Below, one piece after another: positions 1 through 44,928 of a stretch of 44,928 nucleotides of DNA. The notes under the pieces were generated by a model. The model was not told the origin of the DNA. It was given only the letters and a program-made list of their open reading frames with translations, and did not search any database. The stretch comes from Candidatus Fermentibacterota bacterium (GTDB lineage Bacteria; Fermentibacterota; Fermentibacteria; Fermentibacterales; JCC-6), in contig QNDR01000008.1 of the NCBI GenBank assembly GCA_003646025.1, positions 1 to 44,928 of the forward strand, given 5' to 3'. Within the stretch, counting starts at the first letter, position 1; each line of letters starts with the position of its first letter. The translations under genes were made by a program, and so were the position numbers.

Positions 1-275
1 GGAATTGTTATTCTCCCCTGCGAGTCAACGCTTACTGCCCGCAGATACTGGGCAAGTTTTCTGACAAAGAAACGCGTCTCTCTGTTTCGCGGAAGAGAGA
101 GCAGTTTTTCCTCGAGCTCCTGCCACCTCTGCGGGGGATACAGAACAAGACACCCCTCCATGCCTACATTCAGGTACATATCTTCTGCTGTAAGCTGACG
201 CCTGAACTGAGCTGGAACACTTACTCTGCCCTTCTCGTCCAGTGTGTGTCTGTGTGTACCGATGAATGCTGCCAT
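1..275 (-). CDS. mraZ: MraZ transcriptional regulator (3' end outside window)
   Basis: The first 91 codons of MraZ, the DNA-binding AbrB-fold regulator that heads the division and cell wall (dcw) cluster, are visible; the gene runs off the left edge. The translation begins MAAFIGTHRHTLDEKGRVSV, the typical first MraZ repeat with its DEKGR motif, and the window ends in the second repeat at DSQGRITIP. The ATG at 275 follows a GGAGGG ribosome site at 282-287. Directly upstream are a promoter and five MraZ boxes, so self-regulation is expected, as known for this family. The rest of a dcw cluster (mraW/rsmH, ftsL, mur genes) would be expected beyond position 1, which cannot be seen here. Confidence 0.93.
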   Translation of the reverse strand, partial: MAAFIGTHRHTLDEKGRVSVPAQFRRQLTAEDMYLNVGMEGCLVLYPPQRWQELEEKLLSLPRNRETRFFVRKLAQYLRAVSVDSQGRITI

Positions 276-294
276 AATTTTCCCTCCGCAGCTA

Positions 295-322
295 TCATTA
301 TCCCACTTTCACCCACTGTCAA
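295..322 (-). promoter_or_regulatory. mraZ promoter inside the MraZ boxes
   Basis: A consensus -35 TTGACA (322-317) and a -10 TAATGA (300-295) are separated by 16 nt, about 20-25 nt upstream of the mraZ start. Two MraZ boxes fall in the spacer, so bound MraZ would cover the promoter. Assigned by sequence match only. Confidence 0.6.
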
Positions 323-347
323 CCCACTATATCCCACTTCACCCCAC
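302..347 (-). promoter_or_regulatory. Five MraZ boxes (GTGGG direct repeats)
   Basis: On the minus strand GTGGG occurs five times, at plus-strand positions 343-347, 333-337, 323-327, 312-316 and 302-306, with start-to-start spacing of 10, 10, 11 and 10. Direct repeats of this kind with about 5-nt spacers upstream of mraZ are the known operator of MraZ. The third spacer, which is one base longer, carries the -35 hexamer. Confidence 0.88.
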
Positions 348-364
348 CAGGAGTTTCAAACAGT

Positions 365-390
365 AAAAAAAAGAGGGCCGGATGGCCCTC
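365..390 (-). terminator. Rho-independent terminator of the polysaccharide operon
   Basis: GAGGGCC (373-379) pairs with GGCCCTC (384-390) around a 4-nt loop, and is followed on the minus strand by eight T residues (372-365). It lies 50 bp beyond the stop of the Wzc-type gene and separates that operon from mraZ. Confidence 0.88.
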
Positions 391-439
391 CTCACTGGCT
401 TATTCTGTTAATACTTATGTATTTACAGGCTTATAACTG

Positions 440-2644
440 CTATTCTGACTGCTCTTCATAGTAGTACTGGTACTTGTAGGTGTAGTAGGTGTACGAGGTG
501 TAGGTTCTTATGGGGTCAAAACCGTTGATCACTGCGCCTGAAAGGTGACCGCCTGATCTGAGAAGTTTCTGCCACACTCCCTGCACTACTTTCTTCTGAA
601 TCTTGCCGCTTCTTACAACCAGAATTACGGAATCCACAGCAGGAGCAATAACAACAGCATCAGTTACAACTGCTGCTGGTGGAGTATCGATGATCAGCAT
701 GTCGCATGCTTCAGCAATCTGAGAGAAAACACCTTTTTTAACTGCAGTCTCCACCATTTCAGCCGGGTTATGCGGGATATGGCCGCTGCAGATCACAAAG
801 AGGCCTTCCACCTCAGTTTTCTTCACGACTTCGTCGATTGTTGCCTTGCCGGAAATCAGCTCGGTAAAACCGGGTTTTCTCTTGAATCCAAAAGTCTTGT
901 TAACTGTAGGGCGCCTGAGGTCACAGTCAACAAGAATCACCTTTTTACCTGCCTCAGCTTCTGCTACAGCCAGGTTGGCAGAAACACTGGACTTGCCCTC
1001 ACGGGGGCCGGAACTGGTTACAAGAAGACTCTTTATCCCCTGCTCGGGTCTGGAGAATGAAAGACTGGTTCTGAGGTCACGGATGGCCTCAGCGTTGGGT
1101 GACTTGGATCGTTCCAGCAGCATAAGCGGAATCCGATCACCCCCGGTCTTCTGTGAAGACTCCGGAATAACACCAACCAGAGGTATATCCAGCCGCTCAA
1201 GCTGTTCGGGATTTCTGAGAGATGTGTCCATCTGATGGAACAGAAACACTATTCCAATCCCCGCAGCAAGACCAACCATGATCCCCATGATCAGGTTTCT
1301 TCTTGTTGTTGGTTTTATCATGCCTCCTGGAAGGGCAGAGTCCACGATGGTTACATTGCCCATCTGACCTATCTCAGCAATTTTCACTTCCTCGTACCGG
1401 GTTCTGAGAAGTATATAGATGTTTTCGTTAACTCTTCTGTTGCGTTCAAGGGAAACCAGCTCATACTGAAATTCGGGCAGTTCAGTCATACCCGCAGACA
1501 GATCGTTTACAACCGCACGCAGCGCCTGTTCTCTGGCGGTACTCGATCTGTACTCGCTTTCAGCTTCAGCAATGGAGGAAACCAGGCCTTCTATCCCCCG
1601 CTGGGGATTCGCAGGATAGTTCATCCCGGCAACATCCTGTAATGCTTCAGCCAGTTCCTGTGTTCTTGTGTCAATACGCTGCTCCATAGCACGAACAGGC
1701 TCAGACTCATTGCCGGCGCCATCGGCAAGAAGGGCAGCTCTGGCACTCTCGTACCTTGCCAGATCGCTCTGTATCTGATCGATGTACTCACTGTTGGAAC
1801 TCACAATATCGCCTGTAACTGTTTCACGCTGTTCTCCCAGAAGACCATTCAGGTAATCGCGTCTTACTCTGGCAGCTGCGGCATTTGTTGCTGCTGTTCT
1901 TGCCTGGGTTTCAAAACTGGACAGTGTGGTTATAAGGTCTCTGGTTTCAGTATCTATGTCTGTAATACCATGTTCCTCCTTGAACTGAAGGAGGGCACTT
2001 TCAGAGAGATCCAGCTGCTGGGAAGTATGCTGAAGCTGTTCCTCAAGAAACAGTCTTACTTCTGTATTCTCGCCCCTTGCCTGCTGCTTGTTCCACTTGT
2101 CGTAAACAAACAGAAAAAGATTGGTTATAACGGCGGAAGCTTCCGGACTGTATCCGCTTCCGCTGAGAACAAAGAAATTCGTGTCTTTTATCCAGCTCAC
2201 AGAAACAGTGGACTGAGCCAGTGACACCAGAGCATTCCGAATGTACGGCCGCTCGGGGATATCACCAAGAAACAGTACCGAGATAATGCTGTCTGAATCC
2301 GATGAATGAAGAATTGAATCCGCAACCAGTTCGGCCATTATCCTGCTGTTGATCAGGTGTATCTGATCGTTGCGCAGGGCATCCATCTGAAACCAGAAAG
2401 TACCCGGCATATCAAGGGTACGCGACATACTGTTATCCGTGGTGTACATAAATGTTGAACTGGAACGGTACACCGGTGTGGTTGTTTTGTTTACGTAACC
2501 GGCAACGAGAAGACCGGCAAGCACAAACGCGAGGATTACCCACTTGCCTCGGAGAAACATCCAGAGATAGAAGTTAAGATCCAGGGATTCCTCTTCGCTG
2601 TGGTCAGGTGTACCGGGATAGGTATCTGGATGCACTGCACTCAT
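440..2644 (-). CDS. Wzc-type polysaccharide co-polymerase / tyrosine autokinase
   Basis: A 734-residue inner-membrane protein of the Wzc (Wzz plus BY-kinase) class, which controls polymer length and export of capsule or exopolysaccharide. It has an N-terminal membrane segment at about 35-50, a long periplasmic coiled-coil region, a second membrane segment at about 451-470 after a PGGMIKPT motif, and a cytoplasmic kinase with Walker A SSGPREGKSS (544-553), Walker A' ILVDCD (570-575) and Walker B LIIDTP (650-655). The C-terminus has nine tyrosines within about 20 residues, the autophosphorylation cluster of this family. I chose the ATG at 2644, which overlaps the stop of the upstream SLBB gene (ATGA), instead of an in-frame ATG 75 nt earlier. 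It is the last gene before the terminator. Confidence 0.92.
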   Translation of the reverse strand: MSAVHPDTYPGTPDHSEEESLDLNFYLWMFLRGKWVILAFVLAGLLVAGYVNKTTTPVYRSSSTFMYTTDNSMSRTLDMPGTFWFQMDALRNDQIHLINSRIMAELVADSILHSSDSDSIISVLFLGDIPERPYIRNALVSLAQSTVSVSWIKDTNFFVLSGSGYSPEASAVITNLFLFVYDKWNKQQARGENTEVRLFLEEQLQHTSQQLDLSESALLQFKEEHGITDIDTETRDLITTLSSFETQARTAATNAAAARVRRDYLNGLLGEQRETVTGDIVSSNSEYIDQIQSDLARYESARAALLADGAGNESEPVRAMEQRIDTRTQELAEALQDVAGMNYPANPQRGIEGLVSSIAEAESEYRSSTAREQALRAVVNDLSAGMTELPEFQYELVSLERNRRVNENIYILLRTRYEEVKIAEIGQMGNVTIVDSALPGGMIKPTTRRNLIMGIMVGLAAGIGIVFLFHQMDTSLRNPEQLERLDIPLVGVIPESSQKTGGDRIPLMLLERSKSPNAEAIRDLRTSLSFSRPEQGIKSLLVTSSGPREGKSSVSANLAVAEAEAGKKVILVDCDLRRPTVNKTFGFKRKPGFTELISGKATIDEVVKKTEVEGLFVICSGHIPHNPAEMVETAVKKGVFSQIAEACDMLIIDTPPAAVVTDAVVIAPAVDSVILVVRSGKIQKKVVQGVWQKLLRSGGHLSGAVINGFDPIRTYTSYTYYTYKYQYYYEEQSE

Positions 2645-3057
2645 ATTCTGCTCATTAACAGAATCACATTCGCCATAACGAGAAGCTTGTAACTGAAGTC
2701 TACAACATCCTTCCACCATTCGTAGTTCGAGGTTGACAGGTAGATGGTGGCATCCGGTTCAAGACCCGGCAGCGGATTGCCGTGACCGGACAGGTAATCC
2801 GAAAGGTTGTACTCTATGTCTATACCGGTGAGTATGATCTTTATACTGGACAAATCAGCTGTAGAAGTGGGTCCGCCGGCTGCTGAAAGGGCATCCCTCA
2901 GGTCGGAATCCCATGGAATCATGTATACGCCAGGGCTTCTTACCTCGCCCCACACGTTAACCGGCATAAGTATTTCGTTTGAGTCCACACCTGGAAGCGA
3001 ATAGTCCGCAACAGCTGCCGCAACCGGAACAATCAACAACCAGTAGAAAACTCTCAC
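2641..3057 (-). CDS. Small SLBB-domain protein with C-terminal membrane segment
   Basis: A 138-residue protein with a GTG start overlapping the TGA of the upstream dehydrogenase gene. It has a signal-like N-terminus (VFYWLLIVPVAAAVA), one SLBB (beta-grasp ligand-binding) domain at about 33-75 (VNVWGEVRSPGVY and DALSAAGG motifs), and a hydrophobic C-terminus (LLVMANVILLM). Wza-type outer-membrane exporters normally have a poly-export domain and two or more SLBB domains; here only one SLBB is present and no poly-export domain. Its place between sugar-nucleotide dehydrogenases and the Wzc-type kinase suggests it is an accessory piece of the export channel, which is inference. The SLBB call is firm; the role is not. 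Confidence 0.75.
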   Translation of the reverse strand: MRVFYWLLIVPVAAAVADYSLPGVDSNEILMPVNVWGEVRSPGVYMIPWDSDLRDALSAAGGPTSTADLSSIKIILTGIDIEYNLSDYLSGHGNPLPGLEPDATIYLSTSNYEWWKDVVDFSYKLLVMANVILLMSRI

Positions 3058-4373
3058 GCCTTAAACACCTTCTCTTTTCCGTCCTCCACCGCCACACAGG
3101 CATTCCTGGTGTCTACCACAATGTTACTGTTGCTCACTATCCACTGGTAATCATAGCAGGCATGATTTGTTATGACAACGGCACAGTCGTATCCTGACAG
3201 CATTTCCTCTGAGAGATCCACTGAAACAGGCTGCATGTCAGTCTGTCTGGTGCTGGAAGGGATGGAAGGAATGTAGGGATCGTTGTAGTCTACGAGAGCT
3301 CCTCTTTCAACGAGCTTCTTCATAACCTTGAGAGCAGGTGTTTCACGGTAGTCATCAATGTCCGGTTTGTACGCCATACCCAGAAGCAGAACTCTGCTTC
3401 CCTTTACGGATTTCTCCGAGGAATTCAATGCGTCACAGACCCGGTCGACAACGTAACCCGGCATGGATGTGTTTATCTCACCGGCAAGCTCTATGAACTT
3501 GGTTGACATCTCGAATTCATGGGCTTTCCAGGTGAGGTAAAACGGGTCTATTGGAATACAATGGCCACCCAGTCCCGGTCCCGGGTAAAAGGCTGTGAAA
3601 CCGAAAGGTTTGGTCGCCGCTGCGTCAATAACCTCCCATATGTCTATTCCCATACGCTGGGCGAGAAGCTTCAGCTCGTTTACAAGCGCTATGTTCACCG
3701 CTCTGTAGGTGTTTTCCACTATTTTCGCCATTTCGGCAACTTCAGGAGAACTCACTGGAACCACATTGTCTATGGCAAAACCGTAGACAAACACACTGGC
3801 TTCTGTGCAGGCCTGTGTGAGTCCACCTACAAGTTTTGGAATTGTCCTTGTTTTAAAATTCTTGTTGCCTGGATCTTCCCTCTCCGGAGAAAAGGCAATA
3901 TGGAAATCAACACCTGCTGTAAGGCCGCTGTTCTCAAGCACAGGAACCATCTCATCTCTGGTGGTTCCCGGATAGGTGGTAGACTCCAGAATCACAAGCT
4001 GCCCTCTCTGTATGTGAAGCGCAGTCTCCCTGCAGGAGTTCAGCACATAACTCAGATCAGGATCACGGCTGATACCCAGAGGAGTGGGAACAGCAATAAG
4101 AATGGCATCGACCCTGCTGAGAACTGAAAAGTCGGTGGTTGCATGAAGATGACCGGTGTCCATGGCAGAGGCAATCATTTCCTCTGGAAAATGCTTAAGA
4201 TAACTGTGGCGTTCTTCGAGAAGCTTCGGCTTTTCCGGGTCTACATCTACACCAAAAACCTCACATCCACCCAGAGCAAATTCCATCGCGAGAGGCAATC
4301 CTACATAGCCGAGGCCGATTACACCGATAACAGGCTTTTCTCTACCAGCCATTCTTTCCGTGAAAGCGCTCAT
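3054..4373 (-). CDS. UDP-N-acetylglucosamine/mannosamine 6-dehydrogenase (WbpA/WecC type)
   Basis: A 439-residue NAD-dependent nucleotide-sugar dehydrogenase that oxidises the C6 hydroxyl of a UDP-N-acetylhexosamine to a uronate, feeding polysaccharide synthesis. The Rossmann motif GVIGLGYVGLPLA is at about 17-29 and the catalytic cysteine is in GLGGHCIPIDP at about 268. GGHCIPIDP is typical of the WbpA/WecC branch, in contrast to GGSCFPKD in the neighbouring UDP-glucose enzyme. The C-terminal domain has the usual LLGMAYKPDIDDYRETPA. The start ATG lies 1 nt after the upstream stop with GAGG ahead of it. Substrate choice between UDP-GlcNAc and UDP-ManNAc cannot be settled from sequence. Confidence 0.88.
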   Translation of the reverse strand: MSAFTERMAGREKPVIGVIGLGYVGLPLAMEFALGGCEVFGVDVDPEKPKLLEERHSYLKHFPEEMIASAMDTGHLHATTDFSVLSRVDAILIAVPTPLGISRDPDLSYVLNSCRETALHIQRGQLVILESTTYPGTTRDEMVPVLENSGLTAGVDFHIAFSPEREDPGNKNFKTRTIPKLVGGLTQACTEASVFVYGFAIDNVVPVSSPEVAEMAKIVENTYRAVNIALVNELKLLAQRMGIDIWEVIDAAATKPFGFTAFYPGPGLGGHCIPIDPFYLTWKAHEFEMSTKFIELAGEINTSMPGYVVDRVCDALNSSEKSVKGSRVLLLGMAYKPDIDDYRETPALKVMKKLVERGALVDYNDPYIPSIPSSTRQTDMQPVSVDLSEEMLSGYDCAVVITNHACYDYQWIVSNSNIVVDTRNACVAVEDGKEKVFKA

Positions 4374-4374
4374 C

Positions 4375-5676
4375 TTAACCTCTTCCTATACCGTAGTATG
4401 TGAATCCTCTGGAGGTAAGTTTTCCAGGATTCCAGATGTTTCTTCCGTCAAAGATCACCGGTCTGCGAAGCAGTGTAATCATCCTGTTGAAGTCCGGCTC
4501 TCTGAATTCGGTCCACTCCGTTACAAGGATCAGGGCATCGGAACCGTCAACGGCATCGTAGCTTGAAGAACAGTATTCAACTGTATCTCCAAGAATTGTT
4601 CTGGCGTACTCTGTAGCCTCCGGATCATACGCTTTTACCTGTGCTCCTCTCTCAAGCAGTTCGTTGATGATCACAACGGAAGGGGCATCTCTCATATCAT
4701 CTGTATTCGGCTTAAACGAAAGACCCCAGATACCAAAGGTAAGACCGGAGAGATCTTCCCCGAACTCCTTTGTGACCTTACTGCCAAGAACCTGTTTCTG
4801 TCTGCGATTCACTTCTGTAACCGCCTCAAGAATCCGCAGGTGGTACCCGTGCTCATCAGAGGTGTGTCTGAGAGCTTTTACATCCTTCGGGAAACAGCTG
4901 CCCCCGAAACCCACGCCGGGAAAAATAAAATGCGGCCCTATCCTGGTGTCGCTTCCTATACCTTTCCTGATATCCTTCACATCAGCACCGACCACATCGC
5001 ACAGATTTGCTATCTCGTTCATAAAACTTATCTTGGTGGCAAGAAGACTGTTGGCCACATACTTGGTCAGTTCCGCAGATTTGTTGCTCATTATGTAAAC
5101 AGGGTTGTTTGTACGGACAAAAGGCGAGTAGAGCTCTTTCATTACCTCGGCTACTTCCTCGCTTCCAGTACCTATCACGATTCTGTCCGGCTTCATAAAG
5201 TCATCTATGGCCGCACCCTCTTTAAGAAACTCCGGATTGCTCACCACATCTACTCTGAAATCCGTGTATTTGCTTACCTCAGCGGCAACAAGCTCAAAGG
5301 TTCCCACAGGTACTGTACTCTTATTGACAACTATTTTGCTGTCATTCATGGCTTTACCGATGTCTCCGGCAACTGCCAGAACATGATGAAGATCGGCACT
5401 GCCGTCTTCTTCAGGAGGCGTACCCACTGCGATAAAGATGATACTGCTCTGTTTAACAGCCATGGACGTGTCCACAGAAAAGTTAAGCCTCTGCTCTTTG
5501 ACATTTCTGTCGATGAGAACATCGAGGCCGGGCTCGTATATAGGCAGTTTTCCCTGCTTGAGATCATCTATTTTTTTGTGGTTATTGTCTACACAGATTA
5601 CAGTATTTCCCATCTCTGCAAGACAGGCGGCTGCCACAAGCCCCACGTACCCACTGCCAACAACTGCTATTTTCAT
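4375..5676 (-). CDS. ugd: UDP-glucose 6-dehydrogenase
   Basis: A 433-residue enzyme making UDP-glucuronate from UDP-glucose with two NAD+. It begins with the Rossmann motif VVGSGYVGLVAAACLAEMG, has NPEFLKEGAAIDDFMKPDRI, and the catalytic cysteine in GFGGSCFPKDVKAL near residue 259. Length and motifs are those of the bacterial Ugd/TuaD family. It is the first gene of the polysaccharide operon, with ATG at 5676 preceded by GAGGAG. Two different nucleotide-sugar dehydrogenases in one operon suggest a polymer containing both glucuronic acid and an N-acetylated uronic acid (inference). No glycosyltransferase is present in this operon. Confidence 0.93.
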   Translation of the reverse strand: MKIAVVGSGYVGLVAAACLAEMGNTVICVDNNHKKIDDLKQGKLPIYEPGLDVLIDRNVKEQRLNFSVDTSMAVKQSSIIFIAVGTPPEEDGSADLHHVLAVAGDIGKAMNDSKIVVNKSTVPVGTFELVAAEVSKYTDFRVDVVSNPEFLKEGAAIDDFMKPDRIVIGTGSEEVAEVMKELYSPFVRTNNPVYIMSNKSAELTKYVANSLLATKISFMNEIANLCDVVGADVKDIRKGIGSDTRIGPHFIFPGVGFGGSCFPKDVKALRHTSDEHGYHLRILEAVTEVNRRQKQVLGSKVTKEFGEDLSGLTFGIWGLSFKPNTDDMRDAPSVVIINELLERGAQVKAYDPEATEYARTILGDTVEYCSSSYDAVDGSDALILVTEWTEFREPDFNRMITLLRRPVIFDGRNIWNPGKLTSRGFTYYGIGRG

Positions 5677-5710
5677 CAGAAAACTCCTCTATACATAAGT
5701 ATCTATGGTA

Positions 5711-5738
5711 ATAATATGGTGCTTTTCCTGTACTTGAA
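5711..5738 (-). promoter_or_regulatory. Candidate promoter of the polysaccharide operon
   Basis: TTCAAG (5738-5733) and TATTAT (5716-5711) are spaced by 16 nt, about 35 nt upstream of the ugd start. Moderate match to a sigma-70 promoter, in the only gap between selB and ugd. Confidence 0.35.
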
Positions 5739-5778
5739 CGATGAGAATATGAAACATCAACTCTTTTGTAAAGTATGA

Positions 5779-7668
5779 TCAATCGCCTGAGACCAGAACT
5801 CTGTTCTCACCAACTCTTTCAGTGATGTTTCTGCCATCAAGAACTACAGCCCACAGAAGAGCAATCTTTCTGGATACTCCCAGAGCTTCACGAAGTTCGC
5901 CCAGCCTGAAAGAACTGCTGCCGAAAGAACTGGTAACAATCTGACGGACCTTTTCCACAGAATGTTCTGTGGTTATAAGATTTTCACCCAGGCTGGTGAG
6001 CATACCTCTTGTCAAAAGGGCTTCAATATCCTCTTCTCTCATTCCGGGAACAGGCAGTTTGACGCCGCGGAGACCGCCATTTTCAATATCAGAGACAATA
6101 GCCTCTGCCAGTTTGAGTACATCGCCAGACAGCTTCTCCGGAAAACCGCCGAGACAAAGATAATCTCCTCGTTTTTCTATCTCTCCCGCATCCTGAAGCC
6201 TTGCAATGCACAACCGTACAACCCAGACGGCGGTATCAGGCGGTAGCTTTCTGGCAAGGTGTGCAGAGGGAAGCCCGGGACTGAGAGGAACACTGCGGTG
6301 GATCGTACCGATGCTTCCCAGAATCTTGCGCTGAATATCCTCCACTGCGTCTTTCAGTATAAGCCGCCGTGTTCTGCCATCCCCCACAGTCAGCACTTTG
6401 TCCTGTTCAATAAGCGAATCTGCGGCTTCATTGAAATCAACAGGTTCTGCACCTGTCTGCCTGATAAAGTCGTCGGCCTCAATGAAATGACCTGGAGCAT
6501 CTTCCAATGTTTCGAACAGAAGATCCTCAAGTTCTCCGTGTGTAAGAAGATCGAGATGCTGAAGCCTGGCTTCCCTGAATCTTGAACGAACCTTCCTTGT
6601 TCCAGTATCCAGAATAATACCACCGCCAATGGTAACCACAGGGGAGTATCTTCTTATGACAAAGCGATCTCCCGGCATTGCAACCACTGGATGCTCAAGC
6701 TGGAAGTGAACGTATCCGGTTTCGCCCCGGAGCAGAGGCTTTCCCTCAACAGGAATTGCCCGGGCCATTACCTCGGCAGTACCCACATGAAACCGCACCC
6801 TCTGTCTGATGAGAAGATCAACATTGCGTTGAAGCATTGTGCACACGGTGTCCAGACTGCTCAGGGTTTTGAGAAAGCCAACCTCTCCTGCAACGCTTCC
6901 CCTGTGAACATCCTCTTTCCGAATACCGGTAAGATTCAAAGCGATTCTGTCACCAGCAAAGCCTGTTTCAGCATATCTCGCCTCGTTAACGCCCAGTTCC
7001 CTCACTCTGAAGGTTTTACCAACAGGCTGAATCTCAACCGAATCTCCAACATTTATCTTTCCAGAAAGTCCGGTTCCGCACACGATGGTTCCAAAACCCT
7101 TCAGGGTGAATATTCTGTCAACAGGCATTCTGAACCTGCCCTGCGAGCTTTTCCTGTCCACATCTGCCGCCATCTCCAGCAGAGCCTTCCTCAACTCTTC
7201 CATACCATACCCTGTTTTGGCTGATACACGCAGGATAGGTGATGATTCAGCTGGTGTTCCCTGCAGAGCCTCCCGTACTTCCTCCTCTGCGAGCTCAATG
7301 AGATCCTTCTCCACAAGGTCACACTTTGACAGAGCAACAATACCTCTGTTAACCTCAAGAAGGCGCAGAATATCGAGATGCTCCCGTGTCTGGGGCATCA
7401 CCCCTTCATCGGCGGAAACCACAAGAAGAAAACAGTCAACAGTTGCAACTCCCGCAACCATGGTCTTAACAAATTTCTCGTGTCCCGGAACATCGATAAA
7501 GGAAACGGACTCTCCATCTACTGTCTCAAGAAACACATAGCCCAGCTCTATTGTGATTCCCCTGGCCTTTTCTTCCTTGAGTCTATCCGGATCAACGCCT
7601 GTCAGCGCCAGCATAAGACTGCTCTTACCGTGATCTATGTGGCCTGCCGTCCCGATGATTATGCCCAC
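5779..7668 (-). CDS. selB: Selenocysteine-specific elongation factor SelB
   Basis: A 629-residue GTPase that delivers Sec-tRNA(Sec) to UGA codons marked by a SECIS hairpin. The G motifs are clear: GHIDHGKSSL (9-18), DVPGHEKF (59-66) and SKCD (114-117). After EF-Tu-like domains II and III comes a long C-terminal part with winged-helix repeats (for example SFRLGELREALGVSRKIALL near the end), which distinguishes SelB from EF-Tu. The GTG start at 7668 overlaps the last codons of selA by 10 nt, so the two are translationally coupled. The gene implies that selenoproteins exist in this genome; I saw none in this window. Confidence 0.95.
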   Translation of the reverse strand: MGIIIGTAGHIDHGKSSLMLALTGVDPDRLKEEKARGITIELGYVFLETVDGESVSFIDVPGHEKFVKTMVAGVATVDCFLLVVSADEGVMPQTREHLDILRLLEVNRGIVALSKCDLVEKDLIELAEEEVREALQGTPAESSPILRVSAKTGYGMEELRKALLEMAADVDRKSSQGRFRMPVDRIFTLKGFGTIVCGTGLSGKINVGDSVEIQPVGKTFRVRELGVNEARYAETGFAGDRIALNLTGIRKEDVHRGSVAGEVGFLKTLSSLDTVCTMLQRNVDLLIRQRVRFHVGTAEVMARAIPVEGKPLLRGETGYVHFQLEHPVVAMPGDRFVIRRYSPVVTIGGGIILDTGTRKVRSRFREARLQHLDLLTHGELEDLLFETLEDAPGHFIEADDFIRQTGAEPVDFNEAADSLIEQDKVLTVGDGRTRRLILKDAVEDIQRKILGSIGTIHRSVPLSPGLPSAHLARKLPPDTAVWVVRLCIARLQDAGEIEKRGDYLCLGGFPEKLSGDVLKLAEAIVSDIENGGLRGVKLPVPGMREEDIEALLTRGMLTSLGENLITTEHSVEKVRQIVTSSFGSSSFRLGELREALGVSRKIALLWAVVLDGRNITERVGENRVLVSGD

Positions 7669-9041
7669 AACTCTGCAATCCTCTTCTGGAGAAGTTCAGC
7701 AAGAACGGAATCTTCAGCCTCTGTAACAGCTCTCAGGTCAAACTTTGCAGCACCCTCTTCCAGCCTGGCTGCAACAGCCGGGCTGGAAAGCCGGAGAGTT
7801 TTCAGCAGAAGGTCTGGGTCGGGACAGACCACTGAAATACCGGCAGAAGGTATCGCATAATCGGGAAGGCTGCCGCTGCCTACGTAACTGCTCATTTTCT
7901 CCGGTTCCAGACTGCAGCCTGAGGGAACTGTTACAGAGCTGATGATCGCCATGGCTCTTTCAAGCAGCTGATCCGGTTTTCTGGAAAAAGAATGGTAAAC
8001 CGGATGGTTTTCGGCTATGAAATCGTCCTCTTCCAGAAAAACCCGGAGTGAAGCTTCGATGGCTGCGATTGTAAGTTTTCCCACCCTGAGTGCCCTGGCC
8101 AGAGGGTGTTTTTTCACCTTTGAGATGTACTTCTTCATGCCCAGAATAACACCAGCCTGAGGCCCTCCTATAAGCTTATCGCCGGAGCAGGTAACAACAC
8201 TGGCTCCAGCTTGTATACTGTGAACAATAGTGGGTTCTGAGGGTATCCCGAATCTGCTCAGAGGAATAAGACTTCCGGCACCGAGATCATCTATCACCGG
8301 AATGTCATGCTCTCTTCCCAGGGCAATAAGATCCTCAAGATCAACCTCACTGGTAAAACCCTTGATGAGGTAGTTTGACGGATGCACACGCAGTATTGCC
8401 GCAGTTTGATCGGTTATGGCATTGGCGTAATCACGGAGGTGTGTACGGTTGGTACATCCAACCTCAACCATTGTGCACCCGCTCTGCTGCATAACATCCG
8501 GAATACGGAAAGCACCACCTATTTCCACCAGCTGCCCTCTGGAAACGATAACCTCCCTGCCGCTGGCAAGTGCTGAAAGCACAAGAAGAGTCGCCCCGGC
8601 ATTGTTGTTGGCAAGGGTTGCATCCTCCGCCCCTGTAAGCTCTGTGAGCAGATTTTCTATATGGGTGTCACGGTTGCCCCTCTTGCCTGTTTCTCTGTTC
8701 CACTGAAGAACGGAGTACCCCCGGGCCACTCTGCTTACAGCTTCCACTGCAGCCGGTGGAAGGCTGGCTCTTCCAATTGCCGTGTGGAGCACAACTCCGG
8801 TTGCGTTGATCACCTGTTCCATGGTTGGTTTTTTCATAGCCTCACCCAGCAGCGCACACTTGTCTACAATAGAATCGGTTGACGGAAGCTCTCCCCCATC
8901 CATAACACACTGCCTTGCCCACAGTATACCGTCTCTGGCAGCTTTTTTCGTTTCAGACGGTGTTAACCCGGGCAGCCTGGACTCTATACCTGGAATAATC
9001 TCATGAACGGCAGGCAGGTTTTTAAGTGATTCCAATCCCAT
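7659..9041 (-). CDS. selA: L-seryl-tRNA(Sec) selenium transferase SelA
   Basis: A 460-residue PLP enzyme converting seryl-tRNA(Sec) to selenocysteinyl-tRNA(Sec) with selenophosphate. It shows the SelA signature INATGVVLHTAIGRA (78-92), NNNAGATLL, and the PLP lysine in CSGDKLIGGPQAG (K289). Length is normal. I chose the ATG at 9041, which follows GGAGGA by a proper distance; a TTG five codons earlier would put the ribosome site inside the gene. It heads the selA-selB pair. selC and selD are not in this window. Confidence 0.96.
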   Translation of the reverse strand: MGLESLKNLPAVHEIIPGIESRLPGLTPSETKKAARDGILWARQCVMDGGELPSTDSIVDKCALLGEAMKKPTMEQVINATGVVLHTAIGRASLPPAAVEAVSRVARGYSVLQWNRETGKRGNRDTHIENLLTELTGAEDATLANNNAGATLLVLSALASGREVIVSRGQLVEIGGAFRIPDVMQQSGCTMVEVGCTNRTHLRDYANAITDQTAAILRVHPSNYLIKGFTSEVDLEDLIALGREHDIPVIDDLGAGSLIPLSRFGIPSEPTIVHSIQAGASVVTCSGDKLIGGPQAGVILGMKKYISKVKKHPLARALRVGKLTIAAIEASLRVFLEEDDFIAENHPVYHSFSRKPDQLLERAMAIISSVTVPSGCSLEPEKMSSYVGSGSLPDYAIPSAGISVVCPDPDLLLKTLRLSSPAVAARLEEGAAKFDLRAVTEAEDSVLAELLQKRIAELWA

Positions 9042-9161
9042 ATTTCCTCCAAACAAGAAGAATACTGTGTGCGGTAAATGTGCCCCAACTATGAAGAATG
9101 GAACCCTTCGGGTAAACCCTTGACTTCAGGCGCATATTACGGAGGCGGTTCAATATGAAAG

Positions 9162-9173
9162 GTTTCGCGAAAC
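9162..9173. promoter_or_regulatory. 12-bp perfect palindrome upstream of selA
   Basis: GTTTCGCGAAAC is its own reverse complement. It lies 121 bp upstream of the selA start in a 198-bp gap that otherwise holds no gene. It could be an operator, but no regulator is known to me for it and no good promoter hexamers sit beside it. Confidence 0.3.
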
Positions 9174-9239
9174 AAACCGAGTGCATACACACGCATTGAT
9201 GAATCAAAAACATTGCAGGCAATCTGTCTGTGTCAGAAT

Positions 9240-11432
9240 CTATCTGGAGACAACAACCGTTCTGCCTGAACCTGCTGCTGCTCCTGAACTGACCGAGACA
9301 AGGTAGACACCGGATGGAAGCGGATTCTGCATATCTATCGAGTACACGGAACCAGTGTACACCAGCTGACGGGAGTCAATCACCCTGCCTGTTATATCGT
9401 GCACCTGCAGCATGAACAGATCTCCGCCTCCCACACCGTCAACCATCACACTGAAAGACTTCCCGGAAGAAGGACTCTGCACCCGAACCGAAACTGTTCC
9501 AGAAGTACCGCCTGCTTCATCAGCTGTTCCAAGGGGATTTATCTGTATAGAGACTGTGTGCTCACCGTATGTCGCTTCCGGCAGCACTGCAAACAACCTG
9601 CCACCACTCCTGAGCTCCCACCCCACAGAGGCTCCATCAAGCTTAACTGTCTGCACCTGATCCAGAGTATCAAGAACTGCACACACCGTTAGACCTTCCG
9701 GAATGCTTCCTGTCATACAGAGTTCCAGATCCGAGCCACTGCCCCGCAGCTGGTCCACCCGGATGTTGAAACAGTTTTCAAGAAAATCTCCGTATTCAGA
9801 CGGGAACAGCCAGATGAAATTATCGTAATCATTTTCAAGGGAAGTCAGTATACTGTCTATTCTGATGTACGCCTCCGGCGTCATGGAGCCTCCCACTGCT
9901 CCCAGCATGGAAATTGGATGGCACCCAAGCAGACCAAATTTACCTTTATCCATAACCTCAGCCAGCCAGCATGTGGGGTACATCATCTGGTAGTCTCCCC
10001 ACCACACGCTGTTGGAACCCCACAACCTGCCGTTTGGCGTCTGGTATCTGGTTATCCACTGGTTTCTGAAAGGCTTTCCGGCATACCAGTCTGGAATCCG
10101 CCATCCGTCGCAGTAAAAAGTAAAACCGTGATCTATTATTGCCTGAAGACCGCTGAGCGATGTTCTGTGCCCCGGGTAACGGAGAACACGAACCATGCTT
10201 GTGTCAAGACCACAGGCGTTGATATCCTGAAATATCATTCTGAACCGCTCCTGGTGCTCCACAGGCTCGTATGTAATGAACTCATGCATTCCACTGGCAA
10301 TTGAATCCGCGTTTGGAGTGTGATGGTAACCGTGATTACCCATTCTTACCCTGTCTGCCCAGGGATAAACGTTGTTCTGTATATTCCTCAGCCACTGAAG
10401 ATACTCTGGAGGAGCCTCTGTGGAAAAACGCCAGGTTCCGTGCCAGTGTGACCAGCTGTCTTCGTAACCGGGTTCGAACCATATGGAGTCCTTGTTTCCC
10501 TCAAGAATACCATCTGGAAGCAGAAGCCAGTTCATTGTCATTGTGGGATGTTCCTCAAGCAGCCTGATCAGTCCGGCACTCACAGCCTCGTCTCCCAGAG
10601 AATCCACTGAAAAACCCCACAGGTCTCCCTGTGACGGATGGACAAACGAGAGTTCGTCTAGAATCCATGCCGATGAACGCTCTGCTCCCTGGGGATGGCC
10701 GCTTATGAAAACAGGTGCAAAGAATTCATCCATGGAAAACCTGATGAAGTACTCATCAACTTCACCTGCACCCACAACTGAGTGCAGCACCGGTCCCTGA
10801 GCGTTCTCTCTTGGGTTTTCCGTATCAAATACCCTGATAGACAGGTAGGGATTGCCGTCATCGAGTACAACAGCAATTCCCTTTGCGGTGTTGGGCAGAA
10901 CAAACAAAGCCTCCGGATTTTCCCCTCCTGTTAATCTGAACAGCTGGTCTCCGGAAAACCTCTGGTAACCGGAGCTTCCATCAAGCGAAAACGTTTCATC
11001 CACCACAGTCTGGTTTGATATTTCAATATTATCCCACCCTGCAAGGTGAAAATCAATATCCAGAGGGTCCCAGAACTCCACATCCTGCAGATACTCTATT
11101 CTGTAAGCTATTTCAAGACCCCGACCCACCACCGTGTAGGTTACAGTCAGGTCAACAGGCATTGACGCAGAACCGTTGGTAAAATGATCGGTGTGAAACG
11201 AGAGAGTGGTATCGTTAAGCAGCGAAACACTGCCTGCTGCAGGTATCCATGAACCTGTGTTCATACCGGAAATCTGCCCCTGCCCTGCAAGCTGCACACC
11301 ACTGTAGCTGTCCTTCAGATAAACGATGGAACCGGCACGAACGACTTCTGTCTTGTCTGTAACACCAACTGAAATCCATTGATTACCAATGTAAAACACT
11401 GTGCTTAACAAACTGGCAAGTAAAACAACCAT
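9240..11432 (-). CDS. Secreted polysaccharide-deacetylase-like protein with T9SS-type C-terminal domain
   Basis: A 730-residue exported protein. The ATG at 11432 follows GGAGG and starts a signal peptide (MVVLLASLLSTVFYIGNQW); an in-frame ATG 90 nt earlier has no such support. The N-terminal half (to about 330) looks like a beta-rich domain. The middle resembles the NodB/deacetylase fold: VDSLGDE could give motif 1 aspartate, GNHGYHHTP has the H-x3-H of motif 2, and LRYPGHRTS resembles motif 3. The C-terminal 80 residues (VHDITGRVIDSRQL then PLPSGVYLVSVSSG) match FlgD-like/type IX secretion sorting domains. Substrate unknown. It stands alone between selA and the rnf operon. The deacetylase assignment is tentative; secretion is well supported. 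Confidence 0.7.
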   Translation of the reverse strand: MVVLLASLLSTVFYIGNQWISVGVTDKTEVVRAGSIVYLKDSYSGVQLAGQGQISGMNTGSWIPAAGSVSLLNDTTLSFHTDHFTNGSASMPVDLTVTYTVVGRGLEIAYRIEYLQDVEFWDPLDIDFHLAGWDNIEISNQTVVDETFSLDGSSGYQRFSGDQLFRLTGGENPEALFVLPNTAKGIAVVLDDGNPYLSIRVFDTENPRENAQGPVLHSVVGAGEVDEYFIRFSMDEFFAPVFISGHPQGAERSSAWILDELSFVHPSQGDLWGFSVDSLGDEAVSAGLIRLLEEHPTMTMNWLLLPDGILEGNKDSIWFEPGYEDSWSHWHGTWRFSTEAPPEYLQWLRNIQNNVYPWADRVRMGNHGYHHTPNADSIASGMHEFITYEPVEHQERFRMIFQDINACGLDTSMVRVLRYPGHRTSLSGLQAIIDHGFTFYCDGWRIPDWYAGKPFRNQWITRYQTPNGRLWGSNSVWWGDYQMMYPTCWLAEVMDKGKFGLLGCHPISMLGAVGGSMTPEAYIRIDSILTSLENDYDNFIWLFPSEYGDFLENCFNIRVDQLRGSGSDLELCMTGSIPEGLTVCAVLDTLDQVQTVKLDGASVGWELRSGGRLFAVLPEATYGEHTVSIQINPLGTADEAGGTSGTVSVRVQSPSSGKSFSVMVDGVGGGDLFMLQVHDITGRVIDSRQLVYTGSVYSIDMQNPLPSGVYLVSVSSGAAAGSGRTVVVSR

Positions 11433-11530
11433 TTGAAAACCTCCAATCGTATGATATTCTGAGGCATAACGACGCAGTGGTGAGTAGTCAATACCTTTAC
11501 TCTGTTTATCCTCGTTATTCACGGATATTA

Positions 11531-11563
11531 ATAGTCAGGCCGCTGAATAACAGCGGCCTGACT
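11531..11563 (-). terminator. Strong hairpin after the rnf operon
   Basis: AGTCAGGCCGCTG (33-45 of 11500) pairs perfectly with CAGCGGCCTGACT (11551-11563) around AATAA, a 13-bp stem 20 bp beyond the rnfB stop. The minus-strand tail is A/T-rich (ATTAATAT) and not a pure T run, so it could terminate or protect the 3' end. Confidence 0.65.
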
Positions 11564-11582
11564 CTGTGCACTGTAAATCCGG

Positions 11583-12629
11583 TTACTGCTGTGAGAGTAC
11601 ACCGCCCATCATCTTGATAGAATTTTTAGGGCACTTCTCTACGCACTGGCCACAACCGATACACTTGTCTGCTATTACAGTGTGTTTTTCCTTTACCTTA
11701 CCCACTATCGCGTCTGTGGGACACACTCTGGTACACAGAGTACATCCAATACAGGTAGTGTCAATAAACGCCTTGGGCCGAACCGGAATACCATCCAGAA
11801 TAGCTCCTGTAGGGCACTCCAGAGCACAAAGACCACAGTTGATACACTTGTCCGGATTGATTACTGCTAGGAAACCATCCATCTCTATGGCATTCACCGG
11901 GCAGACCTTGGCACACTTTCCGCAGCCTATGCAGGCCACAGAACAGGCTTTTCTGGATACCGCGCCTTTGTCACGGCTGGAACATGCAACAACGACCTTG
12001 CGACTGTCCGGCCACAGCACGATAATGTCCCGGGGGCAGGCTTCAATACACTTGCCGCATGCTACACACTTTTCCGAATCAATCAGAGGTATTCCGTTTT
12101 CGCCCATTGTCATGGCATCGAATGGACAGGCCTCAATACAGTCTCCGCCACCCAGGCACCCGTAGGTGCAGGCCTTGGGGCCACCCATCACCATGGACAT
12201 GGCAACACAACTGGAAGGACCGTTGTAGGTAAAAGCATTGACCGCGGACTTACCGCCATTGCACAGAATGGTTGCCACCATCTTTTCTTTTTCCTCTGCA
12301 ACCGTGCCCATTATTCTGGCAATTTCCGCATTAACAGCAGAGCTGGCAACGGTGCAGCCGCTGACAGGGGCCTTACCCTCAACCACGGCAGTGGCAAACG
12401 CGCCACATCCGGGGTATCCGCAGCCACCGCAGTTGGCAGCAGGAAGAACTGACAGAATAGACTCTACCCTGGGATCTTTGGGAACAGCAAACTTTTTCGC
12501 CGCGAATGCAAGACCAAGGCCGAGGAGCAGACCGACAGACCCCAGAATAACAACAGGTCCGGAAATCGCAGACCACAAAGACGATTCCTGCTGGCTGGAC
12601 AGAAGTATCAGAACAACTGAAATTGTCAT
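11583..12629 (-). CDS. rnfB: Rnf complex subunit B, multi-ferredoxin type
   Basis: A 348-residue iron-sulfur subunit that takes electrons from reduced ferredoxin into the ion-pumping Rnf complex. It has an N-terminal membrane anchor, the RnfB-specific cluster motif NCGGCGYPGCGAF at about 66-78, then six ferredoxin-type cysteine sets (for example CVACGKCIEACP, CIGCGKCAKVCP, CINCGLCALECP, CIGCTLCTRVCP, CIGCGQCVEKCP). It is much longer than the roughly 190-residue enterobacterial RsxB, and similar in plan to the long RnfB of acetogens such as Acetobacterium. It is the last gene of the operon, 3 nt after rnfA, with a GGGAGG ribosome site. Confidence 0.94.
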   Translation of the reverse strand: MTISVVLILLSSQQESSLWSAISGPVVILGSVGLLLGLGLAFAAKKFAVPKDPRVESILSVLPAANCGGCGYPGCGAFATAVVEGKAPVSGCTVASSAVNAEIARIMGTVAEEKEKMVATILCNGGKSAVNAFTYNGPSSCVAMSMVMGGPKACTYGCLGGGDCIEACPFDAMTMGENGIPLIDSEKCVACGKCIEACPRDIIVLWPDSRKVVVACSSRDKGAVSRKACSVACIGCGKCAKVCPVNAIEMDGFLAVINPDKCINCGLCALECPTGAILDGIPVRPKAFIDTTCIGCTLCTRVCPTDAIVGKVKEKHTVIADKCIGCGQCVEKCPKNSIKMMGGVLSQQ

Positions 12630-12632
12630 GCT

Positions 12633-13277
12633 CTATCCTCCCAGCCCGGCAAAGCCCAGAAACGCAATAGACATGGCTCCTGCTATAAGAAAAGCTATGG
12701 GCAGCCCTTTGAGCGCCTCTGGTACATTGGCAGTTTCCATGCGCTCTCTGAGACCGGCCATAAGAACCAGAGCCAGAGTGAAACCTATTCCGGCTCCCAC
12801 AGAATTGATAAGGGAATAACCCAGCGGAAATTTGTCATCGATGTTGAGTACCGCAACACCAAGGATCGCGCAGTTGGTGGTGATGAGGGGCAGGTATATG
12901 CCGAGGGCATCGTAAAGTGCCGGGCTGAACTTCTGCAGAACAAGTTCAACCAGCTGAACCAGGCTTGCGATGATGATAATAAAGGTAATAGTACGCAGGT
13001 ACTCCAGGCCACTTGGAACCAGCAGATTGTAGTAGATCAGCCATGAACCAAGAGTAGCCAGCACCATCACGAAAACAACTGCAGCTCCCATTCCCACTGC
13101 ACTGTCAAGCTGTTTTGAAACGCCGAGAAAAGGACAGATTCCCAGGAATCTCGAAAGCACGAAGTTGTTTATGAAAACAGCACTTACGATAATAGCCATC
13201 ATCTTTGCAATACTGAACGAGGGCTCACCGCCTTCAGGGACAGAAGCAACAACAGACATCAGCATTGAGGGGTTCAT
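12633..13277 (-). CDS. rnfA: Rnf complex subunit A
   Basis: A 214-residue inner-membrane subunit with about six transmembrane helices. Family marks are NNFVLSRFLGICPFLGVSKQ near residue 40 and ITTNCAILGVAVLN near residue 130; the paired cysteines (CPF and TNCAILG) are the ones that hold the membrane iron-sulfur site shared between RnfA and RnfE. The N-terminus is about 25 residues longer than in E. coli RsxA. Its ATG overlaps the rnfE stop (ATGA) and follows GGGAGG. Confidence 0.94.
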   Translation of the reverse strand: MNPSMLMSVVASVPEGGEPSFSIAKMMAIIVSAVFINNFVLSRFLGICPFLGVSKQLDSAVGMGAAVVFVMVLATLGSWLIYYNLLVPSGLEYLRTITFIIIIASLVQLVELVLQKFSPALYDALGIYLPLITTNCAILGVAVLNIDDKFPLGYSLINSVGAGIGFTLALVLMAGLRERMETANVPEALKGLPIAFLIAGAMSIAFLGFAGLGG

Positions 13278-13885
13278 TTAACACCTCCCCTTTTGCGCTT
13301 CTCCATGATGTTGAAGAAACCAAGGATAAAAGCCATGATTATGAATGCACCTGGAGCCAGTATTGCAATAAGCAGAGGCTGATTCTGGTAGGATTCGCCC
13401 AGAAGGTTGAAACCGAGCCAGCTTCCATTTCCCAGAATTTCTCTGAATGTGGCCATAACCACCATTGCAAGGGTAAACCCCAGACCCATTCCAATACCGT
13501 CCAGTATGGAGGGAAGAACTTTGTTTTTGTTGGCAAATCCCTCTGCCCGACCAAGAATAATGCAGTTAACCACAATCAGAGGTATGAAAATACCCAGACT
13601 CTGGTGCAGAGCAGGAAGGTACGCATTCATAAGCAGATCAACCAGGGTAACGAAGGTAGCGATGATAACAATGTAGCTTGGAATTCTTACTTTTGAAGGT
13701 ATCACCTTTCTAAAAAGCGAAACAAGAAAGTTGGAGAATACCAGCACAAAAGTGGCTGCAGCCCCCATACCAAGCGCATTTTCAACACTGGTTGTTACTG
13801 CAAGGAAAGGACACATCCCCAGAACCTGCTTGAAAATCGGATTGTCCTTTACGATACCTCTGGAAAAGTTCTGTGCCAGGCTCAT
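13274..13885 (-). CDS. rnfE: Rnf complex subunit E
   Basis: A 203-residue integral membrane subunit, homologous to RnfA and arranged in the opposite membrane orientation in known complexes. Marks are NPIFKQVLGMCPFLAVTTSVENALGMG at the N-terminus, split here by NPIFKQVLGMCPFLA, and IVVNCIILGRAEGFA near residue 115. It ends with a lysine/arginine-rich cytoplasmic tail (EKRKRGG). The ATG at 13885 follows AGGAGG and overlaps the rnfG stop. Confidence 0.94.
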   Translation of the reverse strand: MSLAQNFSRGIVKDNPIFKQVLGMCPFLAVTTSVENALGMGAAATFVLVFSNFLVSLFRKVIPSKVRIPSYIVIIATFVTLVDLLMNAYLPALHQSLGIFIPLIVVNCIILGRAEGFANKNKVLPSILDGIGMGLGFTLAMVVMATFREILGNGSWLGFNLLGESYQNQPLLIAILAPGAFIIMAFILGFFNIMEKRKRGGVK

Positions 13886-14493
13886 ATAACACCTCCTTCC
13901 GCCGGAATAACACCGGCATCGGAAAGGGCATCAAGTCCGGCTTTCACTGAACTGGTTACCGCCCGTGAAGTAATGGTACTGCCGGTAATAGCATCCAGCC
14001 CCCCGGCCCCTCCTCCGTCTTTCTTCAAAACAAGGGTGGAGGCATTCCGACCGTTGAACTGGTAGAGGAACTTTGCAGGGTTTGACACATTGGCACCCAG
14101 GCCGGGAGTTTCCTGCTGAAAAAGAACTGTGTTGCCGGTAACTGTACCACTGGTGTTTACAGCAATCATGGTCTGCACCGTGCTGGAATAACCTTTTCCG
14201 TAGGCGACAAACAGATAACCCAGATCGCAGCCGGTGGAATCAGTTACGGCAACGACTGCCAGGGATTCATCGACTCCGGCATAAGGATTGGCAAGCTCCG
14301 GTACTGAAAGACTGTCAAAAACAAGATTTCCTGCCCCCAGGGAACCTGCCACATCGATCATAGCCGCAAGTTTAGCCTGTTCCTTCTGCTCCGCAATGAT
14401 TGGAGAGGTAACAGAATTCACATATCCCAGAGCAACTGCGGCAATCACGGCTACCAGCATAAGCATAAGACCTACCCTGATTATCTCACCCAT
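13882..14493 (-). CDS. rnfG: Rnf complex subunit G (FMN-binding)
   Basis: A 203-residue subunit with one N-terminal membrane helix (VGLMLMLVAVIAAVALGYV) and a periplasmic FMN domain. ETPGLGANV near residue 127 and ITGSTITSRAVTSSV near residue 172 are the family marks; a threonine in the second is the usual covalent FMN site. The motif reads GSTIT where most members have GATIT, a conservative change. It overlaps rnfD upstream by 8 nt and rnfE downstream by 4 nt. Confidence 0.92.
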   Translation of the reverse strand: MGEIIRVGLMLMLVAVIAAVALGYVNSVTSPIIAEQKEQAKLAAMIDVAGSLGAGNLVFDSLSVPELANPYAGVDESLAVVAVTDSTGCDLGYLFVAYGKGYSSTVQTMIAVNTSGTVTGNTVLFQQETPGLGANVSNPAKFLYQFNGRNASTLVLKKDGGGAGGLDAITGSTITSRAVTSSVKAGLDALSDAGVIPAEGGVI

Positions 14494-15568
14494 TCTTTTT
14501 CACCTCCCCGAAAGCTCTCGGTCTGGTGTATCTGTCTATGAGTGGCGTGCCGAGGTTCATCAGGAGAATAGAATAGCTGCATCCCTCAGGGTAACCTCCC
14601 CATCTTCTGATAACCATGGTCAGAAGACCAGCACCTATGCCGAAGATTATTCTGCCCTTCTTCGTGACAGGAGTAGTTACCATATCGGTAATCATGAAGA
14701 ATCCGCCAAGGATCACACCTCCCGCCAGAAGGTGGAAAAGTGGATTTCCGTTAAACCATCCGCTGCCTCCAAAAAGCCACCCGAACAGCGCTACAGAACC
14801 AAGATAGCTCAGTGGAAGCCTGAGCTCAAGTACACCTCGAAGAATCAGATATATGGCCCCGAGAAGAAGCATTATTGCACTGGTCTCACCAATGCAGCCC
14901 CCTGCGCGACCCATGAAAAGGTTTTTCAGACTCTGCTTCGAGAAAAGCATGGCCCTGACTTCTTCGCCTCTTCCAGGCTCTCCTTCCCAGCTGAAAGTCT
15001 GCTTCAGAACGTTAAGCGGCGTCGCACCGGAAAGTGCGTCCAGCTCTTCTGATTCACTCAACTGAGCCGTGGATACACCACAGGACTGCACATCAATTCG
15101 TTGACCGTCTCTCCACTCCATGGGAGCAATCCATCCGGCGGTCATCAGAACCGGAAAACTGGCCACCAGAAAAGCACGTCCGAGCAGTGCCGGGTTAACT
15201 ATGTTGTGACCCAGTCCTCCAAAAGCCTGCTTTGCCACAGCGATGGCAAATGCACTTCCCAGTACTGGAATCCACCAGGGTACGCCTGATGGAACATTGT
15301 ATGCAAGGAGCAGCCCTGTTACCACGGCACTTCCATCAAAAGCAAAGTTCACAGGACGCTTCATGAATTTGAGGCACAACCATTCAGTGAGAACTGCAGC
15401 CCCCACACTGGCAGCAACAAGCATCAACGCACGGGGACCAAAGAACCAGAAAGCTGCAACAAGAGCGGGAATCAGCGCAATAACCACATCCCACATTATT
15501 CTTTTTGTGTTCTGCGAGGAACCGATATGAGGAGAGACAGCAAGATCAAACATTCTGTTTCCAGTCAT
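14486..15568 (-). CDS. rnfD: Rnf complex subunit D (FMN-binding, membrane)
   Basis: A 360-residue membrane subunit with eight to ten predicted helices. It carries the flavinylation motif LSGATPLNVL near residue 181, where the threonine binds FMN, and the conserved FGGLGHNIVNPALLGRAFL near residue 120 and FFMITDMVTTPVT near residue 290. The first residues of the start, ATG at 15568, overlap the rnfC stop as TAATG. Full length for the family. Confidence 0.94.
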   Translation of the reverse strand: MTGNRMFDLAVSPHIGSSQNTKRIMWDVVIALIPALVAAFWFFGPRALMLVAASVGAAVLTEWLCLKFMKRPVNFAFDGSAVVTGLLLAYNVPSGVPWWIPVLGSAFAIAVAKQAFGGLGHNIVNPALLGRAFLVASFPVLMTAGWIAPMEWRDGQRIDVQSCGVSTAQLSESEELDALSGATPLNVLKQTFSWEGEPGRGEEVRAMLFSKQSLKNLFMGRAGGCIGETSAIMLLLGAIYLILRGVLELRLPLSYLGSVALFGWLFGGSGWFNGNPLFHLLAGGVILGGFFMITDMVTTPVTKKGRIIFGIGAGLLTMVIRRWGGYPEGCSYSILLMNLGTPLIDRYTRPRAFGEVKKNG

Positions 15569-16881
15569 TATGCCTCCCTCTCGCGGGCAAGGGCACGAAT
15601 TTCATTCTGAGCCCGTTTTATGTGTTGAACAAGATATCTGCCGGCAGGACACACGTAACTGCAGGTTCCGCATGCCATGCAGTTCAATGCTCCGGCTTTC
15701 TCGGCATCTTCCCACTTCCCGAATTCGGAAGCAGTGGCGATAGTGCAGGGAACAAGATTGAGCGGACACACGTCCACACACTTGCCGCACCGGATACAAG
15801 GCCCCTCTTCCACATCCCGGACTTCTCCCGGAGAAAGCGCAAGTATACCGCTGGTTCCCTTGGTTACAGGAGCGGTATCGGTAAACATGGCCATGCCCAT
15901 CATAGGGCCGCCGCTTACAAGCCTCTTTATCTCTCCCTGATAGCCTCCGGCCGCCTCGATAAGTACGGAAACAGGAGTTCCCACACAGACATCAAAGTTT
16001 CCCGGTTTATTGACGCCAAGACCGGAAACCGTGGTTATCCTGCGAATACTCGGCAAGCCGCTGCAGACGGCTTCAGCCACTGCAACACAGGTTCCAACAT
16101 TCTGCACGACAACACCCACATTAAGAGGAAGCCCTCCTGCTGGAACAACCCGGCCGGTTACAGCACTGATCAGCTGTTTTTCAGCACCCTGAGGATACTG
16201 AACTTTCAGCGGGACAACCTTCACACCTTTTTCCTGAAGAAGTTTTATAGCATCGGGCTTGTTTACCTCAATACCGATAACCGGATCAGTCACTCCCAGT
16301 ACCCTGGCAAGAATGCTCATTCCTGTAATAAGGTCCTGAGTTCTTTCCAGCATAAGCCTGTGATCCGCAGTGAGGTAAGGTTCACACTCAACACCGTTGA
16401 TAATCAGTGTATCTATGGTAACACCTTTTGGCGGTGAAAGCTTCACATAGGTTGGAAACGATGCTCCGCCCATTCCACACACACCGGCTTCCTTGATCCT
16501 GTTCACCAGCACAGAAGTGTCCGCGTGCTCCCAGTCGGCGATGGGTTCGTAAACCTCGCCGCCGTCTTCCGATTCCGTTTTAATAACAACTGCAGGGCCA
16601 CTGCGCATGTGAGGCATGGGTACATTCTCTACCCGGAGTACCTTTCCATTCACAGGAGAATGGGTTGGCAGGCTGATAAAACCGTTCTGCTCTCCTATCA
16701 CCGAACCCTTCAGAACCTGATCTCCCGGCTTTACTACCGGTTTGGACGGGGCTCCAAGGTGCTGACAGAGAGGAACAGTAACTACCTCGGGAGCAGGAAG
16801 CCTCACCACGGCAGCACCGCTGGAGTGTTCCTTGTTTCCCGGAGGGTGCGTACCGCCGGCAAAGCTCTTTACCTTGCTCAT
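15568..16881 (-). CDS. rnfC: Rnf complex subunit C (NADH and ferredoxin clusters)
   Basis: A 437-residue peripheral subunit that carries the NAD(H)- and FMN-binding part of the complex. GMGGASFPTYVKL (about 139-151) and NGVECEPYLTADHRLM (164-179) are characteristic, followed by an SLBB-like region and two [4Fe-4S] motifs at the C-terminus, CIRCGKCVDVCP and CMACGTCSYVCP. It begins the rnfCDGEAB operon, the same order as in many anaerobes. The start ATG follows GGAGGAGC. The 144-bp A/T-rich gap to nrdR should hold the operon promoter, but no hexamer pair stands out. Confidence 0.94.
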   Translation of the reverse strand: MSKVKSFAGGTHPPGNKEHSSGAAVVRLPAPEVVTVPLCQHLGAPSKPVVKPGDQVLKGSVIGEQNGFISLPTHSPVNGKVLRVENVPMPHMRSGPAVVIKTESEDGGEVYEPIADWEHADTSVLVNRIKEAGVCGMGGASFPTYVKLSPPKGVTIDTLIINGVECEPYLTADHRLMLERTQDLITGMSILARVLGVTDPVIGIEVNKPDAIKLLQEKGVKVVPLKVQYPQGAEKQLISAVTGRVVPAGGLPLNVGVVVQNVGTCVAVAEAVCSGLPSIRRITTVSGLGVNKPGNFDVCVGTPVSVLIEAAGGYQGEIKRLVSGGPMMGMAMFTDTAPVTKGTSGILALSPGEVRDVEEGPCIRCGKCVDVCPLNLVPCTIATASEFGKWEDAEKAGALNCMACGTCSYVCPAGRYLVQHIKRAQNEIRALAREREA

Positions 16882-17025
16882 GCTCCTCCATTGTTGGTGT
16901 TATATTCCATATTGTTATTACGCAACTATTTATACATATCATTCAACTCGCCGTTACCAAGATGGCAAAGACAAAATCTAAACACTTCATGGATTCGTTG
17001 AATATACAAAACTGGAAGACGTTTT

Positions 17026-17478
17026 TCAGCCCTTGAGCAACTTGTCCAGCTCTTCGCGGAATTGAGAAACATCCCTGAACTGCCGGTAGACACTGGCAAA
17101 TCTTACATAAGCCACCTGATCGACATCCTGCAGCAGCTCCATGACACATTCGCCGATAAACTTTCCCTCAACTTCGTCAGGATACTCTTCTGTAACACGG
17201 GAAATTATCTGTTCCACAAGAGCCTGAATCTGTTCACTTGAAACAGGGCGTTTCTCGCAGGCTCTGGCAATACCCTTTTCAAGTTTACCAGGGTCAAACT
17301 GCTCCCGCAACCCGTTCTTCTTCACCACGGAAGGGTAGCTTGTTTCAATGTATTCATATGTAGTAAACCTGTACCCGCACTCATTACACTCACGGCGACG
17401 CCTGGTTGCCCGGCCATCTTTTACTGTGCGGGAGTCTATCACCCTGTCGTTGCTGTTGGAACATCTTGGACATCTCAT
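17026..17478 (-). CDS. nrdR: Transcriptional repressor NrdR
   Basis: A 150-residue regulator of ribonucleotide reductase genes that senses ATP/dATP. The zinc ribbon has cysteines at 3, 6, 31 and 34 (MRCPRC and CNECGYRF), followed by RFTTYEYIE and an ATP-cone domain with VVKKNGLREQFD. It is full length. No purine-rich ribosome site precedes the ATG; instead a promoter ends about 7 nt upstream, so the mRNA is predicted to be leaderless. No ribonucleotide reductase gene is present in this window. Confidence 0.95.
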   Translation of the reverse strand: MRCPRCSNSNDRVIDSRTVKDGRATRRRRECNECGYRFTTYEYIETSYPSVVKKNGLREQFDPGKLEKGIARACEKRPVSSEQIQALVEQIISRVTEEYPDEVEGKFIGECVMELLQDVDQVAYVRFASVYRQFRDVSQFREELDKLLKG

Positions 17479-17484
17479 AGCATG

Positions 17485-17513
17485 TTACTACTAACGAAAT
17501 CTCTTTCCGTCAA
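17485..17513 (-). promoter_or_regulatory. nrdR promoter predicting a leaderless transcript
   Basis: TTGACG (17513-17508) and TAGTAA (17490-17485) are separated by 17 nt. Counting 6-7 nt from the -10 puts the start of transcription at or next to the A of the nrdR ATG at 17478. Element A begins 15 bp further upstream. Confidence 0.5.
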
Positions 17514-17527
17514 GACTGAACACCTGC

Positions 17528-17735
17528 AGGAGCGTGTCTGACAATAAGCGCTGAGCAGTTACGCCGCAGGATCGAGCCGGAATACGTGCGGATTTGAAGA
17601 TAAAAGCAACTTGAGTAGTAGCGAGGGCGTCCCGAGCGGAAGCACGGATAGCAACGCTATTTAATGATAATACGCGCGTGCTGTGGCCGATTATGTGGAT
17701 GTAGATGCCAGTGTACTATTCTCGGACATGCTCCT
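17528..17735. mobile_element. MITE-like element, copy A (208 bp)
   Basis: The ends are imperfect 19-bp inverted repeats: left AGGAGCGTGTCTGACAATA (17528-17546) and right, read on the minus strand, AGGAGCATGTCCGAGAATA (17735-17717), 16 of 19 identical. It has no transposase gene. Inside, it shares with copy B the 13-mer TTGAGTAGTAGCG (17611-17623) and a small hairpin ATAGC-AAC-GCTAT (17648-17660). No target-site duplication is evident. It fills the gap between the nrdR promoter and tRNA-His. Confidence 0.65.
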
Positions 17736-17782
17736 AAGCTTGACGAATCAGGATGCTGTTCATAGAATTGTGGCACTTCTGT

Positions 17783-17859
17783 GGTGGGAGTAGTTCAGTT
17801 GGCAGAGCCCCTGATTGTGGTTCAGGTGGTCGCCGGTTCGAGCCCGGTCTCCCACCCCA
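17783..17859 (+). tRNA. tRNA-His (GTG)
   Basis: Cloverleaf with acceptor GTGGGAG/CTCCCAC, anticodon GTG at 17817-17819 in stem CCTGA/TCAGG, and T-loop GGTTCGAGCCC. The base before the acceptor is G (17783) opposite C73 (17856), the extra G-1:C73 pair diagnostic of bacterial tRNA-His. CCA is encoded (17857-17859). Confidence 0.95.
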
Positions 17860-17864
17860 TCAAT

Positions 17865-17940
17865 GCGCTCCTGGCTCAATTGGCAGAGCAACGGACTCTT
17901 AATCCGTGGGTTCCGGGTTCAAGTCCCGGGGGGCGTACCA
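17865..17940 (+). tRNA. tRNA-Lys (CTT)
   Basis: Complete 76-nt cloverleaf with anticodon CTT (17898-17900) in stem ACGGA/TCCGT, T-arm CCGGG-TTCAAGT-CCCGG and encoded CCA. The acceptor pairs GCGCTCC with GGGGCGT, giving a G1-U72 wobble. It starts 5 bp after tRNA-His, so the two are cotranscribed. Confidence 0.95.
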
Positions 17941-17965
17941 GGGGACATGGCTGCATGTCCCCTTT
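17941..17965 (+). terminator. Hairpin after tRNA-Lys
   Basis: GGGGACATG (17941-17949) pairs perfectly with CATGTCCCC (17954-17962) around GCTG, followed by only three T residues. It may end the His-Lys transcript or act as a processing signal before tRNA-Arg. Confidence 0.55.
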
Positions 17966-17977
17966 AACATCACCGGT

Positions 17978-18054
<77 letters not shown>

Positions 18055-18297
18055 GAACGAATGAAAAGCATAAAGATCGGAACTTAGAGGCTCTACACCA
18101 AAAGTGGGGGCAGTTTCGGTGCAGTACGATCAGAAAAGCGCCTTTCAAGATCCCCATGTCCGAGCTGTTAAAGCGCCGGAATGCCCCCATGGAAACTCGG
18201 GATATGTAGCGATAATGAATTCGCTTCCAGTGCCACCTCCACCCAGGTATGGTTCCCACATCGATATATCGTCACTGACCATGCTGTGTGGAACGGC
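18055..18297. other. Stretch without a recognised gene
   Basis: Between tRNA-Arg and element copy C I see no convincing gene, RNA or terminator. The minus strand is open without a recognisable start from 18396 to the TGA at 18147-18145, including an ATG-initiated 45-codon piece, but without a ribosome site or recognisable domain. It is most likely decayed sequence. Confidence 0.4.
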
Positions 18298-18345
18298 AGG
18301 AGCTACAACATCGGCAGTAGACACAACACGAACGAACGCAAAATT
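18298..18345. mobile_element. Degenerate MITE-like element, copy C (inverted relative to B)
   Basis: AGGAGC (18298-18303) is followed directly by a 31-nt stretch (18304-18334) that matches the reverse complement of 19095-19125 in copy B at 28 of 31 positions. Compared with B, 11 nt of the terminal repeat are missing. Similarity fades after about 18340; the far end may lie near 18390, where a CGCTGC-AA-GCAGCG hairpin (18360-18373) and CTCCTCTGG occur. Orientation is opposite to A and B. Confidence 0.55.
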
Positions 18346-18404
18346 TACTGGTGCGGAGACGCTGCAAGCAGCGGGAAATTGAACCCTCCTCTGGATTTAA
18401 ACTG

Positions 18405-18979
18405 GTTAGTAGAGAGTAGAGTCCGTGATAGTGGTGTACGAAGGTCTGTCTTTCCGGAACTCTGATTCCTGACCGCTCTGCCAGATCAAGAACGATTGCT
18501 TCCCAGACGATTCGGTTATGGTCATCAACATTGTCAGGAAATTTAGCGATATAGAGCTGGGAGTCTTTATGTACTGATGCTTTTGGCTGAGCACCCCCAG
18601 AAAAGAACCGGGAGCAAGAAGTAACCTGAGATCTTCATTTGATTCTTCTTCCTTCAACAGTCTATCTGAAGCTGCGAGCAGTCCTGGCAATTCAACCAGA
18701 GGAGGGATACTGATTTCAGTGCTTTGTGCGAGGAATGGACCACCCTCTGCCAGGGAAAACCTCAGAGCACCCATACGGGTTTCATTGTTTACCCCAAGCA
18801 GGTAATCAATTTCCCTTAATGTGCGAGGAGTTCTGCCTTCTGCTTTATCAACCCTTCGAGTAAATCGTCGCATAAGAAGTCGACCCCATCTATCAGGAGC
18901 AGAATCCCCGATTGCACCAAAAATTGATAAACCAGTTCCTGTATGGTACGGTCCCTTCCTGGCTGACAAAGCTGGTTCC
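18405..18979 (-). pseudogene. hipA toxin-kinase remnant (5' and 3' truncated, frameshifted)
   Basis: This is a broken HipA-family gene; intact HipA proteins are serine/threonine kinases that cause growth arrest. The preserved part reads EPALSARKGPYHTGTG, IFGAIGDSAPDRWGRLLMRR, RTPRTLREIDYLLGV, and ends one frame at LLLAPGSFLG. The next motif expected in the family, GGARPKASV, is present as GGAQPKASVHKDSQLYIAKF in another frame, so one G is missing in the run at 18594-18598. The second frame continues with VWEAIVLDLAERSGIRVPE and loses similarity near HHYHGLYSLLTS at about 18405, before the kinase active-site region. The 5' end is cut exactly at the inverted repeat of element B. It cannot make a working toxin. 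Confidence 0.85.
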
Positions 18980-19142
18980 AGGAGCTTGTCCGGAAATAGG
19001 TATTGAGTAGTAGCGCCTCACGGACGAGATGGAAAGCGTGTCGATTGGAGAAGAATAGCAGCGCTATTTGACGATAATCGGCGCGCTTTGCAGCCGTTCG
19101 TGCGGTGTCTAATGCCGATGTTGTATTTTCGGTCAGGCTCCT
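18980..19142. mobile_element. MITE-like element, copy B (163 bp), replacing part of hipBA
   Basis: The 19-bp ends are AGGAGCTTGTCCGGAAATA (18980-18998) and, on the minus strand, AGGAGCCTGACCGAAAATA (19142-19124), identical at 16 of 19 positions to each other and close to those of copy A. Inside are TTGAGTAGTAGCG (19003-19015) and a hairpin AATAGC-AGC-GCTATT (19054-19068), both shared with A. It sits between the first codons of hipB and the surviving part of hipA, so its insertion came with, or was followed by, loss of the sequence in between. No transposase is encoded. Confidence 0.7.
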
Positions 19143-19204
19143 AGTTTTCGCAGAACTCTTAGAACTGGAATCGGCCTCCTGGTACCACGCCTTTGATAAT
19201 CCAT
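19143..19204 (-). pseudogene. hipB antitoxin remnant (first ~20 codons)
   Basis: An ATG at 19204, preceded by AAGGA at a proper distance, opens a reading frame MDYQRRGTRRPIPVLRVLRK that enters the element B repeat at 19142 and stops within it. The RRPIPVLRVLRKLG stretch matches the start of XRE-family regulators encoded upstream of HipA, where it is normally followed by the helix-turn-helix domain, which is absent here. Identification rests on the short motif and on the hipA remnant 160 bp downstream in the same direction. Confidence 0.65.
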
Positions 19205-19227
19205 AGTAAGTATCCTTAGTGTCAAAT

Positions 19228-19256
19228 ATAGTATATACTATTGAGCATAATGTAAA
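19228..19256 (-). promoter_or_regulatory. Surviving hipBA promoter with palindromic operator
   Basis: TTTACA (19256-19251) and TACTAT (19233-19228) are spaced by 17 nt. The perfect 14-bp palindrome ATAGTATATACTAT (19228-19241) covers the -10, the type of site a HipB dimer would use for autoregulation. It lies 24 bp upstream of the hipB ATG. Confidence 0.55.
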
Positions 19257-19430
19257 GTATATTTATCCTAAAAGCGAGAGTAGTACTCCCCGAACATCAC
19301 AACAGGATTCCGGAAGTATCCACTATAGAGTGTCCGGATACAGATCCAGGAGATATTGCAGGCACATTATGCTGGATAATCTGCAAAAATATCCTTCAGA
19401 CAAAACAGGGAAGCAGTATATCTGAGTCTC

Positions 19431-19459
19431 TTGACAACTGTCAATTTTATTTGCAGATA
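19431..19459 (+). promoter_or_regulatory. Candidate promoter of the sigma factor gene, with palindrome
   Basis: A consensus TTGACA (19431-19436) is followed after 17 nt by CAGATA (19454-19459). The -35 is half of an inverted repeat, TTGACA-AC-TGTCAA (19431-19444), suggesting an operator. The stretch 19257-19430 upstream holds no gene I can support. Confidence 0.45.
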
Positions 19460-19485
19460 GTAATGATGACTGCTGTAGCAGGTTA

Positions 19486-19530
19486 TCGAAAATACCCCTT
19501 GCCGAAAGGGTGTGGTTTTTGGGTATTCGA
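19486..19530 (+). promoter_or_regulatory. RNA stem-loop over the sigma factor start codon
   Basis: TCGAAAATACCC (19486-19497) can pair with GGGTATTCGA (19521-19530) with a 2-nt bulge, enclosing an alternative stem CCCTT/AAGGG (19496-19500 with 19506-19510). The AAAGG ribosome site and both possible start codons (GTG 19510, TTG 19519) lie in or inside this structure, so it could limit translation. Predicted by eye. Confidence 0.4.
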
Positions 19531-20361
19531 AGGGTCGAGGGGAAGTCTCTGGAACTGTATCTCCGGGAAATCGGTTCGAAGGAATCTCTTACGTCCGAAG
19601 AAGAAGCAGGTCTGGCGAAAAGGATCAAATCTGACGACAGGGAGGCTCAGGAGGTTCTTGTAGAAGCTAATCTGAGGTTCGTTGTGAGCATAGCGAAGCA
19701 GTACGCCAACCAGGGCGTTGCCCTCGAAGATCTTATCAGTGAAGGCAATGTAGGGCTCATAAGAGCTGCCAGAGGATTTGACGAAAATCGTGGGTGCCGG
19801 TTCATTACCTATGCCGTGTGGTGGATCAGACAGGCGATACTTCAAACCCTGGCAGAGAACTCCCGAATAGTTCGTCTTCCGCTGAACAGGGTGAACGAGC
19901 TGTACAGAATGGGCAGAGCCTCAAGAGAGCTGGGGCATAATCTGGGGCGTTCTCCTTCAACTGCTGAGATTGCCGGACAGCTTGATGTACCGAGAAAAAA
20001 CATCGAAGGAATGCTGTCTATTCACAGCACGCACCTCTCTCTGGACAGACCGGTTTACGATGGAAGCGACAAAACATTCCAGGATATGATACCATCCCGT
20101 AACAGTGAAATGCCTGAAGACGCAGTTGTGGAAGATTCTTTAAAAAGCAGTGTGCTTGAAATGCTGGAAATTCTCGATATACGTGAAAAAACAATAATCA
20201 GCCTTTTCTTCGGCCTGGGTACAAATCGAAGACACACCCTTGCCGAGATCGGCAGAACCATGGGTATAAGCCGGGAGAGGGTAAGACAGCTGAAAAACCG
20301 GGCAATTGATAAACTTCAGAAACATTTCGACTCTGAAAAAATGCTTATGCTGCTGGAGTGA
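19510..20361 (+). CDS. Sigma-70 family RNA polymerase sigma factor (RpoD-like, group 2)
   Basis: A 283-residue sigma factor that directs RNA polymerase to promoters. It has region 1.2 (SLELYLREIG), region 2 (DLISEGNVGLIRAARGFDEN then FITYAVWWIRQAI, the -10 binding helix), region 3 and region 4.2 (TLAEIGRTMGISRERVRQ, the -35 helix-turn-helix). It lacks region 1.1 and is shorter than primary sigma factors, so it is probably a non-essential group 2 paralogue or a short housekeeping factor. The start is uncertain: GTG at 19510 or TTG at 19519, the latter better placed after AAAGG. It ends one base before the convergent DUF3343 gene, with no terminator between. Confidence 0.9.
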   Translation: MWFLGIRRVEGKSLELYLREIGSKESLTSEEEAGLAKRIKSDDREAQEVLVEANLRFVVSIAKQYANQGVALEDLISEGNVGLIRAARGFDENRGCRFITYAVWWIRQAILQTLAENSRIVRLPLNRVNELYRMGRASRELGHNLGRSPSTAEIAGQLDVPRKNIEGMLSIHSTHLSLDRPVYDGSDKTFQDMIPSRNSEMPEDAVVEDSLKSSVLEMLEILDIREKTIISLFFGLGTNRRHTLAEIGRTMGISRERVRQLKNRAIDKLQKHFDSEKMLMLLE

Positions 20362-20619
20362 TCAGCTGTAGTAACATCTGCTTTTAGGACCGGAGCCTTC
20401 GTGCTCTTCAACCCGTTCAGGTTCAAGCCCCTTTTCTTTCACTGCGTCCAGAAAAGCAGGTCCGTCTTGTGTCTTCACGGAGATACACATACCGCAGTCT
20501 GTTGAAATTTCTCTGGGAATGGGAACCATTCTGCAGAATATACCGCTCTTCCTGGCAGTTCTTTCGGCAGAAAGCACATGTGTCATCGACTTGAAAATCA
20601 TGTACAGATGGTCAGCCAC
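20362..20619 (-). CDS. DUF3343 putative Se/S carrier protein
   Basis: An 85-residue protein of the DUF3343 (Se/S carrier-like) family, recognised by LYMIFKSMTHVLSAERTARK, PIPREISTDCGMCISV and a single domain of normal length. The cysteine pair CGMC is where sulfur or selenium is presumed to be carried. It starts at GTG 20619, overlapping the end of the upstream cysteine-desulfurase-like gene by 8 nt, so the pair is cotranscribed. A desulfurase plus a small carrier next to it, in a genome with selA and selB, fits selenium handling; this is inference from known genome associations of these families. Confidence 0.75.
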   Translation of the reverse strand: MADHLYMIFKSMTHVLSAERTARKSGIFCRMVPIPREISTDCGMCISVKTQDGPAFLDAVKEKGLEPERVEEHEGSGPKSRCYYS

Positions 20620-21751
20620 GGAACATCCTGACAGCCTCCAGTGCTATTTCTACTTCAGCCTCTGTTGTGAACAGACCAGGGCTGAGCCTTACAGTTCCGC
20701 CGGGAAATGTACCTATTGTTCTGTGGGCAACTGCAGCACACTGAAAACCATGCCTGCAACAGATGTTGTGTTCCCGGGCAAGGTAATCTGCAATATCCGG
20801 GGTTGTGGTATCGGCCAGAGTAAAGGAGACAACAGCGGTCCACGGTCTGCCGCTGTCTGGTCTGTACACAGTTGCGCCGGCAATATCCTCTATACCTGTC
20901 GCAAGCTTGTCGGCAATGGCCAGTTTTCGTGCGTACACTTCATCAAGACCGATTGAGTTCAGGTAGTCTATGGCGGCAACAAGCCCTGCAAGCCCTGGAC
21001 CATTCATGGTACCGGATTCCAGACGATCTGGAAGAAAATCCGGCTGCCGGGACTGCTCGGACAAACTGCCTGTACCCCCCTGAGCAAGAGAGTGAATCTG
21101 CTGAGCATTAAAATTGTCGGCAAAAACAAGCCCTCCAGTCCCGGGAACGCCCAGAAGCCCTTTGTGGCCAGTAAATGCAATGATGTCCGCCCCCAGAGAC
21201 AAACCGGAAGGAACCACTCCTGCGCTCTGAGCAACATCAAGAAGAAACACAGTTCCATTGGCACGGCATATTCTGGAAACAGCTTCCACATCCTGAACGG
21301 TTCCGGTTACGTTTGATGCATGGTTGATAACAGCCAGCTTTGCACCACGCATGTTCATTTCCAGTGCATCAAGGTCGAGATAACCCTGGGTGTCACAGGG
21401 CGAGTAAACTACCTCAACCCCTTTATCCGAAAGATCCGTAAGAGGCCGTGTAACGGCATTGTGCTCCATTGCGGAACACACAACTTTGTCTCCCTCGGAA
21501 AGCATTCCGTGAAGAACCGTGTTTATGGCCCATGTAACATTGTGGGTAAACACCGTATTTATCGGGTTGTTACTTCCAAAAAAAGAAGCGACAGACTCAC
21601 GGCAGTCAAGAACAACTCCCAGAGCATCCATTGCCGCGGTGCAGTTACCCCTGGCCGGACTCGCGCCTATGTTTTTCATGTAATTCGACACTGCATCAAC
21701 AACCTTGTCAGGTTTTGGCCACGAGGTAGATGCGTTGTCCAGGTAAATCAA
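20612..21751 (-). CDS. Cysteine desulfurase-like class V aminotransferase-fold protein (TIGR01977 type)
   Basis: A 379-residue PLP enzyme. It opens with YLDNASTSWPKP, carries the PLP lysine in FTGHKGLLGVPGTGG, and has the sulfur-accepting cysteine in CCRHGFQCAAVAH, like SufS/NifS relatives. The form resembles the EF2568-type family, often found near selenium-related genes. The start is a TTG at 21751 (protein MIYLDNAS) following AAGGAG; the upstream TTTCCC-CTAAC-GGGAAA hairpin (21762-21778) touches that ribosome site. Likely role: releasing S or Se from cysteine or selenocysteine and passing it to the DUF3343 protein. Confidence 0.83.
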   Translation of the reverse strand: MIYLDNASTSWPKPDKVVDAVSNYMKNIGASPARGNCTAAMDALGVVLDCRESVASFFGSNNPINTVFTHNVTWAINTVLHGMLSEGDKVVCSAMEHNAVTRPLTDLSDKGVEVVYSPCDTQGYLDLDALEMNMRGAKLAVINHASNVTGTVQDVEAVSRICRANGTVFLLDVAQSAGVVPSGLSLGADIIAFTGHKGLLGVPGTGGLVFADNFNAQQIHSLAQGGTGSLSEQSRQPDFLPDRLESGTMNGPGLAGLVAAIDYLNSIGLDEVYARKLAIADKLATGIEDIAGATVYRPDSGRPWTAVVSFTLADTTTPDIADYLAREHNICCRHGFQCAAVAHRTIGTFPGGTVRLSPGLFTTEAEVEIALEAVRMFRG

Positions 21752-21823
21752 GACTGTCTCCTTTCCCCTAACGGGAAATATAGACTATTTACAGGTAAGG
21801 TCTCAATAGAGTTCAAAACCGGC

Positions 21824-23011
21824 TCAATACCGGAGGTTCCTGAATTCAACAAGAGCCTCTGCGAGAAAATGATACTGGTGTATGGTGTTGTACATTTGCG
21901 CAGATAATCTGATCATTTTTGCTTTGCTGCCCTTCAGATCCGTTACAGGAACAACAATTCCTTTTTCCTGTTTCAGCCATTTCTGCAGAGGGTCAATCCA
22001 GTCTGGTTCCCTGGAAACTTCCGGTGTGTACCATTCAAGAGGAACAGCTGCCATTGCTCCCACCATTGATTCCGGACACACAGGCTCTGCTCCAGTGGCG
22101 GAGCACAGAATCTCTCTTGCTTTCAGGGCCAGTTCACGATTGCTGTCCATTACCCCCTGCCAGCCTTCGGGGTGCAGGGCAGCCATGAAGTCAATTGAAC
22201 ACGGAACACACAGAGCCGGTGTCGGGTCCGGTGTACCATTCCAGCTGAAGTATAGCTGATAATCGCTGAGTTCTGTGTCGAAATCAGATGGGACATGGCT
22301 GATAACAAGGGGAAGAAAGTTTCTCTGGAATTCCGGATTAACATACAGAACAGCTGATGACCTGGGGCTGCAGAGCCACTTGTGGCAGTTCCCCGCGTAA
22401 GCCATACACCCCAGGTTCTTCAGATCAAGGGGAACCTCACCGGGGCCGTGGGCTCCATCTACAATTGTTTTGATTCCAAAATCGGAAAAAAGATCAATGA
22501 TCTTTTTAAGAGGCAGAACCATGCCTGTCGAACTTACAACATGGTCAATCAGTGCAAATCTGGTTTCAGGAGCTATGGCAGCCACTACCGCTTCCAGTAT
22601 TTCTTCCTGATCAGACACCGGGAATGGAAGGTTAATCAGCTGAACAACTGCACCTTTTCTGCCGGCAATTTCCCTGAGAGCATTCATTGATGAAAAGTAC
22701 TCCTGATCCGTTACCAGAATTCCCTCTCCAGGCATAACTGGAATGTTCCGGAGAATTGTGTTGATACCGGCTGTACAGTTTTCTACAAACACCAGCGAAT
22801 CTTTTTCTGCGCCTGTGAACTCTGTCAGAACTTCCAGTGCCGAACAACGAAGCGGCTGATAATCGCCGAGCATGAACCCCATGGGATCCAACTCAATCTG
22901 CCGGAGAAGCCGCTCCCGTCTTTCAAGAACCGGCACCGGACAGGCTCCGAACGAACCGTGATTAAGAAATGTAATCCCATTCCCGAAAGCCCAGAAATCC
23001 GACGCAGTCAT
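21824..23011 (-). CDS. Class V aminotransferase-fold protein (isopenicillin N epimerase-like)
   Basis: A 395-residue PLP protein. The N-terminus FGNGITFLNHGSFGACP is typical of the isopenicillin N epimerase-like group. The aspartate in IVDGAHGPGEVPLDL and the PLP lysine in YAGNCHKWLCSPRSSAVLYV are present. The true reaction of most members is unknown; cysteine-desulfurase-like or racemase activity is possible. The ATG at 23011 follows AAGGA; a TTG-type start 36 nt earlier lacks support. It lies 72 bp upstream of the desulfurase-like gene and may share its transcript. Confidence 0.78.
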   Translation of the reverse strand: MTASDFWAFGNGITFLNHGSFGACPVPVLERRERLLRQIELDPMGFMLGDYQPLRCSALEVLTEFTGAEKDSLVFVENCTAGINTILRNIPVMPGEGILVTDQEYFSSMNALREIAGRKGAVVQLINLPFPVSDQEEILEAVVAAIAPETRFALIDHVVSSTGMVLPLKKIIDLFSDFGIKTIVDGAHGPGEVPLDLKNLGCMAYAGNCHKWLCSPRSSAVLYVNPEFQRNFLPLVISHVPSDFDTELSDYQLYFSWNGTPDPTPALCVPCSIDFMAALHPEGWQGVMDSNRELALKAREILCSATGAEPVCPESMVGAMAAVPLEWYTPEVSREPDWIDPLQKWLKQEKGIVVPVTDLKGSKAKMIRLSAQMYNTIHQYHFLAEALVEFRNLRY

Positions 23012-23050
23012 AGATTCCTTATTACGATAATGAGCGGAGTGTGACAAAAC

Positions 23051-23497
23051 TCAGGAGTAAATACAGCTTATGGTTGCAACTCCCAGAATATGCCCCTTCA
23101 TGGCAGACTCGAGAAGGACTGCTGTCACTTCTGTTTCCTGAATGCGCAGAACCGTGTCGAGAGCGTACAGTGTGAAAGTCAGTGAAAGACCTGGAAGCTT
23201 TTCCACAGGCCCGGTCCAGCCGGTACCGAGAATATCGTTGACACCCTGACACATACCTTCGGAAAGGTCTCTTTTTTCCGGTAACCTTCCGTATACAGTT
23301 TTTCTGGTGTTGGGAATGTTCCACAGAACCCACAAAACCTTGCCCTGTGAAGAAGAACAGATCATGGAAAGGCTTTCTGTACCTTCCGGTTCCTCCGCCC
23401 ATCCGAAAGGAGGTGAAGCATTCAGACCTGAAGAAGAGTACCAGCCCGGAAGATACCCACCATCCTTAAATGCACTGCTGCACACTTTGAAAGACAT
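23051..23497 (-). CDS. YbhB/YbcL-family (PEBP-like) protein
   Basis: A 148-residue protein of the phosphatidylethanolamine-binding-protein fold. Support: SSAFKDGGYLPGWYSSSG at the start, SPPFGWAEEPEGTESLSMIC with the conserved P-P-x-W and carboxylate residues, WVLWNIPNTRKTVYG, and LSLTFTLYALDT. These follow the order of the bacterial YbhB family, whose function is not settled. The ATG at 23497 follows a G-rich ribosome site. It probably forms its own unit between two small gaps. Confidence 0.83.
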   Translation of the reverse strand: MSFKVCSSAFKDGGYLPGWYSSSGLNASPPFGWAEEPEGTESLSMICSSSQGKVLWVLWNIPNTRKTVYGRLPEKRDLSEGMCQGVNDILGTGWTGPVEKLPGLSLTFTLYALDTVLRIQETEVTAVLLESAMKGHILGVATISCIYS

Positions 23498-23565
23498 AGC
23501 ATAAACCCCCCTTACCTCATTAAGAACATATTCATTACACAAACCGGTGTAAATACCAGCGGCCT

Positions 23566-24495
23566 TCAGGAGTCTTTACACTTATCAGCGTCTCCACATG
23601 GAGAAAAGGGTTCTATTCGCGCGATAACATCTCTCACAGATGAATCGGACCTCATAATAGTTTCCTCAACCTCTTTCCCTATTGAGTATCCCTGATAAAC
23701 AGTGTTATCGCCACTGACCTGGAGATGAAGATCCACATATATACCGCCACCCTGCATCCTGGCACGAAATCTGTGGATGCTGATAACACCAGTAACTCCC
23801 TCTGCCGCACTCATCATCTTGTTTACCACTTCCACAGGAGGAGCCGAATTCGTAACTTCGCCTATTACAGGCTGAAGTACTTTCCAGCCTGCATTTACAA
23901 TGAAAATGGAGACAACGGCTCCTCCTATGCTGTCCAGGAAAACCAGTGACCTGCTGATCAGAGGAGCTACTACTGCCACAAGAACCGGAATGGAACTGAG
24001 CCCGTCAGACCTGTGGTGCCACGCGTTTGCCGCAAGAGCACCTGAACCGGTTTTTCCAGCCTTCTTCAGTGTCCATCTGAACAGTATTTCTTTGGAAACC
24101 AGCGAAATCGCAGCAGTTACCACTGCAAACAAATCAGGCCTGATTGATGAGGAATGGCTGCCGAATGATCTCAAGGAATCAACTGCAATGCCGATTCCGG
24201 TAACAACAAGCATAAGACCGATAAACAAACTTACAACAGTCTCAATTCCCTTGTGACCCATAGGGTGAGTTTCATCGGGAGGTCTGCACCAGAACCTGGC
24301 ACCTACAATAACAACAATATCCGTGGTAAGATCGGAGAAACTGTGAACAGCATCGGCTACAAGAGCTCTGCTACCTGCGTGAACACCGGCAATTCCTTTA
24401 AGAGCGGTAAGCAATATATTGACCAGCAACCCGGCAACCGCCGCCCTCTGTATGTACTCTGCTTTACGAGGATACTCTTGCAATGTATCCGGCAT
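23566..24495 (-). CDS. Cation diffusion facilitator (CDF) metal transporter
   Basis: A 309-residue inner-membrane exporter of divalent metals such as Zn2+, Fe2+ or Mn2+. It has about six transmembrane helices and both metal-site motifs of the family: HSFSDLTTD in helix 2 and NAWHHRSDGLSS in helix 5, plus HPMGHKGIETVVSL after helix 2. A cytoplasmic ferredoxin-like C-terminal domain follows (VTGVISIHRFRARMQGG), ending in a tail with two cysteines (SPCGDADKCKDS). I chose the ATG at 24495, preceded by GGAG; it overlaps the M20 peptidase gene by 32 nt. Last gene of the operon starting at 28330. Confidence 0.9.
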   Translation of the reverse strand: MPDTLQEYPRKAEYIQRAAVAGLLVNILLTALKGIAGVHAGSRALVADAVHSFSDLTTDIVVIVGARFWCRPPDETHPMGHKGIETVVSLFIGLMLVVTGIGIAVDSLRSFGSHSSSIRPDLFAVVTAAISLVSKEILFRWTLKKAGKTGSGALAANAWHHRSDGLSSIPVLVAVVAPLISRSLVFLDSIGGAVVSIFIVNAGWKVLQPVIGEVTNSAPPVEVVNKMMSAAEGVTGVISIHRFRARMQGGGIYVDLHLQVSGDNTVYQGYSIGKEVEETIMRSDSSVRDVIARIEPFSPCGDADKCKDS

Positions 24496-25732
24496 AAAAC
24501 TCCACGCATCTGAGGTAGTCTGCCACAGATATACTTTCATCAATCGAGTGAAGAACCCCTATTCCCCTTTTCCCAAGGTGTACCGGCATAAACCTGTAGG
24601 TGTCCTGTGCAATCCTGGAATACCTTCTGGAATCGGTAGCTGCCGGGAAAACTCCGGTTCTGAACCTGGTTCCCTCCGGAATAACTTTCAGAACCGATTC
24701 TCTGAGTGCTGTCATATCCCTGGTGTTCACACTGGACACTGCTGAAGGTTCTGAAACACTTGCGTTATCAAGAAGTTCAACTGCTATGCCAAACGGCTCC
24801 ACGACCCTGGCAATGTGACGGAAAACCTCCGAAACCGAACTGCCGGGAGATGGTCTGGTGTTCACTGTAGCTTCCGCTGTCCCGGGAAGAATGTTCTCTT
24901 TGTACCCTCCAAAAATAACTGTAGGAGCTGCTGTAGTGGCGAGCCACCTGGAAGAACTTATTCCTTCAGGAACCTCTGCCTGGGGAAAAGAACTGTTTTC
25001 AAGAGCGACCAGACCTGCTGCGAGAACACCGATTGCAGTTCTCTGAGGCGGAACCGAAGAATGCCCCTGAACAGCTGTGGCAACAAGCCTGAAAGAGGCG
25101 TAACCTTTTTCCGCTACGGCTGGCTCTGCCGTAAATCCGCCATCTGAATCAGAGTAGATGTATCCGCCCTCATCCAGAACACTGCTGCAGACTACTCCTC
25201 TGGCAATCAGACTGTCTGTTATTGCCTGTGCACCGGAAAGACCTCCTACCTCCTCATCATGGCCGAAAGCCAGATAAACAGTTCGCTCCGGTTTGTATCC
25301 CCTGGTCAAAAGAAGGGAAACTGCTTCAAGCATACCACTGTAGCCGCACTTGTAATCAACTGTTCCTCTTCCCCATACCCTTTTGTTAAATACTTCACCA
25401 CCGAAAGGATCGTGGGTCCAGCTATCTGACCCGCCGGCAGGAACAACATCCTGATGGGCAGCGAGCATTACAGGTTCAAGGGTTCGGCTGCCTTCCCACT
25501 TCAGCAGAATTGAAGCGCCACCATGCAATTCCATTTCAAGAGAAGAAAATACCTGCGGCCAGGCTGCTGCGGAATATTCCCGCATCATATGAAAAGGCTC
25601 CAGAGAGAAACCCTCTGGAGCCGACACAGTTGGAAACTTTACAGTGGACGAAAACCGCTGTACAATATCGTTTTTGTCTTCAACTGAAAGCTGCAGCCTC
25701 ACGGCAGTAGCATCACCATCAGTTGGTAACAT
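24464..25732 (-). CDS. M20-family metallopeptidase (carboxypeptidase S / PM20D1-like)
   Basis: A 422-residue zinc-dependent amidohydrolase. The metal ligands are all visible: H93 and D95 (MLAAHQDVVPAG), D126 (GRGTVDYKCG), E160-E161 (GHDEEVGG), the acidic residue in SSVLDEGGY, and the late histidine in GVLHSIDESISV. A lid domain sits in the middle. The WTHDPFGGEV and DEEVGGLSGA patterns point to the CPS1/PM20D1 branch, acting on peptides or N-acyl amino acids. No signal peptide, so cytoplasmic. The ATG overlaps the stop of the upstream gene by 14 nt. Confidence 0.87.
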   Translation of the reverse strand: MLPTDGDATAVRLQLSVEDKNDIVQRFSSTVKFPTVSAPEGFSLEPFHMMREYSAAAWPQVFSSLEMELHGGASILLKWEGSRTLEPVMLAAHQDVVPAGGSDSWTHDPFGGEVFNKRVWGRGTVDYKCGYSGMLEAVSLLLTRGYKPERTVYLAFGHDEEVGGLSGAQAITDSLIARGVVCSSVLDEGGYIYSDSDGGFTAEPAVAEKGYASFRLVATAVQGHSSVPPQRTAIGVLAAGLVALENSSFPQAEVPEGISSSRWLATTAAPTVIFGGYKENILPGTAEATVNTRPSPGSSVSEVFRHIARVVEPFGIAVELLDNASVSEPSAVSSVNTRDMTALRESVLKVIPEGTRFRTGVFPAATDSRRYSRIAQDTYRFMPVHLGKRGIGVLHSIDESISVADYLRCVEFYAGYIARVSS

Positions 25733-26648
25733 TTACCCATTTGATGTTAAAGCCCTCATAACCCAGAGAATCAATTGCTACAGATACACTTTCCGCTATC
25801 TCCATGGCCTCGCCGAATGTGGACTCTGAGGGAAAAATCAGTGTAACGTAAACCGGCCTGCCGTCTGTATTCCTTCTTGAAATGGTTCTAACAGCCTGAT
25901 TCATTCCACTGTTGAACACCCTCTCGTCATACCGGTAACCGCTGGCAGGTTCCACTATATCCTTGTTAAACTCTTCTATCATTACCCTGAACCACTCATC
26001 GGTAAACAGAATCTTCAGTTCTACAGGCTGTACCTCGGTAGAATCTCTTACAACAGGAAGAATTGCCACTGCCATGTAGTCAGTTTCCGTTGAATCTGTC
26101 CAGGCATACAGCGAATCAGGAGAAAGCGATCTGAAATCGTTGCTGTTGATCTTCTGCAGCATGTAGTTAACAACAGGCTGAATAGACATGGAACCTCTTC
26201 CCAGGAAAGAAACGCCTGTACCTTCCGGAATAAGAGAAAGGTCCACGTTGGTTCTCGGGGCAGCCGAAGTTCCCTCGGCGTTGAACACGTAAACAATATC
26301 TGTTCCAAGCTGAATCGGGAGAGAATCAACAGGTATTTCAACCTCCATATCGTCAGCCGTTATCTCTACCTCCGGCTCATATTCAGCTCTGTCATAACTG
26401 CTTACAATATATACCGTGCCGGCAGCACCTATGAGAAACACCATAAGCCCGATAAGCCCACCTCTGCCTTTTCTTGTATAGGAAAGATCGGGAGCCTCTG
26501 TATTTTTTTCTTTCGTATCTTCCAGGGGTTTCTGCAGGGCAGCTCTCTGCAGCTTCATCGGGTCTGTCTGGGGTTCCAGACTGAATCCGCAGTTATCACA
26601 CTTTCCGGTATTCCGCCCGTTATCGTGGCCACAATTTCTACAGCGCAT
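25719..26648 (-). CDS. Zinc-ribbon membrane protein of unknown function
   Basis: A 309-residue protein I do not recognise as a named family. It begins with a zinc ribbon (MRCRNCGHDNGRNTGKCDNC, cysteines in two CxxC pairs), then a charged linker, one transmembrane helix at about 63-83 (GLIGLMVFLIGAAGTVYIV) and a 220-residue domain that should lie outside the cytoplasmic membrane. The last part (PVYVTLIFPSESTFGEAME) is faintly like ExbD/TolR-type periplasmic domains, which is weak. Its ATG overlaps the SurA-like gene's stop (TAATG), so the two are coupled and may both serve the envelope. Confidence 0.7.
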   Translation of the reverse strand: MRCRNCGHDNGRNTGKCDNCGFSLEPQTDPMKLQRAALQKPLEDTKEKNTEAPDLSYTRKGRGGLIGLMVFLIGAAGTVYIVSSYDRAEYEPEVEITADDMEVEIPVDSLPIQLGTDIVYVFNAEGTSAAPRTNVDLSLIPEGTGVSFLGRGSMSIQPVVNYMLQKINSNDFRSLSPDSLYAWTDSTETDYMAVAILPVVRDSTEVQPVELKILFTDEWFRVMIEEFNKDIVEPASGYRYDERVFNSGMNQAVRTISRRNTDGRPVYVTLIFPSESTFGEAMEIAESVSVAIDSLGYEGFNIKWVNVTN

Positions 26649-28330
26649 TAAATGACCTCCATTGAACTCTCGGTCTCTGAAGTGGAATCTGCTTCAAGGG
26701 GAACATAAAAGCTTTCAAAAAACTCCTGATCCACGTACAGATGATACTCTTCAGACAAACTGTCAACAAGAGCCTGTATCACACCGGTTTCTGCTCTCTG
26801 TCGAGCCTCTACAGTAACAAGATCCTTTATATCTTCGAAAGTTGCAACATGTTCATCCAGCACCGTTTCCAGACGGAACCAGAGTGCCGTAGTATCTGAC
26901 AGAGACACCACTGCTTCCTCTCCCGGGACGAGAGCCCATAGTAATTCTCTGTCATCCTCCGGAATCATTTCTCTTCTGAAGGGAATTGAAAGAGTCTCTT
27001 CCCCTTCGGCAACAACAGGAGGGAATGTTTCAAACTCTTCCTTTGCGGCAAGAACATCTCCACCGGAAGACATCATTTCCTGAGCTGCCTGTATTCTCTC
27101 TGTGTTTTTTAGAAAGAGCACATTAAATACGCGGCTCTCCGGGACTATATGATCATCACGAACTTCCAGGTAAATTTCGTTAAGGGTTGTGGAGTCCGGC
27201 TGAACTTCCGGTGAGATTATCACCTCGTAGTATTTATCAAGCAGGTTTTCCCAGTGTTTCGAGTTCAACTGTCTGGCAATATCAGGAGCTGTATCCAGCC
27301 CGAGAACTATTGCCTCTTCCATTTCTATATCGAACAGTGCAAGTCTTCTTGCGTAGTTGTCCAGCCACTGGAGGTTCTTCGTGTACCGAGGAAGATATCC
27401 TGGAAGTCCCTGAATATTTTCTGCAACAGAAAACAGATTTCTGGAGCCTCCGTCCCATGACACAACTTCCATTTCTTCCTCTTCAGGCAGGAATGCGCCA
27501 AATGAATATCCAAGAGAATCAGACCTCTCCTGCATGATGTTCAGGGCATCATAGTTAACCTGCACATGATATGCTGATTTCAGGCTGTCCTCAAGAAACT
27601 TCTTTCTTGTTTCCCGGGAACGGGCCAGAAGCATGGCACCAATTCTCTGTGAATCGCTCTCAAAAGGTTCAGGTTCATAGGTCCATGTTGAATCGATATG
27701 CAGCAGGCGCCATCCCAGTGTTACAGGGAAGGGACCTATAACATCGCCGGGTACTGCTGTTATCAGGTAAGGATAGTCCATTACATTGGAGAAATTTCTG
27801 TCATCCAGGGTTATTTTTCCCCGGGTCTGTCTGATGATCTCATCCATACCTATCTCCACGGCAAATCTCGACAGGTCTTCACCGTTTTTTACCATTGTGC
27901 AGACGCTGTCCGCAACCAGACTGTCTTCATGGTAGAAGCAGGTATAGCTGATCCCTGTACCCATTGTTTCCCAGAAATCTCTTACAACACCGCTGTCAAG
28001 CTCTACCTGATCAAGAGAGAAGGAGAGGTACTGTGCCTGCAGCAGTTCTCTTGACCGCTCATGAGTAAGTCTTACGACCTCTCTGTCTTCATCGAGTCCG
28101 AGATCAATGGCGTGACAGATAAACAGTTCACGCGCAATGATGTTTTCCTTGAAAATATCCACAGAGGTGGTATCACCACGGTACCTTTCGAACGATTCTG
28201 TTATATCTTCGGGAAATACTGCCCTGTCGCCAGCTGCGATAACCGCACCGTCTGGAACAGTTCCGGCATCACTGCCGCATGCTGATAAGACGATGATAAC
28301 AACGGTGGAAATCAACACAAAGGTTTTCAT
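26648..28330 (-). CDS. SurA/PpiC-like lipoprotein, putative periplasmic chaperone
   Basis: A 560-residue lipoprotein with lipobox LSAC (C18) after a short signal peptide. The N-terminal part (ITESFERYRGDTTSVDIFKE, then helices) resembles the SurA/PrsA chaperone region. About 150-215 resembles a parvulin domain (DLSRFAVEIGMDE then VPGDVIGPFPVTLGWRLLHI). A second, weaker parvulin-like part lies near 390-490 (VFNVLFLKN, IPFRREMIPEDDRELLWALV). Expected role: folding of outer-membrane or secreted proteins. It heads the operon with the zinc-ribbon protein, M20 peptidase and CDF transporter, and is divergent from the PBP4 gene. Confidence 0.72.
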   Translation of the reverse strand: MKTFVLISTVVIIVLSACGSDAGTVPDGAVIAAGDRAVFPEDITESFERYRGDTTSVDIFKENIIARELFICHAIDLGLDEDREVVRLTHERSRELLQAQYLSFSLDQVELDSGVVRDFWETMGTGISYTCFYHEDSLVADSVCTMVKNGEDLSRFAVEIGMDEIIRQTRGKITLDDRNFSNVMDYPYLITAVPGDVIGPFPVTLGWRLLHIDSTWTYEPEPFESDSQRIGAMLLARSRETRKKFLEDSLKSAYHVQVNYDALNIMQERSDSLGYSFGAFLPEEEEMEVVSWDGGSRNLFSVAENIQGLPGYLPRYTKNLQWLDNYARRLALFDIEMEEAIVLGLDTAPDIARQLNSKHWENLLDKYYEVIISPEVQPDSTTLNEIYLEVRDDHIVPESRVFNVLFLKNTERIQAAQEMMSSGGDVLAAKEEFETFPPVVAEGEETLSIPFRREMIPEDDRELLWALVPGEEAVVSLSDTTALWFRLETVLDEHVATFEDIKDLVTVEARQRAETGVIQALVDSLSEEYHLYVDQEFFESFYVPLEADSTSETESSMEVI

Positions 28331-28365
28331 CTAGGCAACTCCATTTTCTGTTTCTGTTATTCAGT

Positions 28366-28394
28366 TTTACAAGTACAGCCGATAGCATTATTGT
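28366..28394 (+). promoter_or_regulatory. Candidate promoter of the PBP4 gene
   Basis: TTTACA (28366-28371) and TATTGT (28389-28394) are spaced by 17 nt, 35 nt upstream of the start codon in the 99-bp divergent gap. Confidence 0.4.
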
Positions 28395-28429
28395 TACCCT
28401 TTCAATCCGAAATGTCAACAGGAGGTGAA

Positions 28430-29761
28430 ATGTTTTTTCAACTGTTTCTTCCGGTTGTTGTGTCGCTTCAATTGCTGCCGGCTGTACCGTCATCCTGGAG
28501 TTGCGGAATTTCAGCGGTAGACATGGTCACAGGAAGCGTACTGATTAGTACCAATGCAGAAACACCCTTCCGACCGGCAAGCACAGTGAAGGCGGTTACA
28601 ACCCTCACTGCGCTGAGCACCCTGGGACCATCGCACGTATACCACACCACGATTCAGGTTGATACCCTTCAGAACAGAATTTTTCTGGTGGGGTCCGGCG
28701 CCCCTCTGTTGTCAATTGAAGATGTAACAAGAGCCGCGATGGAGACTGCCGCTGCCCTGCCTCCAGGAACAGACTGGAGTCTGTATCTTGACCCCACGGC
28801 ACTTACAGGAGACTCACATCTTCCAGGCTGGGATGCCGCGGACTGGAACAGAACCTACTGTCCACCTGTAGAACCGCTGTGTATAGGTGACAATATCCTG
28901 GAAATTGTTGTTTCATCGGTAAGCGGAGTGATCAGAACATTCACTTACCCTCCGCTGCCAGATCTCCGTTTAACTGAACAAGTTACAACGACAAATACCC
29001 GGACATCGCTGGTGGTTACAGGGGGAAACTGGGAAACAGGAGAACCGGAAATGACAATTTCCGGAACCATTCAGAACGGTGATATCGAGGTTTTATACAA
29101 GCCGTTTGCCGGAGCTCCCGGTGAACTGGCCAGGGTACTGCAGGAAGAACTTGAAGAGTGGGGCGTTAACTGCACCTACACTGGTGTACAGCAAGCGGAT
29201 ACCGGATTGTACACAACTGCGGTTATGTACTCGGATCCACTGTGGATTATTCTTGGATCCATGAACAAATGGAGCAGAAACATCGTTGCGGAACAGGTGC
29301 TTAGAACTGTGGCAAACAATGTAACAGGAGAATCTGGTTCGACCAGAGCAGGCTGTGATATTTCCGGGGCTCTTCTTGACAGCCTTGTTCCTGGCGCCCA
29401 GGGCTGGCAGCTTGCCGACGGATCCGGGCTGTCCAGGCTGGATCTGCTAACGCCCGAACAACTGGTTGCCGTGTTTGTATCCGGAGCAGGCTCCCTGGAA
29501 TTCGGCCCGGAGTTTCTCGCTTCCTTTCCTGTGAACGGAACCGATGGTACCCTTTCAGGAAGAATGAGAGAACTGCCAGCCGGTGCCTTCAGAGGGAAAA
29601 CGGGGTCACTCAACGACACATGCACAATCGCAGGTATTCTCACCACTCACAGCGGCAGAACAGTGGCTCTGGCCATATTCCTTCAGTTTCCCAGAGGGCA
29701 GATATGGAGAGCCAGAGCCTGGCAGGATGAATACATACAGGGATTGTACTACACCATGTAA
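28430..29761 (+). CDS. dacB: D-alanyl-D-alanine carboxypeptidase/endopeptidase, PBP4 family (S13)
   Basis: A 443-residue exported peptidoglycan hydrolase that trims pentapeptides or cuts cross-links. The three active-site motifs are in order: SxxK as PASTVKA (S51, K54), SxN as GSMNKWSRN (S277, N279) and KTG as RGKTGSLND (K390). A signal peptide precedes (MFFQLFLPVVVSLQLLPAVP). The ATG at 28430 follows a near-perfect GGAGGTGA; an in-frame TTG-like start 39 nt earlier is less likely. It is shorter between SxxK and SxN than E. coli DacB but fits the bacterial family. One of two protein genes on the plus strand. Confidence 0.9.
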   Translation: MFFQLFLPVVVSLQLLPAVPSSWSCGISAVDMVTGSVLISTNAETPFRPASTVKAVTTLTALSTLGPSHVYHTTIQVDTLQNRIFLVGSGAPLLSIEDVTRAAMETAAALPPGTDWSLYLDPTALTGDSHLPGWDAADWNRTYCPPVEPLCIGDNILEIVVSSVSGVIRTFTYPPLPDLRLTEQVTTTNTRTSLVVTGGNWETGEPEMTISGTIQNGDIEVLYKPFAGAPGELARVLQEELEEWGVNCTYTGVQQADTGLYTTAVMYSDPLWIILGSMNKWSRNIVAEQVLRTVANNVTGESGSTRAGCDISGALLDSLVPGAQGWQLADGSGLSRLDLLTPEQLVAVFVSGAGSLEFGPEFLASFPVNGTDGTLSGRMRELPAGAFRGKTGSLNDTCTIAGILTTHSGRTVALAIFLQFPRGQIWRARAWQDEYIQGLYYTM

Positions 29762-29779
29762 GCATTTTTCCGAACAGGG

Positions 29780-30340
29780 TTACTTAACACGCTCCATGTA
29801 CTGACCGGTTCTGGTGTCAACCCTGATTTTTTCGCCCTCTTTTACGAACAGGGGAACCTGAACTACCACGCCTGTTTCCAGTGTAGCCGGCTTTGTTCCA
29901 CCTGTGGCGGTATCTCCTTTAAGCCCGGGATCCGATTTTGTAATAGAGAGTTCAACAAAATTCGGTGCTTCGACCATAATAGGCCGGCCCTCCACGGAAA
30001 GCACATCAATCTGACAGTTGTCCGTAAGAAAGTCCGATGCACTGCCAACCAGGTCTCCGGAAAGATCAATCTGCTCGTAAGTATCCGGATCCATAACTGT
30101 ATAGGAATCTTCTGTATGGTAAAGCAGCTGATAGGAGCGTCTTTCAAGCCGGACTTCCGTAACTTTCTCTCCAGCACGCCATGTTTTCTCGATAACCTTG
30201 CCCTGAACCACATCTTTCATCTTTGACCTGACAAAAGCGGCTCCCTTTCCGGGGTTCACGTGCTGAAACTCTGTAATCTGGAAATACCTGCCATCTATAT
30301 TCAGGACCATTCCTCTTCTGAAATCATTTGATGTTGCCAT
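29780..30340 (-). CDS. efp: Elongation factor P
   Basis: A 186-residue translation factor that relieves ribosomes stalled at proline runs. Three-domain EF-P layout and length; the loop that enters the peptidyl-transferase centre reads HVNPGKGAAFVR with lysine 32 at the tip, the residue modified in many bacteria. The C-terminal DTRTGQYMER is diagnostic. The ATG follows GGAGG. It lies 7 nt after aroQ and converges on the PBP4 gene 18 bp away. Confidence 0.96.
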   Translation of the reverse strand: MATSNDFRRGMVLNIDGRYFQITEFQHVNPGKGAAFVRSKMKDVVQGKVIEKTWRAGEKVTEVRLERRSYQLLYHTEDSYTVMDPDTYEQIDLSGDLVGSASDFLTDNCQIDVLSVEGRPIMVEAPNFVELSITKSDPGLKGDTATGGTKPATLETGVVVQVPLFVKEGEKIRVDTRTGQYMERVK

Positions 30341-30347
30341 TAATTGC

Positions 30348-30785
30348 TTACCTCCGCAGCAGTTCCCGTACTATATCAATTGCCGAAAAATACCCGTAAA
30401 TACCTGCTCCGGATACAACCACTCCGGCTCCTCCGGCTGTTAACATTCTGTGTCTGTAAGGTTCTCTTGTGTGTATCTGAGATATATGGATTTCCACAAC
30501 AGGCCCCTTAAAAGCCCGCATGGCATCAAGCACTGCAACCGATGTGTGTGAAAGACCTCCAGGGTTGATAATCAGTGCTTCACAGTTCAAAGAAGCTTTA
30601 TTCACCGCCGCCACAAGCTGACCTTCGGAATCATACTGCCCGAACACCACACCGAAACCCGCCTGCACACACCACTGTTTAAGTTTTGATTCCAGTTCCA
30701 CAGAAGATGTATTTCCATAAATCGCCGGCTCGCGAATTCCCAGTGACGCCAGGTTTGGTCCGTTGAAAACAGCGATATCGCTCAT
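30348..30785 (-). CDS. aroQ: Type II 3-dehydroquinate dehydratase
   Basis: A 145-residue shikimate-pathway enzyme converting 3-dehydroquinate to 3-dehydroshikimate. NGPNLASLGIREPAIYG carries the catalytic arginine and tyrosine, IINPGGLSHTS the asparagine and histidine, and VEIHISQIHTREPYRH the substrate-binding stretch. Two usual positions differ (NLASLG for NLNLLG, GGLSH for GAYTH), but the catalytic residues remain. The ATG overlaps the stop of the TPR gene (ATGA). Confidence 0.92.
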   Translation of the reverse strand: MSDIAVFNGPNLASLGIREPAIYGNTSSVELESKLKQWCVQAGFGVVFGQYDSEGQLVAAVNKASLNCEALIINPGGLSHTSVAVLDAMRAFKGPVVEIHISQIHTREPYRHRMLTAGGAGVVVSGAGIYGYFSAIDIVRELLRR

Positions 30786-31426
30786 TCGTCGTAGGCCGAC
30801 AGCCCCAGCTCCTCACACTCTTCCGCGGAAAACAGATTAAACAGACTTCTCGGGGCCCTGTTCTGAGGCTCCGCCGGCCTGCCCGGACCGGTTGAAGAAA
30901 CCTCCGTTCTACCGGTATCACCTGTTTTCTTCTGTGCAGCAAGTATGGAAGCCATTCTGCCTGTATCCGGATAGGAGACATCCTGCCCGGTAACCCTTGC
31001 CTCTCTCTCCGCTTCTTTCTTCTTCTCGCGGGATTTCTTCAGTAGGTCTTCTATTTCAGGGTCTCCCGGATATTCAAAAAGGTACTCTTCAAAAAGCTCA
31101 ATTGAACGATTCCAGTTTCCCTTTTCGTAATGAATCTCCGCAAGACTTCTGATGGCGATAAGATTGAGTGGATCAATTGAAATTACTTTCTCAAACACTT
31201 CAAGAGCTTCGTCATTAAGCTTTTCCTCGAGAGCGCACCTTCCAAAAACAACGTTGACTGAAATGTTGTCTGACCAGCTGCCCAACCCTTTTCTGGCAAC
31301 TTCCAGCGCCTCGGCATTTCTGCCTGAACGTCGAAGCTCTCCGGCCAGTCTTACACAAAGTGCCGGTGCCGGGCTGGAAAGCCACTTCTGATACAGATCC
31401 TGTATATCGTTCTCTTTGTGCGGCAC
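30782..31426 (-). CDS. Tetratricopeptide-repeat protein
   Basis: A 214-residue protein with about three TPR units in the first 130 residues (for example NAEALEVARKGLGSWSDN, DEALEVFEKVISIDPLNL and NWNRSIELFEEYLFEYPGD), then a charged, probably disordered tail. No signal peptide, so likely a cytoplasmic scaffold; the partner is unknown. GTG start at 31426 with AAGGAG ahead, 3 nt after the DUF4837 gene's stop, and overlapping aroQ by 4 nt. Confidence 0.8.
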   Translation of the reverse strand: MPHKENDIQDLYQKWLSSPAPALCVRLAGELRRSGRNAEALEVARKGLGSWSDNISVNVVFGRCALEEKLNDEALEVFEKVISIDPLNLIAIRSLAEIHYEKGNWNRSIELFEEYLFEYPGDPEIEDLLKKSREKKKEAEREARVTGQDVSYPDTGRMASILAAQKKTGDTGRTEVSSTGPGRPAEPQNRAPRSLFNLFSAEECEELGLSAYDE

Positions 31427-31429
31427 TTC

Positions 31430-32398
31430 CTACTCCTTACGAAATGTATCCATGATAATCCAGCCTTCGCGCAGGTAAGGTTCCTTCCTGTGACCGGGAT
31501 TATAAACCTCCATATCAAGAATATACCATACGCCGTCCAAGTCAAGAACCCTGGTTGTAAAAGAGCCGGCATTCAGGTACTCGGGGTTTCTCCAGACACC
31601 GGTGAGTTCCCACCCATGTAACCCATTTTTAACTACGCGAACTGCTGTTATTCTTGCTCTGTCAACCGAATCTGCAGATGCGTCACTGAAAAAGATTCTT
31701 GCCATGGCTTCCCGTGCCAGAATGGCATTTGTTTCTGTGAGTTCAGCGTCAGTGGTCAGTATCCTTATACTGAACAGAAGCAGACACTCTTCATCAGGCT
31801 GCCTCTGATACTGAATGAAACCGTCATCAGGGGACCAGATACGAACAAAATACGACTTTGGCACATTCAATGTGAAACCGAGTGCCTGCAGACTGTCCAT
31901 CCTTTCAGGCGAAGTCATGCTTGTACTCACAAAGCTTTCAAAAATGTAGCTGTTCATCTGATCATTGTATGCGCTTTCCAGCGTATCCGCCAGTCCGGAA
32001 GGAAGCTCAGGAGATGCCGGATCAACAACTACCCCGAAAACATGCTGATCAAGAGACCACACATCCTCACCTCTGTAAATACCGCTGTCTCCTGCTTGAA
32101 GTGCAGATGGTAGCAGATATGTATCTGAAGGATCAACGAGAAAAAGTATTGTTCTTCTGGTTTTCAGAGTTCCCTGGAACTCCGATATTCCTGCGAATGA
32201 GAAACTGAATACCTCTTCAGGATCTACAGTTTCAACAACCAGGTGAAGCTCCTGAAGACCACCCTGGTCAATGAAATCTGCAAGAGAATCACTATAGACA
32301 ACCAGCACACCGTTGATCGGACCGATTGATTCGTGTTTGCAGGAAACACTGAACAGCAGCGTAAAGGCCAATATACCCGGTATTAAGAACCTTTTCAT
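31430..32398 (-). CDS. DUF4837-family lipoprotein
   Basis: A 322-residue lipoprotein with signal peptide and lipobox FSVSC (C20). The body has the pattern of the DUF4837 family known mainly from Bacteroidota and relatives: an N-terminal VVVYSDSL-like start, a middle DVWSLDQHVFGVVV, and a late FVRIWSPDDGFIQY and GLHGWELTGVWRNPEYLNAG. Function unknown. It overlaps the DUF948 gene by 4 nt (ATGA). Confidence 0.75.
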   Translation of the reverse strand: MKRFLIPGILAFTLLFSVSCKHESIGPINGVLVVYSDSLADFIDQGGLQELHLVVETVDPEEVFSFSFAGISEFQGTLKTRRTILFLVDPSDTYLLPSALQAGDSGIYRGEDVWSLDQHVFGVVVDPASPELPSGLADTLESAYNDQMNSYIFESFVSTSMTSPERMDSLQALGFTLNVPKSYFVRIWSPDDGFIQYQRQPDEECLLLFSIRILTTDAELTETNAILAREAMARIFFSDASADSVDRARITAVRVVKNGLHGWELTGVWRNPEYLNAGSFTTRVLDLDGVWYILDMEVYNPGHRKEPYLREGWIIMDTFRKE

Positions 32399-32757
32399 TG
32401 TCTCCTGCTTCTCATTCTGTCAAACAGAGGTCTGGCAGCTTTCAGCGCGGATACAACCAGAGGCAGGTAGTTCACGGTTCCGCTTACCATGGCCGCAGCG
32501 CTCCCTGTGTTGATTCTGTTTGTAAAAACCCTTATTTCAGAAGCTGTCTGACCCACCTCATGTCCTGTTTTCTCTACTTCCTGAAGGGTATCGGAAATCA
32601 CCGGAGTGAGTCTGGACAGATCGCTTCTGATCTCGCCGAGTGTATCATCCATGGTTACCATGACCTTTTTGATTTTCCCGAAAAGCGAAAGAAGAACTCC
32701 TACTGCAACCCAGAAACTGCAAACCCCGATCAGAAGAACAATCGACGTGGCACTCAT
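32395..32757 (-). CDS. DUF948-like small membrane protein
   Basis: A 120-residue protein with one N-terminal transmembrane helix (IVLLIGVCSFWVAVGVLLSLF), then a long amphipathic helix with heptads (VMVTMDDTLGEIRSDLSRLT, VEKTGHEVGQTASEIRVFT), and a basic C-terminus. This is the DUF948 layout, found in envelope-associated proteins of unknown role. I chose the ATG at 32757, nine nt after GGGGGAG, over a GTG three codons earlier. First gene of the short operon that ends with efp. Confidence 0.75.
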   Translation of the reverse strand: MSATSIVLLIGVCSFWVAVGVLLSLFGKIKKVMVTMDDTLGEIRSDLSRLTPVISDTLQEVEKTGHEVGQTASEIRVFTNRINTGSAAAMVSGTVNYLPLVVSALKAARPLFDRMRSRRQ

Positions 32758-32783
32758 ATACTTCACTCCCCCTGAAGGCTGTT

Positions 32784-34757
32784 TTACCTTCTTAGTATTA
32801 CGATTTCTACCCGTCTGTTCAGAGCTCTTCCCGCTTCATCGTCGTTGGCAGCTGCAGGTCTTCGTTCTCCAAACCAGATAGGTTCTATTTCTATGTTGTA
32901 ATCACTGAGCTGGGATTCAAGGTACGCAGCCACATTCAAAGCCCGCTCTGTTGAAAGCCCGTCATTAAAACCGAATGTTCCATCACTGTCTGCATGGCCC
33001 TCCACTGAAACGAACACACCGGGGTTGTTCTTCAGTGTCTGAACAACTCTGTCAAGATCCGGATACTGATCTTCCCGTATTTCCGCCACTGCATTGTCAA
33101 AGTAGATAGTTGACATGGAGAGACCCTCCCGCTCTCGGGCCACGATCATGAACTGGAACAGGTTGATGGGATCTGTTTCGTAATACAGGTAATTCAGGTC
33201 TTCATCGATCTGCCTGCAGTTTACATCCAGAGGAACGCCTCCCCTGACTCTGGTAAGACCCAGTGTTTCCGGATCAATTCTGTTTCTGTCCATCCATACC
33301 TTGTCTACCCTGAAACTGAGACTGGCCTCTATGATATCAACGCTGTCTACAGCACCGTACACAGTTTCAGGTTCAACCATTACCAGTTCCGCATGCCTTG
33401 CAGATATGAGAAAATCTCCTATGTGATCTACAGAGGCCTCAAAATAGTAGTATCCCTCATCTTCGTCTATAAGCGCTGCTGGCATTCTTACAAGAGTATT
33501 ATCACTCTCCACCCGAAAAAGTCTGAGCAGCCGCAGCTCCAGATTATTCTGTTCAAGCCAGTATCGGGGTATCCTGAAGCCAACGGAAAGATCCCTTATA
33601 TCTTCTTCGGTAAATGTTGCTCTCGATGGGAAATAAGCGTACAGCACCTGCTTTTCATCAAGTTTGAGTGTACTGTTAAGCGGTATCTGATCGTACTGAG
33701 CCATGGTCAGGGAATCATTCTGCACATCTCTGTTTGCCCACAGGCTCACTTCATACAGGTCTGTTCCAGTATCCCAGGTTCTTCTGTCCACAAGAGGTGG
33801 AAGGGGCGCCCTTGGCTCGTTTTCATACCACGGGGAGCCTCCGAATCTGAATGTAAGGCCCGCTCTGTGCCTGCCCCATGTTGACTGAAGATCGTTCATT
33901 GGAAGAGAAAATGCATAGTCGAAAGAAACCGGAACTGCTCCCTCATATCTGGCTGACAGACCAGCAGAGAGTTCAGATGTTCTTCCCATCGTTCTTGCCC
34001 TGTAACCAGCTCTGAGCCCCCATGTAGATGAAGTTCCAAGCCACTTCTCCAGTCCCATGGCGAAATCTATATCCCGCTGTCCGTCTACGTCATCCATAGA
34101 CCAGTCAACCTGGAGTACAGGTGTAATAAATCTGGGGTAAAAAGCTGCGCCAAGGGAAACTTCCACTGGAAGAACATCCTGTTCGCCTATACCCATATCT
34201 GGAGCAATCAAATTCCGGGCAACCCCGGCAAGGGTAACCCGCCTGCCCAGTTCCGCCTGAAATCCAAAGTCGGCGGAAACGGCCTTTGTCCGCAGACCAG
34301 CATCGGCAAAAAGAGGGTCATAGGAGGTAAACTCGTTGTCTACATACTGTCTGAACATGTAACGGCCATTGAAACCGAAAGAAACAGGAAAAATGCCCGG
34401 CCTGAATGCCACAGCGAGAAGTCCTTCCCCCTGGGTGCACTGGTCGGACGCATTCATAAAGTCAGCCCCCAGCCCGAAAGCCACGAACCTGGTAACAGGC
34501 TGAACATACCCCACTGCACCGTAATTTATAGAATTCAGATCCATGTTGGGATAAAAGCTTGTGTACTCTGTTCCAATCAGTAGTCTACCGGATCTGAGAA
34601 GCCCTGCAGGGTTCCACCACTGAGCCCACGCATCGTCGGCAAGAGCGATAAACGCACCTGCCATTCCCATTGCTCTGGCTCCTGGATTGAGAACATCGGA
34701 AACGGCTGATGAAGACACAACAAAAACCAGTGCTATTGTAATTATCTTGCTATACAT
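32784..34757 (-). CDS. Outer-membrane PorV-like / PGF-pre-PGF-like / OmpA fusion protein
   Basis: A 657-residue outer-membrane protein. After a signal peptide, about 20-310 is a PorV/UPF0164-like beta-barrel, with its N-terminal signature PGARAMGMAGAFIALADDAW and WNPAGLL. Two copies of a domain resembling PGF-pre-PGF (about 365-455 and 460-545; for example LSVGFRIPRYWLEQNN and YYYFEASVDHIGDFLIS) follow. The C-terminal 110 residues are an OmpA peptidoglycan-binding domain (IYFDNAVAEI, VSVEGHADSDGTFGFNDGLS, RALNRRVEIVI). The ATG lies 16 nt inside the end of the protease gene, so it is translationally coupled. In type IX secretion PorV carries cargo to the cell surface; a similar role is inference. 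Confidence 0.83.
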   Translation of the reverse strand: MYSKIITIALVFVVSSSAVSDVLNPGARAMGMAGAFIALADDAWAQWWNPAGLLRSGRLLIGTEYTSFYPNMDLNSINYGAVGYVQPVTRFVAFGLGADFMNASDQCTQGEGLLAVAFRPGIFPVSFGFNGRYMFRQYVDNEFTSYDPLFADAGLRTKAVSADFGFQAELGRRVTLAGVARNLIAPDMGIGEQDVLPVEVSLGAAFYPRFITPVLQVDWSMDDVDGQRDIDFAMGLEKWLGTSSTWGLRAGYRARTMGRTSELSAGLSARYEGAVPVSFDYAFSLPMNDLQSTWGRHRAGLTFRFGGSPWYENEPRAPLPPLVDRRTWDTGTDLYEVSLWANRDVQNDSLTMAQYDQIPLNSTLKLDEKQVLYAYFPSRATFTEEDIRDLSVGFRIPRYWLEQNNLELRLLRLFRVESDNTLVRMPAALIDEDEGYYYFEASVDHIGDFLISARHAELVMVEPETVYGAVDSVDIIEASLSFRVDKVWMDRNRIDPETLGLTRVRGGVPLDVNCRQIDEDLNYLYYETDPINLFQFMIVAREREGLSMSTIYFDNAVAEIREDQYPDLDRVVQTLKNNPGVFVSVEGHADSDGTFGFNDGLSTERALNVAAYLESQLSDYNIEIEPIWFGERRPAAANDDEAGRALNRRVEIVILRR

Positions 34758-37700
34758 ACTGTTCCCGTCACCTCCCCCACTGGAGCGGAAGCATGGAAAA
34801 TGTAAACCCCGGATGGCACAGGATGTCCAGTGTTGTCATTCCCGTTCCACACAGGTTCCGTGTTTGTGATTTCTCTAACGGGTACACCTTCAATGTTCAT
34901 GAGAATCAGCCTGATAACTGCACCATCCGCTGCGGGCCACACGAAAGAAGCCGTATCGTTAACTCCATCTCCGTTGGGAGTAAACGGTGTAGGTATAACT
35001 GTTAAGCCCGGGGGAAATTTCCTGATAAGCCCGATATCGAACTCAGTGTGCTGGTTCTCCTCCACTGCAGCAGTGTCTAGAAAAAGCACGTACGACTCCT
35101 GATCAATGTTTATAGGAACAGCCCCGACAGGGACATCCCCGAAGTAGTAGTAACCGTTGTTGTCTGTTTCGGCTGTAACGCCAAGACCAAGAATGGAGAC
35201 GATAATATCCTCAAGGTTGTGCCCTGTGTACACATCTGTTACTGTTCCCCCCAGAGAACCCGATGGTCCCTGTGCCGTTGCTGAAGCCATGTTGCTCAAG
35301 GGGCTCTCTCCATCAGGTGCTGTGTACACGCAGGTCGCCCAGTAGTAGTATCCGATTCCGTTTACAACCAGAGAATCAGTCCAGAACAGAGTATTTGAGC
35401 CAAGCTCAGCAACCGGATCCGGTTCCGGAGCCACAGGATTTACAGACCGGTACAACCTGTAGGATGTAAGACCACGGCTATCTACAGCCTGGGGTGGTTC
35501 CCAGGTCATTGGAATAAATCCGTTGTTACCGCTTACCGCAACCAGATTAACAGGAGGAGCAAATTCACCAGCTACGGTGAACGGACCGTAGACAGATGTG
35601 TTGTTCGTTTCATCGTTCTCTGTTACAACAGAGTTGGGATCGACCACACTGACCAGGTACCTGCTTCCTATATCAAAATACGTAAAAGTGTAATTGCTTT
35701 TGAAAGAAGCTGTTTCCCCGCTCTCAAGAGGAGGCACCTCAAACATCATAATTTGCTGAGAAAGTGAATCAGGACGATCTGTGATGTAGTACGCAAGCTG
35801 AGATGCAGGTGATGGACCGTCTCCATCGTTGCTTACAACAACACTGAAACCAACTGTCTGTTCGGCTTCAAATGGAGGCTGTACATCAGGTGATGCAATG
35901 GAAACTGTCAGATCCGGGTAAGCCAGAACGATGGTAAACTGACTGGAAGCGTCTTCAAGACCCCGATTTCCTGCACCGGCAAAAACATCAACGGTGTGAG
36001 TACCCGGCTGGTTGGGACACTGAATACTGAACTCCGCCGATGCGGTTGAGTTCTTGTAAACCAGGTTACCCATAAAAGCAGGAACATCAACATCACCGGA
36101 GAACGCAGATGGCGGGTGAAGGCTTGCCCATGCTCCCACCGCAACATATCCGCCAGCATTGGTAATGGTAACTGGAATAGTAAGCTCACCTCCAGGAGGT
36201 GCATAGATAGTCGTATCCACGGGAAATGAAACAGCCAATTCCGGATCTCTGGCAAACCTGTAAGCTGCAATGGCAAACTGCTGCTGCTCCGACGGGTTTC
36301 CGGGATCTGCCCAGGAAACCCCTTCAACCTTTACGCTCCATGCTCCAGGCTCCGGGTTTTCAACCACGATCCTTTCCACTGGACTGGGAGATGTTACCCC
36401 TGAAGGCAGCTGGTAGGTGTACTCTACATTGCTTGGAGAAACCAGAGTTACATCAAGATCAACCTGCAGGTCAGGAGAAACAGAAGGAACATCTGAGTAT
36501 CCCAGACCAAGAGAAATCCAGCTCGTGTACGCAGGAACATACATCGTCCACTGCTTCTGACCGGTTCCTTCAATTATGCTGGAATTTATCCACATAAGCC
36601 GGTCAACTTCCTCCGAGAAGTATGTGCCGGGAAGATGATACCCATCCAGAAGCCCGTATCCGCTTGACACAGTTGCATACCCTGACAGAGAAGAACCTGT
36701 ATTGCTTTTCAGGGGAATCGCACACGCTGCCATAAGGGCCATGGCATCTTCAGGATTAAAAAGATTCCCGTATTTTTCCTCACATATAGCTAGAGCCGAA
36801 GACACAAAAGCAGCAGCCATGCTGGTTCCCGTATACCTGGTGTAGGATGGTTCACCTGGCCACCTGTTTTCAGGATCGTCAAGCCATTGTCCACCGTAAA
36901 AGGCATTTGTCGTTGCCACACCGTTCTGCATGGTTGCCCCCAGGAAAGCACCACCCGGTGCCAGTATCTCCGGTTTCATCCGGCCGTCTGATGTGGGTCC
37001 TCTTCCACTGTAGGGTGCTACCACCATATTACCGCTGCTGTCCGGAAGAAATGTTACTGCCCCTGCGGTTACTGCATTTCTTGAAATTGCCGGTGAAGGG
37101 ATTGCACCTGGAGACGGGTTATTGCCTGAGCTGAAAACAGCCAGCCCACCGTTCCTGCCGTAGGTGTCTACAACCTGACAGAACCCGTCGTAAGTGGTTG
37201 ATCCGTCAAAACCCCAGGAATTGTTCACAGTGTAACAGTCGTTAGAATAGAATTCCGTATAGAATGCGGCAAACTGCGCAGCAGTCATGGATTCCGGTCG
37301 CTGAATCACATAAAGCTGTACGTCCGGTGCTCCGCCGCTTCCATTGTATTCGCATCCCAGATCAACCTGCCCCCTTGAAGCAACAACTCCGCAAACGGCA
37401 GTCCCGTGCCCTGACGGGTCTGCCGGGCCGGACACGATAGAACCTGCGAGATCCGGATGCTCTGACCATACACCGGTGTCAAGAACGCCTATACGAACCC
37501 CAAGACCTGTGTAGTAGTTCCACAGACCAGGCAATCCTGTTACCTCCCTGCTGTCGTCGGCCTGAGCGTTAACCGCATGATTAACCGCAATTTCTGCTGT
37601 GTTGGGAATTGCTGTGACAACACCTTCTGCAACCGGGGCCGAAACCAGCCACCACTTATCGGAAATGGCAATGCCGCCTTCCGGGACAAAACCCGGAGCC

Positions 37701-38155
37701 ATTGAAACAAGCCAGTCTCCAGTCCAGCTTCTGTCGCCGGGGGCAACTGCGTCATCCCATGACCACACCGAAACAGATTTTGCAAAACCGTAACCCCGGA
37801 GAAGATTTAAATCGGTTTTCTCACCTGCAACAGCTACAAAAGCAGATGAAGACGGAGCAAATCCTGACGGCCAGAAACCTGCCCGGTCAAGAACGGCCAG
37901 ATCACCCGGGGTAAGAGACCTGTAGACATCTATAAGCACCAGGCTGCCCTCAGCAACAGAAAAAGAACCTGTAAGAAGAGGTCCAGATCCGAAATCCAGC
38001 TGCATGTAGTGTGTGTTTAACTCTGCAAGAACAGTCTGCCTTTCGGAATATTCCATCAGGGCCAGTTCCTGCATCGACACCTGATCAGACAACTCAAGAA
38101 CAGGATAATCTACAGCGGAAAAGAAAGCCAAAAGCAAGACAGAAAATACAGCCAT
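34742..38155 (-). CDS. Secreted subtilisin-like serine protease with FlgD-like C-terminal domain
   Basis: A 1137-residue exported S8 protease. Signal peptide at the start (ATG 38155, 8 nt after GGAG). Catalytic triad D226 (VLDTGVWSEHPDL), H250 (PSGHGTAVCGVV) and S445 (YTGTSMAAAFVSSA), with the oxyanion asparagine in VNNSWGFDG. Then a proprotein-convertase-like beta domain (about 525-640), CARDB-like repeats (about 770-880, VSNDGDGPSP and DENDETNN), a fibronectin III-like domain, a carboxypeptidase regulatory-like domain (GGTVTDVYTGHNLEDI), and a C-terminal CHU_C/FlgD-like domain (FTPNGDGVND to VPSGVYIFHA), used as a sorting or anchoring signal in FCB bacteria. It shares an operon with the PorV-like gene. 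Confidence 0.92.
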   Translation of the reverse strand: MAVFSVLLLAFFSAVDYPVLELSDQVSMQELALMEYSERQTVLAELNTHYMQLDFGSGPLLTGSFSVAEGSLVLIDVYRSLTPGDLAVLDRAGFWPSGFAPSSSAFVAVAGEKTDLNLLRGYGFAKSVSVWSWDDAVAPGDRSWTGDWLVSMAPGFVPEGGIAISDKWWLVSAPVAEGVVTAIPNTAEIAVNHAVNAQADDSREVTGLPGLWNYYTGLGVRIGVLDTGVWSEHPDLAGSIVSGPADPSGHGTAVCGVVASRGQVDLGCEYNGSGGAPDVQLYVIQRPESMTAAQFAAFYTEFYSNDCYTVNNSWGFDGSTTYDGFCQVVDTYGRNGGLAVFSSGNNPSPGAIPSPAISRNAVTAGAVTFLPDSSGNMVVAPYSGRGPTSDGRMKPEILAPGGAFLGATMQNGVATTNAFYGGQWLDDPENRWPGEPSYTRYTGTSMAAAFVSSALAICEEKYGNLFNPEDAMALMAACAIPLKSNTGSSLSGYATVSSGYGLLDGYHLPGTYFSEEVDRLMWINSSIIEGTGQKQWTMYVPAYTSWISLGLGYSDVPSVSPDLQVDLDVTLVSPSNVEYTYQLPSGVTSPSPVERIVVENPEPGAWSVKVEGVSWADPGNPSEQQQFAIAAYRFARDPELAVSFPVDTTIYAPPGGELTIPVTITNAGGYVAVGAWASLHPPSAFSGDVDVPAFMGNLVYKNSTASAEFSIQCPNQPGTHTVDVFAGAGNRGLEDASSQFTIVLAYPDLTVSIASPDVQPPFEAEQTVGFSVVVSNDGDGPSPASQLAYYITDRPDSLSQQIMMFEVPPLESGETASFKSNYTFTYFDIGSRYLVSVVDPNSVVTENDETNNTSVYGPFTVAGEFAPPVNLVAVSGNNGFIPMTWEPPQAVDSRGLTSYRLYRSVNPVAPEPDPVAELGSNTLFWTDSLVVNGIGYYYWATCVYTAPDGESPLSNMASATAQGPSGSLGGTVTDVYTGHNLEDIIVSILGLGVTAETDNNGYYYFGDVPVGAVPINIDQESYVLFLDTAAVEENQHTEFDIGLIRKFPPGLTVIPTPFTPNGDGVNDTASFVWPAADGAVIRLILMNIEGVPVREITNTEPVWNGNDNTGHPVPSGVYIFHASAPVGEVTGTVCIAR

Positions 38156-38229
38156 TGTTACCACTCCTGTTGCAGTTAATCGTATGTAGAGAGATACTAT
38201 AAATGAGACTGGTTCGTCAACCGCATAAT

Positions 38230-38274
38230 AAAAAAAAAGAACCAGAGCAATAGCCGCTTGATTGCTCTGGTTCT
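38230..38274 (-). terminator. Rho-independent terminator of the pur-rng-rplU-folD operon
   Basis: A perfect 14-bp stem (38238-38251 with 38261-38274) and 9-nt loop, followed on the minus strand by nine T residues (38238-38230). It is 13 bp beyond the folD stop. Confidence 0.93.
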
Positions 38275-38287
38275 AACATAAACAGAA

Positions 38288-39133
38288 TTAGTCTGCTAAC
38301 AGAGAATTTCTTGCTTTGAATGTGTTTTCGAGAAGGAAAGCTATTGTCAGTGGACCCACACCGCCGGGAACTGGAGTAATAGCGGAACACACCGGTGAAA
38401 CGTCATCATAGTCAACATCTCCAACTAGCCTGCCGTCACTTCTTCTGTTCATTCCAACGTCTACAACCACAGCTCCGGGCTTCACCCAGTCTTTCTTTAT
38501 CATTTCCGCCCGGCCCACAGCAACAACAAGAATGTCTGCCTCTGCACACCGCTGTTTCAGATCAACTGTTCGGCTGTGAGCAATTGTTACAGTGCAATTT
38601 TCCCTGAGAAGAAGAGCTGCCATGGGCTTACCCACTATGTTGGATCTCCCAACAATAAGAGCGTTTTTCCCGGTTAGCGGAATGTCGTGGTGATGCAGCA
38701 GACTGACAATGCCAGAAGGGGTACACGGAAAAAGACCCTGTTCGCCCCTCCAGAGTCTGCCTACATTGACAGGATGAAAACCGTCAACATCTTTTTCAGG
38801 CAGAACCGCCGCCGCAATCAGGTCAGTCGAAATATGCTCTGGAAGAGGAAGTTGAACGAGAATACCGTGAACTGAGTCGTCGGCGTTCAATTTGTCTATA
38901 AGAGCAAGAATCTCAGACTGGGTAACCTCGGCAGGAAGGCTGATTACATTGCTGTTAAACCCGACCTTGATGCATGCCTTTTCCTTTGCAGCAACATAAA
39001 CCTTGCTTGCCGGATTCTCTCCGACAATGATAACTGTAAGACCGGGAAGCTGTCCCTGAAGCTCATCTACACGCTGACGCAGCGACGCTTTTACAACTCT
39101 TGAATATTTTCTACCGGAGAGTACGAGTGCCAT
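38288..39133 (-). CDS. folD: Bifunctional methylene-THF dehydrogenase / methenyl-THF cyclohydrolase
   Basis: A 281-residue enzyme interconverting methylene-, methenyl- and 10-formyl-tetrahydrofolate. YVAAKEKACIKVGF carries the catalytic lysine (K50), followed by VQLPLPEHI, CTPSGIVSLL, the NADP-binding GRSNIVGKPMA and the closing PGGVGPLTIAFLLENT. Full length. It is the last gene of the operon begun by the pur genes; its product 10-formyl-THF is used in purine synthesis, which suits the arrangement. Confidence 0.96.
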   Translation of the reverse strand: MALVLSGRKYSRVVKASLRQRVDELQGQLPGLTVIIVGENPASKVYVAAKEKACIKVGFNSNVISLPAEVTQSEILALIDKLNADDSVHGILVQLPLPEHISTDLIAAAVLPEKDVDGFHPVNVGRLWRGEQGLFPCTPSGIVSLLHHHDIPLTGKNALIVGRSNIVGKPMAALLLRENCTVTIAHSRTVDLKQRCAEADILVVAVGRAEMIKKDWVKPGAVVVDVGMNRRSDGRLVGDVDYDDVSPVCSAITPVPGGVGPLTIAFLLENTFKARNSLLAD

Positions 39134-39136
39134 GGA

Positions 39137-39451
39137 TTAAACCTTGGCGATTTTCTCGATTTGTACCCATGTCTGAAGCTGTCTGTGGCCCGTTTTCCGC
39201 TGGTAGCCCTTGCGCCTCTTGCGTTTGAAGATTACTACCTTGGCACCCTTTGACTGCTCAATAATTTTGGCTGACACTTGAATGCCCTCAATAAATGGAT
39301 GCCCCACAACGACTTTATCGTCTTTGGCCACGAGAAGAACATCTTCAAACACATGAGAAGCTCCCTCTTCGCCTGCAAGATGGGGAACCAGAAGCTTCAT
39401 GCCCTGCTCTACCCGGAATTGAGTTCCACCTGTTTTTATGATAGCGTACAA
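39137..39451 (-). CDS. rplU: Ribosomal protein L21 (TTG start)
   Basis: A 104-residue large-subunit protein. MYAIIKTGGTQFRVEQG and the C-terminal KVVIFKRKRRKGYQRKTGHR are diagnostic. The family's Met-Tyr-Ala-Ile start maps to a TTG at 39451, six nt after GGAGG; no ATG is available. Usually rpmA (L27) follows rplU; here folD does, 3 nt away, and rpmA is not in the window. Confidence 0.95.
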   Translation of the reverse strand: MYAIIKTGGTQFRVEQGMKLLVPHLAGEEGASHVFEDVLLVAKDDKVVVGHPFIEGIQVSAKIIEQSKGAKVVIFKRKRRKGYQRKTGHRQLQTWVQIEKIAKV

Positions 39452-39548
39452 ATTCAACCTCCATTTATATTACACGCATGCACCGTTAAAACGCTGTCTA
39501 ATTACTTATCAAGACTGCGCAAACTTATACTATTTCAGCCCTTCGAGG

Positions 39549-41096
39549 TCAAGCTCTCGAACCGGGAAGATACAGATCTGTGATCTCTTCATGGGAATCA
39601 AGTGAAAACACCTTGAATTCGGCCTGAAGCATCCTGTCGTCCTCATGTATATGGACTGAAAGCCTGTCACTTCTGGCAGTGAGATACTCCAGCCGCCTTC
39701 CGTCATCTTCCATGAGATATTTTGCAACTATAGGATTGATGGTTACAACCAGGTTAACATGTTTTTTCCCGTTGGCAGCTCTCTCAAGAAACCTTTCAAT
39801 CCCGGTGAGAACACTTACCGGCGTCTGTATTCTTCCGGTTCCGGCGCAGTACTCACACACAACAGACATGGATTGAACAAGGCTGGGGCGAACCCTTTTT
39901 CTGGTCATCTCAACCAGGCCCATGGGACTTACCTGACAGGTCTTTGTCGGTGATCTGTCTCTTCCCAGCTCACCCCTCAGACAATTTACCACCTTGTCAC
40001 GGTGAGACAGATTGTCCATGTCGATAAAGTCGATGACGATTATCCCGCCCAGGTCTCTCAGGCGCAGTTGTCTGGCCACTTCCCGCGCAGCCTCCATGTT
40101 GGTCTTGAAAATTGTATCTTCCTGTCTGCGCCGCCCCACATACCTCTTGGTGTTTACATCTATAGCCACCAGAGCTTCAGTGTGATCAATAACAATGGAA
40201 CCTCCGCTCTTCAGAAGAACTTCCCTTCGTACAAGACCGGAAATCTCCTTCTCAATACCATACTGGTCAAAAATCGGAGTTTTACCCCTGTAGTATTTCA
40301 CCTTGGCTGCAACATCCGGATCGAATGTTTTCAGGTACTTCTTGATCTGTTTTGCAACGACTCTGGAGTCGCTGACAATGGAGTTTACATCAGGAGAAAC
40401 AAGGTCGCGGACAGTCATGGTGATAAGATCATGCTCCTGATGAAGGAGGGCAGGCGCTTTGGATTTCACAGTCAGAGTACCAATTTCCTTCCACTTGTTC
40501 ACTATTCTCTCAACATCGGTTCTGAAACTGTCTTCGTCCTTCTCGATGCCTGCGGTTCTTGCAATTATGCCAAAGCCCTCTGTTCTAACCTGCTGAACTA
40601 TCTTTCTCAGCCTGCTTCTCTCCTGCCGGTCGGTAATCTTCCTGGAAACTCCTGCTACAGAATCTCCTGGCATACTGACAACATAGCGCCCGGCAATGCT
40701 AATTCTTGTGCTGACCCTTGCTCCCTTTGTTCCAATAGGTTCTTTGGTAACCTGAACCAGAATTCTCTGCCCTTTTTCCAGCACCTTTTCGATGGGTCTG
40801 CGTGTTTCATCAGCTCTGGGGGGCTTTCCTTCTATAAGAGCCCTGGCAAAACTTTTTTCGTTAGCCAGCATTTCCCTCACATCAGACACATGAAGAAAGG
40901 CACTTCTTTCCAGTCCGATGTCTACAAAAGCAGCCTGCATTCCAGGCAGTACCGCATTGACTTTACCCAGATAGATATTTCCCACAATGTGCCTGTCGTC
41001 AGCCATTTCGACGATAAGCTCCATCAGTCGACCATCCTCCATAACAGCTATTCTTGTTACTTCGGGATGCTGGTTGACAATGAAATCAACCTTCAT
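39549..41096 (-). CDS. rng: Ribonuclease E/G family endoribonuclease
   Basis: A 515-residue endonuclease that processes rRNA and mRNA. It has an S1 RNA-binding domain near 35-110 (VGNIYLGKVNAVLPGMQAAF), the RNase H-like core with GGSIVIDHTEALVAIDVNT and the catalytic DLGGIIVIDFIDM, and the zinc-link cysteines CEYCAGTG at about residue 400. No long C-terminal scaffold as in RNase E, hence RNase G-like. The ATG at 41096 follows GGAGAG and overlaps the end of the radical SAM gene by 11 nt. Confidence 0.93.
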   Translation of the reverse strand: MKVDFIVNQHPEVTRIAVMEDGRLMELIVEMADDRHIVGNIYLGKVNAVLPGMQAAFVDIGLERSAFLHVSDVREMLANEKSFARALIEGKPPRADETRRPIEKVLEKGQRILVQVTKEPIGTKGARVSTRISIAGRYVVSMPGDSVAGVSRKITDRQERSRLRKIVQQVRTEGFGIIARTAGIEKDEDSFRTDVERIVNKWKEIGTLTVKSKAPALLHQEHDLITMTVRDLVSPDVNSIVSDSRVVAKQIKKYLKTFDPDVAAKVKYYRGKTPIFDQYGIEKEISGLVRREVLLKSGGSIVIDHTEALVAIDVNTKRYVGRRRQEDTIFKTNMEAAREVARQLRLRDLGGIIVIDFIDMDNLSHRDKVVNCLRGELGRDRSPTKTCQVSPMGLVEMTRKRVRPSLVQSMSVVCEYCAGTGRIQTPVSVLTGIERFLERAANGKKHVNLVVTINPIVAKYLMEDDGRRLEYLTARSDRLSVHIHEDDRMLQAEFKVFSLDSHEEITDLYLPGSRA

Positions 41097-43455
41097 TAGC
41101 AATCTCTCCTTCATTTACAGCCAGAACAGGCACAAGCTGCCCGGTCTGATCTGCAACATAAATGTTACTTCTCACTATGAACTCGTACCTCACGCCTGCA
41201 GCGTTCAACACCCTGTCAGGTCTGGAATCTCTGCTGCGCGGATCGGAGACCATACAAACTCTGTCACTATCTAAAACTGAGATGGATGAAACAAGTTCAC
41301 TTCCACTCAGGTAGTCAACCAGCTTATCAATTCTGTCAACCCCATGGATAATATACTCTGCTGCGGTAACCATAAAGTCAGGGGATCTGTACTTTCCTGA
41401 TAATTCCTTCACTGCAGTTATACTGAAACCGGCAGGAAGCACCGGAACAAGAGACGCTGAAACCCTGTGAATATCAACAGATTCCACAAGCTGAAAGTCA
41501 AGGTACTCGCACTCACTGCCCATTCCAAGGGGAATAGGCTGAGAGAAAACCAGCTTCATGCGCCTTGCATATCCGGGACTGTAGTACATGGGAAGACCGC
41601 TTCTTCTCAGGGCTCTTGTCCACATTCTTACCATATCCAGATGGGATGTAAACCTGGAGAGACCTGTTTTAGTAAACCTGATACGTATTCTCTCTACAGC
41701 TGGACGCTGTTCAGAGCGCTCCACCACAGTGACAGCAGAAACCGGTTCGGGAAAAGGAAGCACTTCCCCATTGCACCCGCCGCAGAGACTGCAGCCTGCT
41801 TCCCGGCAGTCCGGGAGAACTTCTTCGTCTGAGGCTCTTTTGTATTCCCGAATCAGCCACTGCCGGTTGACCCCTGTGTCAACGAAATTCCATGGCAGAT
41901 TATCCCCCACCTTGAAATCGGCGTGTCCGGCTTCATCCAGCAGTTTTTCCCAGATGTCCCACCTGAACAGATCACTCCAGCCGTCAAAAACCGCCCCCTC
42001 CCGGTAGGCTCTTTCCAGAATGCTTTGAGATTCTTCCCCTCTGGAGCACAGGAAATACTCCACGGCAGAAACCCGGGGGTCATTCCATGCGACCTTTGCC
42101 CTCCTGGTATTACTGCGCACCAGCTGAATTCTTCTCCACAACTCTTTGTGATCAGGCTGATGTGCCCACTGGAACGGCGTGTGAGGCTTGGGTACAAAAG
42201 GTGAAACCGCCGCTGTTACCTTTCTCTTCCTGCCCATTATTCCTGCCACGGTATCGGCAAGCTCTGCAATTGCCACAACATCTTCGTCTGTCTCGCCTGG
42301 AAGACCGATCATGAAGTACAGTTTGATTCCGCTGGCCCCCATCTGGGACGCTGTTTCGGCAGCCAGCAGTATTTCTTCCCGGGAGAGCGGCTTGTTAATA
42401 ATTCTTCGCATCCGCTCGGTGCCAGCTTCAGGAGCCATTGTAATACTGCCTTTGAAAAACCTTTTGCTCTGGATACCCGGTAGAGTATCCGGTCTCAGCG
42501 AGGGCTGTGAAATTCTCACATGCAATTTTTCTTCAATTTCAGTAAAACCCTTCAGCAGCGTATTCAACTTTGAGTAGTCGCTGAAGGAAAGGGTAAGCAC
42601 ACCAGCCTGCTCCCACCCGGTACTCTCCACCGCTTTTTGTATAAGCTCAAGAACATCCTCAGGTGTTCTCTCCCTGACTGGTCGCGCTAACTGGGAAACC
42701 TGACAGAACCTGCACCCTCTTGTACATCCCCTGGAAATCTCAACAACCGCTCTGTCGTGTGTAACTTTTGCCATTGGAACAATCTGATTAACTGGGGCAT
42801 CCGCGATGTTAAGTCTGTCTGCTACAGCCCAGCGGACAGTTCCTCCGGAGTAATACCGGGGAACCAGCACAGACGGCAGTTCAGCAGCCCTCTGCAACTT
42901 GTTTTCCCTGCTCATGCCGGAGCAAAGAACCCTCATCAAAGGCAGAAGTCCTGCTTCTGCCTCGCCGAGAAAAAACACATCGACAAAAGGCATAAGAGGA
43001 ACAGGGTTTGCCAGACCTCCACCTCCGGCAAGAATGATGGGATCTCCTGTTTGTCTGTTTTCTGAGCGAAGCTCCAGTTTCATCAGATCCAGCAGTGACA
43101 GAACATTGGTGTAAAGAATTTCGGTGGAAATACCGAACCCCACGACAGAACTCTCTCTGACAGGATCACCTGCCTCAAGATCAAGCCATGGCAGGTCTCT
43201 TTCTTTCATAATTCTGTACATATCAGAAGCAGGGTGAAAACCCCGTCTCACGCAGAAATCACCGGCTTCCAGAAGCAGATGCCTCACCACTCTCAGGCCG
43301 AAATTGGATGCCCCGAGTTCGTATGTATCAGGATAGACCAGCGTAACCCTGGAGCCGTCTGTTCCGAATTGCGCATTGTACTCCAGGCCTATGTACTGCT
43401 GTGGTCGATCAACTTCACCTAGCGCACCTGAAGCCCTGCGATCTCTCAGGTCCAG
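41086..43455 (-). CDS. TIGR03960-type radical SAM protein with DUF2344 domain; probable CTG start
   Basis: A 789-residue protein if started at CTG 43455. It has a B12-binding-like N-terminal domain, a radical SAM core with the cluster motif CTRGCRFC (about 244-251), and a C-terminal DUF2344 domain (RFTSHLDMVRMWTRALRRSG), the usual TIGR03960/TIGR03936 fusion, function unproven but often encoded beside rng and rplU. The first ATG/GTG/TTG in frame is GTG 43290, but homologous-looking sequence (QQYIGLEYN, VTLVYPDTYELGASNFGLR) extends 55 codons upstream of it without a stop. There a strong AGGAGG (43468-43463) lies 7 nt before CTG. The start overlaps the PurS-like gene's stop by 10 nt. Confidence 0.85.
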   Translation of the reverse strand: MDLRDRRASGALGEVDRPQQYIGLEYNAQFGTDGSRVTLVYPDTYELGASNFGLRVVRHLLLEAGDFCVRRGFHPASDMYRIMKERDLPWLDLEAGDPVRESSVVGFGISTEILYTNVLSLLDLMKLELRSENRQTGDPIILAGGGGLANPVPLMPFVDVFFLGEAEAGLLPLMRVLCSGMSRENKLQRAAELPSVLVPRYYSGGTVRWAVADRLNIADAPVNQIVPMAKVTHDRAVVEISRGCTRGCRFCQVSQLARPVRERTPEDVLELIQKAVESTGWEQAGVLTLSFSDYSKLNTLLKGFTEIEEKLHVRISQPSLRPDTLPGIQSKRFFKGSITMAPEAGTERMRRIINKPLSREEILLAAETASQMGASGIKLYFMIGLPGETDEDVVAIAELADTVAGIMGRKRKVTAAVSPFVPKPHTPFQWAHQPDHKELWRRIQLVRSNTRRAKVAWNDPRVSAVEYFLCSRGEESQSILERAYREGAVFDGWSDLFRWDIWEKLLDEAGHADFKVGDNLPWNFVDTGVNRQWLIREYKRASDEEVLPDCREAGCSLCGGCNGEVLPFPEPVSAVTVVERSEQRPAVERIRIRFTKTGLSRFTSHLDMVRMWTRALRRSGLPMYYSPGYARRMKLVFSQPIPLGMGSECEYLDFQLVESVDIHRVSASLVPVLPAGFSITAVKELSGKYRSPDFMVTAAEYIIHGVDRIDKLVDYLSGSELVSSISVLDSDRVCMVSDPRSRDSRPDRVLNAAGVRYEFIVRSNIYVADQTGQLVPVLAVNEGEIANEG

Positions 43456-43955
43456 AAAGAAACCTCCTGAGATACAGGGTTGCTGAACAACCCGCCTGTT
43501 CTTGTATGGCTGACAGCAAGGTCCAGAGCCATTTTTCTGGCTAGAGCCTCATCTGTGTTCTTCAGATACCCAAGCCTCCACAGAACACCCCATCTGACAG
43601 AATCCACAGGAAAACCCCTGCGTTCAAGCAGATCCGTCCAGTTACCGCTCACACTGTCTTCGTAATCCCGGATAACAATTCCAACCCACAGAAGCTCAGG
43701 ATCTTCTCCCTTGAGAACAGAACCCTCCCCTGCAAATGTCCAGGTCTGCTTGTTGGGGTTGACGATATCTGTAAAGTGACTCACAACCTCAGAAATCGTT
43801 TCCTTTCCGCCTTCTGCAGTTTTGAACTCCCAGAGATCGTACCTGTGTATCTTAAGCGGAGGCATTTGAAGCCGCATGGCTTTCACAGTGTTAAGGGCGG
43901 TGACAGCAGCAGGGTCGGGGGTAATCAGCCTCACCGCGATCTGTACTTTTTCCAT
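43446..43955 (-). CDS. purS: Tandem PurS-like protein (two PurS domains)
   Basis: A 169-residue protein directly after purQ (TAATG overlap). Residues 3-75 resemble PurS, the small subunit that bridges PurQ and PurL in FGAM synthase: KVQIAVRLITPDPAAVTALN at the start and TDIVNPNKQTWTF at the end. Residues about 88-169 repeat the plan: LLWVGIVIRDYEDSVSG, FPVDSVRWGVLWRLGY and GGLFSNPVSQEVSFW. PurS is normally a single domain of about 80 residues that assembles as dimers; this looks like a fused pair. Similarity to PurS is by motif and context only; a database profile was not run. Confidence 0.68.
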   Translation of the reverse strand: MEKVQIAVRLITPDPAAVTALNTVKAMRLQMPPLKIHRYDLWEFKTAEGGKETISEVVSHFTDIVNPNKQTWTFAGEGSVLKGEDPELLWVGIVIRDYEDSVSGNWTDLLERRGFPVDSVRWGVLWRLGYLKNTDEALARKMALDLAVSHTRTGGLFSNPVSQEVSFWT

Positions 43956-44767
43956 TATTTCACCCCCAGATACTTTGCCAGGCCCTTAAAGATTATCGCT
44001 CCCGGACCAGGTTGTTCCTCTATGTCTTTCAGAGATGAGTTTCTTCTTTTGTCTCCCCAGAAACCCCGAACATCCGGCGGGACCTGCCACAGATGGTAAC
44101 TCCGTTCCGGATGAGGCATCATTGCAAGAACATTGCCTTCTGCATTCATAAGTGCGGCAATGTTTAGAACAGACCCGTTGGGATTATCCGGCCAGCCATC
44201 CGCAGCAGAACCCTCTGGTGTACAGTATGTCAGTCCGATGTGACTCTTCACTTTGTCCATATCCTCTTCCTGGAAAACAAACCTTCCCTCTGCATGCGCT
44301 ATCGGCAGAGGAAAGGCATCTCCATCGAGAGCGGAGAGCCATGGGCATTTCGCTACAGCCTCTTTCTCCGGTTTCAGATAGATCCACCGTGAGAGGTATC
44401 CGCTTCTGCCCGATACCAGATTCCCTGCGAGAGCTCCCTGGATGGACCCTGGCTTCCAGCCGGGAACCAGACCGCTTTCGATCAGTACCTGAGCACCGTT
44501 GCATATACCGAGAACAGGTTTTCCGTTCATTGCTTCTTCAAAAACATAATCCATGATGCTTTCCCTGGAAGCTATTACCCCCGCTCTGATTCTATCCTGG
44601 AAGGAAAACCCGCCGGGAAGCACATAGGCGTCAGGTTTGTTGTCTGAAAGCCTAGCTATCTCATTCCAGTTGTAAATTCTGGAATCAATTCCGGAATTCC
44701 TGAGCACCCGGGCTGTTTCAAACTCGCAGTTTGACCCGGGAAACCTGATTACTGCAGCACATGGCAT
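43955..44767 (-). CDS. purQ: Phosphoribosylformylglycinamidine synthase subunit PurQ
   Basis: A 270-residue class I glutamine amidotransferase that supplies ammonia to PurL in the fourth step of purine synthesis. VIRFPGSNCEFETARVL at the start, the nucleophile C89 in LGICNGAQVLIESG, and the His/Glu pair in MMPHPERSYH are present. The ATG at 44767 follows GGAGGG and overlaps the purL stop (TGATG); a start 48 nt earlier would lie inside purL without support. Slightly longer than the usual 230 residues. Confidence 0.95.
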   Translation of the reverse strand: MPCAAVIRFPGSNCEFETARVLRNSGIDSRIYNWNEIARLSDNKPDAYVLPGGFSFQDRIRAGVIASRESIMDYVFEEAMNGKPVLGICNGAQVLIESGLVPGWKPGSIQGALAGNLVSGRSGYLSRWIYLKPEKEAVAKCPWLSALDGDAFPLPIAHAEGRFVFQEEDMDKVKSHIGLTYCTPEGSAADGWPDNPNGSVLNIAALMNAEGNVLAMMPHPERSYHLWQVPPDVRGFWGDKRRNSSLKDIEEQPGPGAIIFKGLAKYLGVK

Positions 44768-44928
44768 CAGACACCCTCCTCTCTCCAGATAACCGAGGCT
44801 AGCTTGTCTGACCACTGTTCCCGCAGAGAATTCAGGTCAACCTCCCAGCCATTGCCGGAAACGGAACAGCCAGCCGAAACCCTGCCTGCCACCGAAACAA
44901 ATTCAGGAAGTGTAACATTTTCAACAAA
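44767..44928 (-). CDS. purL: PurL C-terminal end (partial)
   Basis: The last 53 codons of a gene that enters from the right edge. The reading frame FVENVTLPEFVSVAGRVSAG, then VDLNSLREQWSDKLASVI, ends in TGA overlapping the purQ start. Position directly upstream of purQ and the DLNSLREQWSD-type ending agree with the large subunit of FGAM synthase. Only the tail is visible, so this rests mostly on context. Confidence 0.7.
   Translation of the reverse strand, partial: FVENVTLPEFVSVAGRVSAGCSVSGNGWEVDLNSLREQWSDKLASVIWREEGV

Follow-up and report, generated by a model that had tools for sequence, protein, structure and literature searches.

The window analysed here, a stretch of 44,928 nucleotides from a MAG of Candidatus Fermentibacterota (a phylum within the FCB group; the MAG is 90% complete and comprises 136 contigs), contains on its minus strand a gene for a secreted S8 protease of 1137 aa, counted from its ATG (34742..38155), and directly downstream of it a gene for a 657-aa protein (32784..34757) in which a putative outer membrane carrier is fused to a putative wall anchor. 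The relatives used for comparison are Ca. Fermentibacterota MAGs as well, several of which carry the name Ca. Sabulitectum. As proposed in a first-pass annotation of this DNA, the ATG of the fusion gene lies 16 nt inside the 3' end of the protease gene, and this overlap (34742..34757, minus strand; pattern ATGNNTNGCAAGRTRR) was found identically at the junctions of all 15 relatives inspected. The protease reading frame is open also from a GTG at 38164; the ATG at 38155, the start assigned originally, is more likely judging by its better placement, because an AGGAG motif stands 8 nt upstream of it. Further upstream, a promoter-like element (TTGACG ... TTTATAGTATCT; 38192..38220, minus strand) is conserved within the genus, where it precedes the protease, and also in the relative G033, which lacks both genes and in which it precedes the gene of a 123-aa protein; a consensus promoter scan gives no match at this position. 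A hairpin followed by a T-run 3' of folD (38229..38274, minus strand; -20.7 kcal/mol, z -5.0) resembles an intrinsic terminator and is missing from the consensus terminator scan because its loop measures 9 nt, the scan being limited to 8. On the other side of the pair, a gene for a DUF4837 protein (39.2 bits; 31430-32398, minus strand) forms a conserved block with the genes of the 123-aa membrane protein, a TPR protein and efp, and this block occurs phylum-wide, whether the pair is present or absent.

The protease combines a peptidase S8 domain (36701..37501, minus strand, as are all domains described here; PF00082, 128 bits) with a CARDB domain (35597..35917; PF07705, 55.7 bits), a CarboxypepD_reg-like domain (35030..35254; PF13620, 29.5 bits, under the cut-off of 32.3) and a C-terminal sorting domain that resembles type B T9SS tails (34745..34996). 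The catalytic triad is complete (D229, H253 and S448, together with N348, in the numbering from the GTG) and invariant in 15 orthologues, and S8, CARDB, CarboxypepD_reg, CHU_C and TIGR04131 (the last at E<=0.01) were matched in each of the 15 orthologues scanned. The tail had been described as being of FlgD/CHU_C type; it scores 28.2 bits against CHU_C (PF13585; cut-off 27), and a PDB search with it returned weak matches only, FlgD among them. Against the type B model TIGR04131 it remains under the cut-off of 35, at 22.9 bits when the protein alone is scanned and 28.1 bits in the genome search. The signal peptide of the protease has a hydrophobic core and, as a small caveat, no basic residue at its front.

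The fusion protein starts with a signal peptide predicted by eye from the sequence (MYSKIITIALVFVVSSSAVSD; aa 1-21, 34695..34757), followed by a PorV/PorQ-like beta-barrel (aa 22-306, 33840..34694), two PGF-pre-PGF domains (33402..33614 for the profile-matched part of the first and 33141..33347 for the second) and an OmpA-type peptidoglycan-binding domain (aa 549-655, 32793..33113). From the barrel onwards this is the architecture read initially from the sequence, and its parts were recovered by profile searches at differing strength. The barrel scores under the cut-offs of both PorV-family models (68.3 bits versus 90 for NF033709, PorV/PorQ; 22.6 versus 27 for PF19572, PorV); 17 of 18 fusion orthologue rows match this family below E 1e-4, and a search of the fusion with PorP/SprF (PF11751) yielded nothing at E<=1. 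The OmpA domain (PF00691, aa 552-648) reaches 49.6 bits versus a cut-off of 27.2, conserves the motifs GH.-SDG and ND.LS..RA among the orthologues and resembles Pal and OmpA structures both by sequence and by fold. The C-terminal domain of PorE is also among its fold matches, lower in the list, and the PorE model NF052230 matches the fusion with 38.7 bits versus a cut-off of 600, essentially over the OmpA part. The AlphaFold models are of low confidence, with a mean pLDDT of 50 for the whole fusion and 63 for linker and anchor, and were used for their coarse features alone, among them 14 strands spread over aa 58-305.

T9SS export is plausible in this organism, judging from its gene content, because the genome encodes SprA, PorV-family and PorU-like proteins together with type A tailed proteins. 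The presence of sov/sprA, for which the first-pass annotation had proposed a genome search, is supported (SprA of 1892 aa; TIGR04189, 418 bits versus a cut-off of 200), and a PorV-family protein of 330 aa scores 236 bits versus 90. For porU and gldM the outcome is less clear: two PorU-like C25 proteins score 391.5 and 354 bits and thus stay under the cut-off of 420, the better one only just and over nearly its full length, while GldM of the T9SS motor (TIGR03517) gave no match in the genome search, a result that speaks neither for nor against a motor, as the control was silent too. PorP/SprF (PF11751) was found nowhere in the genome, and this model exceeded its cut-off in none of the control genomes either. 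The genome encodes 84 type A tails (E<=0.01), whereas the type B model TIGR04131 matches in one place only, the S8 protease, which would make the protease the odd cargo out. No report of a T9SS in Fermentibacteria or Sabulitectum was found in the literature searched. Several other loci of the host genome (G000) carry related genes. On contig C62 (286-10109), a PorV-family gene overlaps by 1 nt the gene of an M6-like, possibly inactivated T9SS metalloprotease, and further along the same contig are encoded a 540-aa protein with a type A tail and a 1038-aa protein weakly similar to part of SprA; on contig C3 (6001-12000), a PorV/PorQ-family gene lies near ExbB- and ExbD-like genes. In the sister genus, a protein of about 1207 aa with a weak TIGR04131 match is widespread. 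Since no PorV-like neighbour of this protein was seen in the sister-genome loci read, adjacency to a PorV-like gene appears to be particular to the protease and the fusion.

The same gene pair was indeed found in relatives. Among 42 genomes of the phylum, 19 have both genes and 22 have neither; the remaining one, G038, has a protease gene cut by the end of its contig, so that the fusion is counted in 19 and the protease in 20 of the 42. In the pair-less genomes read, folD adjoins the 123-aa gene with 100-200 nt between them, with the exception of G009, where the gap measures about 1.5 kb and holds, at about 6400-7950 of contig C91, a PIN-domain/AbrB-like gene pair of toxin-antitoxin type at the site occupied by the protease and fusion genes in relatives. 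The gene order around the pair is conserved throughout. Mapped onto a tree built from four genes of the neighbourhood, the pair must have been gained or lost six times or more; well-supported branches enforce this minimum, and each change involves both genes. The protein trees of protease and fusion broadly match this neighbourhood tree. Most simply, the pair would have been gained once, early on, at this site and then lost jointly in repeated events, although several early gains would fit too. Horizontal transfer as the source of the patchy distribution is disfavoured, since the site is always the same and the gene trees broadly follow that of the neighbourhood. Because the genes overlap, a single deletion can remove both, and their joint loss could thus occur without the proteins acting together; the informative point is that in no genome is either gene kept intact without the other.

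In Bacteroidota, PorV takes type A cargo from SprA, while each type B cargo stays bound to a dedicated carrier (PMC12635249) whose gene usually lies next door, downstream of the cargo gene (PMC12635249, PMC12618676). In Porphyromonas gingivalis, pull-downs and cross-links placed the cargo PG1035 in a complex with the barrel PorP and with PorE, which carries an OmpA domain, and such cargo-PorP-PorE complexes tie type B cargo to peptidoglycan (PMC9143113). Five cargo/carrier operons of Flavobacterium johnsoniae also include a PorE homologue, and for this organism a static, wall-anchored form has been put forward explicitly as speculation (PMC12618676). The pair described here shares with PG1035-PorP-PorE and with Fjoh_3952-3951-3950 of F. 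johnsoniae a tailed cargo (type B there, type-B-like here), an outer membrane barrel as the carrier, putative in the present case, and an OmpA-type anchor (PMC9143113, PMC12618676), and the Fjoh_3952-3951-3950 genes lie in one operon (PMC12618676), as those of protease and fusion appear to. It differs in that carrier and anchor form one chain, that the barrel is PorV/PorQ-like instead of PorP/SprF-like, that PGF-pre-PGF spacers stand in place of the TPR, propeller and CRD parts of PorE, and that the cargo is an S8 protease from the phylum Ca. Fermentibacterota. As with SprB-SprF, where the cargo gene is directly followed by that of the dedicated carrier (PMC12618676, PMC12635249), the fusion gene is placed directly downstream of the type-B-like cargo gene; however, SprF has a periplasmic C-terminal tail with a Cys-X-Cys that bonds to GldK (PMC12618676, PMC12635249), whereas the orthologue alignment of the fusion contains no such conserved cysteine pair after the barrel and the protein carries an OmpA anchor instead. 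The barrel would group with the type A carrier PorV (NF033709/NF033710) by profile, with scores under the cut-offs, and by the structural match of a low-confidence model, but canonical PorV has no domain beyond its barrel and acts for type A cargo in general, whereas the fusion diverges in sequence, continues past the barrel and has a single partner cargo. Its order of barrel, linker and OmpA domain recalls OmpA/OprF-type proteins, from which it differs by a 14-strand PorV-like barrel in a low-confidence model, the PGF-pre-PGF linkers and the protease partner.

On the best reading of these comparisons, the pair would be a one-chain counterpart of the Bacteroidota cargo-PorP-PorE complexes. The two genes probably form one unit, in which the protease is a T9SS cargo and the fusion its dedicated carrier, a single polypeptide that also serves as the wall anchor. 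The domain content, the T9SS outer membrane genes, the conserved overlap and the joint gain and loss were seen directly; from these and the Bacteroidota precedent we infer the binding of the cargo by the barrel, the topology and the anchoring to the wall. The earlier proposal, that a cargo is paired here with a dedicated carrier tethered to the wall, is the best supported, by the T9SS core, the behaviour of the pair as a unit and the characterised type B systems, with binding and anchoring staying at the level of prediction. It needs qualifying in that known dedicated type B carriers are PorP/SprF-like, whereas the barrel of the fusion is, by its profile matches, PorV/PorQ-like. Against a cargo and its carrier speak, besides this difference in barrel type, the scores of the barrel under the PorV-family cut-offs, that of the tail under the TIGR04131 cut-off, the poor model (mean pLDDT 50), the failure to find GldM (in a search with an uninformative control) and the chance that overlapping genes are deleted together.

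Alternatively, the protease, exported by the general PorV route, could cut extracellular proteins whose products are then imported by a wall-braced, FadL-like barrel. PorV and FadL share a common fold, and in a Foldseek search with the barrel model (mean pLDDT 50) OmpG and FadL-family barrels follow the top PDB match, with the transporters FadL and TodX among the best; the joint gain and loss of the pair fits this degradation and import equally well. However, the best single match is 8gl6_F, a chain of the T9SS translocon with the RemA CTD. Furthermore, leaving OmpA proteins aside, the fusion has its closest relative within the genome in the PorV-family protein encoded on contig C62 (28%, aa 12-266, E 1e-10), and the tail of the protease resembles type B and thereby stands apart from the 84 tails of type A. 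We therefore regard an import function as unlikely, albeit worth keeping in mind.

It is rather improbable that the fusion serves as a general tether between outer membrane and wall, with the protease a mere operon neighbour that was co-lost only through the gene overlap. Proteins with a barrel, a linker and an OmpA domain are common, and three others of similar length are encoded in the host genome (on contig C23 at about 20 kb and about 2 kb, and on contig C13 at about 33.5 kb), with CarboxypepD_reg in the place of PGF-pre-PGF; the conserved order of the surrounding genes would also suit a chance neighbour. Yet in the 42 genomes none of the at least six gains or losses left one of the genes intact on its own, and dispensability in half of the phylum, only jointly with one particular protease, would be unexpected for a general tether.

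TIGR04213 (PGF_pre_PGF) scores 67.9 bits on the fusion (cut-off 28); the match falls into two stretches, of 37.9 and 34.2 bits, that each span only profile positions 83-152 or so, the second half of the model. The two units are alike, with a local score of 101 versus 48 for the best of 500 shuffles, and the first seems, in the model, to form a beta-sandwich that spans roughly aa 337-455 (pLDDT about 72-85). A PDB search with both domains found no relative up to E=10, and in the literature searched PGF-pre-PGF was found as list entries or asides only. The fusion resembles the TIGR04213 family by its two copies over the cut-off and departs from it by the lack of a following PGF-CTERM, its diderm host and its predicted periplasmic location. 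Outer membrane barrels with an even number of strands have both termini in the periplasm. Since the PGF-pre-PGF domains lie between an even-stranded barrel and the OmpA domain, they and the OmpA domain should, going by the model, face the periplasm, and by this topology they should be periplasmic spacers rather than signals for surface processing; that three other barrel-OmpA proteins carry CarboxypepD_reg at this position supports a spacer role. An archaeal-style processing and anchoring of a surface protein, to which the domains had been linked initially and which draws on the TIGR04213 score and on control matches confined to two archaea among 14 genomes (Haloferax volcanii and Methanosarcina acetivorans), is very improbable indeed, as the match covers the second profile half only, the domains precede a peptidoglycan-binding domain in the predicted periplasm and the protein ends in this OmpA domain with no PGF-CTERM tail.

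For the protease and its putative dedicated carrier, capture of the cargo followed by static display is the most likely mechanism because the pair has the three functions of the Bacteroidota complex in two chains. The protease would cross into the periplasm through Sec, and its type-B-like tail would engage the SprA translocon, where the PorV-like barrel would take the tail as PorV does with type A tails, but retain it. From the periplasmic C-terminus of the barrel, the two beta-rich PGF-pre-PGF spacers would lead to the OmpA domain bound to peptidoglycan, and the protease would thereby be displayed statically, held at a single spot of the cell surface.

With a confidence that falls a little short of even, we propose that the fusion represents a third kind of T9SS carrier, in which a PorV-type barrel, fused as shuttle to a PorE-like anchor, has come to hold just one type-B-like cargo, as its dedicated carrier attached to the wall. 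If so, one gene pair would suffice to fix a protease on the surface, with no need for a sortase or for an additional anchor protein, and the two-gene system would lend itself to testing carrier specificity. That carrier and wall anchor occur naturally as a fusion, passed on as a unit with one cargo, would be independent evidence that both functions belong together; dedicated carriers would then also have arisen in a phylum other than Bacteroidota and from barrels other than PorP/SprF.
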